In this document: positions 1-64,000 of the stretch, in pieces
Layout of the letters: every line of letters begins with the position of its first letter
How positions within the stretch are numbered: position 1 is the stretch's first letter
Source: Pelagomonas calceolata
Taxonomy: Eukaryota > Sar > Pelagophyceae > Pelagomonadales > Pelagomonadaceae
DNA: 64,000 nucleotides
NCBI GenBank assembly: GCA_918797485.1
Contig: CAKKNE010000002.1
Location: forward strand, 1,082,501 to 1,146,500
Direction of reading: 5' to 3'
Program-made: the position numbers and the translations under genes
Notes under the pieces: generated by a model
The model's database searches: none
What the model was told of the DNA's origin: nothing
The model's input: only the letters and a program-made list of their open reading frames with translations

Positions 1-269
1 TGCACGTCGGAGAGGGCCCAGAGCCGCGGCGGCGGCTCCGGACCGGCTTCCGGCGGCGGGGGCGGCGGCAGATCAACTGGCGCGTCGGCGAGGCACTTCG
101 CCGACGCCCAGCCTTTCAACGGCGCCAGCACTTCCCGCCGCGCGACGCCGTCGTGGAACGCGGACTCGCCGCAAGTCAGCACCGTCCCCTTCGGCAGCTC
201 GCCTATGACGTCGGACGCCAACGAAGGCCCCGCTCGGACCAGCGCCGCCTTGTTCTTCACGATCAGCAT
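1..269 (-). CDS. Partial SH3-like protein, runs off left edge
   Basis: An open frame begins at ATG 267-269 and continues to base 1 without a stop (about 89 codons), so the 3' part lies outside the window. The visible protein starts [20 protein letters not shown] and continues with a pattern (VRAGPSLASDVIGELPKGTV, later APLKGWASAKCL) like the bacterial-type SH3 repeats common in algal proteins. A proline-rich linker follows. Its ATG shares one base with the LSm5 stop codon (TGATG), so the two could sit on one transcript. Alternatively the ORF is an internal part of a gene with a different start. The fold assignment is by pattern only; family and function are unknown. Confidence 0.45.
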   Translation of the reverse strand, partial: MLIVKNKAALVRAGPSLASDVIGELPKGTVLTCGESAFHDGVARREVLAPLKGWASAKCLADAPVDLPPPPPPEAGPEPPPRLWALSDV

Positions 270-541
270 CACTTCCTCGGTTGGGCATCGGGCGCCTCCG
301 GATCGCCCCCGGGAACCATCATGGCCACGTTGTTGCCATTCAACAAAATCTGGTCGAGTTTTGTTTTTTCCCGACCGCGCGCCGTCACGACGTACTCCGT
401 CACATCATCTAAGACCATATTAACAAATTCGTCGAAGCCGCGCAACGTACCCACCACTTCCTTGTCGCCCTTCATGATGACCCAGATCCTAGAACCGATG
501 CACTTGTCTACCAACTCGAGGGGGAGGAGGCGGCCGGCCAT
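269..541 (-). CDS. LSM5: U6 snRNA-associated Sm-like protein LSm5
   Basis: Ninety residues, the usual LSm5 size. The Sm1 half has [20 protein letters not shown] followed by the conserved [17 protein letters not shown]. The Sm2 half has [18 protein letters not shown], with the NGNN/NG loop and the short acidic tail typical of LSm5. Family knowledge: LSm5 is a subunit of the LSm2-8 ring that binds the 3' end of U6 snRNA in the nucleus and of LSm1-7 in cytoplasmic decapping. It starts at ATG 539-541. The TGA stop overlaps the ATG of the next minus-strand frame by one base. A copy of the dispersed GCTAG motif lies about 195 bp upstream. Confidence 0.93.
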
Positions 542-735
542 TTTTTTGTCGTTTGTGGCGTGTTTGGTGCGGCGCGGCTGTCGAGATGTTGTCGCTGCTG
601 CTGGATTGGTGCGGCGCAGCGCTTGTGGAGATGCCGTGGCGTGCTGTGGGCAACGCTGTCAGTCTGTCAAAGGCACGAGTGGTGCACGTAGCGCGTCGTA
701 TTCGCTGGCGCGGCAATTTGGTCCCAGGAGGCTTT

Positions 736-760
736 TTGCTAGTGTCTTTCAACGCTAGCC
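736..760 (-). repeat. Dispersed GCTAG upstream motif, copy 1
   Basis: On the minus strand it reads GGCTAGCGTTGAAAGACACT and then AGCAA. It lies about 195 bp upstream of the LSm5 ATG and just past the 3' end of the PCYT2 gene. Confidence 0.75.
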
Positions 761-831
761 GCGCGCACGTACTCGGGTTTCCAACGCCATCGACGCGAAG
801 GAATCCACACACAGCCACCACAAAAAAACAC

Positions 832-1875
832 TTACGCGCGCGCCGCGTCCTTCCCCGCGTACCACTCGGCCTCGGCCGCGGCCTTCTTCCGGTGCCTCTT
901 CAGTAATTGCTCCCGTCGACTTTCGACGCGCGCCGCGAGCGTCGATGAATTCAGAGGCGACGGCGAGGCGACCTTGCGCGCCTTGTCGCCCGCACCGGGC
1001 GGCGCGGTGCCGCCGTGGCACACTGTAGAAACGCGGAACGTCGACAACAGCTCCGGCGTGATGTTTAAGGGAGCGTCGATCAGCACGTCGTCGACGTGGC
1101 GGCAGGCCAAGACACTGAGGACGCGTTCCTGCAGGTTCATGAGCGGCAATCGATGACGTCTCTCTTTTACACATTCATCCCCATGGACACCCACCAACAG
1201 GTAATCGCCACATGCTCGACAGGCCTCGAGGAATTTTGAATGGCCGGGGTGGAAGAGGTCCCAGGCGCCGGCCACATACACTACTCTTTCCGTTGGACGA
1301 GGCGCCCGCAGGCCCTCGGAGAATGATGAAAGGATGCGCGCCGTGCCGAGGAAGGCCCGCGACGTGCCGTCCAATTTCAATAATCGACCAACTAAGTCGG
1401 TTGTGGACACGCCCTCCGTCCGCGGTATCGTTTTATACCTTCCCAGGTCCTTCGCGGCCTGGTAGACGTCCTTCCCGTCCACGATGCACGGGTCGTCGCC
1501 GTGCACGATGTAGTCGATACCCTTGTTCTCGAGCAGGTCTCTGACATACGCCTCGTTCATCACATAAGGGACATGAGGTACGACGTCGTCCACAAATTTA
1601 CAAGCTTTGACCGCGGCGCATCTTTCTTCATCTGTGAGTAAGGGTGGCGCGCCCTTCGCCTGCTCGATGGTGCTCGACGAGTTCACGCCCACGACTAGAC
1701 GCGTGCCGAGCGTGCGGCCCTGGCGGAACGCGTTCGCGTGCCCAAAATGCATCACGTCGAAGGCGCCGTCCATCCAGACGGTCGTTTCCTTTGTGGTCGA
1801 GCTTCCTAGGGCGGCGAGGGCCTGCTGCGTCTGCTCCGCGGCGTAGTCGAGCGCGTCTTGGACGAGGCTGGCCAT
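832..1875 (-). CDS. PCYT2: Ethanolamine-phosphate cytidylyltransferase
   Basis: Makes CDP-ethanolamine from CTP and phosphoethanolamine, the second step of the Kennedy pathway to phosphatidylethanolamine. Two cytidylyltransferase domains are visible. The first has WMDGAFDVMHFGHANAFRQG (HxGH nucleotide-binding motif) and the signature RTEGVSTTDLVGRLL. The second has YVAGAWDLFHPGHSKFLEAC. The duplicated domain separates ethanolamine- from single-domain choline-phosphate enzymes. The open frame extends to 1890, but that codon is GTG, so I use ATG 1873-1875 (347 aa). The C-terminus is short and basic. No N-terminal membrane segment is seen, although several eukaryotic homologues have one. The next pathway enzyme is encoded 4 kb away (5892-6989). 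Confidence 0.93.
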   Translation of the reverse strand: MASLVQDALDYAAEQTQQALAALGSSTTKETTVWMDGAFDVMHFGHANAFRQGRTLGTRLVVGVNSSSTIEQAKGAPPLLTDEERCAAVKACKFVDDVVPHVPYVMNEAYVRDLLENKGIDYIVHGDDPCIVDGKDVYQAAKDLGRYKTIPRTEGVSTTDLVGRLLKLDGTSRAFLGTARILSSFSEGLRAPRPTERVVYVAGAWDLFHPGHSKFLEACRACGDYLLVGVHGDECVKERRHRLPLMNLQERVLSVLACRHVDDVLIDAPLNITPELLSTFRVSTVCHGGTAPPGAGDKARKVASPSPLNSSTLAARVESRREQLLKRHRKKAAAEAEWYAGKDAARA

Positions 1876-2013
1876 CGCTGTCTCCTGCACTGTGGTTGCA
1901 GCGATTGACGGGTGATCGCTTTCGCAGGATTGACGGAGGCGTTTGGGAGGCCAAACTTAAACCGTTGCCGAACAGTGAGCGATAAGGGCTGTCTTTTGTC
2001 CGGCTGCTGCAAA

Positions 2014-2038
2014 TGCTAGTGTCTTACAGGCCGCTAGG
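2014..2038 (-). repeat. Dispersed GCTAG upstream motif, copy 2
   Basis: Near-consensus copy about 139 bp upstream of the PCYT2 ATG, in the divergent gap between PCYT2 and NHP2 (1876-2361). Nothing else recognisable was seen in that gap. Confidence 0.75.
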
Positions 2039-2361
2039 TCGTGCTCTCTCGCCTGTTTTGCCTCAAAACCACCACCCTCGCTGCCCAATTATCGTTGCGA
2101 GTAGCCTGATACGAACCTAAGACCCAGACGAGTTTACCAGAGACGCAGCGTATTGCGCCGTGTCCGCTTTTTGGCCTTCGCTCCTGGGCTGCAGTAAGGC
2201 TGAAAGCTGCCGCGGAGGGGCTGCGGGGCCGCTTTACGCCAGCGCTGCGAAGCTACGGCACCGCGATTGAAACGCATAATCGCTGCGACGCCAGCGCTGC
2301 GGCGCTCGCGCACCGCGACGCCGTCGCCGCCGCCACGAGACACCGCGCGCAGGCACCGCCC

Positions 2362-2847
2362 ATGGGCAAGCGCAAGGCCGAGGGCGAGTCGAAGCCCAAG
2401 TCGAGCAAGAAGGAGAAGACCGACGACGACGACGAGGGAGCGCCGCCCAAGACGTACCAAGAGCGCCTCAAGGCACTGAGCCCGATCTCGTCGCCGCTCG
2501 CCGACGAGAAGCTGACCAAAAAGCTGCACAAGCTCGTGAAGAAGGCCAGTCAAGGCAAAGCTTTGAGACGGGGCGTCAAGGAGGTGGTGAAGAGCCTGCG
2601 GCAAGGCACGAAGGGCATGTGCATCCTCGCGGGCGACGTCTCGCCCGTCGACGTCATCGCCCACCTGCCCATTCTGTGCGAGGAGCAGGACGTGCCCTAC
2701 ATCTACGTGCCCTCGAAGCAGGATCTTGGCTATGCGGCTCTCACCAAACGGCCGACGTCGGTCGTGCTGGTCGCGCCGAAGGGCGGCGCGGCCTTCGAGC
2801 ACCAGGACCTCCTCGACAAGGCGATCTCGGCGGTCGGGAGCAAGTAA
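2362..2847 (+). CDS. NHP2: H/ACA ribonucleoprotein subunit NHP2 (L7Ae family)
   Basis: A 161-aa protein with a Lys-rich acidic N-terminal tail (about residues 1-35) and an L7Ae/NHP2 RNA-binding domain. Diagnostic segments are LTKKLHKLVKKASQGKALRR, RGVKEVVKSLRQGTKG, LAGDVSPVDVIAHLPILCEE and VPYIYVPSKQDLGYAALTKR. These match NHP2 better than SNU13/15.5K, which lacks the long N-terminal tail. Family knowledge: NHP2 binds H/ACA snoRNAs with dyskerin, NOP10 and GAR1 in nucleolar pseudouridylation and telomerase RNP. The start at ATG 2362 is well placed and the gene is intronless. Confidence 0.92.
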   Translation: MGKRKAEGESKPKSSKKEKTDDDDEGAPPKTYQERLKALSPISSPLADEKLTKKLHKLVKKASQGKALRRGVKEVVKSLRQGTKGMCILAGDVSPVDVIAHLPILCEEQDVPYIYVPSKQDLGYAALTKRPTSVVLVAPKGGAAFEHQDLLDKAISAVGSK

Positions 2848-3047
2848 GGCTCGTTTTCTTTTACTCCTTAAAAAACCCGGGTGGTAAAATGAGTCGAGTT
2901 TTCATTCATCAGCTCGGTGCTGTCCGCAGCCGTGATTATTAGCTCGTGAAAGTGCAGGAGTTTGCGATTTTATTCATTGCTCTTGCATTTGCGCAGTGCT
3001 TGACAGCACTGCTGTGCCCTGCGAGCCCTGCAGACTGCTGCACACAT

Positions 3048-5042
3048 ATGGCAGAGGACTTCCCGGACGTGTGGACCCTGGCGGGGTGGCATGGACCGCC
3101 GCCGGAGGTAAAAGACGCGCTGTGGGCGGCGTGGCCGGAGAACAGCTTCTCGCGCAAGATGCGCTGGCACGAGGCCTTCCTTTCGCAGATCCCGTTTGAA
3201 GACGAGGAGAGAGGCATCGTGGTCGAAGTGCTGTGGCCCGGCGGAGGTCTCGCGAACTGGGTGCCGCTGGCGCACATCAAACCGCGCGGCGGCCTGGGCG
3301 AGACTGCGCAAACGGCGATGGCACGTTTTGGGCCGCCGGCGCCCGAGCCTGATTGCTACGTGCGACTGCCCGGTGGACCGGACTCGCCGCCGCCGAAACG
3401 GGCGCGGGTGGACGAGGCCGCGCCCGCGCCGGCTCCGCCGCGACGGCCGCCGCGGGCCGCAGCGCCGCGATCACCGCCTCCACAGCCTGCAGCGCGACAA
3501 CTACCAGTCGCCGCGCCGCGAGCACCAGCCGACGTGCCGCCGCCGCCGCGACGACCAGCCGCAGCGCCCGTGCCGCCGCGAGCACCAGCCGCTGCGCCGC
3601 GGCAACCACCGGCCGCCGCGGCGCGGCCGCCGGCCGTCGCGCCCACGGCGCCGCCTCAGCGAGCACCGCCGGTCGTGAGACCCGCGCCGCCGCGGCCGCC
3701 CGCACAGGATATCCAGGAGTTCTTCGTCGAAAGGCAGGAAGACGTCGAGCGCCTCGGCGAAGGCGCGGGTGGCGCGCTCATGCCCCACGAAATCGAGGAC
3801 CTGCCCACTGTGCCGTCGGAAGGCCAGTACGACGTGTACTACCTCGGCGACGAACCCGGCCAAGCCAAGCCACTCGTCCGCTTCGCGCCCATCATACCCA
3901 ATTCCGGGTTACATCGGTGCGCGGCCCGCATCGCGCGACTCACGGTCGGGCGGATGTGGCTCACGGACCCGACGCCACGGGGACACGACGGTGGCGCCTC
4001 GGAATACCGGATGGTCGGTTTCAGCCGCGTTAACCGGAAAGACGGAGTGGGCGAGGGCGTCACCTTCTACGGTCCCCTGCGAAACGCATTGGGCCGAGAC
4101 GGCTCCAGCCCGAACAATCGCCACTTCCACAGAGAGATCGAGTTGCGGCTCGACAGAGCGCGCGCGGACATGGCGGCCGAGATCGAGAAGGTTTGGCCCG
4201 ACGATGTCGGCGCCGAGCTCGACACAGTCTCTCAGCTCCGCGCCACGGTCGAGTACGAGGGCCAGCGCGCGCCCACGGCCATGAGCTGCACGTTCGCGCT
4301 CATAAATAAATGGCACCGCGACACGGGGGACGAAAGGGACACCGACGAGCTCGCCTGTACCACGGTCGTCACCCTCGACCTCGCGACCGTCGGCGACCTC
4401 GAGGCGCCGCCGGAGCTGCCGCGCCGCGGCAAACGGCAGGAGCGCGGCCAGGCGCCCTCCGAGTCCCAGTTCTACGCTTTTTTGCGGAAGGCCTGGAACG
4501 CGCACCTCGGCACACACGTTCTCGCGTACCCGCCGCCGCCTGCCGGAACCGTGGGAGGGCCGATGTGGAACTTCGTGGTCGGCCGCGCCGTCCGCTTGAA
4601 CCTAGGCGGCACCGGCGTCGGCGCGGCGGTACGCTTCCGGGCCGCCGAGACGTGGCACTCGACGGTCCACGACGCCCCGGCCTCGCGCGCGCGGTGCCTT
4701 TGCGGCATGGGCTTCTACAACAAGGCCTCGATTGTGGGACCGCTCTGGTACCGCCTGGACACGTTGATGCGGGAGGTGATCGCTCGGGCCAGCTTGCCCG
4801 TCGACGACCTCGCCGCCTACGGTTCGAACGCCTACGAGTTTGACACGGTCGAGGACCGCTACTTGGAGGCCTTGCACGCGTTGGATAGGGAGCCGGGCAC
4901 GCATCCGCGCGACGCGCTCGCGCGCCTCGATCGGGGCGGCGCGGCGCCCGAGGAGCCGGCGGAGCCCCCCGAACGCGTCTACGACGACGCCGAGGACGCC
5001 GTCGACGATATGGGGTTCGACTCGGATGGTCTCATTGAGTAA
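3048..5042 (+). CDS. Unrecognised 664-aa protein with proline/alanine-rich linker
   Basis: The open frame extends upstream to a GTG at 2946 and would then mimic a signal peptide. The first ATG (3048, MAEDFPDVWTLAGWHG) gives a soluble protein instead, and I prefer it. Visible layout: an N-terminal block of about 95 residues rich in Trp (VLWPGGGLANWVPLAHIKPR); a low-complexity Pro/Ala/Arg linker (roughly residues 100-220); then a compact C-terminal region of about 420 residues starting near YDVYYLGDEPGQAKPLVRFA and ending in an acidic tail. The C-terminal region contains RCLCGMGFYNKASIVGPLWY. I recognise no family and propose no function. Confidence 0.7.
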   Translation: MAEDFPDVWTLAGWHGPPPEVKDALWAAWPENSFSRKMRWHEAFLSQIPFEDEERGIVVEVLWPGGGLANWVPLAHIKPRGGLGETAQTAMARFGPPAPEPDCYVRLPGGPDSPPPKRARVDEAAPAPAPPRRPPRAAAPRSPPPQPAARQLPVAAPRAPADVPPPPRRPAAAPVPPRAPAAAPRQPPAAAARPPAVAPTAPPQRAPPVVRPAPPRPPAQDIQEFFVERQEDVERLGEGAGGALMPHEIEDLPTVPSEGQYDVYYLGDEPGQAKPLVRFAPIIPNSGLHRCAARIARLTVGRMWLTDPTPRGHDGGASEYRMVGFSRVNRKDGVGEGVTFYGPLRNALGRDGSSPNNRHFHREIELRLDRARADMAAEIEKVWPDDVGAELDTVSQLRATVEYEGQRAPTAMSCTFALINKWHRDTGDERDTDELACTTVVTLDLATVGDLEAPPELPRRGKRQERGQAPSESQFYAFLRKAWNAHLGTHVLAYPPPPAGTVGGPMWNFVVGRAVRLNLGGTGVGAAVRFRAAETWHSTVHDAPASRARCLCGMGFYNKASIVGPLWYRLDTLMREVIARASLPVDDLAAYGSNAYEFDTVEDRYLEALHALDREPGTHPRDALARLDRGGAAPEEPAEPPERVYDDAEDAVDDMGFDSDGLIE

Positions 5043-5159
5043 GTTTAACTTGTTGTACTTAGTTCCTTTTTTTTTCTACTGCGCGCCTCTTCCGCACCCG
5101 ATCAGCCACTCATCTATCGCCGTGCATCGCAGTGCGAGCAACCATCGCCTCGCGCTCGC

Positions 5160-5447
5160 CTACTTGAAATGCACGAACTGCGACCCGATGATGATGATCA
5201 GCGCGAAGGCGAAGGGCGGCCCGACGACGCGCAGGGCCGTGTCCTCGGGGAGGTCGTCCGACACTTCCTGCGGCCGCTCGCCCGTGCCGTCGTAGTTCAG
5301 TCGCGTCGTGTCGAGGCGGTCAGGCGTCGACGAGAAGTCGATGGGCGAGAAGTCCGCCCGGGCGAGGGGCCGCGTCGTCGCCCGCGCGGGCGGGCCGAAG
5401 GCCTCGACGAGAGCTGCAGCTCCGAGCAGTGAAAAGAGGAGGCGCAT
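5160..5447 (-). CDS. Small plastid-targeted single-pass membrane protein
   Basis: A 95-aa protein. Its N-terminus MRLLFSLLGAAALVEAFGPP has a signal peptide ending A|FGPP, matching the Ala-Phe cleavage context of stramenopile bipartite plastid presequences, followed by an Arg/Thr-rich transit region. The mature part is about 60 residues, mostly polar, with one C-terminal membrane helix (GPPFAFALIIIIGSQFVHFK). Size and topology resemble small thylakoid or photosystem subunits, but I cannot name one. It starts at ATG 5445-5447. It is convergent with the unknown gene ending at 5042. Confidence 0.7.
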   Translation of the reverse strand: MRLLFSLLGAAALVEAFGPPARATTRPLARADFSPIDFSSTPDRLDTTRLNYDGTGERPQEVSDDLPEDTALRVVGPPFAFALIIIIGSQFVHFK

Positions 5448-5664
5448 TGCGATATGTCACGATTGTATAGCGTCACGTCTATGGCTTGCGGCGTGCAGCG
5501 CTGCTGGGCTGGAAGGCTTGCAGCAGCTCTGGTTTGCAGCAAATAACAGATCGCACAGTTGCGCAATCGATTCAGCAGCAATAAAGCTAACTTTTGTACG
5601 ACAGATCTAGCCTCTGACGTGCTCCAAAGCTCAGCTTAGGTAACTGTCTCCCCGATCCTGCAAT

Positions 5665-5690
5665 TAGCTAGCGGCATGAAGACACTAGCC
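5665..5690 (+). repeat. Dispersed GCTAG upstream motif, copy 3
   Basis: Reads TAGCTAGCGGCATGAAGACA then CTAGCC. It sits in the 444-bp divergent gap, 218 bp from the small plastid protein ATG and about 200 bp from the phosphotransferase ATG. No other element was recognised in the gap. Confidence 0.75.
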
Positions 5691-5891
5691 TCGACACATC
5701 ATCGCGAAAAAGCGGTTGCTACGCTGCTATTTTTGCAGACTCAGCACGTCATTATTTGCTTCAGGCCCCAGTGGCCCCACGCGTCGCGCGCGCCAGCTTC
5801 TCGTTGCAGCTGCAGGGCGTGAGCTTGCTATTTGCACAGCTGCAGGAGGTAGCACAGGGCAGCAGCGGCCGCAAGACGCCGTCGCGCCAAG

Positions 5892-6989
5892 ATGTTCTTA
5901 ATCACCTGGCTCCTCGGCGGCACCGTCCCGACCAAAAAGACGATCAAGACCTACGAGTACAAGAGCCCGCCCTTGTCCCTCTTCGAGCGCCTCTTCCTCG
6001 ACCGGTTCTGGGCCGCGCTGCCCGGTGCGGTTTATCCGCCCTGGCTCGCACCCAACGTCATCACGCTCGCCGGCCTGGTGTGCATTATTGTCGCGATCGC
6101 GCTTGTGCTGCACCACAGCCCTGCTTTGGACGGCGCCGCGCCGACCTGGGTCTACGCCGCCGTCGGTGTGTTGATCTTCTTGTATCAAACGCTCGACGGG
6201 AGCGACGGCAAGCAGGCCCGAGCGACGGGCACCGGCTCTGCATTGGGCGAGCTTTTTGATCATGGCGTCGACTCGATCACCGTGGTCTTAATAGCGGTGT
6301 GCGTGCAGGACGCGGCGCGCGTTAGTTATACTGATGAAACGCTCTGGCTGTGCGTGGCCGCCTCCACCTGTACCTTTTACTTATCAAATTGTTCCTTAGT
6401 GGCCTTCGGGCGGCAGCAGTTTTTTGATGTCGACGTGCAAGAACTCATAGTGTGCCTCACGGTACTATGCCTGTACTGCGGGATAGTCGGAGCGACGTCA
6501 GCGCCGCGCTGGATGATCACGGGGTCTCTCTGTTGCATGGTCCTCAACTGCCTGCAACTCATCTGGAAATTGCGCGACACCGAGTATTTAGGGCGGCGCT
6601 GCAAGGCCCTCGCGGCTATAGCGGGAGGCGTGGCGATCAACGCGGCGACCATCAAACAAGTCTCGAAGGAGCCCTTCTTTGCGACAGTACCATTAGTGTG
6701 TTGCATCGCGGCGGCGGCCGGCGACCTGAGTAGGCGATTGTTGCTGCAGCGCGTCGCGGACCTGCCGGAAATTGTCGATTTCGTCACGCCGACGGGCCTG
6801 CTCCTCTGGGCCCTCGCGCTCTGGCCGGGGCGCACGCGCGTCGTCGCGGCGGCGGCGTCGTTGGCGTTCTACGGCGTCGCCGCGTCTCGAACTGTCGTCG
6901 CCACCGCGGGCGCGCTGGGCGTGAGAGCGCTTACAGTGCCTACCGTGCGGCGGTCAGCGCGTGCCAGGACGCCGCGGAAGCTCGACTAG
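5892..6989 (+). CDS. Ethanolamine/choline phosphotransferase (CDP-alcohol family)
   Basis: Transfers phosphoethanolamine or phosphocholine from the CDP-alcohol to diacylglycerol, the last Kennedy pathway step, in ER-type membranes. The full CDP-alcohol motif DG-x2-AR-x8-G-x3-D-x3-D is present, starting DGSDGKQARATG and ending LGELFDHGVDS. The N-terminus has the CPT/EPT-like LERLF-type helix (PLSLFERLFLDRFWAAL), then WLAPNVITLAGL, and about seven to eight hydrophobic helices over 365 aa. Head-group preference cannot be read from the sequence. The nearby ethanolamine cytidylyltransferase suggests ethanolamine, but that is inference. It starts at ATG 5892 and is intronless. Confidence 0.9.
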   Translation: MFLITWLLGGTVPTKKTIKTYEYKSPPLSLFERLFLDRFWAALPGAVYPPWLAPNVITLAGLVCIIVAIALVLHHSPALDGAAPTWVYAAVGVLIFLYQTLDGSDGKQARATGTGSALGELFDHGVDSITVVLIAVCVQDAARVSYTDETLWLCVAASTCTFYLSNCSLVAFGRQQFFDVDVQELIVCLTVLCLYCGIVGATSAPRWMITGSLCCMVLNCLQLIWKLRDTEYLGRRCKALAAIAGGVAINAATIKQVSKEPFFATVPLVCCIAAAAGDLSRRLLLQRVADLPEIVDFVTPTGLLLWALALWPGRTRVVAAAASLAFYGVAASRTVVATAGALGVRALTVPTVRRSARARTPRKLD

Positions 6990-7023
6990 TAGAAGTTTTA
7001 TATTTAACCTTAACACAACATGA

Positions 7024-7582
7024 CTACTTCGGCAACAGCTTGACCAAGGCGTCGAGCTTTTCGGACGCCTCCTTGAGGTTCGGCAGCGCGCGCTCGTAGT
7101 AGCGCGTCGCGACGTCCGGGCCGCCGCCGTCGCCCTTGCTGAGCACCGCCTGTGTGATGAGACGCCGTCGGCGCGACGTCCGCGCGATGGTGTGCGCGGA
7201 CGCCGGGGCTTGCGAGCTTCACGAGATCCTTCGCGTCCTTGTACGTCTCGGCGTATTCAATAGCTGCGCCCATGAAGTCGTCGCCGCAATCCTTCTCGAG
7301 CTTCTGGAAGGTTATGAAGCTGACTGCTATCGGCAGCTTGCCGCTACCCTCGACGAGAACCTTGAACCGCAGCGCGTCCTCGTTCTTAAGCAATTCGGTG
7401 AGCTCGCGTGACGCCACCCTAACTTTCTCCGCCTCGGCATTCGTCGCGGCGACGGCGCGTTGAGCGCTGGTAAGACTGATCGCACCGACCGACAGCTTTT
7501 TGAGAGCGGTGCGACGGCGCGTCGGCGCCAGCGCATCGCTGAGTGCAGCACTGATGATGCAGAGTGCCAAGGAGAGCTGCAT
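7024..7582 (-). CDS. Probable thylakoid-lumen helical protein, two exons
   Basis: The N-terminus MQLSLALCIISAALSDALAP is a signal peptide followed by a basic stretch (TRRRTALKKL) and a second hydrophobic segment ending AQRAVA, which fits a tripartite plastid-to-lumen leader. The mature part is helical (ASRELTELLKNEDALRFKVL, then ALPNLKEASEKLDALVKLLP) and loosely recalls PsbQ-type extrinsic proteins, but I cannot confirm that. The uninterrupted frame goes out of register after KLASPG. A 52-nt GT-AG intron (7150-7201) restores it and brings in the plausible C-terminus AVLSKGDGGGPDVATRYYER. The spliced CDS is 7582-7202 plus 7149-7024, 168 aa. The stop lies 34 bp from that of the convergent phosphotransferase. 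Confidence 0.65.
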
Positions 7583-7703
7583 GGTGCGAATGATGGAAAA
7601 AGCTAGCGCGCGCCGGTCTCACGGTCACGTTCTCTCCTCCGCTTGACGGATGTGGTCTCTAGTGCTCCGAGTCGCGCGTTCACGGCTGCAACCAGCTGTG
7701 AGA

Positions 7704-7729
7704 GCTAGCGCCCAGTAAGATACTAGCAA
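7704..7729 (+). repeat. Dispersed GCTAG upstream motif, copy 4
   Basis: Reads GCTAGCGCCCAGTAAGATAC then TAGCAA, about 122 bp upstream of the lumen-type gene's ATG. Confidence 0.7.
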
Positions 7730-7754
7730 ACACGGACGGGTGGGCGACGCGCGG

Positions 7755-7799
7755 TGTCTCCCCCCCAGGGGCTCCGCCCACTAGTCCTAGCACCGTAAC
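7755..7799 (-). repeat. 3'-linked GTTACGG...GGGCGGAGCC repeat, copy a
   Basis: On the minus strand it reads GTTACGGTGCTAGGACTAGT, then GGGCGGAGCCCCTGGGGGG and GAGACA. It lies 90 bp downstream of the stop of the CS-domain gene (7889) in the same orientation as that gene. Related copies are at 9913 and 11424. Confidence 0.7.
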
Positions 7800-7888
7800 C
7801 TCGACTTCTCTCACGGGTGGGCCCGGGGGGAGCGGGAGGGGTACGGGGAACCCTGCGACGTAACTAGCCTCAGCCTCACACAGGGATC

Positions 7889-8551
7889 TCATTTCTTAGC
7901 CCCCGACCCGTAGACCGTCGTCGCCCGGCCGTGGTCCGGCGGCGACTTGCGCACGGGGCCCACGGCTCTTCTATTCACCGAGACCGACTCCCAGTAGGCC
8001 TTCTCGAAGACCTTGAGCATGGACACGACGACGCGGTCCTTCTTGACTCTGACTTTAGTTTTGGCGGGCACGACGTGCTCGAACAAGATAGACTCGTGGA
8101 AGCGGTACGCGGTGTTGCCCACCCGGGCGACCACTTCCAAGGCTTGCACTCTAACGGTAGCCACGACGGCGTTCTCGCCCAACAACTCCATGGCGTTCGG
8201 CAGGCCGAAATATAAAACCACTCGTTTGCCCTCGTCGCTCAGCGCGAAGGACGGAAACGGCGCGGTCTCGACGTGCTCTTCCCGCTTTGCGGAAGCGAGC
8301 TTCTCCGGCTCGGCGGCATCAGCGGCCGGTGGCGCCTGGTCGCCGGCGGCCTTGGGGTGCCACCAGCCCTCGGGTTTGATGGCCTCCTCGCCGGCGACGA
8401 CCTCGGTCGACGGCCGGCCCTGCGTCGGCGGTAATGCATCCGGTGCCGGCGCGGGGGCCATTGCTTTGTCTAGATCATCAAGATTGTCCAGTCCCAGACT
8501 CTTGGCCATCTCGCCGATGCCGCCCGGGAGCGCGCCGCCGAAGCCAGCCAT
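7889..8551 (-). CDS. CS-domain protein (p23/CacyBP-like)
   Basis: The open frame continues to 8698 through a low-quality Arg/Ser-rich stretch with no homology signal. I start at ATG 8549-8551 (MAGFGGALPGGIGEMAKSLG), giving 220 aa. The N-terminal third is Ala/Pro-rich with a WWHPK segment. The C-terminal part (about residues 100-190) reads like a beta-sandwich CS domain: RVVLYFGLPNAM, VVATVRVQALEVVARVGNTA, FEHVVPAKTKVRVKKDRVVV and a terminal KAYWESV. CS domains act as HSP90 co-chaperones or adaptors. Which member this is cannot be fixed; calcyclin-binding-protein-like is my best guess. Confidence 0.65.
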   Translation of the reverse strand: MAGFGGALPGGIGEMAKSLGLDNLDDLDKAMAPAPAPDALPPTQGRPSTEVVAGEEAIKPEGWWHPKAAGDQAPPAADAAEPEKLASAKREEHVETAPFPSFALSDEGKRVVLYFGLPNAMELLGENAVVATVRVQALEVVARVGNTAYRFHESILFEHVVPAKTKVRVKKDRVVVSMLKVFEKAYWESVSVNRRAVGPVRKSPPDHGRATTVYGSGAKK

Positions 8552-8703
8552 GGTGTGTGCCTTTGAGTAATCACTGGAGCGCGTCGCTCCAAATCTGCTG
8601 GCACGTGGCGAAGCAGCGTACGGCTCTAGTAGCAACTTAGATCGCTTCGTTGCTCCTTGCGGAACTCTATGTGCCTGTTTTCGATTCGAGCTCGACACGC
8701 CGA

Positions 8704-8730
8704 GCTAGCGTCCTTTAAACACACTAGCAA
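8704..8730 (+). repeat. Dispersed GCTAG upstream motif, copy 5
   Basis: Reads GCTAGCGTCCTTTAAACACA then CTAGCAA. It is in the divergent gap 153 bp from the CS-domain ATG and 216 bp from the phosducin-like ATG. Confidence 0.75.
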
Positions 8731-8882
8731 ACAGGCCGGCCGCAGCCGTACGCCCGCGCTGGACGTCTGTTCGCGAGCAACGGCCGCATACGTCGTCGTA
8801 CCAACTCCAGCTCTCAGCCGCACACGCCTCGCCGCCAGCGGCTGCCAGGTACATAACCAGGCAGGGCTCTCTCAGCTCCCCT

Positions 8883-8940
8883 GAGACGCCATCGACGCAG
8901 CGAGACGCCATCGACGCCACACTACTAGAGACGCCACCGA
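8883..8940 (+). repeat. Short tandem repeat in 5' leader
   Basis: Two exact copies of GAGACGCCATCGACGC (8883-8898, 8902-8917) and a third partial copy (8928-8940), directly before the ATG at 8946. The core word ACGCCATCGACG recurs in other leaders and introns of the window. Confidence 0.7.
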
Positions 8941-8945
8941 TCAAA

Positions 8946-9779
8946 ATGGCCGACCGCGGCGCGCAATCAACGCCCTTCACCACCCAACTCACCGACTTCG
9001 ACGATGCCCTCATAAAAAGAGGCATCTGCAGCCGCGAGCAGTGCCTGCTGGCCAAGGGCATGTCCGAGGACCAGGTGCTGGATACACTCGTAGCTGAAGA
9101 AGTAGAACTCCAAACTAGAGCAGCGGAGGACACGTTGCGAGCGAGCTTGCTAGATCGAGAGCTGAATCCGGAGAGAGTGCGAGAGGAGATCGCCGCAAAT
9201 GCCACCGCGCAGCAATTAGACGAGCTCGAGGAGGACGACGACTTCTGCGACGACGCGTTTCTGGCGAAGTACCGGGAACAGCGCATTTCCGAACTTAAGG
9301 TAAAACAAAAAGCAAAAGTGCACGGTGAAGTCGTAGAAATAGCACGGGACCAGTGGACGCGGGAGATCAATGCTGCTTCCAATTTATCTTGGGTCTTCGT
9401 GCACCTTTACGAGGACCACGTTAGGGACTGCGTCGTGTTAAATCGGGTCTTGGCGGAAATTGCGAAGAGGCACGCCCAAGTCAAGTTCGTTAAAATAAGG
9501 GCGAAGACGGCGGTGCCCGACTGGCCCGACGGCAACCTGCCGGCCGCGTATCTCTATAAAGATGGCGAGATGCGCACGCAGCTCGTGGGCTCGCGGGAAA
9601 TTGCAACGGGGCCGCCGCCGTTCACGGCGTTATCTGTTGAGCGGAAGCTTGTTGAATTGGGCGTGCTTGCCGCGGCGGACGTCGAGGAGGATGGGTCTGA
9701 AGACGAGGAGCGCGAGGCGAGCCATAGGCGGTCCGCGTATTCGCGGGACGACGGGGCGACGTGGGACGCGTCTTCTTAG
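8946..9779 (+). CDS. PDCL3: Phosducin-like protein 3 (thioredoxin-fold CCT co-chaperone)
   Basis: A 277-aa protein. The N-terminus has TPFTTQLTDFDDALIKRGIC, typical of the PhLP2/PDCL3 helix (T-x-W-x-D-x-L-x-x-x-G-I). An acidic helical region follows, then a phosducin-type thioredoxin fold (HGEVVEIARDQWTREINAAS, WVFVHLYEDHVRDCVVLNRV, FVKIRAKTAVPDWPDGNLPA). The fold lacks the CxxC pair, as expected for this family. Family knowledge: these proteins assist CCT-mediated folding of tubulin and actin in the cytosol. The tail is acidic with a Ser/Asp-rich end. The start is ATG 8946, just after a short tandem repeat. Confidence 0.88.
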   Translation: MADRGAQSTPFTTQLTDFDDALIKRGICSREQCLLAKGMSEDQVLDTLVAEEVELQTRAAEDTLRASLLDRELNPERVREEIAANATAQQLDELEEDDDFCDDAFLAKYREQRISELKVKQKAKVHGEVVEIARDQWTREINAASNLSWVFVHLYEDHVRDCVVLNRVLAEIAKRHAQVKFVKIRAKTAVPDWPDGNLPAAYLYKDGEMRTQLVGSREIATGPPPFTALSVERKLVELGVLAAADVEEDGSEDEEREASHRRSAYSRDDGATWDASS

Positions 9780-9912
9780 ATTGGTTGTGTAATTGTTCGG
9801 TTTGTTGACTTTCTGTTTTAGGACCAGTCGGTGGCGCGTCGCCGGTTCCATCGGTGGCGGGCGCGGGCTACTTGTAAACGTCGCGTCGATGGCGTAAAGT
9901 GGACCGCATTCT

Positions 9913-9960
9913 GTTACGGCGCTAGGGACTAGTGGGCGGCGCCCCCCTGGGGGTGAGACA
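9913..9960 (+). repeat. 3'-linked GTTACGG...GGGCGG repeat, copy b
   Basis: Reads GTTACGGCGCTAGGGACTAG, then TGGGCGGCGCCCCCCTGGGG and GTGAGACA. It lies 134 bp downstream of the phosducin-like stop, in the same orientation as that gene. The surrounding gap (9780-10340) also holds a long C-tract near 10050 and a diverged GCTAG motif. Confidence 0.7.
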
Positions 9961-10112
9961 CTGCGCGTCGCCGATTCATCGGCGGCGGCCGCGTGTCGCG
10001 TTTTTCATAACAGCATACCTCCTTCCAAGCCGACCCGCCTCGGCACCCCCCCCCCCCCTGAACAATGCGCAACGTTCGCCCGTTCAAGCGACTTCGCAGA
10101 CTACCAAACCGA

Positions 10113-10135
10113 GCTAGCGTATCATACATACTAGG
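10113..10135 (+). repeat. Diverged GCTAG upstream motif, copy 6
   Basis: Reads GCTAGCGTATCATACATACT then AGG. Only the two arms are kept. It lies about 205 bp upstream of the eIF3i ATG. Confidence 0.45.
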
Positions 10136-10340
10136 TGGCCCAGCCAGCGAGGCGGCCAAGCGACGGCCATACGCTAGTCTAGGCCAGCGCGACTGCACAC
10201 AGACGTGTCCAGCGCCACACAGCAGCGGACGAATCTCAAAGTTCGGCCAGGTTCCCCGCTCGCTGTCGCCTTTGAGCTTCATCGCTGGAGGAGCCAAGCA
10301 GCGCCATACGCCGCCGCAGCGGCCGACAAACAAAGGAAAG

Positions 10341-11372
10341 ATGCGCCCCATCCTCCTCAAGGGCCACGAGCGCTCCATCACCTGCGTCGTCTACAACCGG
10401 GACGGCGACCTGATTTTTACCGCCGCAAAAGACGGGAGGCCCACGTTATGGCTTAGTGAAGACGGGACGCGCGTCGGCACGTACGAAGTGCACAATGGTG
10501 CGGTGTGGCACTTGGATGTGTCCTGGGACTCGAAGTTACTCGTGTCTGGATCGGCGGACATGCACGCGAAGGTCTGGGACGTGGAAACGGGTTCGGAATT
10601 AACGACTTTCGAACACACGGGAAGTGTCCGAAATTGTACGTTTGATGAAAGCGGCCGACGTATTCTCGTGCACTGCGACGCCTTCGGTGGCTTAGATCAA
10701 AATAGGCCTCCCTTGGTGAGCATCTACGAGAACGAGCCCATGTGGGGCGATGTCACATCGTGGAGAAGGGCCGCGCAGTTCCAACTACCGCACCCGGAGG
10801 CCGGCGAGGTCAAGTGTCAATTGGTGAGATGGTTACCCTTGGGGAAACAGATCCTTTGTGCTTTTGAAGATGGTATGATGAAAATTATGGACTCGATGTC
10901 CTTTTCTACCGTCAAAGAAATCCAGGCCCACGACAACAAGATCCAGTGCTTGTCGTACAACCTGCACCAGACCTTTTTGCTGTCGGCTTCCACAGATCAC
11001 ACGTGCAAGATGTGGGACCTGGAAACGTGGGATTGCGTGAAGACGTATAGATCTGATAGACCTCTGAACGCTTGCGTCTTCTCTCCCACCAAGGAACATG
11101 TATTATTGGGTGGCGGCCAGGACGCCATGTCCGTGACCACCACAGCAGGCAGACAAGGGCGCTTCGAAACGCAGTTTTATCACCTCGCCTACGAGGAGGA
11201 GTTCGGCCGCGTCAAGGGCCACTTCGGGCCGATCAACGCGTTGGCCATCTCGCCGCTGGGCAAGTCCTACTGCTCGGGCGCGGAGGACGGCTATATTAGG
11301 TTGCACCACTTCGACGCGGACTACCTCGACATGAAGGACCCCGTGCCCGAGGACGAGCCGGCCGCGGAGTAA
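10341..11372 (+). CDS. EIF3I: Translation initiation factor eIF3 subunit I (WD40)
   Basis: The frame is open upstream to 10065, but the recognisable protein begins at ATG 10341 with MRPILLKGHERSITCVVYNR, the standard eIF3i N-terminus. It has 343 aa with WD40 repeats throughout. Examples are GTYEVHNGAVWHLDVSWDSK, SADMHAKVWDVETG, STDHTCKMWDLETWDC and the hallmark C-terminal GHFGPINALAISPLGKSYCS followed by GAEDGYIRLHHFDADYLD. Family knowledge: eIF3i is a beta-propeller subunit of the eIF3 b-i-g module in the cytosolic 43S complex. A palindrome and copy c of the 3'-linked repeat lie directly downstream. Confidence 0.95.
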   Translation: MRPILLKGHERSITCVVYNRDGDLIFTAAKDGRPTLWLSEDGTRVGTYEVHNGAVWHLDVSWDSKLLVSGSADMHAKVWDVETGSELTTFEHTGSVRNCTFDESGRRILVHCDAFGGLDQNRPPLVSIYENEPMWGDVTSWRRAAQFQLPHPEAGEVKCQLVRWLPLGKQILCAFEDGMMKIMDSMSFSTVKEIQAHDNKIQCLSYNLHQTFLLSASTDHTCKMWDLETWDCVKTYRSDRPLNACVFSPTKEHVLLGGGQDAMSVTTTAGRQGRFETQFYHLAYEEEFGRVKGHFGPINALAISPLGKSYCSGAEDGYIRLHHFDADYLDMKDPVPEDEPAAE

Positions 11373-11401
11373 GTGCGCGGTTCAGATTCTCTGCTACGGT
11401 G

Positions 11402-11427
11402 ACATATCCCGTCGACGGGGTATGTTA
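11402..11427. repeat. Solo near-perfect palindrome, relative of the 42.6-kb element ends
   Basis: Twenty-six bases centred on GTCGAC, with arms ACATATCCC and GGGGTATGT. It differs by one base from the palindrome that forms each end of the mobile element at 42589-43304. It lies 30 bp after the eIF3i stop and runs directly into copy c of the 3'-linked repeat. It may be a remnant or related element end; no second end was found nearby. Confidence 0.65.
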
Positions 11428-11450
11428 CGCTAGGACTCGTGGGCGGAGCC
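11424..11450 (+). repeat. 3'-linked repeat, copy c (short)
   Basis: Reads GTTACGCTAGGACTCGTGGG then CGGAGCC, 52 bp downstream of the eIF3i stop and in the same orientation as that gene. It lacks the G-rich distal part of copies a and b. Confidence 0.6.
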
Positions 11451-11625
11451 CGGCGCGCGACGGGACCCCGGACGACCCTGCCGCCCGCGAGGGCTCCTAG
11501 CTGTCGGAGAGCCCCTCTATGGCCCGGTCGAGAGCTGCGCGCGGCCCGCGCGATCCCCGCACGCAGCAGCGCTCTCGCCGCGCCTCAAGATTTTGGGCAG
11601 CCATTGCGTTGCCGCGGTGGGTACG

Positions 11626-14121
11626 ATGGAGCGCGAATGGCTGCCCGAGGAAGGCGAAGTGGCCCTGGAGGCAGAACAGGGAGCGCCAGCGGCGGAGAGC
11701 CCCGGCGTGACCCGGCGACGCCAGGAAATGCAGGCTTTTGCCGCACGAAGGGAGGCGCCGCCGCCGCCGCCGGCTCAGGAGCAGACGGTGGAGGTCCACG
11801 CGCCGCAGGGTCCGCTCGGCATCGTGTTCGAGCGCAGCAGCACCGTGCTCTCCCGAGTTAAGGACTCGTCGCCGTTGCTCAACAAAGTGCAGGTCGGCTG
11901 GACGCTCGTTAGCGTCGACGGCCAGGACGTGAGCCGCATGGACGGCTGGGCGGTCACAAAAGAAATCAGTGCGCGCATGCACGACCCGGACGGGCGGCGG
12001 TTAAAATTCAAGACGGTTGACGGCAAAGCGCTGCCCGCGGAGGCCGCCGGCGAGGCGCTGCCCGCGGCCGAGCCCGCGGCGCCCTCGAAGAGCCCGCGCC
12101 TGGGCTTCTGGGCCGCGGGCATGGCGGCCTCGGCCGGCGCGCGCGCGCGGACATCGATTGAAGAACAGCCAGTCGACGGCGAGGTCGTGACGAGCCCCAT
12201 CTCGTCCGAGAACGCCGTCGTCGTCGACGCGGAGGCGCTGGAACCCGGAGAAACGGCGCAGATGGTCAACGTCGATGCACCGCCGGGCCCGCTAGGTCTT
12301 GATTTCCAGCGCGGCAGCACTGTGCTCTCCGAAGTTGAGGACTCATCGCCGTTGCTCAACAAAGTGCAGGTGGGCTGGACCCTCGTCAAAGTAGATAGTG
12401 AAGATGTGTCTCACATGAACGGCTCGCAAGTCGCGACACGGCTGAAGATGCGCTCGCGCAACCCGCGTCGCCACCTCGAATTCAAGCCTGCGTCGTCCAA
12501 TATAATCGTCGACGCGGAGCCCGCGTCGCCGGCGCCGGACCCCGCGTCGCCGGCGCCGGACCTCACTGAGGAGCAGCGCGCCGCGCTGGCCGCGTTCGCC
12601 GAGATGGACACTGATGGCGACGGCGAGCTCTCAGCGGACGAGATCCACCAGGCGCTCTCCAAGAAGAACGACGTAAGCCTCGCGCGCGTGAAGGAACTCG
12701 TCGCCAAGGCCGACACCGACGGCAGCGGCCTGGTGAGCAGAAAAGAGTACGTCGACGCCATCGCCGCGGACCTCGTGCCGGAAGGTTGGCTCGGATTCTT
12801 GGGCCGGCGCCTGACGCAGCTCACGGAGCGGGCGGAGCCGGCGGGCCTCGTCACCATCGACGCGCCGCCGGGCTCCCTGGGGCTCGTCTTTGAACGCGAG
12901 AGCACGGTCATTAAAAAGGTGCTGGAGTCTTCGCCTCTACTTAACAAAGTGCAGGTGGGGTGGACGCTCGTGAGCCTGAACGCCTTCGACGTGGTCGACC
13001 TCGACGGCTGGGCCGTCACGAAGGTCCTGCAGTCGCGAGCGGACAACCCGCAGAGGAAACTAATATTCCGCCAGGAGCAGCCGCGCCGCGCATCATCCGA
13101 CCAGGAGCAGCCCGGCCTGCTCGGCCGCGCCGCCGCTGCATTGCAGGCGCTGTCGCCGCGCGGCCGGTCCGAAGCCGTTAAAACGGCCGGTGAGTGGCGC
13201 GACGAGTTTGATACAGAGATTGAGCTGCCGCGGCCGTTGCGGGAGAACGATCACCTGCGGATCTCGGGATCTGGCGGCGTCGCCACGCTGAACTTGCTCG
13301 TGGGCAAGCTGGGCGACAAGCCCGTCGGCCCGCCGTTCTCTCAAGGCGAGAGAATCGAGGCCGACTGGCAGGGCCGTAATTGGTACTACCCGGGCAGGAT
13401 CGCGAGTGTGAACACCGACGAGACTTATAATATTAAGTACGATGATGGCGACAGCGAGAGTAACGTACCCTCCCGCCGCATTCGGCCGCACCCGAAGAAT
13501 CGCGACATAGTACTTCACTTCAACCCGCGGCATCCGGAGGGTTGCGTCGTGCGCGACAGCCGTGTGCAGGGCCGCTGGAAACATCAGGAGCGCGACGGCG
13601 GCTATCCGTTTCCGCACTCTGAGACTTGGAGCTACGAGATCTGGGTGAAGGATAGATCCGTGACGATGAGTGTCAACGGCCGCCTGTTTGGCACCTTCGA
13701 CTTTCGTGACGGGCGCTCGGCAGGCGACATCCTCTATGCGTCCGTGGATAAAAAGCATGGTTGCCAAGACGGCGAGACGCGTGCGTTTGTGCTCAAATTT
13801 GTCGAAGACGAGCCGGTGCCTCAAATGCCACCGGCTCGTGTTGAGACGACCATCAGCATCGACGACCGACGCAATATGGGGTTAACCCTCGGTAACGTGT
13901 GTACAGGAGGAGAACCACGCACCTTCGACGAGAGAGCCGCGGTGCGTGCGCTGCAACCTGCTTGGCCCGAGAAGCGCGCGAGAGAGTTCGCCAGTGACAT
14001 CAGCGACCTTGTGGAGAGCTATGAGTCGGAGGCTAGTGCGGGACCGTGGATTATGCTCGCCACGCTCGTTCTTTGGGCCATCATTGTTATCGTGATGGTG
14101 ACCACATTGTCCCTTCTCTGA
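11626..14121 (+). CDS. Tail-anchored PDZ/EF-hand/galectin-like protein with inserted Tudor-like domain
   Basis: The frame opens at a TTG (11593). ATG 11626 (MEREWLPEEGEV) is the first real start, giving 831 aa. Visible domains: PDZ1 (about 52-128, APQGPLGIVFERSSTVLSRV); PDZ2 (about 212-287, GPLGLDFQRGSTVLSEVEDS); an EF-hand pair (about 322-381, loops DTDGDGELSADE and DTDGSGLVSRKE, both canonical); PDZ3 (about 405-480). A galectin-like sandwich follows, its first strand at HLRISGSGGVATLNLLVG and the rest at DIVLHFNPRHPEGCVVRDSR with W and E-R residues in GRWKHQERD. Between these halves sits a Tudor/agenet-like insert (GERIEADWQGRNWYYPGRIA, YDDGDSESNV). A C-terminal membrane helix (GPWIMLATLVLWAIIVIVMV) suggests a tail-anchored protein facing the cytosol. 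It is plausibly a calcium-regulated scaffold; the function is inferred only from the domains. Confidence 0.8.
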   Translation: MEREWLPEEGEVALEAEQGAPAAESPGVTRRRQEMQAFAARREAPPPPPAQEQTVEVHAPQGPLGIVFERSSTVLSRVKDSSPLLNKVQVGWTLVSVDGQDVSRMDGWAVTKEISARMHDPDGRRLKFKTVDGKALPAEAAGEALPAAEPAAPSKSPRLGFWAAGMAASAGARARTSIEEQPVDGEVVTSPISSENAVVVDAEALEPGETAQMVNVDAPPGPLGLDFQRGSTVLSEVEDSSPLLNKVQVGWTLVKVDSEDVSHMNGSQVATRLKMRSRNPRRHLEFKPASSNIIVDAEPASPAPDPASPAPDLTEEQRAALAAFAEMDTDGDGELSADEIHQALSKKNDVSLARVKELVAKADTDGSGLVSRKEYVDAIAADLVPEGWLGFLGRRLTQLTERAEPAGLVTIDAPPGSLGLVFERESTVIKKVLESSPLLNKVQVGWTLVSLNAFDVVDLDGWAVTKVLQSRADNPQRKLIFRQEQPRRASSDQEQPGLLGRAAAALQALSPRGRSEAVKTAGEWRDEFDTEIELPRPLRENDHLRISGSGGVATLNLLVGKLGDKPVGPPFSQGERIEADWQGRNWYYPGRIASVNTDETYNIKYDDGDSESNVPSRRIRPHPKNRDIVLHFNPRHPEGCVVRDSRVQGRWKHQERDGGYPFPHSETWSYEIWVKDRSVTMSVNGRLFGTFDFRDGRSAGDILYASVDKKHGCQDGETRAFVLKFVEDEPVPQMPPARVETTISIDDRRNMGLTLGNVCTGGEPRTFDERAAVRALQPAWPEKRAREFASDISDLVESYESEASAGPWIMLATLVLWAIIVIVMVTTLSLL

Positions 14122-14194
14122 GTGTCGTCACTCACCACCCTTCCCCCCGCAATAAAAACTACTCGCTACGAGCACTAGTCCTTAGTGCCCCGAG

Positions 14195-14689
14195 TCAGTC
14201 GTCGAACTCGCTCGCGGCAGCTGATTCCGCAGCCTTCGCCGCGGCCCGTTCCGCCTTCATGTCCTCGAACTGCTTCCGCGACTCGAGCATGCGCTCGCGG
14301 AACTTGTCCTTGTCGTTGATGATCTCGTCGAAGCCCGGCATGGACTTCATCATGTTCATGGCCATGGGGTTGTTGAGCAACGCCTGGCGCGACTGCTCGA
14401 TCTTTTCCGGGTCCCCCAGAAACTCGTTCATCATCGGCGAGTCCAGCAGCTGCTCCATGGCCGCCTCGTACTCGGCCGGGTCCGTCGGCATGCCGGGCAT
14501 CCCGCCGAGGCCGCCCATCATGTCGCCCATGCCGCCCATCGCCGGCGGCGCGGCCGCGGCGTCGTCGCCGCCGAACAACGAATCGTCGTCGTCCTCGGCG
14601 CCGCCGCGGTAGCGCAGGGCTTTGATTTGTGTTGGTGTGTGTATTGCCGCGGCGGCGCCGGCGAGCAGTGCTATCAGCGCGAGCTTCAT
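14195..14689 (-). CDS. Secreted or plastid-targeted STI1-like protein
   Basis: A 164-aa protein. The N-terminus MKLALIALLAGAAAAIHTPT is a clear signal peptide, followed by KALRYRGGAEDD, a presequence-like segment. A Gly/Met-rich linker (GGMGDMMGGLGGMPGMP) leads into a helical Met-rich region (AMEQLLDSPMMNEFLGDPEK, then ALLNNPMAMNMMKSMPGFDE). That region resembles STI1/DP domains of Hop, Tic40 and ubiquilin-type co-chaperones. A charged coiled tail closes the protein. A role as a plastid Hsp co-chaperone is inference. It starts at ATG 14687-14689 and is convergent with the PDZ gene, stops 73 bp apart. Confidence 0.65.
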   Translation of the reverse strand: MKLALIALLAGAAAAIHTPTQIKALRYRGGAEDDDDSLFGGDDAAAAPPAMGGMGDMMGGLGGMPGMPTDPAEYEAAMEQLLDSPMMNEFLGDPEKIEQSRQALLNNPMAMNMMKSMPGFDEIINDKDKFRERMLESRKQFEDMKAERAAAKAAESAAASEFDD

Positions 14690-14898
14690 GGTTTAGCTAT
14701 TGACGCAGCGGCTGGCGTACGCTTGCCTGTTGCAGGTTGCAGCCTTTGCAGCTACCGCGGGGTCTGGGGGTGCGCTAAAGAGTAGAGCGCTTGTGGTGTG
14801 GTCGCGCACTGTGCTAGGGCTCAACGCAGTCGCTGGTAGCTGGTTGCTAATCGAGTATAGAGATGACAAGTGGAGGCTCTCTGCAGCAGCATAATCAC

Positions 14899-14925
14899 CC
14901 TAGCGGCCTGTAAAGACACTAGCAA
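14899..14925 (+). repeat. Dispersed GCTAG upstream motif, copy 7
   Basis: Reads CCTAGCGGCCTGTAAAGACA then CTAGCAA. It lies in the divergent gap (14690-15209), 210 bp from the STI1-like ATG and 285 bp from the beta-propeller gene ATG. Confidence 0.75.
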
Positions 14926-15209
14926 GCAACATTCGGGTGCTCAAAGCCGGCGCACAACCATTGTAGCCCTCGCCGACCCTTCGGAGCCTTCATGAGGAGT
15001 CCGGCATCAATACACGCAATCCTGCCATTTTCGGGTCGACCCTAGTTTCGGCTGGTGGTGCCCACAATACATTCGTGCCAATTAGCAGCGAGTGCCATCC
15101 GCGTTCACCACGACACGGACACCCGCCTCTAACTCCCGAAGGGCCAGAGCGCGGCCGTCGCACGCAGCGCAACCAATGCTCTTACAATAATTGCCAAGAC
15201 AGTGACCCA

Positions 15210-16559
15210 ATGGTTGCAGCACGCACAACAACAACCACCACGGGCACGCGCGGCCGTCGCCCGCACAAGGCCCGCACCTTCCTCACCTACAGCGTCCCGG
15301 GCGGCGCGTCCCGGGCCGCCGAAAGCATCTCGCTGCGGGCGCTCCGCGTCGCCGCACCGCGGACCCTGACAAGCCCAGCCGTCGACGCCGTCGCGCACAC
15401 GCCCGAGCTCGTCGCCCAAGTCTTCGCGGTCCTCCGCCACGACGAGGTCCAGCAGGCCAAGCGCGCGACGCGCTGTTGGTTTGAGGTCTCGCGCACCGTA
15501 CAGACGGCGGCGCGGCTCCTCGTCGCGTCGCCGTCGCGCGTGCGCCTCGAGGCGAGCGACGGGGCCACGACATCGCATGGGATGGCGCGCCGGCCGGCGC
15601 ACCGCCGCTCCCGGTCCGCGCCGCCGCAGCCGCGCAAAACGATTGACCCGCGGCACTGGTGCTCGTCGATGGCGCGCGCGCGGCGTCCCCAGCATTTTCC
15701 TCGCGTCGATGATAGACCCTATCGTCGCGCCGCCCACCAAGGAGACCCGCCGCAGGCCCTCGGCGACTGGGACGCCGCGACGAAGTCGCGCGCCCTCTAC
15801 GTCGCGAACTGGGAGGGCGACGCCATCCTCGAGTACGGCGTCGGCCTCGACGACTCCGTGGCCTTCCGCGGCGTCTTCGCTTCGGATCCAAGACTGCGCC
15901 ACCCGGAAGGCATGGTCTTCTGGAAGGGCGCGCTGCGCGTCTGCGCGTCCTACCACTCGACGATCGTCGCGCTCGGGCCCGACGGCCGCGTCGACGACAA
16001 GCGCGCCGTCCGCCTCCGCAGCACGGACTGGTGCTGGGGCCTGGCCGTGGACCCCGCTTCCGATCGCTTACTCGTGTCGTCGTCGCCGCCCTACGACTTC
16101 CAGGCGGACCTGCCCGGCGAGAACCCGCACGTCAACAAAAGGGGCGCCGTCTTGGAAATTGACGAGGTCCGCGAGGCGTCCAAGTACCGCCACGCCGTGC
16201 GCGTCCGCTGCCCCGGGCTCACGCGGCCGGGCGGTTTAGCGGTGGCTCCCCCAAAGCACCCGAAGGCCGGCCAGGTCTTCGTCACGGAGTACGGGAGCGA
16301 GGGCCGGTCGGGCCGCGTCCTCGCCTTGTCTGGGGGCGGCTCGTCCGTGTACCTCGACTTCACGGACCTGCCCTGCCACGCGGGCACGCCGCAAGATTTG
16401 GTGAACCCCTGGACGCTCGCCTTCGGGCCCGCCGGCGATTCTTTGTATGTTGCGACGGATCCCAACCACCGCACGGTGCACCGCTTCGACGCCGCGGGCA
16501 AGTTGGTCAGGGCGGAGCGCTGCGCCGACGAGGCGCCGAACTACCTGCTGTGCGTCTAG
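15210..16559 (+). CDS. NHL/SMP30-like beta-propeller protein with possible F-box
   Basis: The frame is open upstream to a GTG at 15075. ATG 15210 (MVAARTTTTTTGTRGRR) gives 449 aa. Residues about 56-100 (HTPELVAQVFAVLRHDEVQQ, then RATRCWFEVSRTVQT) look like a degenerate F-box. From about residue 185 the protein has repeated blades of an NHL/SMP30-like propeller: RALYVANWEGDAILEYGVGL, HPEGMVFWKGALRVC, WCWGLAVDPASDRLLVSSS, LTRPGGLAVAPPKHPKAGQV and LAFGPAGDSLYVATDPNHRT. If the F-box is real it would act as an SCF substrate adaptor; otherwise a stand-alone propeller is likely. Its stop is convergent with ALDH22, 62 bp away. Confidence 0.65.
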   Translation: MVAARTTTTTTGTRGRRPHKARTFLTYSVPGGASRAAESISLRALRVAAPRTLTSPAVDAVAHTPELVAQVFAVLRHDEVQQAKRATRCWFEVSRTVQTAARLLVASPSRVRLEASDGATTSHGMARRPAHRRSRSAPPQPRKTIDPRHWCSSMARARRPQHFPRVDDRPYRRAAHQGDPPQALGDWDAATKSRALYVANWEGDAILEYGVGLDDSVAFRGVFASDPRLRHPEGMVFWKGALRVCASYHSTIVALGPDGRVDDKRAVRLRSTDWCWGLAVDPASDRLLVSSSPPYDFQADLPGENPHVNKRGAVLEIDEVREASKYRHAVRVRCPGLTRPGGLAVAPPKHPKAGQVFVTEYGSEGRSGRVLALSGGGSSVYLDFTDLPCHAGTPQDLVNPWTLAFGPAGDSLYVATDPNHRTVHRFDAAGKLVRAERCADEAPNYLLCV

Positions 16560-16621
16560 ACCCGACGCTACTAACCATCGTTCGATAAATAATAGTGCCT
16601 TACCACCCGGACCCCCAAAAC

Positions 16622-18588
16622 CTACCCGGCCTTGATCAGCTTCACGATGCCCCGGACCTTGCCCGCCACGCCGTCGCCGTAGAACAACTCGACCAGCCCC
16701 ATGGCGAAGTCCTGGCCCTTGCCTTTTGAGGGGTAGTGCAGCGGCGGCGGGATCGACGTCCGCGCGAAACCCAATTTATCTTCGCAGCACGACCGTGCTA
16801 AGCAGAGCCCGCGCAGGCCCTCCGGGCCCGCAAATTTATCAAATCCCGACTCGCCGACGCCGCCGAACGGTAGCGATTGCGACAAATAAGTCGTGCCCTC
16901 CAAATCGTTCACCGAGGACATACCCGCCTTGAGGCGCGACGCGACGGCCTTGGCCCGAGCGGTAGAAGCCGCGAAAGCGCACGACGACAACCCAAACGAA
17001 CAGGCGTTGGCTTTCGCAATGGCATCCTCGTCCGACGACGTGGGAGCGAAGACGCACATGATGGGCCCGAAGATCTCCTCCTGCGCGATGCGCGCTGTCG
17101 TCGGCACATCTACTAACACGGTGGGCGGGAAGAACGACGTCCCCACTAACTCCTGAGGCGGGATCTTGCCCTGCGATAAGATTCTCGCGCCCTTGCTCAC
17201 CGCATCATCAACTAAACCCTGCAATCGGTCTCTGGACAGCGACCCCATCGTCACCGCGCCGCAATCCACTTTGACATCCTCATTCGACGCACCCACGACC
17301 AATTGATCGGCTAACGGCTTGATCCTCGATAAAAACCCCTCGTAGACCGTCGACCCCACGAAGAACCGCTCGGGACCGGCGCAATTTTGGCCCATGCTCT
17401 GGAAGACGCCTCTCAGAGCAATCTGCGAGATCCGATCCAAGTCGGACGCAGAGCAGTCGTCGCAGACGACGAAGGGGTCCTTGCCGCCCAACTCCAAGAC
17501 TACCGGCGTTAGCGTTTTCGACGCCGTCTCCATGACTATCTTTCCTACTTCCGGAGAACCCACAAAGATGCACTTGTCAATTCCACCACTGACGAGAGCG
17601 GCACCGGCGGCGCCGTAGCCGTGGACCTGTGTGGAAATCAACCAGTGAGTCACGTGGACTTCGCGAACCTCCACGCCATCGAGCCGACGCGGTCACGGCG
17701 ACAACGTCGCGTCGATGGCCTGGAAACTCCACGCCATCGAGCAGACGCAGCTACGGAGACAGCGTGGGCCGCCCGAAATTTGATTTCCACACCGCTCTGA
17801 ACGATCTGCACAAGATCCTCGGGCGCGCCCACGGCCTTCAGGCATTCTCTGAGAGCCGCGCCGAAGTACCCAGCAGCGGACCAGGACGCGTAGGGCGACA
17901 CTTTCACCACAATCCCGTTCCCCGCCATCAGCGCCGCACTCACGGGATTGAAGACGTTGTGGAACGGGTAGTTCCAGGGCACGATCGCGCCGATGACGCC
18001 GAGCGGCCGGTACTCGACCCAGACGTTCTTCGTGAACCACACGAGACTTCCCGTGGCCCGCTTCTCATTCCGTAGTACAGATTCGCCGTTCGCCGCGAGC
18101 CATTTCAGTTTTTCGCAGGTCACGAGCACTTCCCCGAAAATTGCATCAGTGACGGTCTTGCCACTGTCCCTCACGGCCACCTTCGCGATCGTAGCTTGAT
18201 TTTCTACTACAAATCTAAGCATGGTCTTCATGAGTTGTCTCCTTTGTGAGAAAGAAGATTTAGCCCAGACCTCCTGCGCGGCGCGGCATTTTTTAATTTT
18301 GAGCTCGACGGTGTCCTTCGTGTCGGCTCGGACTTCGCCCAGGTAGGTGAGCGTACTCGGGTCCCAACACTTTACCACGGAGAAATCCGGCTTCGCCTTC
18401 TCGTGCTTCAATAAGTCAAATTTCGTCTCGGGCGCCGGCGGCTCGGCGAGCTCCTCGCTCACTACGACCTGCTTGCCGCCGATTGGTAGTAGGATGCTGG
18501 AGAACTGGAGGGCGTAGTAGGTGGCCACGGCCGCGGCGGCGTAGTAGAGGAGCTGCCCGATATCCACGGTGATCTCGTGGGAGTACAT
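16622..18588 (-). CDS. Aldehyde dehydrogenase, ALDH22/Msc7-like, two exons
   Basis: The N-terminus has one membrane helix (ITVDIGQLLYYAAAAVATYY), as in plant ALDH22A1 and yeast Msc7. ALDH hallmarks: the cofactor-site PLGVIGAIVPWNYPFHNVF; the glutamate motif VVLELGGKDPFVV; the catalytic cysteine segment FQSMGQNCAGPERFFV; QEEIFGPIMCVF; and SLPFGGVGESGFDKFAGPEG. Two open frames are joined by one intron. With donor GTTCAGAG and acceptor CACACAG (intron 17627-17802) the junction reads EDLVQIVHGYGAAGAAL, matching ALDH spacing, and the protein has 596 aa. An alternative donor 12 bases further in would add four residues. The intron is an introner-type insertion (separate entry). Substrate is unknown. 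Confidence 0.88.
17627..17794 (-). mobile_element. Introner element (ALDH22 intron), 168 bp
   Basis: Terminal inverted repeats CTGTGTGGAAATCAA at 17627-17641 and the mirrored copy at 17780-17794 (14 of 15 match). The flanking octamers CCGTGGAC and CTCTGAAC agree at 5 of 8, fitting an old target duplication altered by coding selection. It carries no ORF. Inside are two similar segments around CTCGATGGCGTGGAG, suggesting a partial internal duplication. It closely matches the element at 44221-44320, but in the opposite orientation relative to transcription. Confidence 0.8.
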
Positions 18589-18721
18589 CTTTGCAGCCGT
18601 GGAGTTGTTCTGGTGGCGGTGCAGCGCGGAGCGGTGAGCTATAACAAGGATTGATCCTTCGCTGTACTGTTACCTGTCACACGCGCCGCGAATAGCCGCT
18701 CGCGAGCGCAATCCACCGGGG

Positions 18722-18746
18722 TGCTAGTGTGTTACAGCCCGCTAGC
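18722..18746 (-). repeat. Dispersed GCTAG upstream motif, copy 8
   Basis: The minus strand reads GCTAGCGGGCTGTAACACAC then TAGCA. It is in the divergent gap 134 bp from the ALDH22 ATG and 210 bp from the ankyrin gene ATG. Confidence 0.75.
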
Positions 18747-18955
18747 TCGATTTTACGGCAGGTCCGGCGCGTCGGCCTAGGCGGGACATTGCGCTGCGCT
18801 TTAGCTGCACGTGACCAGCGCTGCAGCCTTGTTGCACTGGTCGCAACGAGTAGTGGCTCAACGCCGGCTTGTGCCCTAGCTCAGGTAGAGGTGTGCCGGG
18901 TCCTGCGGCAGCCGTCGTCGTTGTGGCCACCACTGCACGCTATACATCACTCGTG

Positions 18956-20230
18956 ATGGAGGCCCGCGCCGCGCAGTGGTTGGATGACCCGCCTTACGAT
19001 ACAGCCTTGATTTCCGCGGTGCCGATCGAGCGCTGCCACGTAATGGCAGAAATCTTCGCTGCGTGTAAGGACGGCAACGTCTTCGCGGTGCGGGATTGGC
19101 TCGAGGAGGCGTACGACCGAGACATGGGACTCACGATGGCCTTGTCGTTGAACCCGCTACATCGTGTTGACCCCGACCCATTCACAACCACGCCTCTGCA
19201 CGTCGCGTGTTACCAGGGTCACGTGGACGTCGTCCGATTGCTCCTCAGCCGCCTTGTCGCCGACGACCCTCATCTAGACCGAGTGGGCGGCCTCGCGATC
19301 AAGGGTTCCACGCTGCTCCATGCCGCTTGCACACGGAACGGTCCTGAACGCACTGACGGCAAAATTGCGGTGGTGAGGCTGCTGATGGAGTTTCTTGGTC
19401 ACGTCGCGACGGGCACGGGTTGGGTAGAACTTCTCCCACTCTCGGCGACACCCGACCGCGCCAAGGAGGCTGCCGAGTTTCGGGGCGCGGGCGAGCCGCA
19501 GACACCGCTGGAGATCGCGTGCGCGAGTGGCTACGCCGAGATTGTGCGAGCTCTCATCGCAGGCGGCGCCGACGCCGACGCGGTGAATAATGAGTGCATG
19601 GGCGTGACACCGCTGATGCTGGCGTGCCGGTCGGACGAGCGGGGCGCGCTCGCGGTAGTCAAGCTCCTCCTCGAACTTGGCGCCGATCTTACCCGGACGG
19701 GGGGAGTCGATGGCAACACGCCCTTGCACTTTGCATGCCGTTCCCTGAGAGCGTCGAGTTGCGAACGCTCCGAGGTCGCACGCTTACTATTGGCGCGGGG
19801 CGCTGCGTTTGACCTGGAAAACACGAAGGGCAATACTGCGTTAAGCTATGGGTCAAGGAGACTCTTCGACGACGAGATGCGCCTCGCGCTCTGGCGCCGC
19901 CTCAAGCTCTACGCCTTCGGGAGACCCTCCAAGTATACGCAGTCGGCGTTGCACCGCGTCGCGGGCCTGCCCGAGCTCTCGCACCACATTGGTTCGTTCT
20001 TGGTTCTCCGCTCCGTGGATCTCATGCTTTCGAACCGCGAGCGTGCCGCCGTCCTCCGCGCCATCGCCGAGATCGACGGCAAGGCCACGCAGAAGACGAT
20101 CCGCCGGAATGCCGAGGCAATCCTTGGCATGACCAGCGGCGGCCTCGACGCCAAAAAGGTGGGGGTCAGGCACATCTGCTTCAAGGAGGTCTGGAAGTTG
20201 GGGCTAGAGGGCGTTGGCCCTGCTGCGTAA
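18956..20230 (+). CDS. Ankyrin-repeat protein
   Basis: The frame opens at TTG 18869. ATG 18956 (MEARAAQWLDDPPYDT) gives 424 aa. At least five ankyrin repeats are visible between about residues 80 and 310: TTPLHVACYQGHVDVVRLLL, STLLHAACTRNG, QTPLEIACASGYAEIVRALI, VTPLMLACRSDERGALAVVK, NTPLHFACRSLRA and NTALSYGSRR. The remaining 110 residues are helical and charged, without a recognised domain. No signal peptide or membrane segment. The protein is likely a cytosolic or nuclear interaction scaffold; partners are unknown. It ends 14 bp from the convergent AlkB-like stop. Confidence 0.85.
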   Translation: MEARAAQWLDDPPYDTALISAVPIERCHVMAEIFAACKDGNVFAVRDWLEEAYDRDMGLTMALSLNPLHRVDPDPFTTTPLHVACYQGHVDVVRLLLSRLVADDPHLDRVGGLAIKGSTLLHAACTRNGPERTDGKIAVVRLLMEFLGHVATGTGWVELLPLSATPDRAKEAAEFRGAGEPQTPLEIACASGYAEIVRALIAGGADADAVNNECMGVTPLMLACRSDERGALAVVKLLLELGADLTRTGGVDGNTPLHFACRSLRASSCERSEVARLLLARGAAFDLENTKGNTALSYGSRRLFDDEMRLALWRRLKLYAFGRPSKYTQSALHRVAGLPELSHHIGSFLVLRSVDLMLSNRERAAVLRAIAEIDGKATQKTIRRNAEAILGMTSGGLDAKKVGVRHICFKEVWKLGLEGVGPAA

Positions 20231-20244
20231 TGTCTAGTGAATTG

Positions 20245-20937
20245 TTACCTCTTACGCTTCCGTGCCAACAAGTCACCCGGCGCCCTGAACTGGCGGAACG
20301 TCCACGAGATCCGGCGCCCCGGTTCTCCTTCATCTTTCTTGCGGCGCTTCGGGACCCCATGCACGTGTGTCTGCTGGCAGCTGCCGCCCATAATCAGCAG
20401 ATCGCCGTCGCCCAAATACAACTCGAGCGGCACCGAGTCCGCGGCGTCCGCTTCGAGGGACGCGGGCACCTTCTTCCGCGGCTTGAGCGTGAAGCGCCGT
20501 GAAGCGCCCCACGACACGGACGCGACGGGCGCGCTCGGAACCAGCGCGCGCTCGTCGTCTCTATGATCTCCGAGCCAGTGGTCGGGCTCGTACCAGTTCT
20601 GGAGGCAACTGTTCAGGTCGGACCCGGACCCGAGGGCTTCGTTACATTCAGAGAGCAGTTCGCCGCACGCCGTCGTCGATTCAATAGGCGTCGCCTGGGC
20701 GACCTGCCCTGCATACGCGTAGGACACGTCGCCGAAGGCCCGCGAGTAGCGGTTCTCGTAGCAGCGGCGGTTAAACACGACGACTTCCCGCCTCTCGGCC
20801 GGATGCAATTCCCACTCCGCGTCGAAGCGCGCCGGCGTCGACGGCCGCCAGCGGGATACATGCAGCGCCCACGACGCGGCCGAGAGTGTGTGCAGCGTGC
20901 CGCCCAGCCTCGCGTGGAGCTCCGTCGCCTTCATCAT
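20245..20937 (-). CDS. AlkB-like Fe(II)/2-oxoglutarate dioxygenase
   Basis: A 230-aa protein resembling ALKBH2/3-type enzymes. The iron ligands are visible as H-x-D in NWYEPDHWLGDHRDDERALV and the distal His in GGSCQQTHVHGVPKR. The 2OG-binding arginines follow in RRISWTFRQF. Supporting segments: ASVSWGASRRFTLKPRK and LYLGDGDLLIMGG. Family knowledge: such enzymes oxidatively remove methyl groups from DNA, RNA or protein side chains; the substrate cannot be fixed here. The start ATGATG (20937/20934) overlaps the stop of the upstream 70-aa ORF in an ATGA arrangement, and there is no separate intergenic region, so the two may share a transcript. Confidence 0.85.
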   Translation of the reverse strand: MMKATELHARLGGTLHTLSAASWALHVSRWRPSTPARFDAEWELHPAERREVVVFNRRCYENRYSRAFGDVSYAYAGQVAQATPIESTTACGELLSECNEALGSGSDLNSCLQNWYEPDHWLGDHRDDERALVPSAPVASVSWGASRRFTLKPRKKVPASLEADAADSVPLELYLGDGDLLIMGGSCQQTHVHGVPKRRKKDEGEPGRRISWTFRQFRAPGDLLARKRKR

Positions 20938-21146
20938 GTGAATTTCTCGAACAAGATGGCCAGCACGATGGCCGCGGCGAAGAACCCGCTCTTTTCGACG
21001 ATGGCTTTCCCCACGACCGGATCGATGCCGCGCCGCTCGTCGGAGTCAGGCTGGGCGTCGAGTCGCGGCGTCCGCACACGCGGCGGCAGCGTGAATGCAG
21101 TGGCAGCGGCCGCAGCGATGGCGAGCAGCCCGTAGCACCGTCGCAT
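20934..21146 (-). CDS. Small plastid-targeted membrane protein (70 aa)
   Basis: Starts at ATG 21144-21146; the open frame above it begins at a GTG. The N-terminus MRRCYGLLAIAAAAATAFTL has a signal peptide ending A-T-A-F, a stramenopile plastid-targeting context, then a basic transit stretch (PPRVRTPR). The mature part is about 45 residues: an acidic linker, then DPVVGKAIVEKSGFFAAAIV running into a single membrane helix ending FEKFT. This recalls small photosystem or light-harvesting subunits; I cannot name it. Its stop TGA overlaps the start of the AlkB-like gene by four bases. Confidence 0.65.
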   Translation of the reverse strand: MRRCYGLLAIAAAAATAFTLPPRVRTPRLDAQPDSDERRGIDPVVGKAIVEKSGFFAAAIVLAILFEKFT

Positions 21147-21313
21147 TGAGTCGCGATGCACGCACAGTCCAGGCTCGAGCACTCAAGTAGCGTATGTCTG
21201 ATGCCAGGACCGAGCTGTGTGTGCGGTGCGAAAAAGGACTTGATAATAGAGAACCCGAACTCACCCTAGGGGGTCCGCCTCGGTTGAAGCGTCTGCGGTG
21301 CTGCCTGTCTGCT

Positions 21314-21339
21314 GGCTAGCGGCTGTAAGACACTAGCAA
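21314..21339 (+). repeat. Dispersed GCTAG upstream motif, copy 9
   Basis: Reads GGCTAGCGGCTGTAAGACAC then TAGCAA. It lies 168 bp from the small plastid protein ATG and 218 bp upstream of the first lectin-like gene. The sequence after it is shared with the second lectin-like gene's leader. Confidence 0.8.
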
Positions 21340-21556
21340 ACCACAAACCCGTGATTAAGGCATATGGTTCGTCTATTAGCTATGGGACATGCTGCCCGAG
21401 GGCTGGGAACGGGCGACTTTTCAGGGCGAGCTGGATACAGGCTTGTTGTTACCCAAGCTGTGCTGGGAGTGGGAGCGTTGTTGTCGTCCGAGCGTTCAGC
21501 AAGCTGCCCCGTGGTCCCTGTGGTCTGTCCTCGGGCGCTGGTGGGCGGGCAGCCCC

Positions 21557-24500
21557 ATGGCCCACGGCCCCTGGGGATCATTGTCTCTGGTGTTTGCTGC
21601 TCTTAGTGTTTGCGGCGCCCTGGGTGGATCCTGCCTCTTCGACTTCGAAGACACCGCCATCGACAGCTGCCCCAGCGGGTGGACCTGCACGGGCGACGCG
21701 CGCGTCGTCTCCCGATACACGTGCGTGTCCGGTTGCGGGACGCCGCTGCCCAACGCCCAGGGCGAGCAGTACTTTTCGATTGGCGGGGACGGCGACACGG
21801 GCACGGCGCAGTCGCCGACGTTCGAACTCCCGTCCGACGCCCAAAGCCTTGAATTCCTGCGGTGCGGCGGCGCGGATTCCCCCTCCGGCGTTTCGGTTCA
21901 CCGCGAGAGCGGCAGCGTGGTCTGCTCAAGCAGTCGCGGCGACGACACGGATTCGTTCTTCTGGGATTCCTGCGACGTCTCCAGCGCCGACGGCGAGAGA
22001 GTCTACGTGCGGATCGTCGACACTCAATCTTCCTCTTGGGGAAAGGTCTTCGTGGACAACATTCGCCTCGACGGCGGCGGCGATGGGTGCGATGATAGCG
22101 GCGATTCTTCGGGTTCAAACTGCGACCGTAGCCTATGCTCGAGCGTCGCCGACGACTGCTGCGCGCCGCTGAGCATTGGCGAGGCGGCGACGTGCCGGAA
22201 CGGCTACGTGGCGCAGCGGACCGGAAACGGGTGCTTTGGGTACGGCGAGGGCGATTACACGTGCTGCTCGACGTCCGCTAGTGATTCAAACTGCGCAGCG
22301 GCGAGCACCGGCGCTTGCCTCGAGGGCGGCGGTGTCGACAACGACTGCTGCGCTACTTGCGGCAACGGGGGCTGCGCGTCTGGTTATACCTATGCTGGTC
22401 AAGTTGTCATCGACAGCGGGACGCTCTCTTCGACGTACCCTGACTTCTACCCTCATTGTGGCACGATGTACTGCGGCAACACGTGCTGCGTGCCGTCGAG
22501 TGGTGGTTCGGAGCCAGACGAGGGCGAGGCCGCGCCCTGCAATGGAGGCCACGATGACGCGGAGCGGATACTAAGCTGTATCAAACAATTCTCCGCCTCG
22601 GAGTGGCTCGGCTGCACCTCAGATGGGAGATACGAGTGCCACTGCAGCAATGACGATGGGGTCAACTACTGCTGCGGTAGCCAGAACCAAGCTGAGGCCA
22701 TCGCGATATGGGAACAATGCCTCGGGGAAGGTGGCTCCTCTACTACTGGATTTACGATCACAAGCTCAAACGTGCATTGGGACGAATGTCCCGGCGAGTG
22801 TGCCGCCATTGGGGGCACATTCGCTTGCATCAGCGACGAGTCGCAGAATGGGCAAGCCTTGGCGGCGTTCGGGGGCAGTTGTCCCGACGGAGCGGACGAC
22901 TGCGGGGCATGGATCGCGGTGAACGATAAGGCGTCGGAGGGCAACTGGATCTGCACGGCCGACGGCAGCACACAAACCTATCAACCTTGGTCTGCCATTG
23001 GTAGTGAACCCAACGGCGGCTCCGGCGAGAATTGCGCGAATATGTGGGGCCCAAACTCGGGAAGAAACGACGGGGCGTGGAACGACTACGGCTGTACCGA
23101 TGCTCGCATGCCATGCATATGTAGGGGCGGGGGCGATGACGAGGACTACTCCTTAACGTACTACGATGACGGGTCGCGCCAGACGTACGAGTGGATGAAG
23201 AGCAGCTGCGCAACAAAGGGCAAGCGCCTGTGCACGTACGGCGAGATTTGCCCCAATGGAGGCCCGCACCAGGCCCCGTACGGCGGACAGCAAGCAAGCA
23301 CTGATATGTGGGCGCCAATAACTCCCGATGCGGGCGAGGGCGGCAGCAGGAACCAGGATTGGGTTCAGATCGGGACGCGTGACGGTGGTATGTGCAACAA
23401 ACACAGCTCGTTTTACGGTGGCGTGCATCCTGACGAGTGCTGCTGTGGAGACTGGTGCAATACGAACGTGCAACAGGTGGCTAAGCGCATATATGCGTGC
23501 TGTGACGGGGAAGGTGGCTCCTCTACTACTACGACCGGTACGAACTGCCGAAGCGACATCTGCACGGACTACGCAGAGGACTGCTGCGCGCCGGACGACG
23601 AGCCCCGCGGGTGCAGCCTCGCGGGCTACGAGGTGCAAGATGACTGGGTGGGCTCGTCGGGCTGGCCATCATGCGTCAGCACGTACGGCCAGGAGTCGGT
23701 GTATCAATGCTGCTCGACGTCCTCGACTGGCTCCTCCGATGCGCTCTTCGTCGCCGGGCCCTCGGGCGGCGACTATCGACGGCGGCGGCGGCGACGACAT
23801 CCGGGCGACGTGTCAGTGCGCCTCGGAATACGAGTGGTGGGACGACCGCCGGCTCTCCGCCGTCGACGAGCCGCGGCGTCTGGGTCACTGCTGCGACTAC
23901 GGTGCGTACTGCTCCTGCATGGAGTCGGAGCTCGGCGCCGGCTGCACTGCGCCCGACTGCGGCGACTGGGACGAGGACGAGGACTGCGGCTCCGACGCAA
24001 CCAGTGGCTCGGACGCAGACGTGACGTGCTCCTTGGTAATCAACGACGAAATTACCGCCGTGTACGTCGACGGGCAGGACGTCACGGACTCTCTCTGCGG
24101 CGAGTGGCCGGCGACGCTCAGATTCTCCAGCGCGGCGAGTCTCTTCGCAATCAGCGGCTACGACAATCAGGGCGGATGCCAGTACGGCGGATTCGCGATG
24201 CGCTGCTCCACGGCGGACGGAACCGGGCCGTGGCACGGCCTGACGGCCGACACGCAGAACTGGCGCGGGACCAACTGGGTCTCTGGGAGCAGTTGGACGC
24301 AACTCGGCTTCGACGACAGTGCCTGGCAGACTCCCTCCGTGGGTGGCGAACCGCAGTACGGGTCCGAACTCGTCGGGGGCGGCGACACGATTTGCGTCGA
24401 GGGCGATTTCTACTTCCGAAGAGAGGTTGATCACCCGACGCCCCTCGAATCGCCCTTCCTCGTCACCGGCGACCTCACCTTCGAAGGCATGACGTACGAA

Positions 24501-25406
24501 GCGGCGCTGGACAACACCAACGTCTTCCTCGCCGCCGTCGCCGATCTCTGCGGCGTGGCCGCGTCCGCCGTGACCGTGGAAATCTCGAGGGCCCGCCGCC
24601 GTCGTCGCCTCGCGGAGGGAATCGTGGTGACGTACACCGTGGGCGTCGCGTCCGCGAACGAAGCTCAGACGGTCACGAGCGCGATTTCGAGCAGCTCGAC
24701 AGCAGACGTCGACGCCGCAATCAGCAAAGCCGCGACGAACGCGGGCGTCGACGACGATTTCGACGGCGTCACGACGACCAACGTGGGTACGCCCACGGCG
24801 ACGGCGTCCGACGACGACGGTGGGTCCTCCAGCGGTAAAGACGACGGGCCGGATGCTGCGTCGGCGGCGACGATCATAGCGTCCGTCGCGGCGGCTATGT
24901 GTGTGGTCTTGATTGGAGTCGTCGGTCTTCTTTACTGGAAGACGCAGCAGGTCCAGGGCCGACCGGTGAGGCCCGTGGGCGCGGTCGCGGTGGAGATGGC
25001 CACGTACGGACAGACGATGGTCGCCCCCAGCTACGTCCTCAAGGCGAACAGCGACGAGGTCTGGCGGGACCCCGCCCCCCGGGCGTCGGCGCCGCCCGGC
25101 CGAAGCTTTTGCATCGACTGCGGTGCGGCGATCCAGGGCCGGTTCTGTGGCGCATGCGGGCGGAATCAGCCCGCGGCGGCTCAGCCCGTGGCGGAACAGC
25201 CACCCTTTGTGGCGCCGACGCTTTTCCGGCGGCAGCCAATGGACAATAATCAAGGCGCGCCGCACAGCCTTCCCGTAGAGATCATCAGCGCCGCCGGACA
25301 AGGGCCGCCGGCCGGCGCTCGACCCGTCCCGCAGGGGTCCGTGGTACAAGGCTCCGTGGTGCAGGGGCCCGCCGTGCAGGAACCCGCCGAGCAGGGGTAC
25401 CTTTAG
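21557..25406 (+). CDS. Large type-I surface protein with C-type-lectin-like modules, frame break
   Basis: The start at ATG 21557 gives a signal peptide MAHGPWGSLSLVFAALSVCG. Then come a MAM/jelly-roll-like domain (ending KVFVDNIRLDG), Cys-rich repeats (LCSSVADDCCAPL), a C-type-lectin-like module (SSNVHWDECPGECAAIGGTF to MPCICRGGG) and a second Cys module (YSLTYYDDGSRQTYEWMKSS to CCCGDWCNTNVQQ). The frame then switches near 23740-23790. The downstream frame continues with a galactose-binding-like region, an SEA-like region, a membrane helix (AATIIASVAAAMCVVLIGVV) and a cytoplasmic zinc ribbon (FCIDCGAAIQGRFCGACGRN). It ends in a QGSVVQGSVVQGP-type repeat tail. At the switch (GPSGGDY) the paralogue at 25862 continues into another lectin domain, so a deletion, an assembly error or a decayed gene are all possible. 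Probably a cell-surface binding protein. Confidence 0.65.
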
Positions 25407-25595
25407 GTCCGTTCGCTTTGTCGAAGAAGAATGATCACTCCCCCTCCCCGCGGCAGATGGTGTTGCCGGCGTCCGCGTATATACCTTTTCTGACAATTGA
25501 CCCAGAGGGGGGCCAACTTAGATCTCGCGAGCAGCCTGTAGCACAGTCCAGGACTCAAGCACTTAAGACTTTTTTGGCAAAACTTGGCTTGGCAT

Positions 25596-25620
25596 GGCTA
25601 GCGGCGTAAGACACTAGCAA
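25596..25620 (+). repeat. Dispersed GCTAG upstream motif, copy 10
   Basis: Reads GGCTAGCGGCGTAAGACACT then AGCAA, 242 bp upstream of the second lectin-like gene. It is at the same place as copy 9 in the first tandem unit. Confidence 0.8.
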
Positions 25621-25861
25621 GCAAAATCTGGGGCAAGGCGTATGGTTCGTCTATTAGCTATGGGACGTCGTCCGGAGGGCTTGGGACGAGCGATTTTTTA
25701 GCGCGGATATACAGGCTGATAACACTGAGGAGCTTGGCTTGGGCAACAAGCGCCAAGGAGTAGAGCTTTGTTTATCGTCCGAGTGGTTCGAGAAGCTGCT
25801 TCGTGGTCCCTGTGGTCTGTCCTCGTGCGCTGGTGGGCGCTGGGATCGCTGGGGCAGCCCC

Positions 25862-28800
25862 ATGGCCCACGGCCCCTGGGGATCATTGTCTCTGGTGTTT
25901 GCTGCTCTTAGTGTTTGCGGCGCTATTGACTCTCTCGGCGCACGGCCATCCGTGTCGTGGAACGCCGCGCGCGCAGAGTGCGAGTCCCGAGGCCAGGGAC
26001 TCTGCTCGTCCGAAGAGCTCTGTCCGACCGGTGCGCCGTTCGATGGCGGCGTTGACAGCACGGACACGTGGGTGCCCGTGTCGGACGGCAGCGACGAGTG
26101 GCTTCAGTACGGGAAATGGGCGAACTCGTGGCAGCCAGGACCACTCTGCAGTCTGCACAGCGTCCAGTACGCGCCCGACCCGCATCCCTGCCACACCCAT
26201 CCAGATCCGGCGCGGTACCCAGACGCGGCGAGCTGCGGCCACTCCTTCTTGTACTGCTGTAGCGGCGACGGCAACGATTCCGGGAGCTGCGCCGACGGTC
26301 TCTGCTACACGCTCTACTCGGGCGAGGACTCGCCATCGGAAGCTGAGGACAGATGCGAAGACCGCGGCGGGCACCTCGCCAAGGTGACTACGGCCGGGCA
26401 GGTCGCGACGGTGAAGGACGTGCTTAAGAATGTGCCCGACGGTAACTGCGTCCGCTTCGGCGCGATCAAGGAGGCTGGGTCCTGGCGGTTACTGCGATCG
26501 ACGTTATCGAGAACAATGGCGGGGAATACTGTAGCTGTTACTGGGTAGCGGACGACAACGTCTACGACGCGCCTTGCCACGGAGGGTGGGGCCAGGGCGA
26601 CTACTACCTCTGCGCGACAAGCGAGGGCGATGGCGAGGACTACTCCTTAACGTACTACGATGACGGGTCGGGCCAGACCTACGAGTGGATGAAGAGCAGC
26701 TGCGCAACAAAGGGCAAGCGCCTGTGCACGTACGGCGAGCTTTGCCCCAATGGAGGCCCGCACCAGGCCCCGTACGGCGGACAGCAAGCAAGCACGGATA
26801 TGTGGGCGCCAATAACTCCCGATGCGGGCGAGGGCGGCAGCACGAACCAGGATTGGGTTCAGATCGGGACGCGTGACGGTGGTATGTGCAACAAACACAG
26901 CTCATTTTACGGTGGCGTGCATGCTGACGAGTGCTGCTGTGGAGACTGGTGCAATACGAACGTGCAACAGGAATGGAAGCGCATATATGCGTGCTGTGAC
27001 GGGGAAGGTGGCTCCTCTACTACTACGACCGGCACGAACTGCCGAAGCGACATCTGCACGGACATTGCGAACGACTGTTGTGCGCCGGGCGGCGAGGCCC
27101 GCGGGTGCAGTATTACGGGCTACGAGGTCCAGCCGGATCCGACGGGGACCTCGGGCTACGGGCCTTGCGTCAGCACGTACGGCCAGGAGTCGGTGTATCA
27201 ATGCTGCGCGACGTCCTCGACGTCTGCTGGCAGCGGCTCCTTCGTGTACGTCGATCAAGCGAAGAGCTTCGACGACGCGCGCGCGTACTGCCGCGCGAAC
27301 TATCACGACCTCGCGTCGATCCACAGCTCCAGCGAGAATGCGGCAGTAGCGGCGCTTTGTCCCGGTGAATCATGCTGGATCGGGGGCTCCGACGCGGCCC
27401 AAGAGGGCACGTGGACCTGGTCGGACGGCACGGCGTGGGACTACGACAACTGGGAAAGCGGAGAGCCCAACAACTGGGGAGGCGACGAGCCCTACACCGT
27501 GATCTACGACTCAGGACGATGGAACGACGAGAGCCGCTATGGTACTTACCCATTCGTGTGCGCGACTACATTTACGATCACAAGCTCAAACGTGCATTGG
27601 GACGAATGTCCCGGCGAGTGTGCCGCCATCGGGGGCACATTCGCTTGCATCGACGACGAGTCGCAGAATGGGCAAGCCTTGGCGGCGTTTGGGGGCAGTT
27701 GTCCCGACGGAGCGGACGACTGCGGGGCATGGATCGCGGTGAACGATAAGGCGTCGGAGGGCAACTGGATCTGCACGGCCGACGGCAGCACACAAACCTA
27801 TCAACCTTGGTCTGCCATTGGTAGTGAACCCAACGGCGGCTCCGGCGAGAATTGCGCGAATATGTGGGGCCCAAACTCGGGAAGAAACGACGGGGCGTGG
27901 AACGACTACGGCTGTACCGGTGCTCGCATGCCATGCATCTGTAGGGGCGGGGGCGGTGGCTCCTCTGAGGATCTCTTCGTCGCTGGGCCCTCGGGGGGCA
28001 ATTACTACGACGCGACGGCCTACTGCTCAAGCATAGGCGCATCGATCGCCACCATCTATAGCGCGACCGAGAATGAGCTGGCGCGCCAAGCGTGCGGCGG
28101 CTCGTCGTGCTGGATAGGCCTCGAAGAAGTCGGCGGCAGCGCGTCGACGCCCAAGGCGAGCCAGACGTGGCGGTGGATGGATGGATCGACAGCCAGTTAC
28201 ACGAACTGGGATGATTGGGAACCGAATAATCACGATGGGAACGACGAGAGGAACGCCATGATGAATTGTTGCGGCACAGACGGCGTTGACGCGTCGGGCA
28301 TGTGGCACGACGCGCCGTACAACTACGACGAACCGCGACCCCTCTGCCGCACCGATGATTGCGGCCCATCCTCCGGCGGCTGCGATCCGATCTACAATTT
28401 CGCCGGCGCCACGCGGACGTGCACCTCGTCGAACTACCCCGAAAACTGCATCGTGGTGGTCGAGAACTCGCAGCATGCCGACTGCAATGCGTGGTGCGCT
28501 GCCGCCGGGTCTTGGTGTATTAATGGATGGGACTCCCACGGCGGCAGCTGCGATAACATAGACCAAACGGACGACACTTGGCCCCAGGGCTGCGGCGGCG
28601 ACAACCTTTTTCACGACGGAATATGCATGTGCGCTCCAGTCGGCGGCACGTCGTCCCAAACGGACGGCGGGCCGTGCACGCCGCAGCGCGCCGACAACCT
28701 CGATGACGACGGGCCGGACGCGGCGTCGGCGGCGACGATCATCGCGTGCGTCGCGGCGGCGATGTGTGCGGTCTTGATTGGAGTCGTCGGCTTTCTTTAC

Positions 28801-29271
28801 TGGAAGATGCAGCAGGTCCAGGGCCGGCCGGTGCGGCCCGTGGGCCAGGCGATCGCGGTGGAGATGGCCACGTACGGCCAGACGATGGCCGCCCCCAGCT
28901 ACGTCCTCAAGGCGGCGTCGGCGCCGCCCGGCCGAAGCTTTTGCGTCGACTGCGGTGCGGCGATCCAGGGCCGGTTCTGCGGCGCGTGCGGGCGGAATCA
29001 GCCCGCGGGGGCTCAGCCCGCGGCGGAGCCACCGTTCGTGGCGCCGACGCCGAACCTTTTCCGGCGGCAGCCAATGGACAATAACCAAGGCGCGCCGCAG
29101 AGCCTTCCCGTAGAGATCATCAGCGCCGCCGGACAAGGGCCGCCGGCCGGCGCTCGACCCGTCCCGCAGGGGTCCGTGATACAAGGCTCCGTGATACAAG
29201 GCTCCGTGGTGCCGGGGTCCGTCGTGCAGGGGTCCGCCGTGCAGGAATCCGCCGAGCAGGGGTACATTTAG
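25862..29271 (+). CDS. Tandem paralogue: type-I C-type-lectin-like surface protein, frame break
   Basis: The same signal peptide as the 21557 gene (MAHGPWGSLSLVFAALSVCG). Order: a Cys-rich module, a C-type-lectin-like domain, the YSLTYYDDG Cys module, an LCSS-type repeat, a lectin domain (FVYVDQAKSFDDARAYCRAN to SYGTYPFVCATT region), the SSNVHWDECPGEC module, and another lectin domain (LFVAGPSGGNYYDATAYCSS, CWIGLEEVGG, TNWDDWEPNNHDGND). Then a PAN/WSC-like Cys region, a membrane helix (AATIIACVAAAMCAVLIGVV) and a cytoplasmic zinc ribbon. The lectin domains carry WxDG and EPNN signatures, which suggest sugar binding. The frame shifts near 26480: GSWR in the first frame continues as VTAIDVIENNGGEYCSCYWV in the next, consistent with a one-base indel. 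Confidence 0.68.
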
Positions 29272-29442
29272 GTCCTTTGTCGAAGAAGAAGGACCAAGCA
29301 GATATTTACTGCGCCGTCGAATCGCCAGTCCCTTTCACCCCCCCTCCCCGCGGCAGATGGTGTTGCCGGCGTCCGCGTATATACCTTTTCTGATTAATTA
29401 CCTAGAGGCCCGGGGGGCCCAACATAGTTCATAAGACAATCG

Positions 29443-30432
29443 TTAGTCCAGCGACCCCAGGCACTGCTCGAGGCACCCGCACGCCGCGTTCCGGTAGCCG
29501 CCGCCGAAGAGGTTGTAGTGGTTCAGCTGGTGGTAGGCCTCGTAGAGCGGCCGCCGCATTCGAAATTTCGCCGCCTCGGGGATCAGTTCGCGGTAGCCGG
29601 CCCAGAAGCCCGATCCCAAAGAAGCGCACCAGGACATGCCCCACTCGGCCTCGTGGTGGCCGTAGTAGCACGCCGGGTCGAAGACCGACGGCGCGCCCGC
29701 GGCGGTGCCGATGTTGCCCGACCACAGGTCGCCGTGCAGGATGCACGGTTGTATGTCTTCATCCTCGTCGAAGAACTCATGCATTCGCGGTTTTAGTTGT
29801 TGCCACAGCCTGTCTATGGACGCGTCGCCCGCCAAATTCACCTGGTGGCCCATGCGCTGCTCCGACCAGAACTTTATCCAGTCGTCGTCCCAGCCGTTCG
29901 GCTGGGGCGTCGCCCCAATCGTATTATCGACGGGGAAGCCGAATTTACCGGAAGCGGCTTCGGGGTCGTCGGGCGTCGCGAGGTGCATGCGCGCCATGGC
30001 CCGGCCGAAGGTCTCGGCGTCGCCGCCGCGGCCCATGGTCAAAAACTCCATGACGATAAATGAACCTTTCCCGTCGTCGAAATCCGCCGCGTGGAAGACC
30101 TCGGGGATCCTTAGAGCGGGTTCGCCTCCTGATTCACTGGCCAGGCGCATGGCCGTCAGGCCGGCAGCTTCACCAGCAAACATCGATTTATAGGACTGGC
30201 TCGTCTGCTTGACGAAGTACTGCGCATCATTGGTAACCCACTTGCCCGTCTGGGCCCAGCCGGAGCCGCCCAACGAGCCGCCGCTCGGCTTCGCGTCGCC
30301 GCGGCCGGAGTCCGCGAACCACTTCTTGACGTCGCCGGCGCCGCCCATGACGACGGTGCTTCTCCGATGGCGTATCGGTGCGAGCGCGGCTGCCGAGCCT
30401 AACGTGGCCAGGAGCTGGAGCGTGCGGTGCAT
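29443..30432 (-). CDS. Plastid-targeted fructosamine/ketosamine-3-kinase
   Basis: Fructosamine kinases phosphorylate sugar adducts on lysines so that they decompose, a protein-repair step. The sequence has the APH-like fold: ATP-side segments GEAAGLTAMRLASESGGEPA and SFIVMEFLTMGRGGD, the catalytic loop CILHGDLWSGNIGTAAG (H-G-D...N) and the metal site PSVFDPACYYGHHEAEWGMS. The C-terminus YRELIPEAAKFRMRRPLYEA then YHQLNHYNLFGGGY is characteristic. N-terminal residues (MHRTLQLLATLGSAAALAPI) form a signal/transit leader. The open frame starts at a GTG; ATG 30430-30432 is used (329 aa). Substrate preference (fructosamine, ribulosamine or others) is not determinable. Confidence 0.88.
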   Translation of the reverse strand: MHRTLQLLATLGSAAALAPIRHRRSTVVMGGAGDVKKWFADSGRGDAKPSGGSLGGSGWAQTGKWVTNDAQYFVKQTSQSYKSMFAGEAAGLTAMRLASESGGEPALRIPEVFHAADFDDGKGSFIVMEFLTMGRGGDAETFGRAMARMHLATPDDPEAASGKFGFPVDNTIGATPQPNGWDDDWIKFWSEQRMGHQVNLAGDASIDRLWQQLKPRMHEFFDEDEDIQPCILHGDLWSGNIGTAAGAPSVFDPACYYGHHEAEWGMSWCASLGSGFWAGYRELIPEAAKFRMRRPLYEAYHQLNHYNLFGGGYRNAACGCLEQCLGSLD

Positions 30433-30865
30433 CACTGTGCCGAGCAGTGCGGTGCGGATGCAGCAAAACTGGTCTGAGCTATCGCACTCGACTGCGCGTC
30501 AAAGGCGGGCGCGGACGCAATCCTCGGGCTCCTCCCTCGCACTCAAGCACAGCTGCCGGTACACTAGCCGAGTTTTTGGCCTTGTGCTCTCTCTCTCAAC
30601 AAAAAGCTAGCAACTAAGCACGACGCTTCGTCGTGGAGTCTCGGAGAGCTGGTCTATAATGCTAAGCCCATGGATACGTTTCGTGTGGGGCCGGCCTCCA
30701 GGGAGAGCAGCGCCGGCAGCCAATTTGCCTGGGCAGGCGCCCACAGTCCCGCAGTGCTGCCCAAAACGCCAAAGCCACGGCCCTATGGGCCACCGGACGC
30801 TTTTCGTAGGATAGGGCCAGTCTCGCTCCCCCTGGGACGCCAAAAGCGCTGCCCCACGAGACAAG

Positions 30866-33800
30866 ATGGGCAGGGGCGCGGGCGCCAAGCGACGGGGCCA
30901 CGACGGCTCCCAGACCGAGGGCGAGCGGCGCTACGAGATGCTCGCGGAGTCGCGGAATTTGATGAGGCGCATCGACGCGAAGCTGCAAGACGTCGTGAGT
31001 GGCCCGCCCTCGTTAAAAGGCTCGGACGTCTACGGCCAGCAGATGGACACGTCGGCGGCTTTGAACAGGACCGAGGATTCCCGGAGAGAGCTCGAGGCGC
31101 TGCTGAAGTCCGTCGCGGAGGCCGTGCGGCCGAAGGATGACGAGGATGTTTTGGAGGAGCCCATTGACTTGGAAGTGACGGAGCAGCCCTTTGAGGACGG
31201 GAAGCGAGCCATCGCGAAGGCTAGAGAGGAGCTCCTGGAGGCCGCTTCACGAGCAAAAGAAGACGTGGCGACGGGCAGCTCCTCGCAGCGCCTCAAGGAG
31301 ACATTAATGGAGACGACGGAATCCCTCAAGTCGAAGGAGCGGGCTCTGGCCGACGCGCGGAAACGAGCCAGCGAGCTCAAGAATGAAGCTTCGTTGGAAA
31401 AGAGTTCGGCTGATCAAGCTAGGAAGGCCTTTGCAACTGTCGAAGAGAAACGTTCTTTGAGAGAGGGCCAGTGGCTGGACGTTGTCGAGAAGTACGAAGA
31501 CACGATCGCTAGTCTCGAGGCTGAAAGGGCAGCACTGGACCAGAAGCTAAGAGTGCTGGAGCAGACGTCCCGCGATAAGGATCTCCAAGTGCATCTCGAG
31601 GGCGAAGGGGGCTTTGGCGCCGAGGATTCGAAATACGCCGCATTGCAAGCGGAGATCGACCGGCTGCACGACGAGATCGATCGACTCATGAACGAGCCCG
31701 GGTCCGGCGCGGAGCTCATGAAGCGCAAGTTCCTCGAGGAGCAGCGGCGGCGCGAGGAGCTCGAGGCCAGGCTGCGCGAGTTGGAAGCGCAGAGTCGTTC
31801 AATGAAGGACCAGCTCGCGGCGGAGGCACGGCGCGCCGACGAGCTGAGCGCAAAGCTCATGTTCGCCTCGGCACCGACGGAAGACCCTGCGTTGCAGGCG
31901 CGCCTCCGCGACCTCGAGGCCCAGCTGGCGGCTATTCCACAACCGGAGCCGCCTCCACAAAAGGTCGAGACTATGGAGCGGGGCTCCCTGGCCACGGACC
32001 ACGAGCTGGAGATCTGCGTCTTGCGCAAGGAGAACGCGGATTTAAAGCTGTCGCTCGAGAAGGCGCAGCAGACCCTCGCGAAGGCCCAGAAGGTCCTGAA
32101 GCAGGCGCCCGACGCCGCGGCGGCGGCGGCCAGGGACGAGGAACTCGAGCGTCTGCGGGAAGCGCTGGCGCAGGCGAAGAGAGCCGCCGAGGAGACCGCC
32201 GCCGCGACTCCAGTCGAGGCCCCCACAACCGGCGCCACCACACCAGTCGACGACGACCGCGAGGCGCAGCTCGACGAACTAAGGAAGCTACTCGAGAAAT
32301 CGTCGGACGAGAACAAACAACTCAAGCAGCAATACTCAGAAGAGCTAGAATTAGAACGCAAGCGCGCCAAGGCGCGGGAGACGGCCGCGATGCGCGCGCA
32401 TCAAAAACTAATCGCGGAGCTCGAGCACCGCGCCAAGCTCGCCGAGAAGGAGTCCAGCAACGCGACGGCTTTGTCTGAGGCTCTACGCGGGGAAGTGTCG
32501 CATTTATCGACACGGTTGACGAAAGGTACTGATCTCCTAGAGAACGTCCTCGAGGACGACGATTTCGAGCGACGGCCCATCGAGGTCTTCCTGGACGAGG
32601 CCGACCGGTTGCGGAAGGCGAAGACGTCTCAGAGGTTGGAGAAGGCGGAGCGGTCTCTCCAAAGGGCGACGATGCGCAAGACTAATCTAGCTGCTGTTTT
32701 TGCATCTAGATTAGCTAAAAAAGCTCGCGTGTCGTTTGATGATGCCGCTGCTGGCTTAGAAGAGGAGGATCCCGAAGTCGCTAAGAGACGGCGGATTCGC
32801 GAGGCTATATTGTTGTTTGCCGTTCGATTGAAAAGGATGCAGGATCTCGCCGAGGAGACTGGGGAGAAGATGGCGGACATCATGGACTGCGGCGCGCCGC
32901 CTGTTAAGGAGGAGCCGGAGGTCGTACCCAAGGAGCCTGTTGTCGAGCCGCCGCCCGAGGAGGCGCGGCCGACGACGCCCGCTTCCACTGGTAGCAAGGC
33001 CCCGCCGAACACGCCCTTCCCGGCCGTCGAAAGTAGCGATCCGGAGCTGCGAGAGCGGCTCGGCGACCTCGAGGAGCAGCTGCGCGGCGCGGCGGCGGCG
33101 CGCGAGGATCTCGAGCGGGAGCTGGCGGAGGCGCGCAGCGCGAAGGATTCATTAACAGCGGACTACGAGGCGCGGCTCGCGGAGGCGCAAAGCATGTATG
33201 ATGCGCTCGTCGCGGACCACGAGGCGGCGGCGCGCGGCGCGGCGGACCGCGCCGACGCCGACCTCGCGTGCGTCCGGGCGAAGGACCACTTTCTACAATC
33301 GTGCGAGGACGCGGCGGCGGCGGCCGCGGCGGCGGCGCACGAGCGCGACGCCGCGCTCGCGGAAGCGCGCACCGCGGCGGCGCGCGCCGAGGAGCGCGCG
33401 CGCGCGGCGCTGGGGAACGTCGAGGGCGCGGCGGGCGCGCGCCTCGCCGAGCTCGAGGACCTCGTCGCGTCCTATGATTTGAGGTTCGGGGCGGAGGCGG
33501 CCGTCGTGCGCGCCAAGGACGGCGAGCTGGCGCGGCTGGCTCCATTATTATCTCGGGCGGCCGCCGAGGCCGTCGTCGTGGACGCCAAGGACGCGGAACT
33601 AAAACGTGCTGGTGCTGCGCTGGCCGAAGCGCGGAGCGACGCGGACAAAGCGGCTGAAGAGCTCGGGAAAGCGCGCGACGCCGCCGCTCGGAGCGAAGAC
33701 GCGACGGAACCCGAGGCGGCCGCGCCCGACACCAGGGACGAGGAACTCGCGCGGCTGCGGGCGGAGCTCGCCGACGCGCGCGGGCGGGAAGCTACCGAAA

Positions 33801-36800
33801 CCACTGCCGCCGAGGCGACGGACTCCGCCGAGGAGCCGCCGGTGCCTCCATTGGTAAGCCGCGCGCCGCGCGACCTCAGGGGGGACCTCGTCGCGTCGGT
33901 CCGGTCGCTGGGCTCGCCGCGGCGCGACCCCGCGGCGGAGGCCGCGGCGATCGCCGCGGCCGTGCGCGTCGCGCGCGCGGCGAGCCGGCGCATCAAGTCG
34001 CACGGCGACGAGCCCGACGACGCGCCGGCGCCCGTGGCGGCGCCCGCCGCCGATGGCACGGACGGCGAGCCGTCGGCGCTACGTCTCGCCGTCGCCGCCA
34101 GGGCCGAGGCGAGCCGCATCAGGGCCGACGCCGAGGCCGAGGCGGCGCGCATCGTCGACGCCGCGACCGCCGAGGCGGCGCGCATCACCGGAGACGCGGC
34201 GGCTCTGATGAGACGCGAGGCCGTCGAGGCGCGGGACGGCCCGTCCGAGGAGTTGACCGACGCCGCGGCTGAGGCCAAGCGTTTACTTTCCGAGGCCGAG
34301 GCCGAGGCGACACGCGTCAAGACCGAGGCCGCGGAGGCCGCCGCGCGCATCCGGGCCGAGGCCGCCGCCACTGGCGGCGGCGACCCCGCCGCCGTCGAGG
34401 CCGCCGTCGCCGAAGCTTTAGCGGCCGCCGTGCCCGAGGCGGTGCGGACGGCGCTCGCGGCGAACGACGCCGCGCACCGCGAGGAGGCCGAGGCCCTGGC
34501 GCGGCGCGTCCAGGCGAAGCTCGAAGCATTAAAGAAGCTGACGCGGGCCCTCGCGAAGCTACGGATGCAGGTTTCTCAGGAAGCGGCGCCGGAGGAGACA
34601 ACTTCCATAAAATGTTCCGCGGACGCGAAGACGGCGCTGTTCCGGTCGTCGGACGCCTGGGCCGCGGCCATGGAGGCCATCGAGCCCTCGATTGCTGCTT
34701 TACTAGATTCCTTAGCCGCGGCGGCGCGGGAGAACGACGAAGACCGAGTATCTTCCTTAAAAGCGGCCCTCGCCGAGCAGGACGTGGCGGAGCTAGGGAG
34801 AGCCCTCGCGAGGTTGCGCGACGGTCGCTGGGCGCAGGCGCCGGGCAACCCTGACGGTACGCAGTGGGACGTGGAATTCCGGGATACGTTCAGCGATGCC
34901 AAAGAAGGCAGAAAGGACGAGCGCATGGTCTGGCGGCCGCGCATCCCTGCTGTTAAGAACGACGGCCCGCGCGAGGTGGCCCTTGTAGAAGCTCTTGCTA
35001 AACAGCCGCTCGGGGAACTAGCCGCGGCGGCGAGCGTCGAGTACAAGAAGCTCGTGGCGCAGTGCGCGTCGGCGGAAACGTCGCGAAGAGATAAGATCGA
35101 CGTCGCCGACGATTTGAGGTTGGGTTGCCGGAGCTACCACGCGTTGCGGGACGCCGTCGACGCGGTCGGTGGGTGGGCTGCAGCAATATTAACTGAAGAC
35201 GGCACGCCCGACGACGCAATCGAATTGGACACGTGGCCCTGTGATGATCGGGCGAGGATGCAGCATGTATTGTTAGAGCATTTACGGGGCGAGACGAGTC
35301 GTCTCGAGGAGAAGGCCCGGGAAACATCTAGGAAGCTACGGGAAGCTAGGGGCGCGTCGCACGCCCAGGCCGACGAATTGGTCTCCAATAAACTAAGGAA
35401 GGCCCTGGCGCGGGAGGCCGACCGCATCTCCCAAGCGGCGGTGGCCGCGGAGAGAGCTAGAGTGGCTTCGGAGTTTGGGGTTCATACACTGCCAGAAATC
35501 GTGGACAGCTGCGCGTCGCCCATCATGTGGGATTCGTACGACGAGGCGACGCAGTCGTCTCCTGTCGGATTCGCGTCGCCCTCTTTTGATGCGGCGTGCC
35601 AATCAGTGGTGTATCAGAGCGAAGAGGGGTCGCAGTGCGAGTCGCCGTCCAGGAGGGAGCTCGTGTATACTGCGACCAAACAAGCTATTGCGCTCAATAG
35701 TAAGACGGTAGCCGAGCTGGAAGCCGAGCGCTTAAGGCACGGCGCGAAGATTCTCGACCACGAAGCCGCGGTCGCGGCCCTCGAAGCGACCGTTGCCCTC
35801 ATGAACTCGCAGAATGAAGACTTGGCGTCGCAGTTGGCCATGTCGCGGGACGAGGCCTCGAAACACTTGGAGGTACAGGTTCAACTCCAAAGACGCCTGC
35901 AGAAGCTGCTCGCGCAGGCGTCGGAGCTGAACGCGGAGCGTGCTGGATTAGTATTTGATAAAGCGAGGGAGTCTGCTGCTTTAGATAATGTGGAACGTAG
36001 ATTAGCGGATCTCCAGGAGGGCTCTGAGGACGATAGTGACGAGGACGAGGAGCCGTCGCGGCCGGCGTCGGCGCTACCGTCGCGCGCCACGACGGCGGCC
36101 ATCGATTCGCGCCCGTCGACGGGAGCTCTCAGCGATCTGCAGGGCAGGGACCCGTCCTTCGACCGCCATGTTAGGAGAGCTCTCCGGTACCAGCGCCGCA
36201 CGCTCGGCCAGCGCTTAAAGACGATCTTGCGACGCATTAATCAAGTCGACGCCGAGAAAGATTTACTAACTGAAAAGATCGTGGCGACGCAGTGGGTCCA
36301 CCGCCAGCCCCAAGTTGTGGTCTCTGGCAAGCCGTACGCTCATATTGCCCAGTACGCGCGGGCTCATCAAAGGTCTCAAAGCGCCCGGACGTGGAAGCAA
36401 GGGAGCACGTTGGGTGGCGTGTTACCTCCATCATTGCGAGGGCCGGTGCTGGACCTGTTGCCGCCCATCGCGCTGCCGAATGGCTCGGGCTCACCAAAAG
36501 ATTTCCGGCCGGGTCGAGTGCTCAAGGTGCCCATGGAACATATAGGAATGGACCCGCTGGGGTCGCCGGGCAAGGCTTTGTCCATCCGGAAGCCGCCCTT
36601 GTTTTCCGACGGCTCGATGCGTCATAGAAGGGGGTCGCGGTGCTCGACGCCCGAGAAAGCGGATGTATTAGCGTACTGTCATGCTAATGACGAGAACTGT
36701 ACTCGGGATAACCGCGACGCGCGGATCGTGGACCAGCGCATCGCGGACCAGACGCCGTTGCGGACGCCCGAAGGATTTTCTGTCGCGCGGTCGCCCGAAG

Positions 36801-37291
36801 CGTCATCGCCAAACAAGCACAACTTCGCCTGGTCGCCAGATCGGCGCGTCGTGGCCCGTAAGTTTGAACGGGAGGACACGCCGCCGGATATGGCCGCGAC
36901 GGTGCAAGCGGGCGACGCCGAGGTGATCGTCGGCCGCGTCACCAATCAAAATGAAGTCTTGGCGGAAGATCTGGCCGAGAAGGCGGAAGAGTGCACTTCT
37001 TTCATGGGTTCTCCGGTTCTGGCCACCGTGGGGCCGCCGACGTGGAAGCCCCCGGAGCCCGATCCCGACGCGCCGCCGGGCGCGACCATCTACGTGCCCT
37101 ACGCGCCGGCCTTCGGCGGGCGCAGTGCCAAACGCGCGAACGGCGGGCGCGCGCTGCGGCCGAACCGAGGGATGTTGACCGTCGCGGACGCGGGGAAGCG
37201 CCTCGAGGAATCGTTATCTTCCGCCCAGGACGCGCTCGAGAGACGGAAACGCGTCGTCCATACTACTGTGCCCCGTGCTTCGGGGGCGTAA
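30866..37291 (+). CDS. Giant coiled-coil protein, 2141 aa
   Basis: A single intronless frame from ATG 30866 (MGRGAGAKRRGHDGSQ). Most of residues 20-1700 is heptad-rich coiled coil (for example LDQKLRVLEQTSRDKDLQVH and LQAEIDRLHDEIDRLMNEPG). It includes an Ala/Glu-rich tract around 34080-34380 with spaced Arg-Ile repeats (ARIVDAATAEAARITGDAAA). The C-terminal 450 residues are less helical, rich in Pro, Ser and Arg, and end KRLEESLSSAQDALERRKRV. No motor, kinase or membrane segment was seen. Size and composition resemble centrosomal, basal-body or Golgi tethering proteins; no family was identified. A diverged GCTAG arm pair lies near 30563-30612 in the divergent gap with the kinase gene. Confidence 0.85.
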   Translation: MGRGAGAKRRGHDGSQTEGERRYEMLAESRNLMRRIDAKLQDVVSGPPSLKGSDVYGQQMDTSAALNRTEDSRRELEALLKSVAEAVRPKDDEDVLEEPIDLEVTEQPFEDGKRAIAKAREELLEAASRAKEDVATGSSSQRLKETLMETTESLKSKERALADARKRASELKNEASLEKSSADQARKAFATVEEKRSLREGQWLDVVEKYEDTIASLEAERAALDQKLRVLEQTSRDKDLQVHLEGEGGFGAEDSKYAALQAEIDRLHDEIDRLMNEPGSGAELMKRKFLEEQRRREELEARLRELEAQSRSMKDQLAAEARRADELSAKLMFASAPTEDPALQARLRDLEAQLAAIPQPEPPPQKVETMERGSLATDHELEICVLRKENADLKLSLEKAQQTLAKAQKVLKQAPDAAAAAARDEELERLREALAQAKRAAEETAAATPVEAPTTGATTPVDDDREAQLDELRKLLEKSSDENKQLKQQYSEELELERKRAKARETAAMRAHQKLIAELEHRAKLAEKESSNATALSEALRGEVSHLSTRLTKGTDLLENVLEDDDFERRPIEVFLDEADRLRKAKTSQRLEKAERSLQRATMRKTNLAAVFASRLAKKARVSFDDAAAGLEEEDPEVAKRRRIREAILLFAVRLKRMQDLAEETGEKMADIMDCGAPPVKEEPEVVPKEPVVEPPPEEARPTTPASTGSKAPPNTPFPAVESSDPELRERLGDLEEQLRGAAAAREDLERELAEARSAKDSLTADYEARLAEAQSMYDALVADHEAAARGAADRADADLACVRAKDHFLQSCEDAAAAAAAAAHERDAALAEARTAAARAEERARAALGNVEGAAGARLAELEDLVASYDLRFGAEAAVVRAKDGELARLAPLLSRAAAEAVVVDAKDAELKRAGAALAEARSDADKAAEELGKARDAAARSEDATEPEAAAPDTRDEELARLRAELADARGREATETTAAEATDSAEEPPVPPLVSRAPRDLRGDLVASVRSLGSPRRDPAAEAAAIAAAVRVARAASRRIKSHGDEPDDAPAPVAAPAADGTDGEPSALRLAVAARAEASRIRADAEAEAARIVDAATAEAARITGDAAALMRREAVEARDGPSEELTDAAAEAKRLLSEAEAEATRVKTEAAEAAARIRAEAAATGGGDPAAVEAAVAEALAAAVPEAVRTALAANDAAHREEAEALARRVQAKLEALKKLTRALAKLRMQVSQEAAPEETTSIKCSADAKTALFRSSDAWAAAMEAIEPSIAALLDSLAAAARENDEDRVSSLKAALAEQDVAELGRALARLRDGRWAQAPGNPDGTQWDVEFRDTFSDAKEGRKDERMVWRPRIPAVKNDGPREVALVEALAKQPLGELAAAASVEYKKLVAQCASAETSRRDKIDVADDLRLGCRSYHALRDAVDAVGGWAAAILTEDGTPDDAIELDTWPCDDRARMQHVLLEHLRGETSRLEEKARETSRKLREARGASHAQADELVSNKLRKALAREADRISQAAVAAERARVASEFGVHTLPEIVDSCASPIMWDSYDEATQSSPVGFASPSFDAACQSVVYQSEEGSQCESPSRRELVYTATKQAIALNSKTVAELEAERLRHGAKILDHEAAVAALEATVALMNSQNEDLASQLAMSRDEASKHLEVQVQLQRRLQKLLAQASELNAERAGLVFDKARESAALDNVERRLADLQEGSEDDSDEDEEPSRPASALPSRATTAAIDSRPSTGALSDLQGRDPSFDRHVRRALRYQRRTLGQRLKTILRRINQVDAEKDLLTEKIVATQWVHRQPQVVVSGKPYAHIAQYARAHQRSQSARTWKQGSTLGGVLPPSLRGPVLDLLPPIALPNGSGSPKDFRPGRVLKVPMEHIGMDPLGSPGKALSIRKPPLFSDGSMRHRRGSRCSTPEKADVLAYCHANDENCTRDNRDARIVDQRIADQTPLRTPEGFSVARSPEASSPNKHNFAWSPDRRVVARKFEREDTPPDMAATVQAGDAEVIVGRVTNQNEVLAEDLAEKAEECTSFMGSPVLATVGPPTWKPPEPDPDAPPGATIYVPYAPAFGGRSAKRANGGRALRPNRGMLTVADAGKRLEESLSSAQDALERRKRVVHTTVPRASGA

Positions 37292-37343
37292 GGCTTATGT
37301 GCTAGTCCCACGCCGTCGATGGTGAGGGGTAAAACGAAGAACA

Positions 37344-38066
37344 TTAGCCCACGCTCCAGCCGTAGCGCGGATTGTCGCCGGCCACGTCGAGGTCGTGCGA
37401 CGGGCAGTCCGGCCCCCGGAGGCTCTCCGCGGCCTTCAGCGCCGCCGCCTGGCGCGGGGCGCGCACCGCGAGACTCAAATCGCGCAGGAAGCAGTCCGCG
37501 AGCCTGGCGTCCGTCGCCATGCACTCTTCATAAATTCGGCGGACCTTCGCCCGCATGCGCGCCTTCCGGCCCTTCGAGACGGCGGCGACGGCCGCGACGA
37601 CGGCGCTGAAGTTTTTTGCGAGGGACTCCGGCATGGATAACCGCGCCTGGGGCCAATCGACGAGGTGGCTATAAGGTAGGCTCATGCCATCTGCTAAGAT
37701 TACGGGTATCACGCCGGCGTTCATCGTCTCGCCGAAGCGCCAGCTCCACCTGCGCGGAACATATATATATGGCAACCAGTGTCCCGCCTCCACGCCATCG
37801 CCGCGATGTGGACCACACGGGACTGCGTGCCGCTCGTCGCCGCGCGGGAGCAGCCCGAACTCCGACGCCCGCAACAATTCTTGATATTGAACCTTGGACA
37901 TGCGGTCGCTCCGGTGCAGCAGCCCGTTCACCACAACCTTTTGCTTGTCGCCGCGCCACCGCTCGTAGGCCGCGAGCAGGTCCGGCCGCACCGTCGACGA
38001 ATTGTTGTCCGTGAAAGAGGCCGAGTTGTCTACGTTTCGGCGCCTTGGCTCACCAGTAGAATACAT
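37344..38066 (-). CDS. Exostosin-family glycosyltransferase fragment, 5'-truncated, two exons
   Basis: The C-terminal part matches exostosin-type GT47 enzymes: YQELLRASEFGLLPRGDERH, then WSWRFGETMNAGVIPVILAD and LPYSHLVDWPQARLS. A 69-nt intron (37750-37818, GTGTGG...CGCAG) joins GDERHAVP to WSWRFGE in frame; without it a non-conserved 20-residue insert appears. The start is doubtful. The only in-frame ATG (38064-38066) lies inside sequence that on the other strand is a TPR gene fragment. Homology seems to begin only around 38000, so the normal N-terminal half of the enzyme is missing. It may be a decayed copy created by a rearrangement. Confidence 0.55.
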   Translation of the reverse strand: MYSTGEPRRRNVDNSASFTDNNSSTVRPDLLAAYERWRGDKQKVVVNGLLHRSDRMSKVQYQELLRASEFGLLPRGDERHAVPCGPHRGDGVEAGHWLPYIYVPRRWSWRFGETMNAGVIPVILADGMSLPYSHLVDWPQARLSMPESLAKNFSAVVAAVAAVSKGRKARMRAKVRRIYEECMATDARLADCFLRDLSLAVRAPRQAAALKAAESLRGPDCPSHDLDVAGDNPRYGWSVG

Positions 38067-38529
38067 CCTCGTCGGGCAAGGCAATCTTGCGAACACCTAT
38101 CAACATCTCGGACGGCTTGAAGAGGCCCTACGCCTGCGACAAGATGTATACTCTGGCCGTTTGAAGCTCAGTGGAAACGAAAGTAGAGACACCCTCATAG
38201 CAGCCAACAACTACGCGTTGTCTCTTGTTCATATGCAGCGCTACGCAGAAGCCAAGGCACTGTTGCGCAAAATGTTACCCGTGGCGCGACGCGTCCTCGG
38301 CGAGAATGACGAGACCACGCTCAGGATGAGGTGGTGTTACGCGGATATGCTCTACAAGAACGACAACGCGACGCTCGACGATCTCCGCGAAGCCGTGACG
38401 ATGCACGAGGACACGATACGGACCGCCCGGCGTGTCCTCGGCGGCGAACACCCACTCACCGTGGACATTGGCGCTTGCCTGCGAGACGCGCGAGCCGCCC
38501 TCCGCGCCCGCGAAGCGTCGAGTGCCTAA
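38014..38529 (+). pseudogene. 3' fragment of a MYND/TPR-family gene
   Basis: Encodes TPR-like repeats (LVGQGNLANTYQHLGRLEEA, then DTLIAANNYALSLVHMQRYA and RRVLGENDETTLRMRWCYAD) and ends normally with a stop at 38527-38529. The frame has no ATG upstream of the TPR region; the apparent start is TTG. The family's N-terminal MYND and RING-CH domains, seen in the gene at 52282-53463, are absent. It abuts the truncated exostosin-like gene head to head, so both appear to be cut at the same breakpoint near 38000. Confidence 0.6.
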
Positions 38530-38560
38530 GACTCCAGACAAAGCCTTTTACCCGCGAACC

Positions 38561-39233
38561 CTAGGACAGCAGCGCCTTGAACTCCTCGAACTCGATCTCC
38601 CCCGACAGATCCGTGTCGATCTTGTTGATGAGCTCCTCGATGTCTATCGTCAGGCCGAAGTCGTGCTTGATGATCTTGACCAAGGTCTCCCGCCGCACGT
38701 GGCCGCCCTTGTCCGGTTCGCCGCCGCACGCGACGAAGGCGTCGATCATGTCATTTTCATCATCAAAATTCTCCGCGCGCTCTTTTTGATTTTCAATGAC
38801 CTTGAGGAACTCGGCGAAGTCGATGCTACCGCTCATGTTCTCGTCGACCTCGGAGATCATCTGGAAGAGCTCCTCCTCGGTCGGCTTCTGGCCCATGGCC
38901 TCGAGGACCTGCCGCAGCTCCCACACATCAATCGTGCCGGACCTATCCTTGTCGAAGGCGAGGAAGGCGTCGCGGCAGCCTGCGTGACGCGTGGTGTGTG
39001 TGTGGCTTCCGGCGCGAGACGTCGTCTCGGCGCGTTCCGCTTCGTGTGTGTCTCGCTCGCGAGAGAACTTCTGGCGCGACGCGTCGTCGGCGTGCCGTCC
39101 CGTGTCTCTCGCAACCGTCCAGGGCGCTCTCGGTCGGCGGTGCGGAACAGGCTGGGCCTGTCTGGCATATGGCTGCCCCATTCTTAACACTCGAGACGGC
39201 GGCGGAGAGCTGAAGACGCTGGAGCCATGCCAT
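38561..39233 (-). CDS. Calmodulin-like EF-hand protein, two exons
   Basis: Four EF-hands in the last 140 residues. Loop 1 DKDRSGTIDVWE and loop 2 DENMSGSIDFAE look calcium-competent. Loop 3 (CGGEPDKGGHVRRE) is degenerate. Loop 4 DTDLSGEIEFEE is canonical. The spacing is calmodulin/centrin-like with a divergent third hand, as in some flagellar dynein or centrin relatives. The continuous frame extends 5' through low-complexity sequence. I propose exon 1 from ATG 39231-39233 (MAWLQRLQLSAAVSSVKNGA) to donor G|GTTGCG at 39115, intron 38980-39115, and an exon 2 beginning at 38979, joining LDG to CRDAFLAFDKD. Total 178 aa. The first exon is uncertain; the EF-hand exon is solid. Confidence 0.7.
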
Positions 39234-39672
39234 CGATCTCGTCCTGGGAAAGCACCATCGCAGCGCCTTCCGGCAGCCTCCGCCTCACGCGGACGCGGCG
39301 CAGCTCGGCCGGGGCAGCGCGCTGCACGATTAGCCTGGGAGCCCGCACGCTCGTTTTCGAGCCCCGGGTATCGCGTGCGAGGCCGCGGACGCTCCCTGGC
39401 GCGGCCCGGAGAGCATCTGCGCATGTTCGTAAAAAACCGTGACGAACTCACGTTTTTGCTCAAGCGATATCATCGGGCTCCTACGAGCCACATGGACTCG
39501 CACAGGTTGCTCTGAGCGGCTCAAACGGTGCTCTGACCACACCGCTCGGGCTCACGCGAGAAGACCGCGTAACCAGAGGCTACACAGCGGCTGAGGACCG
39601 CCGAAGGCAGCAGCGACTGTTTTGCGCTCAGACGCCGGCGAACGTACGCTGAAAGGGAAAAGGAGATAAACC

Positions 39673-42246
39673 ATGCTCGCCGCGCGGGTCCCGACGGCCA
39701 TATCGCGCCAGGATTTGAGTCGCCTCGACGCCGCGTCGCCGAGAAGAAGCCCGCGGCACCAGCGGAGGGCCGTCTGGGAAGACCTTTGGGACCGGGAAGT
39801 CGTGGCCTACGCTGTCGTCTCCTTCTGCTACGCCCTCGGCCAGAGCCTGTACGACATCTTCCAGTCGCAGCAAGCCAAGCTCATGACGTCGTCGTTACTG
39901 CAGCGCTGGTCGGTCTCGGACGAGGACGGCTACGTGGCGGCCTACGCTTATGCTTTGCTCGTTTCGGCCTATGCCTTCGCGAAGGCCGTGTCGTCGCCGT
40001 ACGTGGGGTTCTTATCAGATAGATTTGGGAGGCGGCCCGTGCTCGTTGCCACATTAGTATGTACGGCTCTAGCGTTGTTACTCTGCGGCCGAGCGACGAC
40101 CTTCTCAGGTGTCCTAGCATGTCGGCTCTTCACGGGCTGCGTCGCAAATGGTGGGTTGTTGACGGCGAGAGCGACGGACATGGCCACTTCGCACATGAGA
40201 CGAACACGATTGTTCGCTTTATTCACGACGTCGTGGGCGGTAGCTAGAGTGGTAGCGGCGTGCCTCATGCGCGCCGTGAAGATGGAGATAGGCGGTGCGT
40301 GCACTCTCGCGTGTGGCTGCGAGTTCGCGGCGGCTTTGATTGCCGCGCTGGCCTTCCGGGAGCAGGGGTTGAGTCCGCAGCAGAAGCCGCGGAAGATGCC
40401 CGAACCGACCAAAACTAGACCGTCCCTGCGAGGTCTCGCACGCGAGGTGCTTTCCGAGAGATTGGCGTATGCGTTATTCATAACGGCCATGCTGACGCCG
40501 CGCGTGGACGCCGCTTCTTTTGTGTGGAAGAGATTTGGCGCGGGCCCGGAGGCCGTCGGTGTGCTCAAAGCGCTGGAGGCCGTGGCCGTCGTCGTCGTGT
40601 CATTGACGCCCGCGGCACAGGCGCTCGAAGTCCGTTTTGGAGGTGCTGGGGCGGCCGTTGTTGCCGCTTGTTGTGTCTCTGGAGGGTGGTTGGGAATTGC
40701 GGCGGCGCCGTCGATGTCGTTGCTCTACGTGTTGGTGTTTCTTAGGAGTTGTTGCGCGGCTTTGTACGATCCGGCGGCGCGATCCTTATGCTTCCAAAGG
40801 GCAACGTCCTCGAACCAGAAAAGCGGTTCTTTGATGGGCATCCAGAACAGCATGAAGGGCGCCACGCAAGTTTTCGGGTCCTGGCTCGGTGCTTACTTAA
40901 CGTCATTGTCCGTGGCATTGCCCCTCTTCGTCTCAGCAGCCTCGTCCCTAGCCAACGCGTTCAACATCGCGGTGGAGTGCGCCGAGGATGTTTTTGATTC
41001 CACAACAATAAAACACAAGAAGGACGACGACGCGTTCATTCCCAAAGATATACTACCGGCGACGCCGTCGCCCAAAAGACGGCCGCGCGTGCGCTCGGGC
41101 ACGCCGCCACCAGCTTCTCCGAAACTAGTCGTCGCCGAGGCCGTGTCGCCGCTGCCGCGCATCCCCTCGGGCAAGCCTTCTACTTTCCTACCTACCGCGA
41201 GTGTGGAGGCCGAGGCCTGGCCGCTACGCGCGTTTTTTGAAGTTGGTACTTCCGGAGGGAAACGAGCACGCTTACTATGCACGGGACCCACCCAACCCTA
41301 TAAACCGCGACGATCAGCGTCGCCTGCTCTGATTGGAGACGACGCAACAGATCTATCTAGAGTCTCGGTCCACGCCGTCGCCGCGTGGCTGCAATCTCGA
41401 GGTCAGGCCTTCGCGGCCCAGCAGGCTCGGGCCGCGGGCGTCGACGGCACCGCGTTACAAATAGGCGAGGCGGACGAGCTGCATGATGCTCTCGGCGGCG
41501 AGGTGTCCAAATTGGTCTGCCGAGCGATCTTGCGGGCCGCCCGGTCAAAAGCAGGAGCGCGCGACCTCCTCAAGTCCGTGTCGTCGGGCGAGGACTCTCC
41601 CACTTCTCCGTTGCTCAAGGGCGACGCTGGGGCTTTGTGCGGCCTGACGTCTGTCGGACGACGGCGGGCCTTGGAGCTGCGGTGCGTCGACGAGCCTCCG
41701 CAGTTAGTCGTGGTGGCGCCGGAACGAGCGGCACTCCAGACGGCGTTGCTAGCTTTCCGGCGGGGAGAACACGTATCAATGGACGACTCGCGGCGCTCGC
41801 GCGCGCTGAGCTCGGCGTCGGACTCGTCGTCGCGGATGACGCCGCCGCCGTCTCCTAGACTAGCCTTCCGGCCCGTGGACCAGACTGGCGTTCCTCGGTT
41901 CGTCGCGCACGACGCAGCGAGATATGCCCCAGCGTCGGCGACGCGCGAGTTAAGGTTGGAGTACGGCGCGGTGGACTTTGGCGCCTGCGACGACGGCGTG
42001 GACGACTCTGACTCAAATGATCCGCGGCGGCTGGCGCGGAACGCCTACGCGTTGCTCTGCTTCGTGCGAGCTAGGCCGGAGACCGATATTGCGATCGTGG
42101 CGGACGGCGCGGTGCTGGAGGCGCTCGTGAACGCGACGCGGGGCCACCGGGATAGATTGGCGCTCGATCCGAAGGCGATCCACGACTTCCGGCTGCGGTT
42201 CGAGGACGAGGGGAGCCTCGAGGACGAGGAGGCGATGGAGTGGTAG
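39673..42246 (+). CDS. MFS transporter fused to SAM-like and phosphoglycerate-mutase-like domains
   Basis: An 857-aa intronless protein from ATG 39673. Residues about 40-440 form a major-facilitator transporter with about 11-12 helices. The MFS loop signature is FLSDRFGRRPVLVATLVCTA, preceded by LLVSAYAFAKAVSSPYVG. After a Pro/Ser-rich linker, residues about 560-625 look like a SAM domain (VAAWLQSRGQAFAAQQARAA, GEVSKLVCRAILRAARS). Residues about 655-850 resemble the histidine-phosphatase/PGM family without its N-terminal RHG motif (GRRRALELRCVDEPPQLVVV, RFVAHDAARYAP, RARPETDIAIVADGAVLEAL). The missing catalytic RHG suggests a non-catalytic or regulatory module. The transported substrate is unknown. 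Confidence 0.75.
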   Translation: MLAARVPTAISRQDLSRLDAASPRRSPRHQRRAVWEDLWDREVVAYAVVSFCYALGQSLYDIFQSQQAKLMTSSLLQRWSVSDEDGYVAAYAYALLVSAYAFAKAVSSPYVGFLSDRFGRRPVLVATLVCTALALLLCGRATTFSGVLACRLFTGCVANGGLLTARATDMATSHMRRTRLFALFTTSWAVARVVAACLMRAVKMEIGGACTLACGCEFAAALIAALAFREQGLSPQQKPRKMPEPTKTRPSLRGLAREVLSERLAYALFITAMLTPRVDAASFVWKRFGAGPEAVGVLKALEAVAVVVVSLTPAAQALEVRFGGAGAAVVAACCVSGGWLGIAAAPSMSLLYVLVFLRSCCAALYDPAARSLCFQRATSSNQKSGSLMGIQNSMKGATQVFGSWLGAYLTSLSVALPLFVSAASSLANAFNIAVECAEDVFDSTTIKHKKDDDAFIPKDILPATPSPKRRPRVRSGTPPPASPKLVVAEAVSPLPRIPSGKPSTFLPTASVEAEAWPLRAFFEVGTSGGKRARLLCTGPTQPYKPRRSASPALIGDDATDLSRVSVHAVAAWLQSRGQAFAAQQARAAGVDGTALQIGEADELHDALGGEVSKLVCRAILRAARSKAGARDLLKSVSSGEDSPTSPLLKGDAGALCGLTSVGRRRALELRCVDEPPQLVVVAPERAALQTALLAFRRGEHVSMDDSRRSRALSSASDSSSRMTPPPSPRLAFRPVDQTGVPRFVAHDAARYAPASATRELRLEYGAVDFGACDDGVDDSDSNDPRRLARNAYALLCFVRARPETDIAIVADGAVLEALVNATRGHRDRLALDPKAIHDFRLRFEDEGSLEDEEAMEW

Positions 42247-42588
42247 TTGTAATTCATAGACATACATCATAGCCTATTTGTTTGGCAGATACCTCGAGCG
42301 GCAGGGCACGCGCTCGCGCAGCGCGCGATAGCGGCCGCCGAGCTCGCGCGCGTCGAAGGCCGCGACGTCGGCCACGTGCTGTTCCTTCTCCGCCGGCGTC
42401 GCGCCGCTCGAGTGGCTCCGCGCCGCGGCCCCGCCCGCGCCGAGGCATTATATCCGCGCCTTTGCGAACCCTCGTTCGCTAGTTCACACAGAAGAGGGTA
42501 TTCGAACAGTCCGGCTGCAGCGGCGACGCGCCCCCCGCCGACGGCGGATCGGTCCCCAATAAGTAGCTATACTTGTCGTTTTATCCGT
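42247..42588. other. Gene-poor gap with a short unassigned coding-like remnant
   Basis: No complete gene was found. On the minus strand, 42279-42440 reads as a protein-like stretch (TPAEKEQHVADVAAFDAREL, then GGRYRALRERVPC) with a stop, but it has no ATG and a stop lies directly upstream. It may be a last exon of something or a remnant. I could not connect it in frame to the CS-domain gene beyond the mobile element. Confidence 0.3.
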
Positions 42589-43304
42589 TAACATATCCCG
42601 TCGACGGGATATGTTATACGGCACTCAGCGTGGAGGTCAAATGCGGCACTTCCGCAAGGATCTCAAAACCGCCACTCGGCTCGGCTCGGTGCGGTACTAG
42701 ACCCGTTTAAGTCTATTATTTACACCACTAAAAATTCAAATTTCAAATTAAAAGCAAGCATGCCATTTGTGTTGGAAGTGGTGCGCTTCATTCAAGACCG
42801 CGACGAGTGGATGGCAACGGGCGGCAAGCTGGAACATGTAGGATACATGCGTGCCCATTTTCGCACGAAGAAGGATGCGGCGTCGTACTACGATCGTCAC
42901 AACCCACGCATGCGAGGGTTGAACGCTTACAACACATGGAGAAGCGACTGGGATCCGACCACAAGTCTGATGTACATTGTGCGAAAAGACCATGACCTGA
43001 ATCAGACGATACCTCCATTCGATCCGAAAGATGAACCAGCCATCGAGCGCACGGAAAGCGAAGTTTGTATTAAATACCGTTGGTTACGCTGATTTCCGGC
43101 AGACATTTGAAATACACTAGGCTAAATCTATTATCCCCTTTAAAATTAATCCATTTTGGCTTACGATTTTGCGTTTTGTGTCTGCGCGTTGTCGTCTACC
43201 GTTTTAAAGGGAAAGTGGGTTTTTGAGTTTTGGGCCGAGTGCCGCGTTTGAGGTCTCCCTAAGTGAAAGTGCCGTATAACATATCCCGTCGACGGGATAT
43301 GTTA
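42589..43304. mobile_element. 716-bp TIR element with 4-bp target duplication, non-autonomous
   Basis: Perfect 37-bp terminal inverted repeats (42589-42625 and 43268-43304) start TAACATATCCCGTCGACGGG; inside each, the first 26 bases after T are themselves a perfect palindrome. The similarity continues imperfectly inward (GCGGCACT words). It is flanked by CCGT at 42585-42588 and 43305-43308, a 4-bp duplication. The interior is clearly more AT-rich than the host genes and holds one 110-aa ORF, but no transposase. I cannot name the superfamily. The intact inverted repeats and duplication suggest a recent insertion. Confidence 0.85.
42760..43092 (+). CDS. 110-aa ORF inside the TIR element, family unknown
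   Basis: The start is ATG 42760 (MPFVLEVVRFIQDRDEWMAT). The protein is compact, with many aromatic and charged residues (RAHFRTKKDAASYYDRHNPR, NTWRSDWDPTTSLMYIVRKD), no signal peptide and no membrane helix. Codon use is far less GC-biased than in neighbouring genes, so the ORF belongs to the element rather than the host. It has no D-D-E pattern or zinc knuckle that would identify a transposase. Small DNA-binding or accessory roles are possible, but nothing in the sequence decides it. Confidence 0.65.
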   Translation: MPFVLEVVRFIQDRDEWMATGGKLEHVGYMRAHFRTKKDAASYYDRHNPRMRGLNAYNTWRSDWDPTTSLMYIVRKDHDLNQTIPPFDPKDEPAIERTESEVCIKYRWLR

Positions 43305-45063
43305 CCGTGACATCGCCTCGGCCTGGGGATTCCGCGCCGCGTTCTCGAGCGCGCCGGGCGCGGAGCTCCAGTCGTCCAAACGCATATCATATCCTGACAA
43401 GTTGCCCCGCGCCGCTGGCGAGTCGAAGCCCGTAGGCTCGTCCGCGGCCTGCGTCGGCAGCAAAGCGAGGACGACGCCCTCCGCGTGTCGGCGCACGAAG
43501 GCCCGCACCTTCTGGATGCCCGAGGCGTCCAAGCACGGCGGTGCGTCGCTTTTCGCTTCGACCAGCGCCTTCAATAATGTAGGGTTCTCCTGCGCGAGTT
43601 TCAGGGGCATGTCGTCGTCCTCCGCGAGGCCGAGCTTATCCAGTAAAGCGCCGCGCACCTTGATGAACAACGCCGTCCAGCCGTTCGCGCAGTCGGCCTT
43701 TCCGGTCTTGCCGTCCCCTGTCCAATGCCGACAGGGATTGACGGCGGCCTCGAAGCCGCTCTGTCCTTGGACCCGCGACGGCACCTGTGTGTGGTCATCG
43801 TTTGGGGGGTAGGACGGAACGTTTATCCTCGCGCTGGACTGCACGTGGTGCCAGAGCGCCAGGTCGAGGCACCACCAGGTCAACTGCTGCGAGAGCATGG
43901 AGTCGTTGAGGGCCTCGCCCTTGGCCGTCATGTCCTTCATCCACGCCTCGGACCTACGTGTCGATTTCACGCGGACGCCCGGAATTTGATTTCCACACAG
44001 CCTCGGACACGCCGCCGTCCGTCACGCCGTCGGTCGAGCTGCGGTCGCTGCCCGCGACGGTTATCAGCGGCTGCACGAGCAGGTTCAGCACGCAGTCGAG
44101 CATCGCGGCGCGCGCGGCCGGCCGGAGCCGCGGCTCCAGAATCACGCACGGGTCGTCGCAGTGGTACGGCAGGGGATAAGGACTTTCCCAGTCACCGTTT
44201 TCGAACGGGCCTCCGGCGGCCTGTGTGGAAATCAAATTTCGGGCGTCGCACGTTGTCCCCGTAACTGCGTCTGCTCGATGGCTTGGATAGAACCTAACTC
44301 ACTGCTTGATTTCCACACAGCCGGCGGCCTTCACCAACGTCGAGTGCAGCCCTTCCGTACAATCCATCACATGCCGTTTGGGAGCGTAGCACCACCGCCG
44401 GATCAGCGTCAGCTCCGTCTCACTCACGTCGGGCGCCAGCGCGTCGACGACGCGGCGCCACGTCGTGTAGGTCGCGCGGACAGCGAGGCATCGGGTCGCG
44501 TGGACGCAGAGCGGCCCGTCCGTGGTCGCGTCGTAGGCGCGCCACGCCGCCGTGGAGTCGTCCGACGATTCCCAGTACGCGCCCTTGCCTTCGCCGAACT
44601 TCGGGTCGAGGTAGGGCCACTGGACAAACTGCGGCCCGCCCTCCGCGTCGGGCGCCGGCGGCGTCCTTGCTAATAGCTTGGACCACATCTCACTATCGCG
44701 CTTGCCCAGCGACAGGATCAAAGCGCGCGTGCCGCTCGCCGTGCCGAAGGACCAGCTGCACTCGTCGGGGTAGATGCGGCCCTTGAGCGGCGAGTCGATG
44801 AGCGTCTCATTTTTTACAGTGACGCGCAGGGACCGCGCCGTGAACCGCACGGCGACGTCCTTCTTAGTTGTGCCGTCGGCGACGGGAATGGTCACCTCGA
44901 GCTCGTCGTCGTCCTGGCTCGTGAGCCTGAAGTTCGACTGGTTTGCGTCGGCGGCTTCGAACGGGTCGAAGTTCTGGTAGTTCGTGCCGCTCGGTCCAGA
45001 GGACATGATACTGCGCGAGACGCGGCGCGCGCCGACGCCTTTTGGGGCGTCGAAGGCAGCCAT
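43302..45063 (-). CDS. CS-domain protein with two introner introns, three exons
   Basis: Exon 1 (45063-44329) has a CS/p23-NudC-like domain at about residues 50-125: DDELEVTIPVADGTTKKDVA, VRFTARSLRVTVKNETLIDS and the hallmark YPDECSWSFGTASGTRALIL. Exon 2 (44220-44009) and exon 3 (43953-43302) are joined through introner insertions (44221-44328 and 43954-44008), giving 532 aa in frame. The junctions read STLVKAAGGPFENGDW and DGGVSEAWMKDMTAKG. The C-terminal 380 residues have no recognised domain (QQLTWWCLDLALWHHVQSSA). The stop codon TAA at 43302-43304 lies in the end of the mobile element; without the insertion the frame would run five more codons (IKRQV then stop). Probably an HSP90-type adaptor; function inferred from the CS domain only. 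Confidence 0.78.
43954..44000 (-). mobile_element. Miniature 47-bp introner (CS gene intron 2)
   Basis: One terminal arm is CTGTGTGGAAATCAAATTCC; the other is a diverged match. It is flanked by perfect 8-bp duplications CCTCGGAC at 43946-43953 and 44001-44008. On the gene strand the duplication reads GTCCGAGG, so its GT can be the donor and TAG the acceptor, giving a 55-nt intron that leaves one copy of the octamer in the mRNA. Confidence 0.8.
44221..44320 (+). mobile_element. 100-bp introner (CS gene intron 1)
   Basis: Perfect 15-bp terminal inverted repeats CTGTGTGGAAATCAA (44221-44235 and mirrored 44306-44320). It is flanked by perfect 8-bp duplications CCGGCGGC (44213-44220, 44321-44328). 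On the gene strand the duplication is GCCGCCGG, so a scarless splice would use a GC donor; a GT donor inside the terminal repeat is also in frame. Its plus strand aligns with the minus strand of the ALDH22 introner, so the two face opposite ways relative to transcription. Confidence 0.85.
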
Positions 45064-46087
45064 CTGTTTTGACCTATAGTTTATCTCTCTGGCTCGCGCC
45101 GCGCCTTGTCCTCTGGGAGAGCGGCTAGGCTGTGCTTGCAGATTGTGAGGGCTGTACAGTCTGTTCGGCTGCCAAAACTTCTACGATGCTTCCTGGCGGA
45201 TCCGAGATGCTCCTGCGAGCGCTTGATGAGCAATGCGACGCGCAGCTCGGAGATCCAAGGGCCCAAAAAGCTGGCTCTGCCAAGCAAGACCCCGCACGAA
45301 TCGTGAGTGACGCGTCTAGTCGCGTCTAGAGCGATCTTCCCTTCCTCGAACACGCGCCGGAAGAAGGATGGGAGGCGGTAGCAACCACCGAGTACTTCGC
45401 ACAAAGAAAGGGTGACCGTGGGAACGGCCGATGTAATCCTCGTTCTGTTGGGCCCCCACCCGAAGCTGGAGGCCGCGTCGAATAACTTTGCTTGCACGGG
45501 TCTCGCCCCCCGCTCGCGCGACTCGGCCATGTGAACATGGCTTCTTCGCCGTGTGCGCGGCGGCGGTGCGCGATCGCGGATTGCGCCGCGGGTATTTTCT
45601 ACCAATTCGTGCGAGGAATTTCCCAAGACCTCCGGAGAGGCCCTAAATCGACGTCATCGGCCGGTTGCCCACCGCAAACGAGTCTGCGAGGGGGAACAGG
45701 TGAGTTTTGTCTGATTCAGCGAGATGGCCAAAGCTCTGCGGGCAGCGCAAGGCGGCCGACGCGCGCTGCGGAGGCGTTTGGTGGCGGCTGTGTGCTTATT
45801 CTCCTAATTTTAAGTGTGTTAGCCGAGCAACATTCAATCCATACGACGCGGCAAAGCACTGCGAGCGGTGAGTAAAGCTAGCTCCAGTAAGACACTAGAA
45901 AACAGGCTGGCCTAGCTTAAAAAACCACGTAGAGCCCCGTAAAGCTACAAGAGATTGTGGCATTCGCGTCAGCGATCACCTACAGCCTCGCGCTCGACGC
46001 CTACGTCAGCTTCCTCGCGTACAGACGCCGCCAGCACCGCTACACTCCAGACGCCGCACAGACGCCGCCAGCCCGTACGACGTGTAG
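45064..46087. other. 1-kb stretch without a convincing gene
   Basis: Several open frames exist (for example 45081-45626 minus and 45492-45875 plus), but none has a recognisable domain, a normal start context or a protein-like composition. The only structured signal is the GCTAG motif at 45877-45901 near the right end, upstream of the gene at 46088. Confidence 0.5.
45877..45901 (+). repeat. Dispersed GCTAG upstream motif, copy 11
   Basis: Reads AGCTAGCTCCAGTAAGACAC then TAGAA, about 187 bp upstream of the 63-aa gene at 46088. No copy lies before the following HAD gene. Confidence 0.7.
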
Positions 46088-46279
46088 ATGCCCAAGGCCC
46101 TCGACGTCATCCACAAGCTCGCCGTCTCAGGGCTCGTCACGGCCACTTTATTTGGCATCTACACGTGCGTCGACGGCACGCGCCACATCGTCGCAGCGAG
46201 AAAGAAGGAGGCCGCGCGCATGGCCGCGGCCGGTGAAGCACCGAAACCGCCCCCGAAACACGAGAAGTACTTTTCGTAA
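46088..46279 (+). CDS. Small single-pass membrane protein (COX14-like?)
   Basis: A 63-aa protein from ATG 46088, preceded directly by an in-frame TAG. It has one helix (KLAVSGLVTATLFGIYTCVD) followed by a basic segment (GTRHIVAARKKEAARMAAAG) and a polar tail. Size and topology are like small mitochondrial inner-membrane assembly factors such as COX14, but the similarity is weak and I treat it as a guess. The stop TAA (46277-46279) is followed after three bases by the ATG of the HAD-like gene. Confidence 0.6.
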   Translation: MPKALDVIHKLAVSGLVTATLFGIYTCVDGTRHIVAARKKEAARMAAAGEAPKPPPKHEKYFS

Positions 46280-46282
46280 AGC

Positions 46283-46798
46283 ATGATCGACTCTTTAAAG
46301 GCCGCGGGCATCAACTTCCTGGCCGTCGATTTCGACATGACGTTGATTGACCGCCATACGGAAGGCAGATGGTCCGGCACGGCCTCCGAATTGTTGAGAC
46401 ACGTCCGTCCCGAGATGCGGCAATTACTCCGAGATGCGCTGGACGCCCAAATGTTCGTGGCCATTGTTACACTGAGCCCCCAGACGTCTCTCATCCGCGA
46501 GGTCACTCGTTTATTATTCCCGAAGGATTTTCAATTAATCATCATCCGGGGCAACGACGGCAACTGGTTCTACGGCGGCCAGGGGTCTTCGAGAGGCAAG
46601 CAGCCCCACATCGCGTCGGCCGTCGAGGAACTAAGTCACGCGCACGCGGCGCAGATTTCGCGGCGGAGCACTTTACTAATTGACGACGACGCGCAGAATA
46701 TTAATGATGCGCTCGTCAACGGCGTCAACGCGATATTATATGCGCCGCACGACCCGTCGTGCTTGCAGCGCGGCGTCGCGGCGCTCGGCGAGGCCTGA
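46283..46798 (+). CDS. HAD-superfamily phosphatase-like protein
   Basis: A 171-aa protein from ATG 46283. Motif I is FLAVDFDMTLIDRHTEG (DxDxT with nucleophile Asp). Motif II is FVAIVTLSPQTSLI (Thr/Ser after a strand). A lysine (SSRGKQPHIASAVEEL) and motif III (STLLIDDDAQNINDALVNGV, with adjacent Asp residues) complete the HAD core. There is no large cap domain. The substrate is unknown; similar small proteins occur widely in protists. It begins three bases after the preceding gene's stop with no promoter space, which suggests a shared transcript. Confidence 0.8.
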   Translation: MIDSLKAAGINFLAVDFDMTLIDRHTEGRWSGTASELLRHVRPEMRQLLRDALDAQMFVAIVTLSPQTSLIREVTRLLFPKDFQLIIIRGNDGNWFYGGQGSSRGKQPHIASAVEELSHAHAAQISRRSTLLIDDDAQNINDALVNGVNAILYAPHDPSCLQRGVAALGEA

Positions 46799-46961
46799 TG
46801 GCTTTCTAGCCCCGGCGGCGCGGCGATGGCGTTTCAGGCGGCCTGCGTACACAAAAATTAATGTAGAGATATCTTAATAGATACTAGTGGCCCGTCGCAG
46901 CCCCAACAAAGGGGCGCAAGCTTCCGCGTCGTCGAGGCGGAAGCCGGGGGCAGATATAAAA

Positions 46962-48047
46962 TCAGACGCGGTCCTCGATGGCGAACCAGCTGCCGAGGTG
47001 GTCCCAGAGCCGCGTCAGGTGCGTCTCGTGCGCGGCGCTCATGGCGTCGGCGCCGGGCGCGAGGAGCGAGTAGGAGAGCGAGTCGAAGCGCGCGCGCGGC
47101 GCGTCCTCCCAGTCGTCGCAGACGACCGCGTGCCGGTAGCCCAGCAGCGACAAGCAGCCCTGCGGCCCGGCGATGTCGAACCGCGGCGGGCCCGTGCGGA
47201 ACGGCGCATCATAACAGACCGTGCAGCAGCGGCCGTCGCGGTGCCGGGCGAGAGTTAAAGTGAGTCGTAAATCGAGCAGATCGGCGCGCGGCACCAGGCG
47301 CGACGGGTGGAGGTCGATCAGCACCTTCCCCGAGCCCCTTCTCAAGGGCCGCCAGTCGGCGACGACCGAGTACCCCGTGTCCGGTCTGAGGACCTCTATT
47401 TCCACTAACGCCGAGTAGCCCCGCAGGACATCAGGTCTAGGTTCCGGCGTGTCTGCTGCTCGTTCTAATCGTAGACGGAGTTTGTAGAGTCGCAGGTACT
47501 GGGCCGCCCGCGGCGCCCTTTCGAGCCGTCGAATCAACTGATGACTACCGCGGGGAAAGAAGTTCTCGACGAGCGGTCGCCACAGCGCATCATCACTACA
47601 GACGCGCCGCCAGTCGTGGGAAACTTGCCGGCACGTCGCGAGTCGCGCCGGAGATAAATAACTCAAAAAGTGCTTCAGGCACTTCGCGTCCAGCCGGAAC
47701 TGGGCTAATTTAGGCCGCGGGCGCGCGCGCGACTTGCGCGGTGACGGCAGAACGGCCTCCAACGCATCGGGTTCGAAGGCGTCGTGGCTGTAGGCCGACG
47801 ACGCGCTGTCAAGGCTCGCTCGTCTAGCGTCGCCGCCGGTATGGGGCTCGGCGGCGGCGCTTGTGGTAAGGGGGTCCTCCGCGGCCTCTTCAGTAGTCTC
47901 GGGCTGCGTCACGGCCGGTTTCCGCAGCTCCGACGGCGGGCCCTCGACACTCTGGGAGACGCGCGCAACCGCCGCTTTCGGTGCCGCGGCTTTCGCTTCC
48001 GTGCGGCGGGACCGCGTCCGGCGGGCGACACACGCCGCGGGGTCCAT
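46962..48047 (-). CDS. F-box protein
   Basis: A 361-aa protein from ATG 48045-48047 (MDPAACVARRTRSRRTEA). A disordered N-terminal region (about 1-115) precedes an F-box at about residues 120-160 (LKHFLSYLSPARLATCRQVS, then HDWRRVCSDDALWRPLVENF). The C-terminal region (about 190-361) is beta-rich with paired cysteines (GRCCTVCYDAPFRTG) and many Trp/Asp residues, but no named repeat. F-box proteins bring substrates to SCF ubiquitin ligases through SKP1. The target here is unknown. Confidence 0.75.
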   Translation of the reverse strand: MDPAACVARRTRSRRTEAKAAAPKAAVARVSQSVEGPPSELRKPAVTQPETTEEAAEDPLTTSAAAEPHTGGDARRASLDSASSAYSHDAFEPDALEAVLPSPRKSRARPRPKLAQFRLDAKCLKHFLSYLSPARLATCRQVSHDWRRVCSDDALWRPLVENFFPRGSHQLIRRLERAPRAAQYLRLYKLRLRLERAADTPEPRPDVLRGYSALVEIEVLRPDTGYSVVADWRPLRRGSGKVLIDLHPSRLVPRADLLDLRLTLTLARHRDGRCCTVCYDAPFRTGPPRFDIAGPQGCLSLLGYRHAVVCDDWEDAPRARFDSLSYSLLAPGADAMSAAHETHLTRLWDHLGSWFAIEDRV

Positions 48048-48417
48048 GGCCGCGGGCGCTGGTGGCTGTGCGGGCCGATTCCAGCCGCCAGTTGATCGAG
48101 CTGCACAAAACCCCCACCGGTCGAACCCGAACGCACACTGCGGTCCCTCTGCACGCTATCGAAGCGGCGTACATTGGTCCGGCGGCGTGGACTTCGAGCC
48201 GTGCATGCATGGCCCGCACGTCAAAAATCAGGCAGCCTGGACTTCCAAGCAAAGCGCCCAGGACAGCGGCGCGCGTCCCCATCAGAGCTAAGAACGACCC
48301 GGGCAGCCCGCATCACAACGCCACACAACGCCATCCGCAGCAAAAAAACGAGCGGTTCGTGCTGCAGCGTAGCTCACCGGCTGTGGACATCCCTAGTCCT
48401 TTAGCACAAGCATAACC

Positions 48418-49410
48418 ATGGTCTCCTACGCCAAGTTCGATAAATTAGCAAGGGAGCTCGACGGCGAGTCCACGAACCCCACCGACGGCACCTGGACGAA
48501 AAGAAGGCAAGACGACTTCTACCTGGATCCCGCCGTGCGGGACCGCGAGGCGAAGACGCTGGCGGCGTGTGCGCCTTTAGGGTCCGTGGTGGAGCTCGAC
48601 GGTCTGGTCAAGCAGCCCTTCTACAACGGCAGGAAGGGTCTGGTCGTGTCCGGGCGGCTCTGCAAGGGCGAGCGTTTGGCGGTGGAGCTTACCGAAGACA
48701 AGTACGATAACAGAGTGCTCCTGGTCAAGACAACGCAGGTCACGCATTGTTTGTTGGAGAAGGCGCCGTCGCGCATCGAATTGTTGAAACCACGAGCATG
48801 CGAAGTAGCTGGAAATGTCTGGATCGGCGACGCGTGTAGTGCGGACGTCGTCGCGGGCGGTTCGCACATCCCCGAACAGCTAAAGTGGCCGCCCTTCGCC
48901 GCTTTAGTGTTGTGCGCGTCCGAGTTTGATGGCTACGGGTCGAACCCGGCGGTGCCCGTCGAGCTATGTGGAGACGATCTGCATCGGGCCATGACGGTCG
49001 TTTCATCCGCGGCCTCGCGCGGCATTTTACGAGACTTGGCTGGTTCGTCGGACGCGGGGCCGGTCTTGGTCTGCGGCGTCGACCGGCGCGATACGAGGCC
49101 GGTGGTCGCGGCCGTCGGCGCGCTCGTGCTGCGCGGGTGGACGTTGCAGGACGCCTGGGCGGCCATCCTCAAGGCGCGGCCGGGCGCCAAAATCGGTCCG
49201 AAGCGGTGGCGCGCGCTCGTCCAGGCCTTTGGGGACGAGGTCGAGGGCATACAAGCCGCGGCGTGTGAAATATGCCCCGCGGCGTTCGCGGAGAAGCCGG
49301 CTGAACCGGCGAAGAGAGAAACGGAGCCGGGCGCGACGCCCCCGCCCGACGCGCCGGCCGATCCGAGCCGGCCGTTGCGGATCAACGTACCGCTTAAGAA
49401 CTCACAATAA
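48418..49410 (+). CDS. SH3-like plus dual-specificity-phosphatase-like protein, probably inactive
   Basis: A 330-aa protein from ATG 48418. Residues about 55-100 (GSVVELDGLVKQPFYNGRKG, then LVVSGRLCKGERLAVEL) match the SH3-like 'GL-x-N-G-R-x-G' element found in many algal proteins. Residues about 140-280 have the layout of a DSP fold: VLVCGVDRRDTRPVVAAVGA in place of the HCxxGxxR loop, then RGWTLQDAWAAILKARPGAK. The loop has Val-Cys-Gly-Val and no His before Cys, so catalysis is doubtful. The C-terminus is Pro-rich. A pseudophosphatase is my inference. Its stop is 16 bp from the convergent gene at 49427. Confidence 0.6.
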   Translation: MVSYAKFDKLARELDGESTNPTDGTWTKRRQDDFYLDPAVRDREAKTLAACAPLGSVVELDGLVKQPFYNGRKGLVVSGRLCKGERLAVELTEDKYDNRVLLVKTTQVTHCLLEKAPSRIELLKPRACEVAGNVWIGDACSADVVAGGSHIPEQLKWPPFAALVLCASEFDGYGSNPAVPVELCGDDLHRAMTVVSSAASRGILRDLAGSSDAGPVLVCGVDRRDTRPVVAAVGALVLRGWTLQDAWAAILKARPGAKIGPKRWRALVQAFGDEVEGIQAAACEICPAAFAEKPAEPAKRETEPGATPPPDAPADPSRPLRINVPLKNSQ

Positions 49411-49426
49411 TTACACGTGCAGATAA

Positions 49427-49927
49427 TCAGTAGTCGCTCGGGTCCGCGTCGTTCTTCGAGAGCCACGACGAGAGCTTGCCCGCTCTAGCTCGCATGGCCG
49501 ACGCCGCCGACGAGACGGCCGCCGTCGCGCGGCGGCCGGCGTCGCTCGCGGCCGCCGCGCGCGCCGCGCGCCGCACGGCGTCGACCGAGTCGCGCGCGGC
49601 CGCAACCAATGGATCATCATCATCATCATCCGCCGCGCCCCGCGCCGCCGGCCCGTCCCAGCGGTCGTCGTCGAAGTCTATACATAAAGCACGGACGTCG
49701 CACCGTTTCGGGTCGTCGAGTTCGACGGCCTCGCCCTCCCGAATATCGTACCAGACGTCCTCGCCCTCCAATTTTCTACGTACGCGGAAGTGGAAGCGGC
49801 CGGCGAAGGGGTAGACCGCTCTTAGGGATTCATATGTCAAAGGCTCGTGCACGGAGCAGCGCGTCACGACGTTGCCGGCGGCGTCGGCTGCTTCGCCGTG
49901 CAGGTGGACGCTGCAGCGGACGACCAT
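49427..49927 (-). CDS. Unrecognised 166-aa protein, compact N-terminal beta domain
   Basis: Starts at ATG 49925-49927. The N-terminal 85 residues look like a small ubiquitin-like or PB1/DIX-type domain (LTYESLRAVYPFAGRFHFRV, RRKLEGEDVWYDIREGEAVE, VRALCIDFDDDRWDGP). A D-tract (DDDDDD) and an Ala/Arg-rich helix follow, ending in SSWLSKNDADPSDY. No family was assigned. No signal peptide. Confidence 0.6.
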   Translation of the reverse strand: MVVRCSVHLHGEAADAAGNVVTRCSVHEPLTYESLRAVYPFAGRFHFRVRRKLEGEDVWYDIREGEAVELDDPKRCDVRALCIDFDDDRWDGPAARGAADDDDDDPLVAAARDSVDAVRRAARAAAASDAGRRATAAVSSAASAMRARAGKLSSWLSKNDADPSDY

Positions 49928-50141
49928 TGTTTGATTTGTTTTTTTACGTGTGGTTTCTCACTTCCGGGCGCGGCTGCGGCGTCACAGAGGCTACCAGGGT
50001 GCAGCTGTATAGCTGTATTTGCACCGCGTGGCGACGGCAGCGCTGCCTGCAGCTGGCTGGCGCGGCAACAGCAGATGCGTCACAAGCGCAGAGCAACGAT
50101 ATCTCGCGGCCGCGGCCTTTTTTTCCCACGGCAAAAATAAT

Positions 50142-50166
50142 CAGCTAGCGGTGTATGGGTGCTAGC
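50142..50166 (+). repeat. Diverged GCTAG upstream motif, copy 12
   Basis: Reads AGCTAGCGGTGTATGGGTGC then TAGCG. Both arms are kept but the GTAAGACA centre is lost. It lies about 140 bp upstream of the gene at 50306. Confidence 0.45.
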
Positions 50167-50305
50167 GCTCACGCATGCAAACCAGAGTCAAACTATTTGC
50201 GATCTGCACCTCGCGGACACTTTGGATGCCAGACGGCTGTTAAAAACTTCGACGAGGCCCTTCCGTCCCGCTCTGGGCGAAGGGCCGCAGCCGCGGCCCA
50301 CAAAA

Positions 50306-52110
50306 ATGAACCACACCAATGGCCACCCCCTGGCGCGGTCTACGAGCCTCGTCTCCAGCCTCGACCTCGTCTCGTCGCCAGAAGAGCTGGGCAAGCGCAA
50401 GCGCTTGGATACCAGGGACGGCAAGCGCCACCGGCGCATGGAGTCCGCTCCTGTATGAAACCGGCGCCGAAAAATTTTTCGTTCAATTCTTGAAAAGCGA
50501 AAGCGGGCGCCCGCCTGCCCTAAAATGACGACACGGACCCCATACACACGCGAGGACCCCATCTAAACGTCTAACGGCCCCGAACGGCCGCCAAAAAAAA
50601 TAAGTTGCACGCGCGCCGGACGCGCGCCGGTTTCGAGACGCTTCGAGAGACCGCCCTCACGCCACCGACGCGACACACGCAGGCGAACCTCTTCGGCCTC
50701 GGCGACGAATCCTTCGACTTCAACAATTCTTTTGGCCAGGACGACGATTTTATGAACGAAAGCATCGGGAGCCGGGGCCTCCAGGACTTCGGGGACCTGC
50801 GCGACCCCTCGGATCTCTCCATGGACCGGTCGCCGGCGTCCCTAGATACGTTCGACATGCCCAACTCGTTTGATTTAGTTGCGCAGCAGTCGGCGACGGT
50901 CTTTCCCGCGCCAAGTCCCTCGACAGCAAGGCAGCACTTCCCGCCGGCGCAAAAAACGCGGCAGCAGTCGTCGCATAGTCTAGACATGCCGGAAGGGGCG
51001 CCATCAGTTCCGCCCTTCAACCCCGAGGAAGGGTTGTCGCCGGACACCATTACGAACCTCCGGAAGACCTTGGAAGCGACGTCGCCGGCCTCCATGCCCG
51101 CGATCCCGCCCCAACAACCACGACAAAGGTCGCCCCGCGCCGCGGAGTGCGCCGAATTTAAACCAGCGCAGAAGTCGGACGAGACCCGAGGTAAATACAA
51201 GTGCGGCCGCTGCGGCCAGATCAAGGTGAACCACATCTGCCCCTTCGCGCCAGCCCAGCCGCGAAACGCCGACGCCCAGACGGACGATCCCCGAAGGCCT
51301 GTGCGCACGAACGATCGCGACAAGTACGTCGCCGTGACACCGAAAGTCGACGCGATGACGGACGACGAGTTGACGCCGCGGCCCGCGCCGTCCGCCGACG
51401 GCGACCACAGCTTCCGGGAGCGGACCGTGAAGGTCGGCACCTTCGTGCCGGCCATCGCTGTAGTTGATGAAGACGGCCCGGGGAAGAGGTCTCATAGGAG
51501 AACAGCATCGAGCGCGTCCACCGGCACGGTCGAGACGCTCATGGACACCGATCCTCCGTCGAAGCCGCGACGGAAAGGCGTGAAAAGCGAGGCGACGACG
51601 CCGCGGCCCGGGCCTCCCACATTTGTACCGCACCCCTGGGCCGCGGCCTTTGCCTCGGCGACCAAGGCGGGGCCGCCGTCCATGATGTCGCGATCATCCT
51701 CCTCTCTGGACTCGACGGCGTCGGGGCCGGCACCGGCTCTCGCGTTCCCGCCTTATAATCCTGCGGCGTTTGCCGCGGCTTGTGCGGCCAGAGGAATACC
51801 ACCGCCGCCGCCGTTCTTCGCGGGCCTGCCGCCGCGGCCCTTCTTCGCGGCGGGACCCCTGCCGCCGGGCGCCGTACCATTACCGCCGGGCGTCGTGCCG
51901 GCGCCGCCGCCGCGCGGGATGATCCCGCTGCCGCCGCGGTTGGGGGGCTTTCGGGCCCCGGCGCTCATGGGCCAGCTCGCGCACCTGACGCCGGCGCAGC
52001 TCCAGGCGCTCGCGGCGATGCCGCAGGTCGCGATGCACGCGAGGCCGCCGCCGGGCGCTCCAGCGCCGCCGCGACCACCGCCACCGGTCCCAAAAACCGA
52101 AGCGTCCTGA
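50306..52110 (+). CDS. Nuclear-type proline-rich protein with a CxxC/HxC zinc motif, two exons
   Basis: Exon 1 from ATG 50306 (MNHTNGHPLARSTSLVSSLD) to 50452, then a 230-nt GT-AG intron (donor GTATGA at 50453, acceptor CACGCAG ending 50682), then exon 2 to 52110. The spliced protein has 524 aa. The downstream frame alone lacks a plausible ATG. It carries a basic cluster KRKRLDTRDGKRHRR (likely nuclear localisation) and a small zinc-knuckle-like motif YKCGRCGQIKVNHICPF. A second half is rich in Pro/Ala with PPPPPFFAGLPPRPFF-type repeats. A DNA- or RNA-associated regulator is plausible; there is no named domain. Confidence 0.7.
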
Positions 52111-52281
52111 CGACAACCCTTGTATCCTATTAAATTCAGTTTTTACCGTGCTCTCGTCGATGGCGTCCTGGCGAATGCCAGCCTAGTTTTCGGTACGCCA
52201 GCTCCGGAATGTGTCTTCTTCTTCTTAGTCACTCGCACAGGAGCACAGGGGGTAGGGTTACTTCCGGCCGCGCGTCTACTC

Positions 52282-53463
52282 TCAGCGATAGCCTTGGGCC
52301 TTGAGCATCTCACAAATACCAAGGAAGTTTCGGATATTCGACGCGGTATTTTCAAACATCTTGGTGAACTTGTGAGCGCCGCCGAGGAGCTGCCGGGACT
52401 TGTTGACGACGTCGCCGATGATCCTCTCCGCCTCGCGCACATCGGCGCAGCGCCGCTCGAGGCTGCCCGCCGGCGGGCCGCCGCGACTTGACTTACCCAT
52501 TGGAAGGCCCGAGATGGCGACGGCAAGAACATGGCGGAGAAGTAGCAGAGTATCAGAGTTGGGACGACAATTGCGCACAGCCACGGGGATGGCAGTTTGC
52601 AGAAGTGATTTTGCCTCGGCGTGGCGATCTAATTGCACAAGTATAGTTGACATGGACTCAATCATCTGAAGCGTACGTTCGCTTGATGGACCATATAATT
52701 TCGCACAGCCGTCGCGCGCCTTTTGGTTCAATTCGAGACTCTCTTCTAACCGGCCGAGATGCATGTAGCAGTTCGCGAGCCAGCTCTGCGTGGTGTAAAC
52801 GTTTTCTTCCAGGTTTGGGTGTTGCAGCTGAAAGGCCAATAGTGATTCATATATCGGAGCCGCTTCGTTGTAGAGCCCGGCTTGTTTCAGACCGATCGCG
52901 AGCTGCGCCATCGCTTTCCAATGCCTTTGGGTTTGCCCATTTCGGTTCGCGTAGGTCTTCCAGCACGCCCACCCGAGCGCGCACCGCACGACACCGACGT
53001 ACTGCTGTTCGCACAGGCTGCATCCTTGCCATCGCATCCACGACTCAATCTGCGCCTTGTCGCCCAAACGGTTCGCCTCGGCCTCGTCGTTCAAAATCTT
53101 CGCTTGCTCCGCCAGGCACGACACGTGCGCGAAGCCCGAAGTCCCACGGCACGCACACATGCGCACGAGACCCTCCTTCGTCTTCCAGTGAACGGCCTGC
53201 GTGCATATGTAGCACGTCTGACCCGCGGTGTCCTTGGCGCACGCCTCCGCCGCGACCGCGATCGCTTCCTCACATTTTTTGTCGGCATGGTATTGTTCGG
53301 CTCCGCCGCGGCGCTTGATTTTTTTGCACAGCACCGAGTGGCCGCCCCCTTCCCAGTGCTCTTTCTGGCAGGTGGGTCCACAGTAGCGCGTGTGGCAACG
53401 AGCGCAGCGCGGCGCCGTATGCGAGATGGGTCTTGCGCATGAGGCACACTGGGTCAGGAGCAT
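52282..53463 (-). CDS. MYND finger - RING-CH - TPR protein
   Basis: A 393-aa protein from ATG 53461-53463. Residues 6-46 form a MYND zinc finger (CASCARPISHTAPRCARCHT, CGPTCQKEHWEGGGHSVLCK). Residues about 80-150 form a RING-CH-like finger (CYICTQAVHWKTKEGLVRMC, ACRGTSGFAHVSCLAEQAKI, CSLCEQQYVG). The rest is TPR-like (GLYNEAAPIYESLLAFQLQH, YTTQSWLANCYMHLGRLEES, LDRHAEAKSLLQTAIPVAVR). RING-CH domains are usually E3 ubiquitin ligases and MYND fingers bind proline peptides. The architecture recurs in pelagophytes to my recollection. The fragment at 38014-38529 is a related C-terminal piece. Confidence 0.82.
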   Translation of the reverse strand: MLLTQCASCARPISHTAPRCARCHTRYCGPTCQKEHWEGGGHSVLCKKIKRRGGAEQYHADKKCEEAIAVAAEACAKDTAGQTCYICTQAVHWKTKEGLVRMCACRGTSGFAHVSCLAEQAKILNDEAEANRLGDKAQIESWMRWQGCSLCEQQYVGVVRCALGWACWKTYANRNGQTQRHWKAMAQLAIGLKQAGLYNEAAPIYESLLAFQLQHPNLEENVYTTQSWLANCYMHLGRLEESLELNQKARDGCAKLYGPSSERTLQMIESMSTILVQLDRHAEAKSLLQTAIPVAVRNCRPNSDTLLLLRHVLAVAISGLPMGKSSRGGPPAGSLERRCADVREAERIIGDVVNKSRQLLGGAHKFTKMFENTASNIRNFLGICEMLKAQGYR

Positions 53464-53713
53464 CTTGCAAAGAGCCGCCGAGCGCTGCCCCCGCGCGAGT
53501 TCGTAGAGGCAGGCGCCGCGCTGGCCCCTGAGAATGTATGGAGCACGCGCGGTCCCGGTGCGAGTGCTGAGCCCAAATGCTCTTGAGGTGACTTGGTCAC
53601 ATTATTTTTTCTGTACCAGCATACTCACATACTAGCTGTTACGTCGATACGAAGTCGGTCGGCAGTCGGTTTTCCGAGATCTCTATACAAACAACACTAC
53701 GTTAGAAGATAAA

Positions 53714-54670
53714 CTAGTCCGCCCACAAACTCTTCGCCCGCGGCCCCGTCGTCGCGTCGCCGACCGTGAGGTAGAGCTGGAGCCACGCGGCGCCGAGCAG
53801 GAGCTGCTCCTCGACCAGCGGATCCGTCGCATCTACCACGCGGACGACGTAATCCTTCGCCTTCGAAGACTCCAGCGCGTCCCTCAGATCGACCGCGTTC
53901 GAGGTCGTAAACACGCATACGGGCGTCGTCGCCGCCTTCGCTAGCGCTGTAGACGACGGCGCCCACGCGACGACGGCGTCGAAACCACTCGACGCCCCCT
54001 GAAGCGCGGCGTCCGCGCTCCGCCCGAAGCCCACGGCGCCCGTCGCGCTGACGCGCTGCTCGGCGAAGAACGCGGACGCGGCCTCGAGCAGCGCGGCGGC
54101 GTCGTAGGCCTCGTCGACGTCCGGGTAGAGCACCGTGGCGTCCGCGTCGAACGCGAGGCGGTCCGCCACCTCCGCCGCGACATCTCCATCAGAGTCCGGC
54201 AGCAGCAGCACGCCGCGGCCGCCCTCGACCTTGCCGGCCTTCTCCTGGGCGACGAGCCGCGACGCCGTCGTGAAGCACCTTATTTTTGCGGAGCCGACCT
54301 CGAGCTCGTGCTCCTCGCGCACGCTCGAGTCCACGAACCCCACGCGCGCGTCAGTAATAGACGGCTCGTCGGGCGCCGGCGCCGTTTGTTGCGGCGAGAC
54401 GACGACGTCCTTGGTCTCGGGTGCGGCGGACAGCCTCGCGACGAGCTCCGCTTTCGTGCCGCTGACTTTGAGGCCGCGGCGGCGACACGCGGCCTTCAGG
54501 TCGACCAGTTTCATGGCCTGCCACACCGATCCGTCATCGCCGCTGCTGCTGCTGCTGCTGTACAATGTGCTGCTGCAGGTGTGCAAGGTTGTGGCGCCGC
54601 GGCGGCGTGCTGGTGATAATGCTTGGACGCGCAGGGCTGTCAGCGTTAATAAAGCGGTCCGAAGCATCAT
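53714..54670 (-). CDS. Plastid-targeted SAP-domain plus dienelactone-hydrolase-like protein
   Basis: A 318-aa protein from ATG 54668-54670 (MMLRTALLTLTALRVQALSP), a short signal/transit leader with a Leu-Ser-Pro start. A Ser-rich linker leads to a SAP motif at about residues 52-80 (KLVDLKAACRRRGLKVSGTK then AELVARL), a nucleic-acid-binding fold. The C-terminal 200 residues look like an alpha/beta hydrolase of dienelactone-hydrolase type (GGRGVLLLPDSDGDVAAEVA, VLYPDVDEAYDAAALLEAAS, ATGAVGFGRSADAAL). The usual nucleophile Cys/Ser position is GFGRS, so activity is uncertain. Function unknown. Confidence 0.65.
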   Translation of the reverse strand: MMLRTALLTLTALRVQALSPARRRGATTLHTCSSTLYSSSSSSGDDGSVWQAMKLVDLKAACRRRGLKVSGTKAELVARLSAAPETKDVVVSPQQTAPAPDEPSITDARVGFVDSSVREEHELEVGSAKIRCFTTASRLVAQEKAGKVEGGRGVLLLPDSDGDVAAEVADRLAFDADATVLYPDVDEAYDAAALLEAASAFFAEQRVSATGAVGFGRSADAALQGASSGFDAVVAWAPSSTALAKAATTPVCVFTTSNAVDLRDALESSKAKDYVVRVVDATDPLVEEQLLLGAAWLQLYLTVGDATTGPRAKSLWAD

Positions 54671-54732
54671 TTATGTGAGCGCCTCGCCCTCATACAAGCT
54701 CGTACAAGCTCCCAAAGGCCTAGCTTGCTTGT

Positions 54733-54757
54733 TTGCTAGTGTCTTACCGCCGCTAGC
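54733..54757 (-). repeat. Dispersed GCTAG upstream motif, copy 13
   Basis: The minus strand reads GCTAGCGGCGGTAAGACACT then AGCAA, a near-perfect copy only 63 bp upstream of the SAP/hydrolase ATG. Confidence 0.8.
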
Positions 54758-55169
54758 TGGCTTTGTGATCGGCGGCCGTCGCGACCGTCGCGAAGACGAG
54801 GCTATTGGGCCGCTCTTTGTTCTGAAACTGAAGCCAAAAGATAACACCGTCACGGTGACCAAGACCGCTACTCTCTGTTTTGGAGCCTGGCATCCAATCC
54901 CAGTGATCACTCCGATTCACTAAGTCGGCGGGCGTCGGTGGCGACTGTCGCTCTAACCGTTGTCTCGCCGGCGCCGGCGCGCGCCCCGCGGCCTCGGCGG
55001 CCGCGGGGACCGCTGCGACCGCCCTCTCGAAAAGTTTGCAAATGTCTTGCCTTTGCTCTCTTATTGGGCGGCCCTTGTCGACAAAAACTGCGGCCGTCAG
55101 ATCATGCATAGCATTGTGGTACTTGTCTCTGGCATCGTCGTATTCCACGCGATCCGCTGGTTGCCTCAT
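54753..55169 (-). CDS. Possible small hypothetical protein (139 aa)
   Basis: Open frame between two GCTAG motifs; its 3' end overlaps copy 13. The first sensible ATG is 55167-55169 (MRQPADRVEYDDARDKYHNA). The first half is helical with a spacing vaguely like an MIT domain (YDDARDKYHNAMHDLTAAVF). The second half is a Pro/Arg linker and a Trp-containing tail. It may be chance in GC-rich DNA. If not real, the whole 54671-55448 stretch holds only the two motifs. Confidence 0.3.
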   Translation of the reverse strand: MRQPADRVEYDDARDKYHNAMHDLTAAVFVDKGRPIREQRQDICKLFERAVAAVPAAAEAAGRAPAPARQRLERQSPPTPADLVNRSDHWDWMPGSKTESSGLGHRDGVIFWLQFQNKERPNSLVFATVATAADHKAS

Positions 55170-55191
55170 AATCGTCGAGGCGGCCACGCTA

Positions 55192-55217
55192 GCTAGCGAC
55201 ATGTAAGACACTAGCAA
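55192..55217 (+). repeat. Dispersed GCTAG upstream motif, copy 14
   Basis: Reads GCTAGCGACATGTAAGACAC then TAGCAA, 232 bp upstream of the gene at 55449. Confidence 0.8.
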
Positions 55218-55448
55218 TTAAAAATGCATCAGTAAAAGTCCGCTCATTGCTGCACAGAGTGGGTTGCACACTGTCAGCGATTGATACCGTACACACACGG
55301 CTGCGTGGGATCGGTTTTTGATAGCTCTAACGCTGGACGAGAGCGCTGCAGCAAATCCGGAGCGCAAGGCACGATTTCCAGCGCCAAGCGCGCGCGACGA
55401 GACGTACTACACAGCGTCGCTCCCCGTGCCAGACCGCGGAGCTGAATA

Positions 55449-58002
55449 ATGGCGACCAGCATGCAAGACGTAAGCGCCACGGCGGTGGCGGAGGCCTCGG
55501 ACGGCCTGCAGCCCTGGGCTGGCGTGAACGGCGGCCGTGGCAGAGTCATAGATGAGTGGAATCACCGCTCGCGACCCGAGGGCATCGATCCGTGCCGGGG
55601 CACCTACGGCACCGAGGGCTTGCGGGCGCTGGTGCTGCTCACGCAGAGCTTAGGAAGCGAGGAGCGCGTCGCGGGCGTGGCTACTGTCGTGTCGCAGCTC
55701 GTCTACGGCCCGGTCACGTGGTGGAAATCCTACGATCTAGAAGCGCTCCGCCGCGAAATTTACCGGTGGTTGTCGCTCGGCAACGACCAAGCCACGACGT
55801 TGATCGACGAGATCCTGCGCCAGCACCGCGTGTGGGTGATGGGCGGCGAGGAGGGCCCCTTCGCAAAACTGGGCGAGGTCTTGCACCACCTCAAGTTCTT
55901 CCGCTACGAGAAGCGCGGCGAGGAGACGCACCACATCGTCGACGGCGAGCTCATCGCGGAGCTGCGGCGCATCTGCGCGGCGCTGACGTCGGAGCATTCG
56001 CACCTCACGGGCACGTGCCACATCGAGATGGCGTTCCTCCTCTTCTTCAACATGGCCGTGGGCGACGAGGAGCTGCGGAAGTTATTAGTGTTCGTGTTCG
56101 CCCACTGCCTCTTCGGCGCGGTCGGCATGGCCGTCGCTTTGAAATTATTGAAGTGCTTCCGGAAGCAGCTCTCGGCCGTCGCGTTCGACGAGGATTTGTT
56201 GAAGGCGCGCGAGGCCTTGGTTTTGGCTCTGGACGGCGGCGTCGAGGCCACGATCGCGGCCGCGGTCGCGGCCTTCAACTCCGCGTGGTCCGCCGTCGAG
56301 GCGGAGGCGGTCAAGGCCTACCCGCACGAGGCCTGCGTCGCGCTCCAGTACCAGATGCAGAAGGTGGACCTCGTCGAGCACATGGAACAGCTCCGCGAGG
56401 TGCTGGACGTGCTGAAGACGGCGAAAGAGCCCGTGATGGTATTCGTGGCGCCGAAGGGCATAGTCTCGTGCTTCGGTCAGAAGCCCACGACGTTGAAGGT
56501 CCTCCGCTGTCGCTTTGATCCCGGCGCCATCACCACGGCTCTCGAGGGCCTCCATAAACTAAATAACTCGCAAGCGCTATTGTCGAACGCCGTCGCGCTC
56601 CTCGTGGCGATGGGGAACTACGGCACGTCGGGTGAGGTCGACGCGGACCTCATGGACCACCTGCGCGGATGCGGCAAGGGGTGCCAGCTAGACATCTACG
56701 CGCTTATTTTCTATGGCATACTTAATAGCGCTCTTATGTCGTCGATTCAAGGCGACATTGCGGTCTTTGTACCTTCGGAGGGGCGCTTTGTCGTCGCGCG
56801 GCGGCCGGGCGAAGCCAGGCTGGTGCATGCGCTGCGTCAGAAAGTCAACTTAGCCTTCGGGACGGCGCGTCGACCTCCACGCCGTCGAGGCCACGCGTTT
56901 GCGGGAGATGGAGTGGTGTTGTGAGGAGTACTTCGCGCAGGCGTACAGCTTCGAGGCGATGGCGCTGGACGCCGGCTACGAACGCGTGCATGATTTCCTG
57001 CAGGACGCGCGCAACTCCTACGACGTCACGACGATGCGCGCGGTCCGCCAGTTTAGGAGAGAGGCGCAGTTGTTTGACGAGCGCTTTGTACCGATGAAAG
57101 ATGCGTTGCGAGCGGAGCACCTCGCGACGATGGCGCGGCGGGCGGCGCGGACGCTCGCGGGCCAGGAGAACGGCGGGCGCCTTTCGAGGACGACGGTCGT
57201 TGTAGCTGGAACGCAGTTTTACGACGCGGCGGGGCATTTGAGGGGTTCGGCCCCTGGAGCCGCGGGCGTGTTCGGAGCGCGCGTCTCGTTTGTGAGGGGG
57301 CGGCGCTGGTCTACGAAGAATGCGTTCGTCGACTTGCTCTGCGACGAGGGCGCGGACGTCATCGATCATGGGTTAACGACTGGCTCGGCGGAGCTCGCGG
57401 CGTTCCTGGCGTCGTCGGAGGGTATTGACGAGCTCGAAGATAGACAGTACCTGTGCGTGATCCCGAACACCTACCCGGCGCCGGAGGGGTGGGAGGGTTT
57501 GTTCGACTTGCTCAGGAGGTTTGTGAGTGACGACCGGTGCTACCGCGAGGACGCCATCAGTAGATTCCTCGCGTCGGACGAGGCGTCCTTCTTTGAGTGG
57601 GAGGGCCGCAAGGGCTGCTCAGTCATGAAAAAGAGGTTGGAGGAGGTCGATTGCGGCGACAAAATCAGCCGCTTGCTCGTATGGCGTCCCTGTGCGACCG
57701 ACCCGGACGGCAATCCGTACCAGATCGGCGTCGACCCCTCGTTAGTTCGCCGGTCGAGGCGACTAGCACCGGAGCCGGCGCCCGCGGCCGAGCCAACGCC
57801 TTCGGATGAAGATATGGAGGAGGATGACGACGATCCGTTCGCCGAGCACAACGTGCCGCCCGCGACGAAACCCAATCGACCGCGGCTCCTCGAGCTCTAC
57901 AAACGCAAGTTCGGAAGACCGGCGCCGAAGGGAAGCACCGAGATTACGCTGTTCCCGGGCAACTATCTGGAATGGGTACGGTACAAGATCGCCAACGGCT
58001 AG
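55449..58002 (+). CDS. Large unrecognised helical protein, one intron or frame break
   Basis: The start is ATG 55449 (MATSMQDVSATAVAEASDGL). Two long frames cover one apparent gene: the first to about 56770, the second from about 56854 to the stop at 58002 (…FPGNYLEWVRYKIANG). A candidate 85-nt intron (donor GTACCTTC at 56769, acceptor AACTTAG ending 56853) joins GDIAVF to PSGRRVDLHAVEATRLREME in frame. The octamers CCTTCGGA and CCTTCGGG flank the removed part, so an insertion origin is possible; a sequencing indel is the alternative. The N-terminal half is helical (RREIYRWLSLGNDQATTLID). The C-terminal part has acidic tracts (EDMEEDDDDPFAEHN). No domain recognised. Confidence 0.6.
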
Positions 58003-58086
58003 CTCAAGCGTCGCGGCGGTGTCGCTGGGCAACCGCTGCTGGATCTGATGAACTCCCCCTCCCAGTACTGTAGTAACAACACTTCG

Positions 58087-61000
58087 TTAGTGATCATGGT
58101 GCCGTCGCTCAAACACCCTATGCGCAAACGCCCGCAACGCCTCCTCGCCCGCCCCAACATCAAAAGCAGCGCCGTCGTCGTCGAGCAACTCTTCAAAAGC
58201 GAACGGGTCCTCGGCGAGCCACGCGTAGGTCCCGAGGCCCTGCGCGTCGTCGGACAGGGCGGCGCCTAGCGCGGCGACGTGCGCCAGCCCCGCGCCGGCC
58301 TCAAAGCACGACGACGCGACGACGCGCCCGTGGCGCCGCGCCAGCGCGAGCGTCCGTTCCAGACCGATCAACGCCGGCTTCGCCACCAATACCTCAGCAT
58401 CGTCGAAGGCCGGCGACCAGTCCGCCTCGGCCAGCGTCTCGTCCAGCGCCGCCGGTATATTACTCGAAGAAAAGGGCGGCTCTTCCACAAAGTCGAGCGG
58501 CGCGTCTCCCAAGTGCGCGAGGAACGTCTCGTACTGCTCGCGGGACCACCTTCTATTGGCATCGACGCGAACCTTGTAGTGCTTCTTGACGGCGTCGCGG
58601 ACGCGCGCGGCGTCCCGCTCCGGCGCGAGGACGCCCGCCTTGAGCTTGACGACCCTATTTGGTAAAAACGCGGGCGCGTCGTCCTCGCCGTCGACGAGGG
58701 CCGCGATATCTACCGATCCGCGCGCGCCGCGGCCCAGCGCCGACGCGTACAACGCGGACGGCGAGCGCGTCACGAGTCCGATGACGGCGGTCTCGAGCGC
58801 GAAGCGCACCGACGGCAGCTCGGCGTCGGCGCCGCACACATCATGGAGAAACCGGTTCAGGCTCCCGTCGAGCTGTTTCACGGCCGGTGGGATCGTCGCG
58901 TGCTCGAGCTTCGCCGCGCAGCGCCGCAGCGCCGCGCGCGCGTCGGCAGCGGACTCGGAGTGGACGCCGCGGCACGGCGCCGCCTCGCCGATTGAATACT
59001 GAGAGGCGCTCGCCAGCGCGATCCAGGCACCCTCGACGGCGCCGGCGTCCGTTTCCGACGAAGTGCCGGCCCAGGCGTTTTCGCGCGGCTTCCGCGTCGC
59101 GACCGAAAAGTCCTCGACGACAGCCGCCGTGATCACGACGTCTTCCTCATCAGCATGATGATAACTCAAAAAGCCGTGCACGGCGGCCGCTATTTCATCA
59201 GGCGCCTCGTCCAGCAACGCGTGGCCGCCCGGGAGCACGGTCGCGTCCAAGGCGGCCGCGTCGCCGGCGCACCGCTCGTCGTGGGCGCCGTGGACCAGGA
59301 GCACGTCGTCGTGCGATGCTACGTCTCGTAGGTCCGGCTGGTCCCCCAGCCCCGCGCGCTCGAGCGACGCCGCCGCGTTCTCGGGGAGCCGCGCGAGGCG
59401 CCGTCGTCGCACCGCGTCGTACGCCCCTGAATTTCTAAGCTCTCCCCAGAGGCCGCCCTTGGCGCCCTCGGCGTACCAGACGTCGTCGAAGAACGAGGCC
59501 CAGTCTGCATCGCATTTCAGCGCGCGGACGCGCGCCGCCAGCGCTTTATCAGCTCGTCGCCGCGCGTCCCGCGCGTCGCCCTCGAGGCCGACCAATCTCG
59601 CCGACACGGCCACGACTCTCCCTATTGATGATGGTCTCCGCAACTTGCAGCCGAGGGCCAGCCGCGCGCCCAACGAGTAGCCCACCATGTCCACGGGTCC
59701 GTCGTACAACTTTTCGACCAACGCCAGCAGCCCGTCGACCTGGTCGTCATAACTATAACCGGCTTCGGTCGCCGACGCGCCGTGGCCCGCGAGGTCCACC
59801 ATGACAACGTCGCGGCCCGCGAGCTCCGCTTGGAGTCCTCGCAGATCTTCCCTACTCCCGAAGAGGCCGTGCAGCAGGACGACGGGCGGTCCATTACCAT
59901 GAAAGCGCTCGTAGGCTAGGTTGTGGGACATGGACCGTCTCGCCGCCTCGACCGCCGGCGCCTCGAGCGCTCTATGAATCGCGACGTTGTCCTTTCGTTG
60001 AACCTCCGGGGTCGCGACGACGACATCCAGGGAAGCATCGTCGAGCAATCGTTCAAATTCACTCGCAGACGAAGCTCTGGAAGCAGTCAACCCGTGCGCC
60101 TCGACCAGCCGCACGAAATCCACAGCATGCGTCGCTCCAAATAAAGTCTCGAAGACCTCCTCAGAGACGATTTCGTCCGCCGCGATACCCTCCGGGTTCG
60201 ACGCTAAAGGAAGGAAGCTGAAGATGCCGCCTCCGCCGTTGTCCACAACCACAATGCGCAGCCTTCTTTGATGGGCGTCCGCGACGGCTCGTAACGAGCC
60301 GGCGTCGTGGAGCATGGCCTGGTCGCCAATCAGCAAGTATGTCGTGTCGGCGTCGTGGTTCTCCGCGTAGCCCAGGGCCGTCGCCACGACCCCGTCGATG
60401 CCCGCTAATCCTCGATTCGCCTCCGCTCTTATAGGTACGCCAAACCTATCGCAGTCCCGGATCGGCATGCTGTTCGACACGAAGAGGCCCGCTTGATGAC
60501 GTGACGCCGCCTCGGTCACGGCGCGCGCTATAAATGGTTCCGAGAAGCCGTCTATATCTAAAGCTTCGTCGGCGGCCATGCCAGCTCTGAGTAGCGGCTT
60601 GAGTAATTTCGACGGAGGAAATATCTGACCATACAACGCCCGCGCAATCATATAGGGAGGCGCCTCGACCCTAACAGACGTGGCGAAGTCGTCGTCGATT
60701 CTTGAACGGCCCGGCGCGACCACGACCTTCCGCACATTTGGGGCGCAAAACGCGGCGTCCAGCCACGCGCGCGTCGCCGGCGCAAAGGCCGGCGCGGCAC
60801 CCAGCTGCAAGACGCAGTCCGGTTTCAACTCCCGTAAAGCTTCTAAAACGGCGTTCGGGCGTCGCACGACGACGTCGACATCTCTGATACCAGAGCGGAC
60901 GTCAGCATGTATAACAGGCCAGTGCAGCTCCTCCAAGAAATTTGAGACGTCCTCCACATCCTTCGGCGCGAGGCGCCCGACGACGACGACGCCCCTTTTT

Positions 61001-62377
61001 GATGGTCGCAGGGCGTCCATGATTTGAGACGCGTCTATGGTGTTGACAGAAGTAGTAGACGTCCAGGGGTCATCATGTGACGCCCAGGTCGCGTAGCGCG
61101 CGCCCTGTAAGGCGGAGTTGTCCCAGTCCGCGTTCACTGATAAGCCGGGGTCGTTGCGCGCGCCGCCGACGCCTCTTCTAGAGCCGCGGCGCGGCGCGAG
61201 GTTCTCGCGGAAGGCCAGGTTCATGTGCGTTGGGCCCTGTGTTGTTTTGGTGTCGTGTGCTTGCGCCTATTTTGCGCTCTCTCTCTCTCTCGCGCGCGCG
61301 CCGCGACGCCATCGACGCGACCACTGAAGTTCGTTTTCCGCTCCGAGTACGCACCGGGTCCTCCTCGCGCAGCGCCGCCGCAGCTATTGACGACACCTCA
61401 CCGAGGTCGCCCAGCGCCGCGACGCGGTCGTCGGCCGGCGGCAGGTCCGCTGCCCGGCGCACCGTCGATCGCAGGAGGTCCTGCTGCCTCTCGAGGACCT
61501 GGTCCGCACCGACGCCGCGCATCTCCGCGGGCCGGTCGGCCGTCGCGAAGACGATCGGAATAGAGTCGCGGTCGGCCTCGCAGGCGGCCGGCAACAAGTT
61601 GGCGACGGCCGTGCCCGACGTCGTCACGACGCAGGCGCAGCTTCCACTTCGCGCGCGCGCGTGGCCCAGCGCGTAGAAGGCCGCTGCGCGCTCGTCGTGT
61701 ACTACCCTCAAGTTGCGGCGCACATGGGGGTCCCGCGCGCACGCGAGGGCCAGCGGCGCCGACCGCGCGCCCGGCGCGATGACGAAGCGGTCCACGCCCT
61801 GCCGCACGAGCTCGTCGATCACGCTCGCGGCCCAGGCGGCGCCGGCCGTCGGCAGCGTTGCGTACGACGGTAACGGCGCCACGACGTGCGCGGCGTCGCC
61901 CGTGAGCACGGCGTCGGCGCCGCGTCTCACGAGAGTGCACCCTTTGATAGTGCCGGTCGCGCCGTCGAACGCGTCACCGCCGAGCGCGATCGCCAGCTCG
62001 CACACGTCGTCGCCTTTTCCTTCAAATACCGCCCCGCCGTCGACAAACCGCGCACGCGGCGGCCGCGTGTTTTGACCGGTGCGCAAGGCGAGCGTCGCGG
62101 AGCCGTCGAGCGCCGCGCGCAGCAGCGCCGTGCCGTCGCCGTGATCGACCAGGGACGCGTTCAGGCCCTCGAGAATGCAGTCGCATCTGTTGTCTTCGAT
62201 GGAGAATGCCTCGATGCCGCTGCAGCCGCGGAGGAACTCGCGCGCGGTGCACGCGACGAGGATGGGGCCGTAGTGTTTTGTTGTGTGCGCGTTGATCTGT
62301 TGGGTCGTGCGCCAGAGGGACTGCGGTGCGAGCTGGCTCGTCAGGCGCAGCAGTGCGCATATGATGATGGTGCGCAT
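58087..62377 (-). CDS. PHYLLO: PHYLLO-type fusion MenD-MenH-MenC, two exons
   Basis: Plastid phylloquinone/menaquinone synthesis enzyme. A 118-nt intron (61237-61354) joins REEDP to GPTHMNLAFRENLAP, restoring the MenD consensus; 1390 aa result. Residues about 1-175 include a signal leader and a region without clear identity, possibly a MenF remnant. MenD (SEPHCHC synthase) spans about 180-770: RFVIAPGARSAPLALACA, VTTSGTAVANLLPAACEADR, EANRGLAGIDGVVATALGYA, VVDNGGGGIFSF. MenH (SHCHC synthase) spans about 775-1035: VVLLHGLFGSREDL, nucleophile GYSLGARLAL, HGAHDERC and a final GGHALLDEAP. MenC (o-succinylbenzoate synthase) spans about 1040-1390: VKLKAGV, VRVDANRRWS, DFVEEPPF, LVAKPALIGL. Plant PHYLLO has MenC before MenH; here the order is swapped. 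Confidence 0.9.
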
Positions 62378-62509
62378 CTTTACTCAGCGTCGTCTCTTTG
62401 CTGTGATCAGTTATGCATCGTGGCACTCTGAGGATTCGCACCGAGGCTGCAGCGCGTCTGAAGTGCACTCGTGAGGGAGAACAGCTCAGAGAGTTGCCTC
62501 AATCGCGAA

Positions 62510-62535
62510 GCTAGCGGTCTGTAAAGACACTAGGG
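62510..62535 (+). repeat. Dispersed GCTAG upstream motif, copy 15
   Basis: Reads GCTAGCGGTCTGTAAAGACA then CTAGGG, 133 bp upstream of the PHYLLO ATG and just before the SGNH-like gene. Confidence 0.75.
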
Positions 62536-62562
62536 ATGCTACGCGTAACGCGAGATATGCAC

Positions 62563-62582
62563 GTTAGGAATGGGGATGGATG
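62563..62582 (+). repeat. Inverted repeat, left arm around SGNH-like gene
   Basis: GTTAGGAATGGGGATGGATG; a perfect 20-bp reverse complement is at 63225-63244. Confidence 0.8.
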
Positions 62583-62637
62583 CGAAGTCGGACTGCTCGA
62601 CCGGCCCCGGTCGGTCGTCGTAGCCGGGGTTAGAAAG

Positions 62638-63180
62638 ATGGGCTGTGTTAATGCCGCGTCCGCCGCGGCGCCGCCGACCCAGTGCAAGTCGAAGGACTGC
62701 CGCTTCGGCGACCCCAGCTCGAGCGGCGGCCTCGGCGACGAAGACATCTGCTGCCCGGACGCCTGGGAGAGCGCCGACGTCATCAACGTGGAGCTGCCGG
62801 AGATCGTGATGCAGATAGCAAAGGAGCTTGGCCTGGGCACGATCCCGTTCCGCGAGGCCATTGGCGAATATCACAACGAGGTGCTGAAGGCCATCCGCTC
62901 GTACGAGATGGCCGACCAGGTCCACCCGAACGAGATGGGATACCGCGAGATGGCCATTCAAGCCGTCAATGTCCTCAACAAGGCCCTTGCGCCGTCGTTC
63001 TGGGCGAAGACCGACGAGGCGGAGACCGGCGCGCGGTGGATGGGGGGCCTCGCCGTCGTCGCGGTCGGCGGCCTCTTCGCCGTGTTCGCGGCGATCTCGC
63101 GCAAGGGCCGCGGCGCCGCGCGGGTCGTCAAGGAGGGCTACGGCGCCACCGATTCTACGGTGGACGCGCTGCTGGCCTGA
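62638..63180 (+). CDS. SGNH-hydrolase-like C-terminal domain with MGC N-terminus and membrane helix
   Basis: An upstream in-frame ATG (62536) lies inside the motif/inverted-repeat region; I prefer ATG 62638, giving MGCVNAASAAAPPTQCKSKD (180 aa). The MGC start fits N-myristoylation plus palmitoylation. The centre (ADVINVELPEIVMQIAKELG, TIPFREAI) and the D-x-x-H motif in MADQVHPNEMGYREMAIQAV match the C-terminal half of SGNH/GDSL esterases. The nucleophile Ser block and the Gly/Asn blocks are missing, so it cannot be an active esterase as read. A helix near the end (ARWMGGLAVVAVGGLFAVFA) would anchor it. It is flanked by a 20-bp inverted repeat. It may be a fragment domesticated or decaying. 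Confidence 0.55.
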   Translation: MGCVNAASAAAPPTQCKSKDCRFGDPSSSGGLGDEDICCPDAWESADVINVELPEIVMQIAKELGLGTIPFREAIGEYHNEVLKAIRSYEMADQVHPNEMGYREMAIQAVNVLNKALAPSFWAKTDEAETGARWMGGLAVVAVGGLFAVFAAISRKGRGAARVVKEGYGATDSTVDALLA

Positions 63181-63224
63181 GCGGCGAGCTCTATCCCCGG
63201 CGCGCGAGCTTTCCTTCGCGCCGC

Positions 63225-63244
63225 CATCCATCCCCATTCCTAAC
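63225..63244 (-). repeat. Inverted repeat, right arm around SGNH-like gene
   Basis: Reverse complement of 62563-62582, 45 bp past the SGNH-like stop. Confidence 0.8.
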
Positions 63245-63264
63245 ATGTAAGTAGTACACTCGAG

Positions 63265-64000
63265 TTACGCGCGCCTACCCCCCGAAAGATTCGGAGGCGG
63301 CCGCCGGTCCCGCCGCTCCTCGGTCACCGCGACGATCCGCGTCGCGACCTTGCACCCGCTATTCAAAACCTTCGCGCGCCGCCGCAGGCCCGTCAACAAT
63401 TCCAGTTCCTGACGCTCATCCCTCTGGGCCTCTTTCCAGCGATAGTCGCATTGTGCCACAGAAAACTCCAGAGCGCGTATATCTTTTTTGATAACACCGT
63501 CGTAGTACGCGTCGTACGGCTGCGCGATGTCCACATCATCAGAGGCCACGGCCGCGCGCGCGACGTCGACGAGCTCGCGCGCGCCGCGCTTCGAAAATAG
63601 AGCTCGCCGCCGCACCGCCGCCGCGAGCGGCTTTTCGCGGTGCGCCCGGAATTCCCGCCGTCTATCGTCGAGCTTCCTCTCGACGCTGCCGAGGCACGCA
63701 CGAAAGTGCTTCACCCGGGCCTGAGCCTCAGAAACGACAGTCATTTGCTCGTTGACGAGCGCCATCTGGGCGCGCAGCTGCGAGTTGAGCTTGCGCGCGA
63801 GGCGCGAGGCCCGCGGGAGGAACCAGCGGGGCTCGCGCGCGGCCCGCATGGCGACGCGCGAGGCGGCGCCGAAGATGTTCAGGCGGTCGCGCGGTGTCAC
63901 GAACGCCAAGCAGCGCTCCACGAGCTCCTCCGGCAGGCCGAAGCCGCGGCGGCCGTTGCGGATTAGCGCGAGGCGCTTCGACGGCGGCTCCTCGGGAGCC
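63265..64000 (-). CDS. Partial F-box/coiled-coil protein, runs off right edge
   Basis: The frame is open from the window edge to the stop at 63265. The first M of the obvious ORF (63921) is a GTG, so the true start is beyond 64000. Close to the edge, GFGLPEELVERCLAFVTPRD followed by RLNIFGAASRVAMRAAREPR has the F-box pattern (LPxEL...L...D...). The rest is a long basic helical region (RKLNSQLRAQMALVNEQMTV, EAQARVKHFRACLGSVERKL), likely coiled coil, ending in a Pro/Arg tail. It is likely an SCF adaptor; no substrate domain is visible in this part. Confidence 0.65.
   Translation of the reverse strand, partial: APEEPPSKRLALIRNGRRGFGLPEELVERCLAFVTPRDRLNIFGAASRVAMRAAREPRWFLPRASRLARKLNSQLRAQMALVNEQMTVVSEAQARVKHFRACLGSVERKLDDRRREFRAHREKPLAAAVRRRALFSKRGARELVDVARAAVASDDVDIAQPYDAYYDGVIKKDIRALEFSVAQCDYRWKEAQRDERQELELLTGLRRRAKVLNSGCKVATRIVAVTEERRDRRPPPNLSGGRRA

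Follow-up and report, generated by a model that had tools for sequence, protein, structure and literature searches.

The window analysed in this study, a stretch of 64,000 nucleotides from the genome of Pelagomonas calceolata, carries on its minus strand a gene for a CS-domain protein (Table 1), and the CS domain PF04969 was found in the homologues of this gene. In the unspliced gene the frame stops inside introner 1, and when introner 1 is removed a stop is met at the end of introner 2; the predicted product has 532 amino acids with introners 1 and 2 excised and 512 amino acids with all three introns excised. An earlier note on this DNA had described two introns of the gene as short elements with terminal repeats and perfect 8-bp duplications. 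Both duplications were found to be identical at 8/8 positions (a chance match of this kind was seen in 0.0275% of 200,000 random draws of two window 8-mers at a distance of 108 bases). The repeats of introner 1 are exact, and the right end of introner 2 has no recognisable copy of the repeat. On the minus strand the duplications begin with GC for intron 1 and with GT for intron 2, and the element ends give CACACAG or CGTAG, just as the same note had read them. The third intron of the gene, which was overlooked there, has the acceptor CACACAG and a left end without the repeat, and it represents a worn form of the introner anatomy. An introner with a decayed duplication is also located in a gene of the window whose protein was identified as Pfam Aldedh (ALDH).

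Table 1. Positions of the CS-domain gene, its introns and the ALDH introner in the window.
Feature	Position	Strand	Remarks
CS-domain protein gene	43302..45063	-	ATG at 45063, stop at 43304-43302
Introner 1 target duplication, donor copy GCCGCCGG	44321..44328	-	Intron 1 begins at its GC
Introner 1, CTGTGTGGAAATCAA...TTGATTTCCACACAG	44221..44320	-	100 bp; exact terminal inverted repeats; CACACAG acceptor ends the right repeat
Introner 1 target duplication, exon copy GCCGCCGG	44213..44220	-	Start of exon 2
Introner 2 duplication, donor copy GTCCGAGG	44001..44008	-	Intron 2 begins at its GT
Introner 2, CTGTGTGGAAATCAA...GACACGTAG	43954..44000	-	47 bp; left repeat exact, right end degenerate, CACGTAG terminus
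Introner 2 duplication, exon copy GTCCGAGG	43946..43953	-	Start of exon 3
Third introner-like intron of the CS gene	43785..43844	-	60 nt; donor copy GTGCAGTC, 52-bp element ending CCACACACAG
Third CS intron, exon copy GTGCCGTC	43777..43784	-	7/8 match to donor copy GTGCAGTC
ALDH introner, donor copy GTTCAGAG	17795..17802	-	5/8 match to exon copy, GT retained
ALDH introner	17627..17794	-	168 bp
ALDH introner, exon copy GTCCACGG	17619..17626	-	Encodes VHG common to most aligned relatives

Two other features adjoin the CS gene. Directly upstream and on the same strand lies an RNase MRP RNA gene (Rfam RF00030, 76.8 bits, 45423-45666), and at the stop codon a palindrome, ACATATCCCGTCGACGGGATATGT, is present (43279-43302), which recurs at 42591-42614, has a variant at 11402-11427 and occurs exactly at 13 places in the genome.

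The repeat family and its sampled elements

The repeat CTGTGTGGAAATCAA was located at 5 places in the window with up to 3 mismatches, as against 0.60 expected, and 5 places were reached in 0/100 shuffles. In the genome searched (32,445,274 bases in 8 contigs) it has 1,562 exact matches and the reversed pattern has 0. The elements of the family possess 15-bp terminal inverted repeats and 8-bp target duplications, with one recognisable end only in the case of introner 2 and the third CS intron. They behave as introners in that many similar introns are found at unrelated positions in one genome, in that, by sequence, one splice site lies in the element and the other is co-opted from the duplication, and in that relatives without the insertion exist (CS relatives P0121, P0122 and P0123). 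Three or more introners were counted in an alternative oxidase (AOX) gene and two or more in an ABC transporter gene (loci L067 and L066), and several of these lie in or next to conserved motifs.

In the sampled sequence 82 elements were paired by their repeat ends, and these contain 111/128 of the exact ends; the 17 unpaired ends, introner 2 among them, were kept out of the counts, and 15/17 fit GY (G[T/C]) on either strand. The coding strand was assigned by codon usage, with 61 long open frames as the training set of the model, the duplication octamer contributing 8 of the ~480 bases scored. A clear strand was obtained for 69/82 paired elements and the other 13, having a weak coding signal, were set aside; by the best-scoring strand 10/13 of these have a GY start. 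L026, at a locus edge and with a doubtful strand call, was dropped from the 69 and the later counts refer to n=68, made up of 59 elements from contig 1 places up to ~2.9 Mb, 7 from six regions that had been selected by an interior base and 2 from the window, with the contig 1 places near 556,312 and 1,537,513 left out of the sample.

Source of the splice donor

Two models of the donor were compared. In model A the donor is the dinucleotide that opens the upstream copy of the duplication. In model B both splice sites belong to the element, with the donor at CTGT/GTGG inside the left repeat (the slash marks the splice point), and each insertion leaves 12 nt in the mRNA (8-bp duplication plus CTGT), i.e. 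four residues. The internal donor had already been recognised in the earlier note as an in-frame alternative with four extra residues; this holds at each site and the arithmetic is exact, and as both models are in frame, the frame cannot decide between them. Excisions are not multiples of three in 52/69 elements, yet the reading frames join, and on this ground the possibility of no splicing was rejected.

The donor-side duplication was found to begin with GY in 68/69 elements on the coding strand given by codon use, the sole exception being L026, and in 19/69 on the antisense strand; in the flanking exons GY has a background frequency of 17.2% on the sense and 17.8% on the antisense strand (sense excess p ~1e-52). 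Over five strand thresholds the GY start was present in 72/73, 68/69, 61/61, 39/39 and 29/29. Among the exact ends of the whole genome, 987 have a GY start, 1,002 an RC end and 494 both, so that 1,495/1,562 are compatible with GY on at least one strand (~32% expected from background) and 67/1,562 fit on neither. Intron phase follows the availability of GY in codons (p=0.58).

Decay was also compared along the elements. Mismatches between the two duplication copies at positions 1-8 number 1, 4, 14, 8, 10, 10, 14 and 12 (n=68), positions 1-2 being changed less than positions 3-8 (p=3.5e-5). The CAG of the acceptor end is present in 68/68. The A of its AG is position 2 of the repeat, and this position has mutated in 0/68 elements on the acceptor side as against 8/68 on the donor side (p=0.006). 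For the internal donor, the GT at repeat positions 5-6 is kept in 64/68; its loss in the other four (L005, L025, L047 and L048), where CAG and GY are retained and where L005 has GC as its duplication donor, is about as frequent as that at the equivalent position of the acceptor end (5/68). By these decay counts both the GY of the duplication and the AG of the acceptor are being kept, and the internal GT has no special protection. The internal donor does have a published counterpart, as 4 bp + 8 bp = 12 bp is given for an Aureococcus sp. MAG in Fig. 2F of Gozashti 2022 (PMC9860276). Stop codons within 30 residues of the junction, found in 1/69 gene models under A and 2/69 under B, are a poor discriminator, and the single element (L026) that gains a stop which model A avoids does not count against the internal donor. 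However, model B leaves the sense-strand GY and its resistance to decay unexplained.

At the protein level the Pfam score was higher under model A in 10/10 comparisons, covering the window ALDH and nine loci selected by eye because their domains were recognisable, a test in which any four-residue insertion within a domain lowers the score. The bits under A and B are 224.5/206.0 for AOX (gene model joining three introners), 94.4/77.8 for ABC (joining two), 31.6/29.9 for tRNA-synt_1b, 210.1/205.7 for ERV, 88.8/86.8 for SET, 34.8/23.4 for zf-CW, 91.4/89.9 for Chloroa_b-bind, 130.5/126.5 for PDEase, 354.4/347.5 for Aldedh and 68.6/62.0 for DOT1. Model B would also place residues in or beside what we take to be the Walker A and LSGG motifs of the ABC protein, the LEEAENE motif of AOX and the region adjoining KMSAS in a class I tRNA synthetase. 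The relatives that were aligned (for ALDH the best 12 of 1,115 homologues, for CS all 9, for AOX 12 of 94) are without the extra residues. For ALDH, 0 of the best 12 of 1,115 homologues carry the four residues of model B; four of these 12 (P0002, P0003, P0009 and P0012) bear MMETSP transcript names. At one AOX site distant relatives vary by one or two residues and none, among the 12 of 94 aligned, by four. A four-residue (+12 bp) type as reported for Aureococcus sp. was thus rejected for the P. calceolata family on homologue alignments and Pfam scores, and we consider the internal donor very improbable.

Close relatives of the proteins are in line with model A. CS relatives P0121, P0122 and P0123 read KAAGGPFE and GGVSEAWM unbroken at sites 1 and 2, which is the product of model A, and at site 1 no residues are added in 8/9 homologues, including two named Aureococcus anophagefferens. 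P0121, whose contigs reach 92.6 kb and which is probably genomic, shows no interruption at any of the three sites and so lacks the third intron as well, and P0122 and P0124 appear, from their protein sequences, to carry the third intron with other lengths. P0124 starts inside the end of introner 1 (NLISTQ/VAGGPFE). P0123 runs into an apparent unspliced, full-length introner at a fourth site which is empty in the P. calceolata genome, where the flanking codons would be compatible with a duplication GTGGTGGT and a GT donor; judged from this protein, introner occupancy seems to differ among close relatives. In the case of AOX, P0165, which shares 99% identity with 53% of the query, passes all three introner sites without a break, in the manner of model A; P0190 passes two of them in this way and diverges from the query at the third, and P0223 begins inside an apparent introner end. 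The read-through proteins may represent empty alleles instead of spliced transcripts, and the reading of P0165 and P0190 as spliced transcripts is suggestive only.

The GY at the duplication edge could instead reflect a target preference of the transposase and be no splice donor at all. Antisense GY is slightly above background (19/68 vs 17.8%, p=0.026), and a weak palindromic target preference may therefore add to the signal. However, the repeats are inverted, the elements occur in both orientations (36:25, 7 undecided) with no obvious cue to the coding strand, and yet GY is specific to the sense strand; moreover, duplication positions 1-2 resist later decay, and a mere target preference appears even less probable than the internal donor. 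Least credible of all is that an RNA hairpin formed by the repeats removes the element and ordinary splicing plays no part, a route suggested for Amoebophrya: intron 1, the one intron folded, does fold with its repeats paired (-35.3 kcal/mol, z -2.4, 5/200 shuffles as good), but the CAG acceptor is invariant, the decay at donor-side repeat position 2 against 0/68 in its pairing partner breaks the pairing without compensation, introner 2 and the third CS intron have no second repeat, and U1 genes with normal 5' ends exist in the genome.

The evidence from strand, decay, Pfam scores and relatives thus upholds the earlier proposal that the duplication supplies the donor and that splicing would restore the pre-insertion sequence. 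On these sequence data it is very probable that the introners of P. calceolata take their donor from the target duplication and their acceptor from the element, with exact restoration of the mRNA. The elements are read as non-autonomous DNA transposons of small size, bounded by 15-bp terminal inverted repeats and inserting with 8-bp target duplications. The element end carries the invariant CAG (in CACACAG, the end of TTGATTTCCACACAG), and as the repeats are inverted, CAG lies downstream in either orientation. Insertions whose duplication does not start with GY on the gene strand are presumably removed by selection, and GC donors are probably functional and weaker than GT. TTGAT, which fits the branch point motif yUnAy, is located at about -15 of the acceptor end in most of the 68 elements, with some exceptions, and this part of the repeat may act as the branch point.

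GT and GC donors and relation to known introners

The genome-wide count of GT against GC starts, proposed in the earlier note as a check, was run on strand-unambiguous ends only (GY start without RC end) and gave 369:124 (25% GC); in the sample the ratio is 48:20 (n=68). GT makes up 30.5% of the GY sites in the flanking exons, and hence GT is favoured ~6.8-fold per available site. The match of GT donors to the U1 consensus is that of random exonic GT (2.02 vs 1.98, n=48, p=0.42). For GC donors the values are 2.60 vs 2.17 (n=20, p=0.055); their U1 context is perhaps slightly better, which leaves compensation undecided. Two U1 genes were detected at 64.3 and 58 bits (Rfam cut-off 69.5) and both begin with ATACTTACCTG, which we take to be the normal U1 5' end. 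The share of GC does not clearly fall with age, being 10/31 among elements with identical copies and 10/37 among those with diverged copies. Where the copies of a pair differ in GT/GC (L020, L023, L047, L067 and L061), the donor copy has GT and the exon copy GC in 4/4 (of 69) and 5/5 (of 82), a hint that GC donors mature to GT in numbers too few for a conclusion.

Introners of Aureococcus anophagefferens and Micromonas pusilla are said, in the 2016 work of Huff, Zilberman and Roy, to be short non-autonomous DNA transposons in which the element carries one splice site and the duplicated target the other, the mRNA being exactly restored and the phase following the available codon sequence. These introners are like the P. 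calceolata family in transposon nature, split splice sites, exact restoration and phase rule. Further, according to Fig. 2B of Gozashti 2022 (PMC9860276), introners of Symbiodinium microadriaticum likewise have inverted repeats, a 5' site from the duplication and a 3' site from the element, with a 4-bp duplication in contrast to the 8-bp one of P. calceolata. The mechanism, treated as new in the earlier note, was therefore already in print. Family 4 of Aureococcus sp. (TARA MAG), as drawn in Fig. 2F of the same paper, also has an 8-bp duplication in a pelagophyte-labelled genome and its 4 + 8 bp equal the CTGT/GTGG reading, but both splice sites are reported to lie in the element, adding 12 bp, a reading which for the P. 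calceolata family the evidence speaks against. The TARA genus-level genomes were left out of the RNA-seq analysis of that paper. The TARA genome paper reports Pelagomonas MAGs from high latitude only, and its main text does not mention Aureococcus.

For P. calceolata itself, the main-text parts of Guerin 2022 (PMC9481584) that concern the genome of strain RCC100 (six nuclear contigs, 32.4 Mb, and two organelle contigs) ascribe a 210-bp peak of intron length to introners, and these parts note introners with no splice-site model, repeat sequence or GT/GC count. Neither a donor rule nor a GC share for this family was found in titles and abstract openings of the open-licence literature, supplements aside. 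Judged by their sequences, the P. calceolata elements are a new introner family with the mechanism known from Huff and Gozashti.

As each insertion brings a near-random target octamer, the family might be regarded as an experiment of nature, on the scale of the genome, in which the minimal 5' splice site is put under selection. We put forward tentatively, as a reading somewhat short of an even chance, that only G[T/C] is needed, that GC survives at ~1/7 of the rate of GT per site, that GT donors do without U1 context despite a canonical U1, that a GT-only rule may have led to a misreading of this very architecture in the published +12 bp introners of pelagophytes, where the duplication begins with GC, and that GC may mature to GT. 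That intron gain by transposon insertion can be seamless is supported here from independent evidence, and a chromosome-scale genome yields numbers on the survival of the different target dinucleotides as donors and on their relative rates; the family would show how little sequence a splice start needs. Gene finders restricted to GT may set the donors of GC-start introners 12 nt too far downstream and so invent four-residue insertions, and the published Aureococcus sp. family with +12 bp merits re-examination.

A genome search for a transposase gave one hAT-dimerisation match (L114, G000:C4:4499982-4500185), with no introner repeats within ~1.5 kb, and a search for KDZ transposase gave no match, nor did its controls. 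Viral carriers of introners were considered and rejected, as the exact repeat matches in 43 viral contigs were solitary, formed no plausible pair and were read as chance. Other repeated sequences were also observed in the window. A motif around TGTAAGACACTAGC, at ~2011, 21315, 45876, 54731 and 55193, forms imperfect inverted repeats and has 1,177 exact 14-mer copies in the genome; it may belong to a further small mobile element or be a signal for regulation or for gene ends. A segmental duplication at ~21547-29408 consists of several blocks which are 88-100% identical with spacings of ~3.5-4.8 kb.
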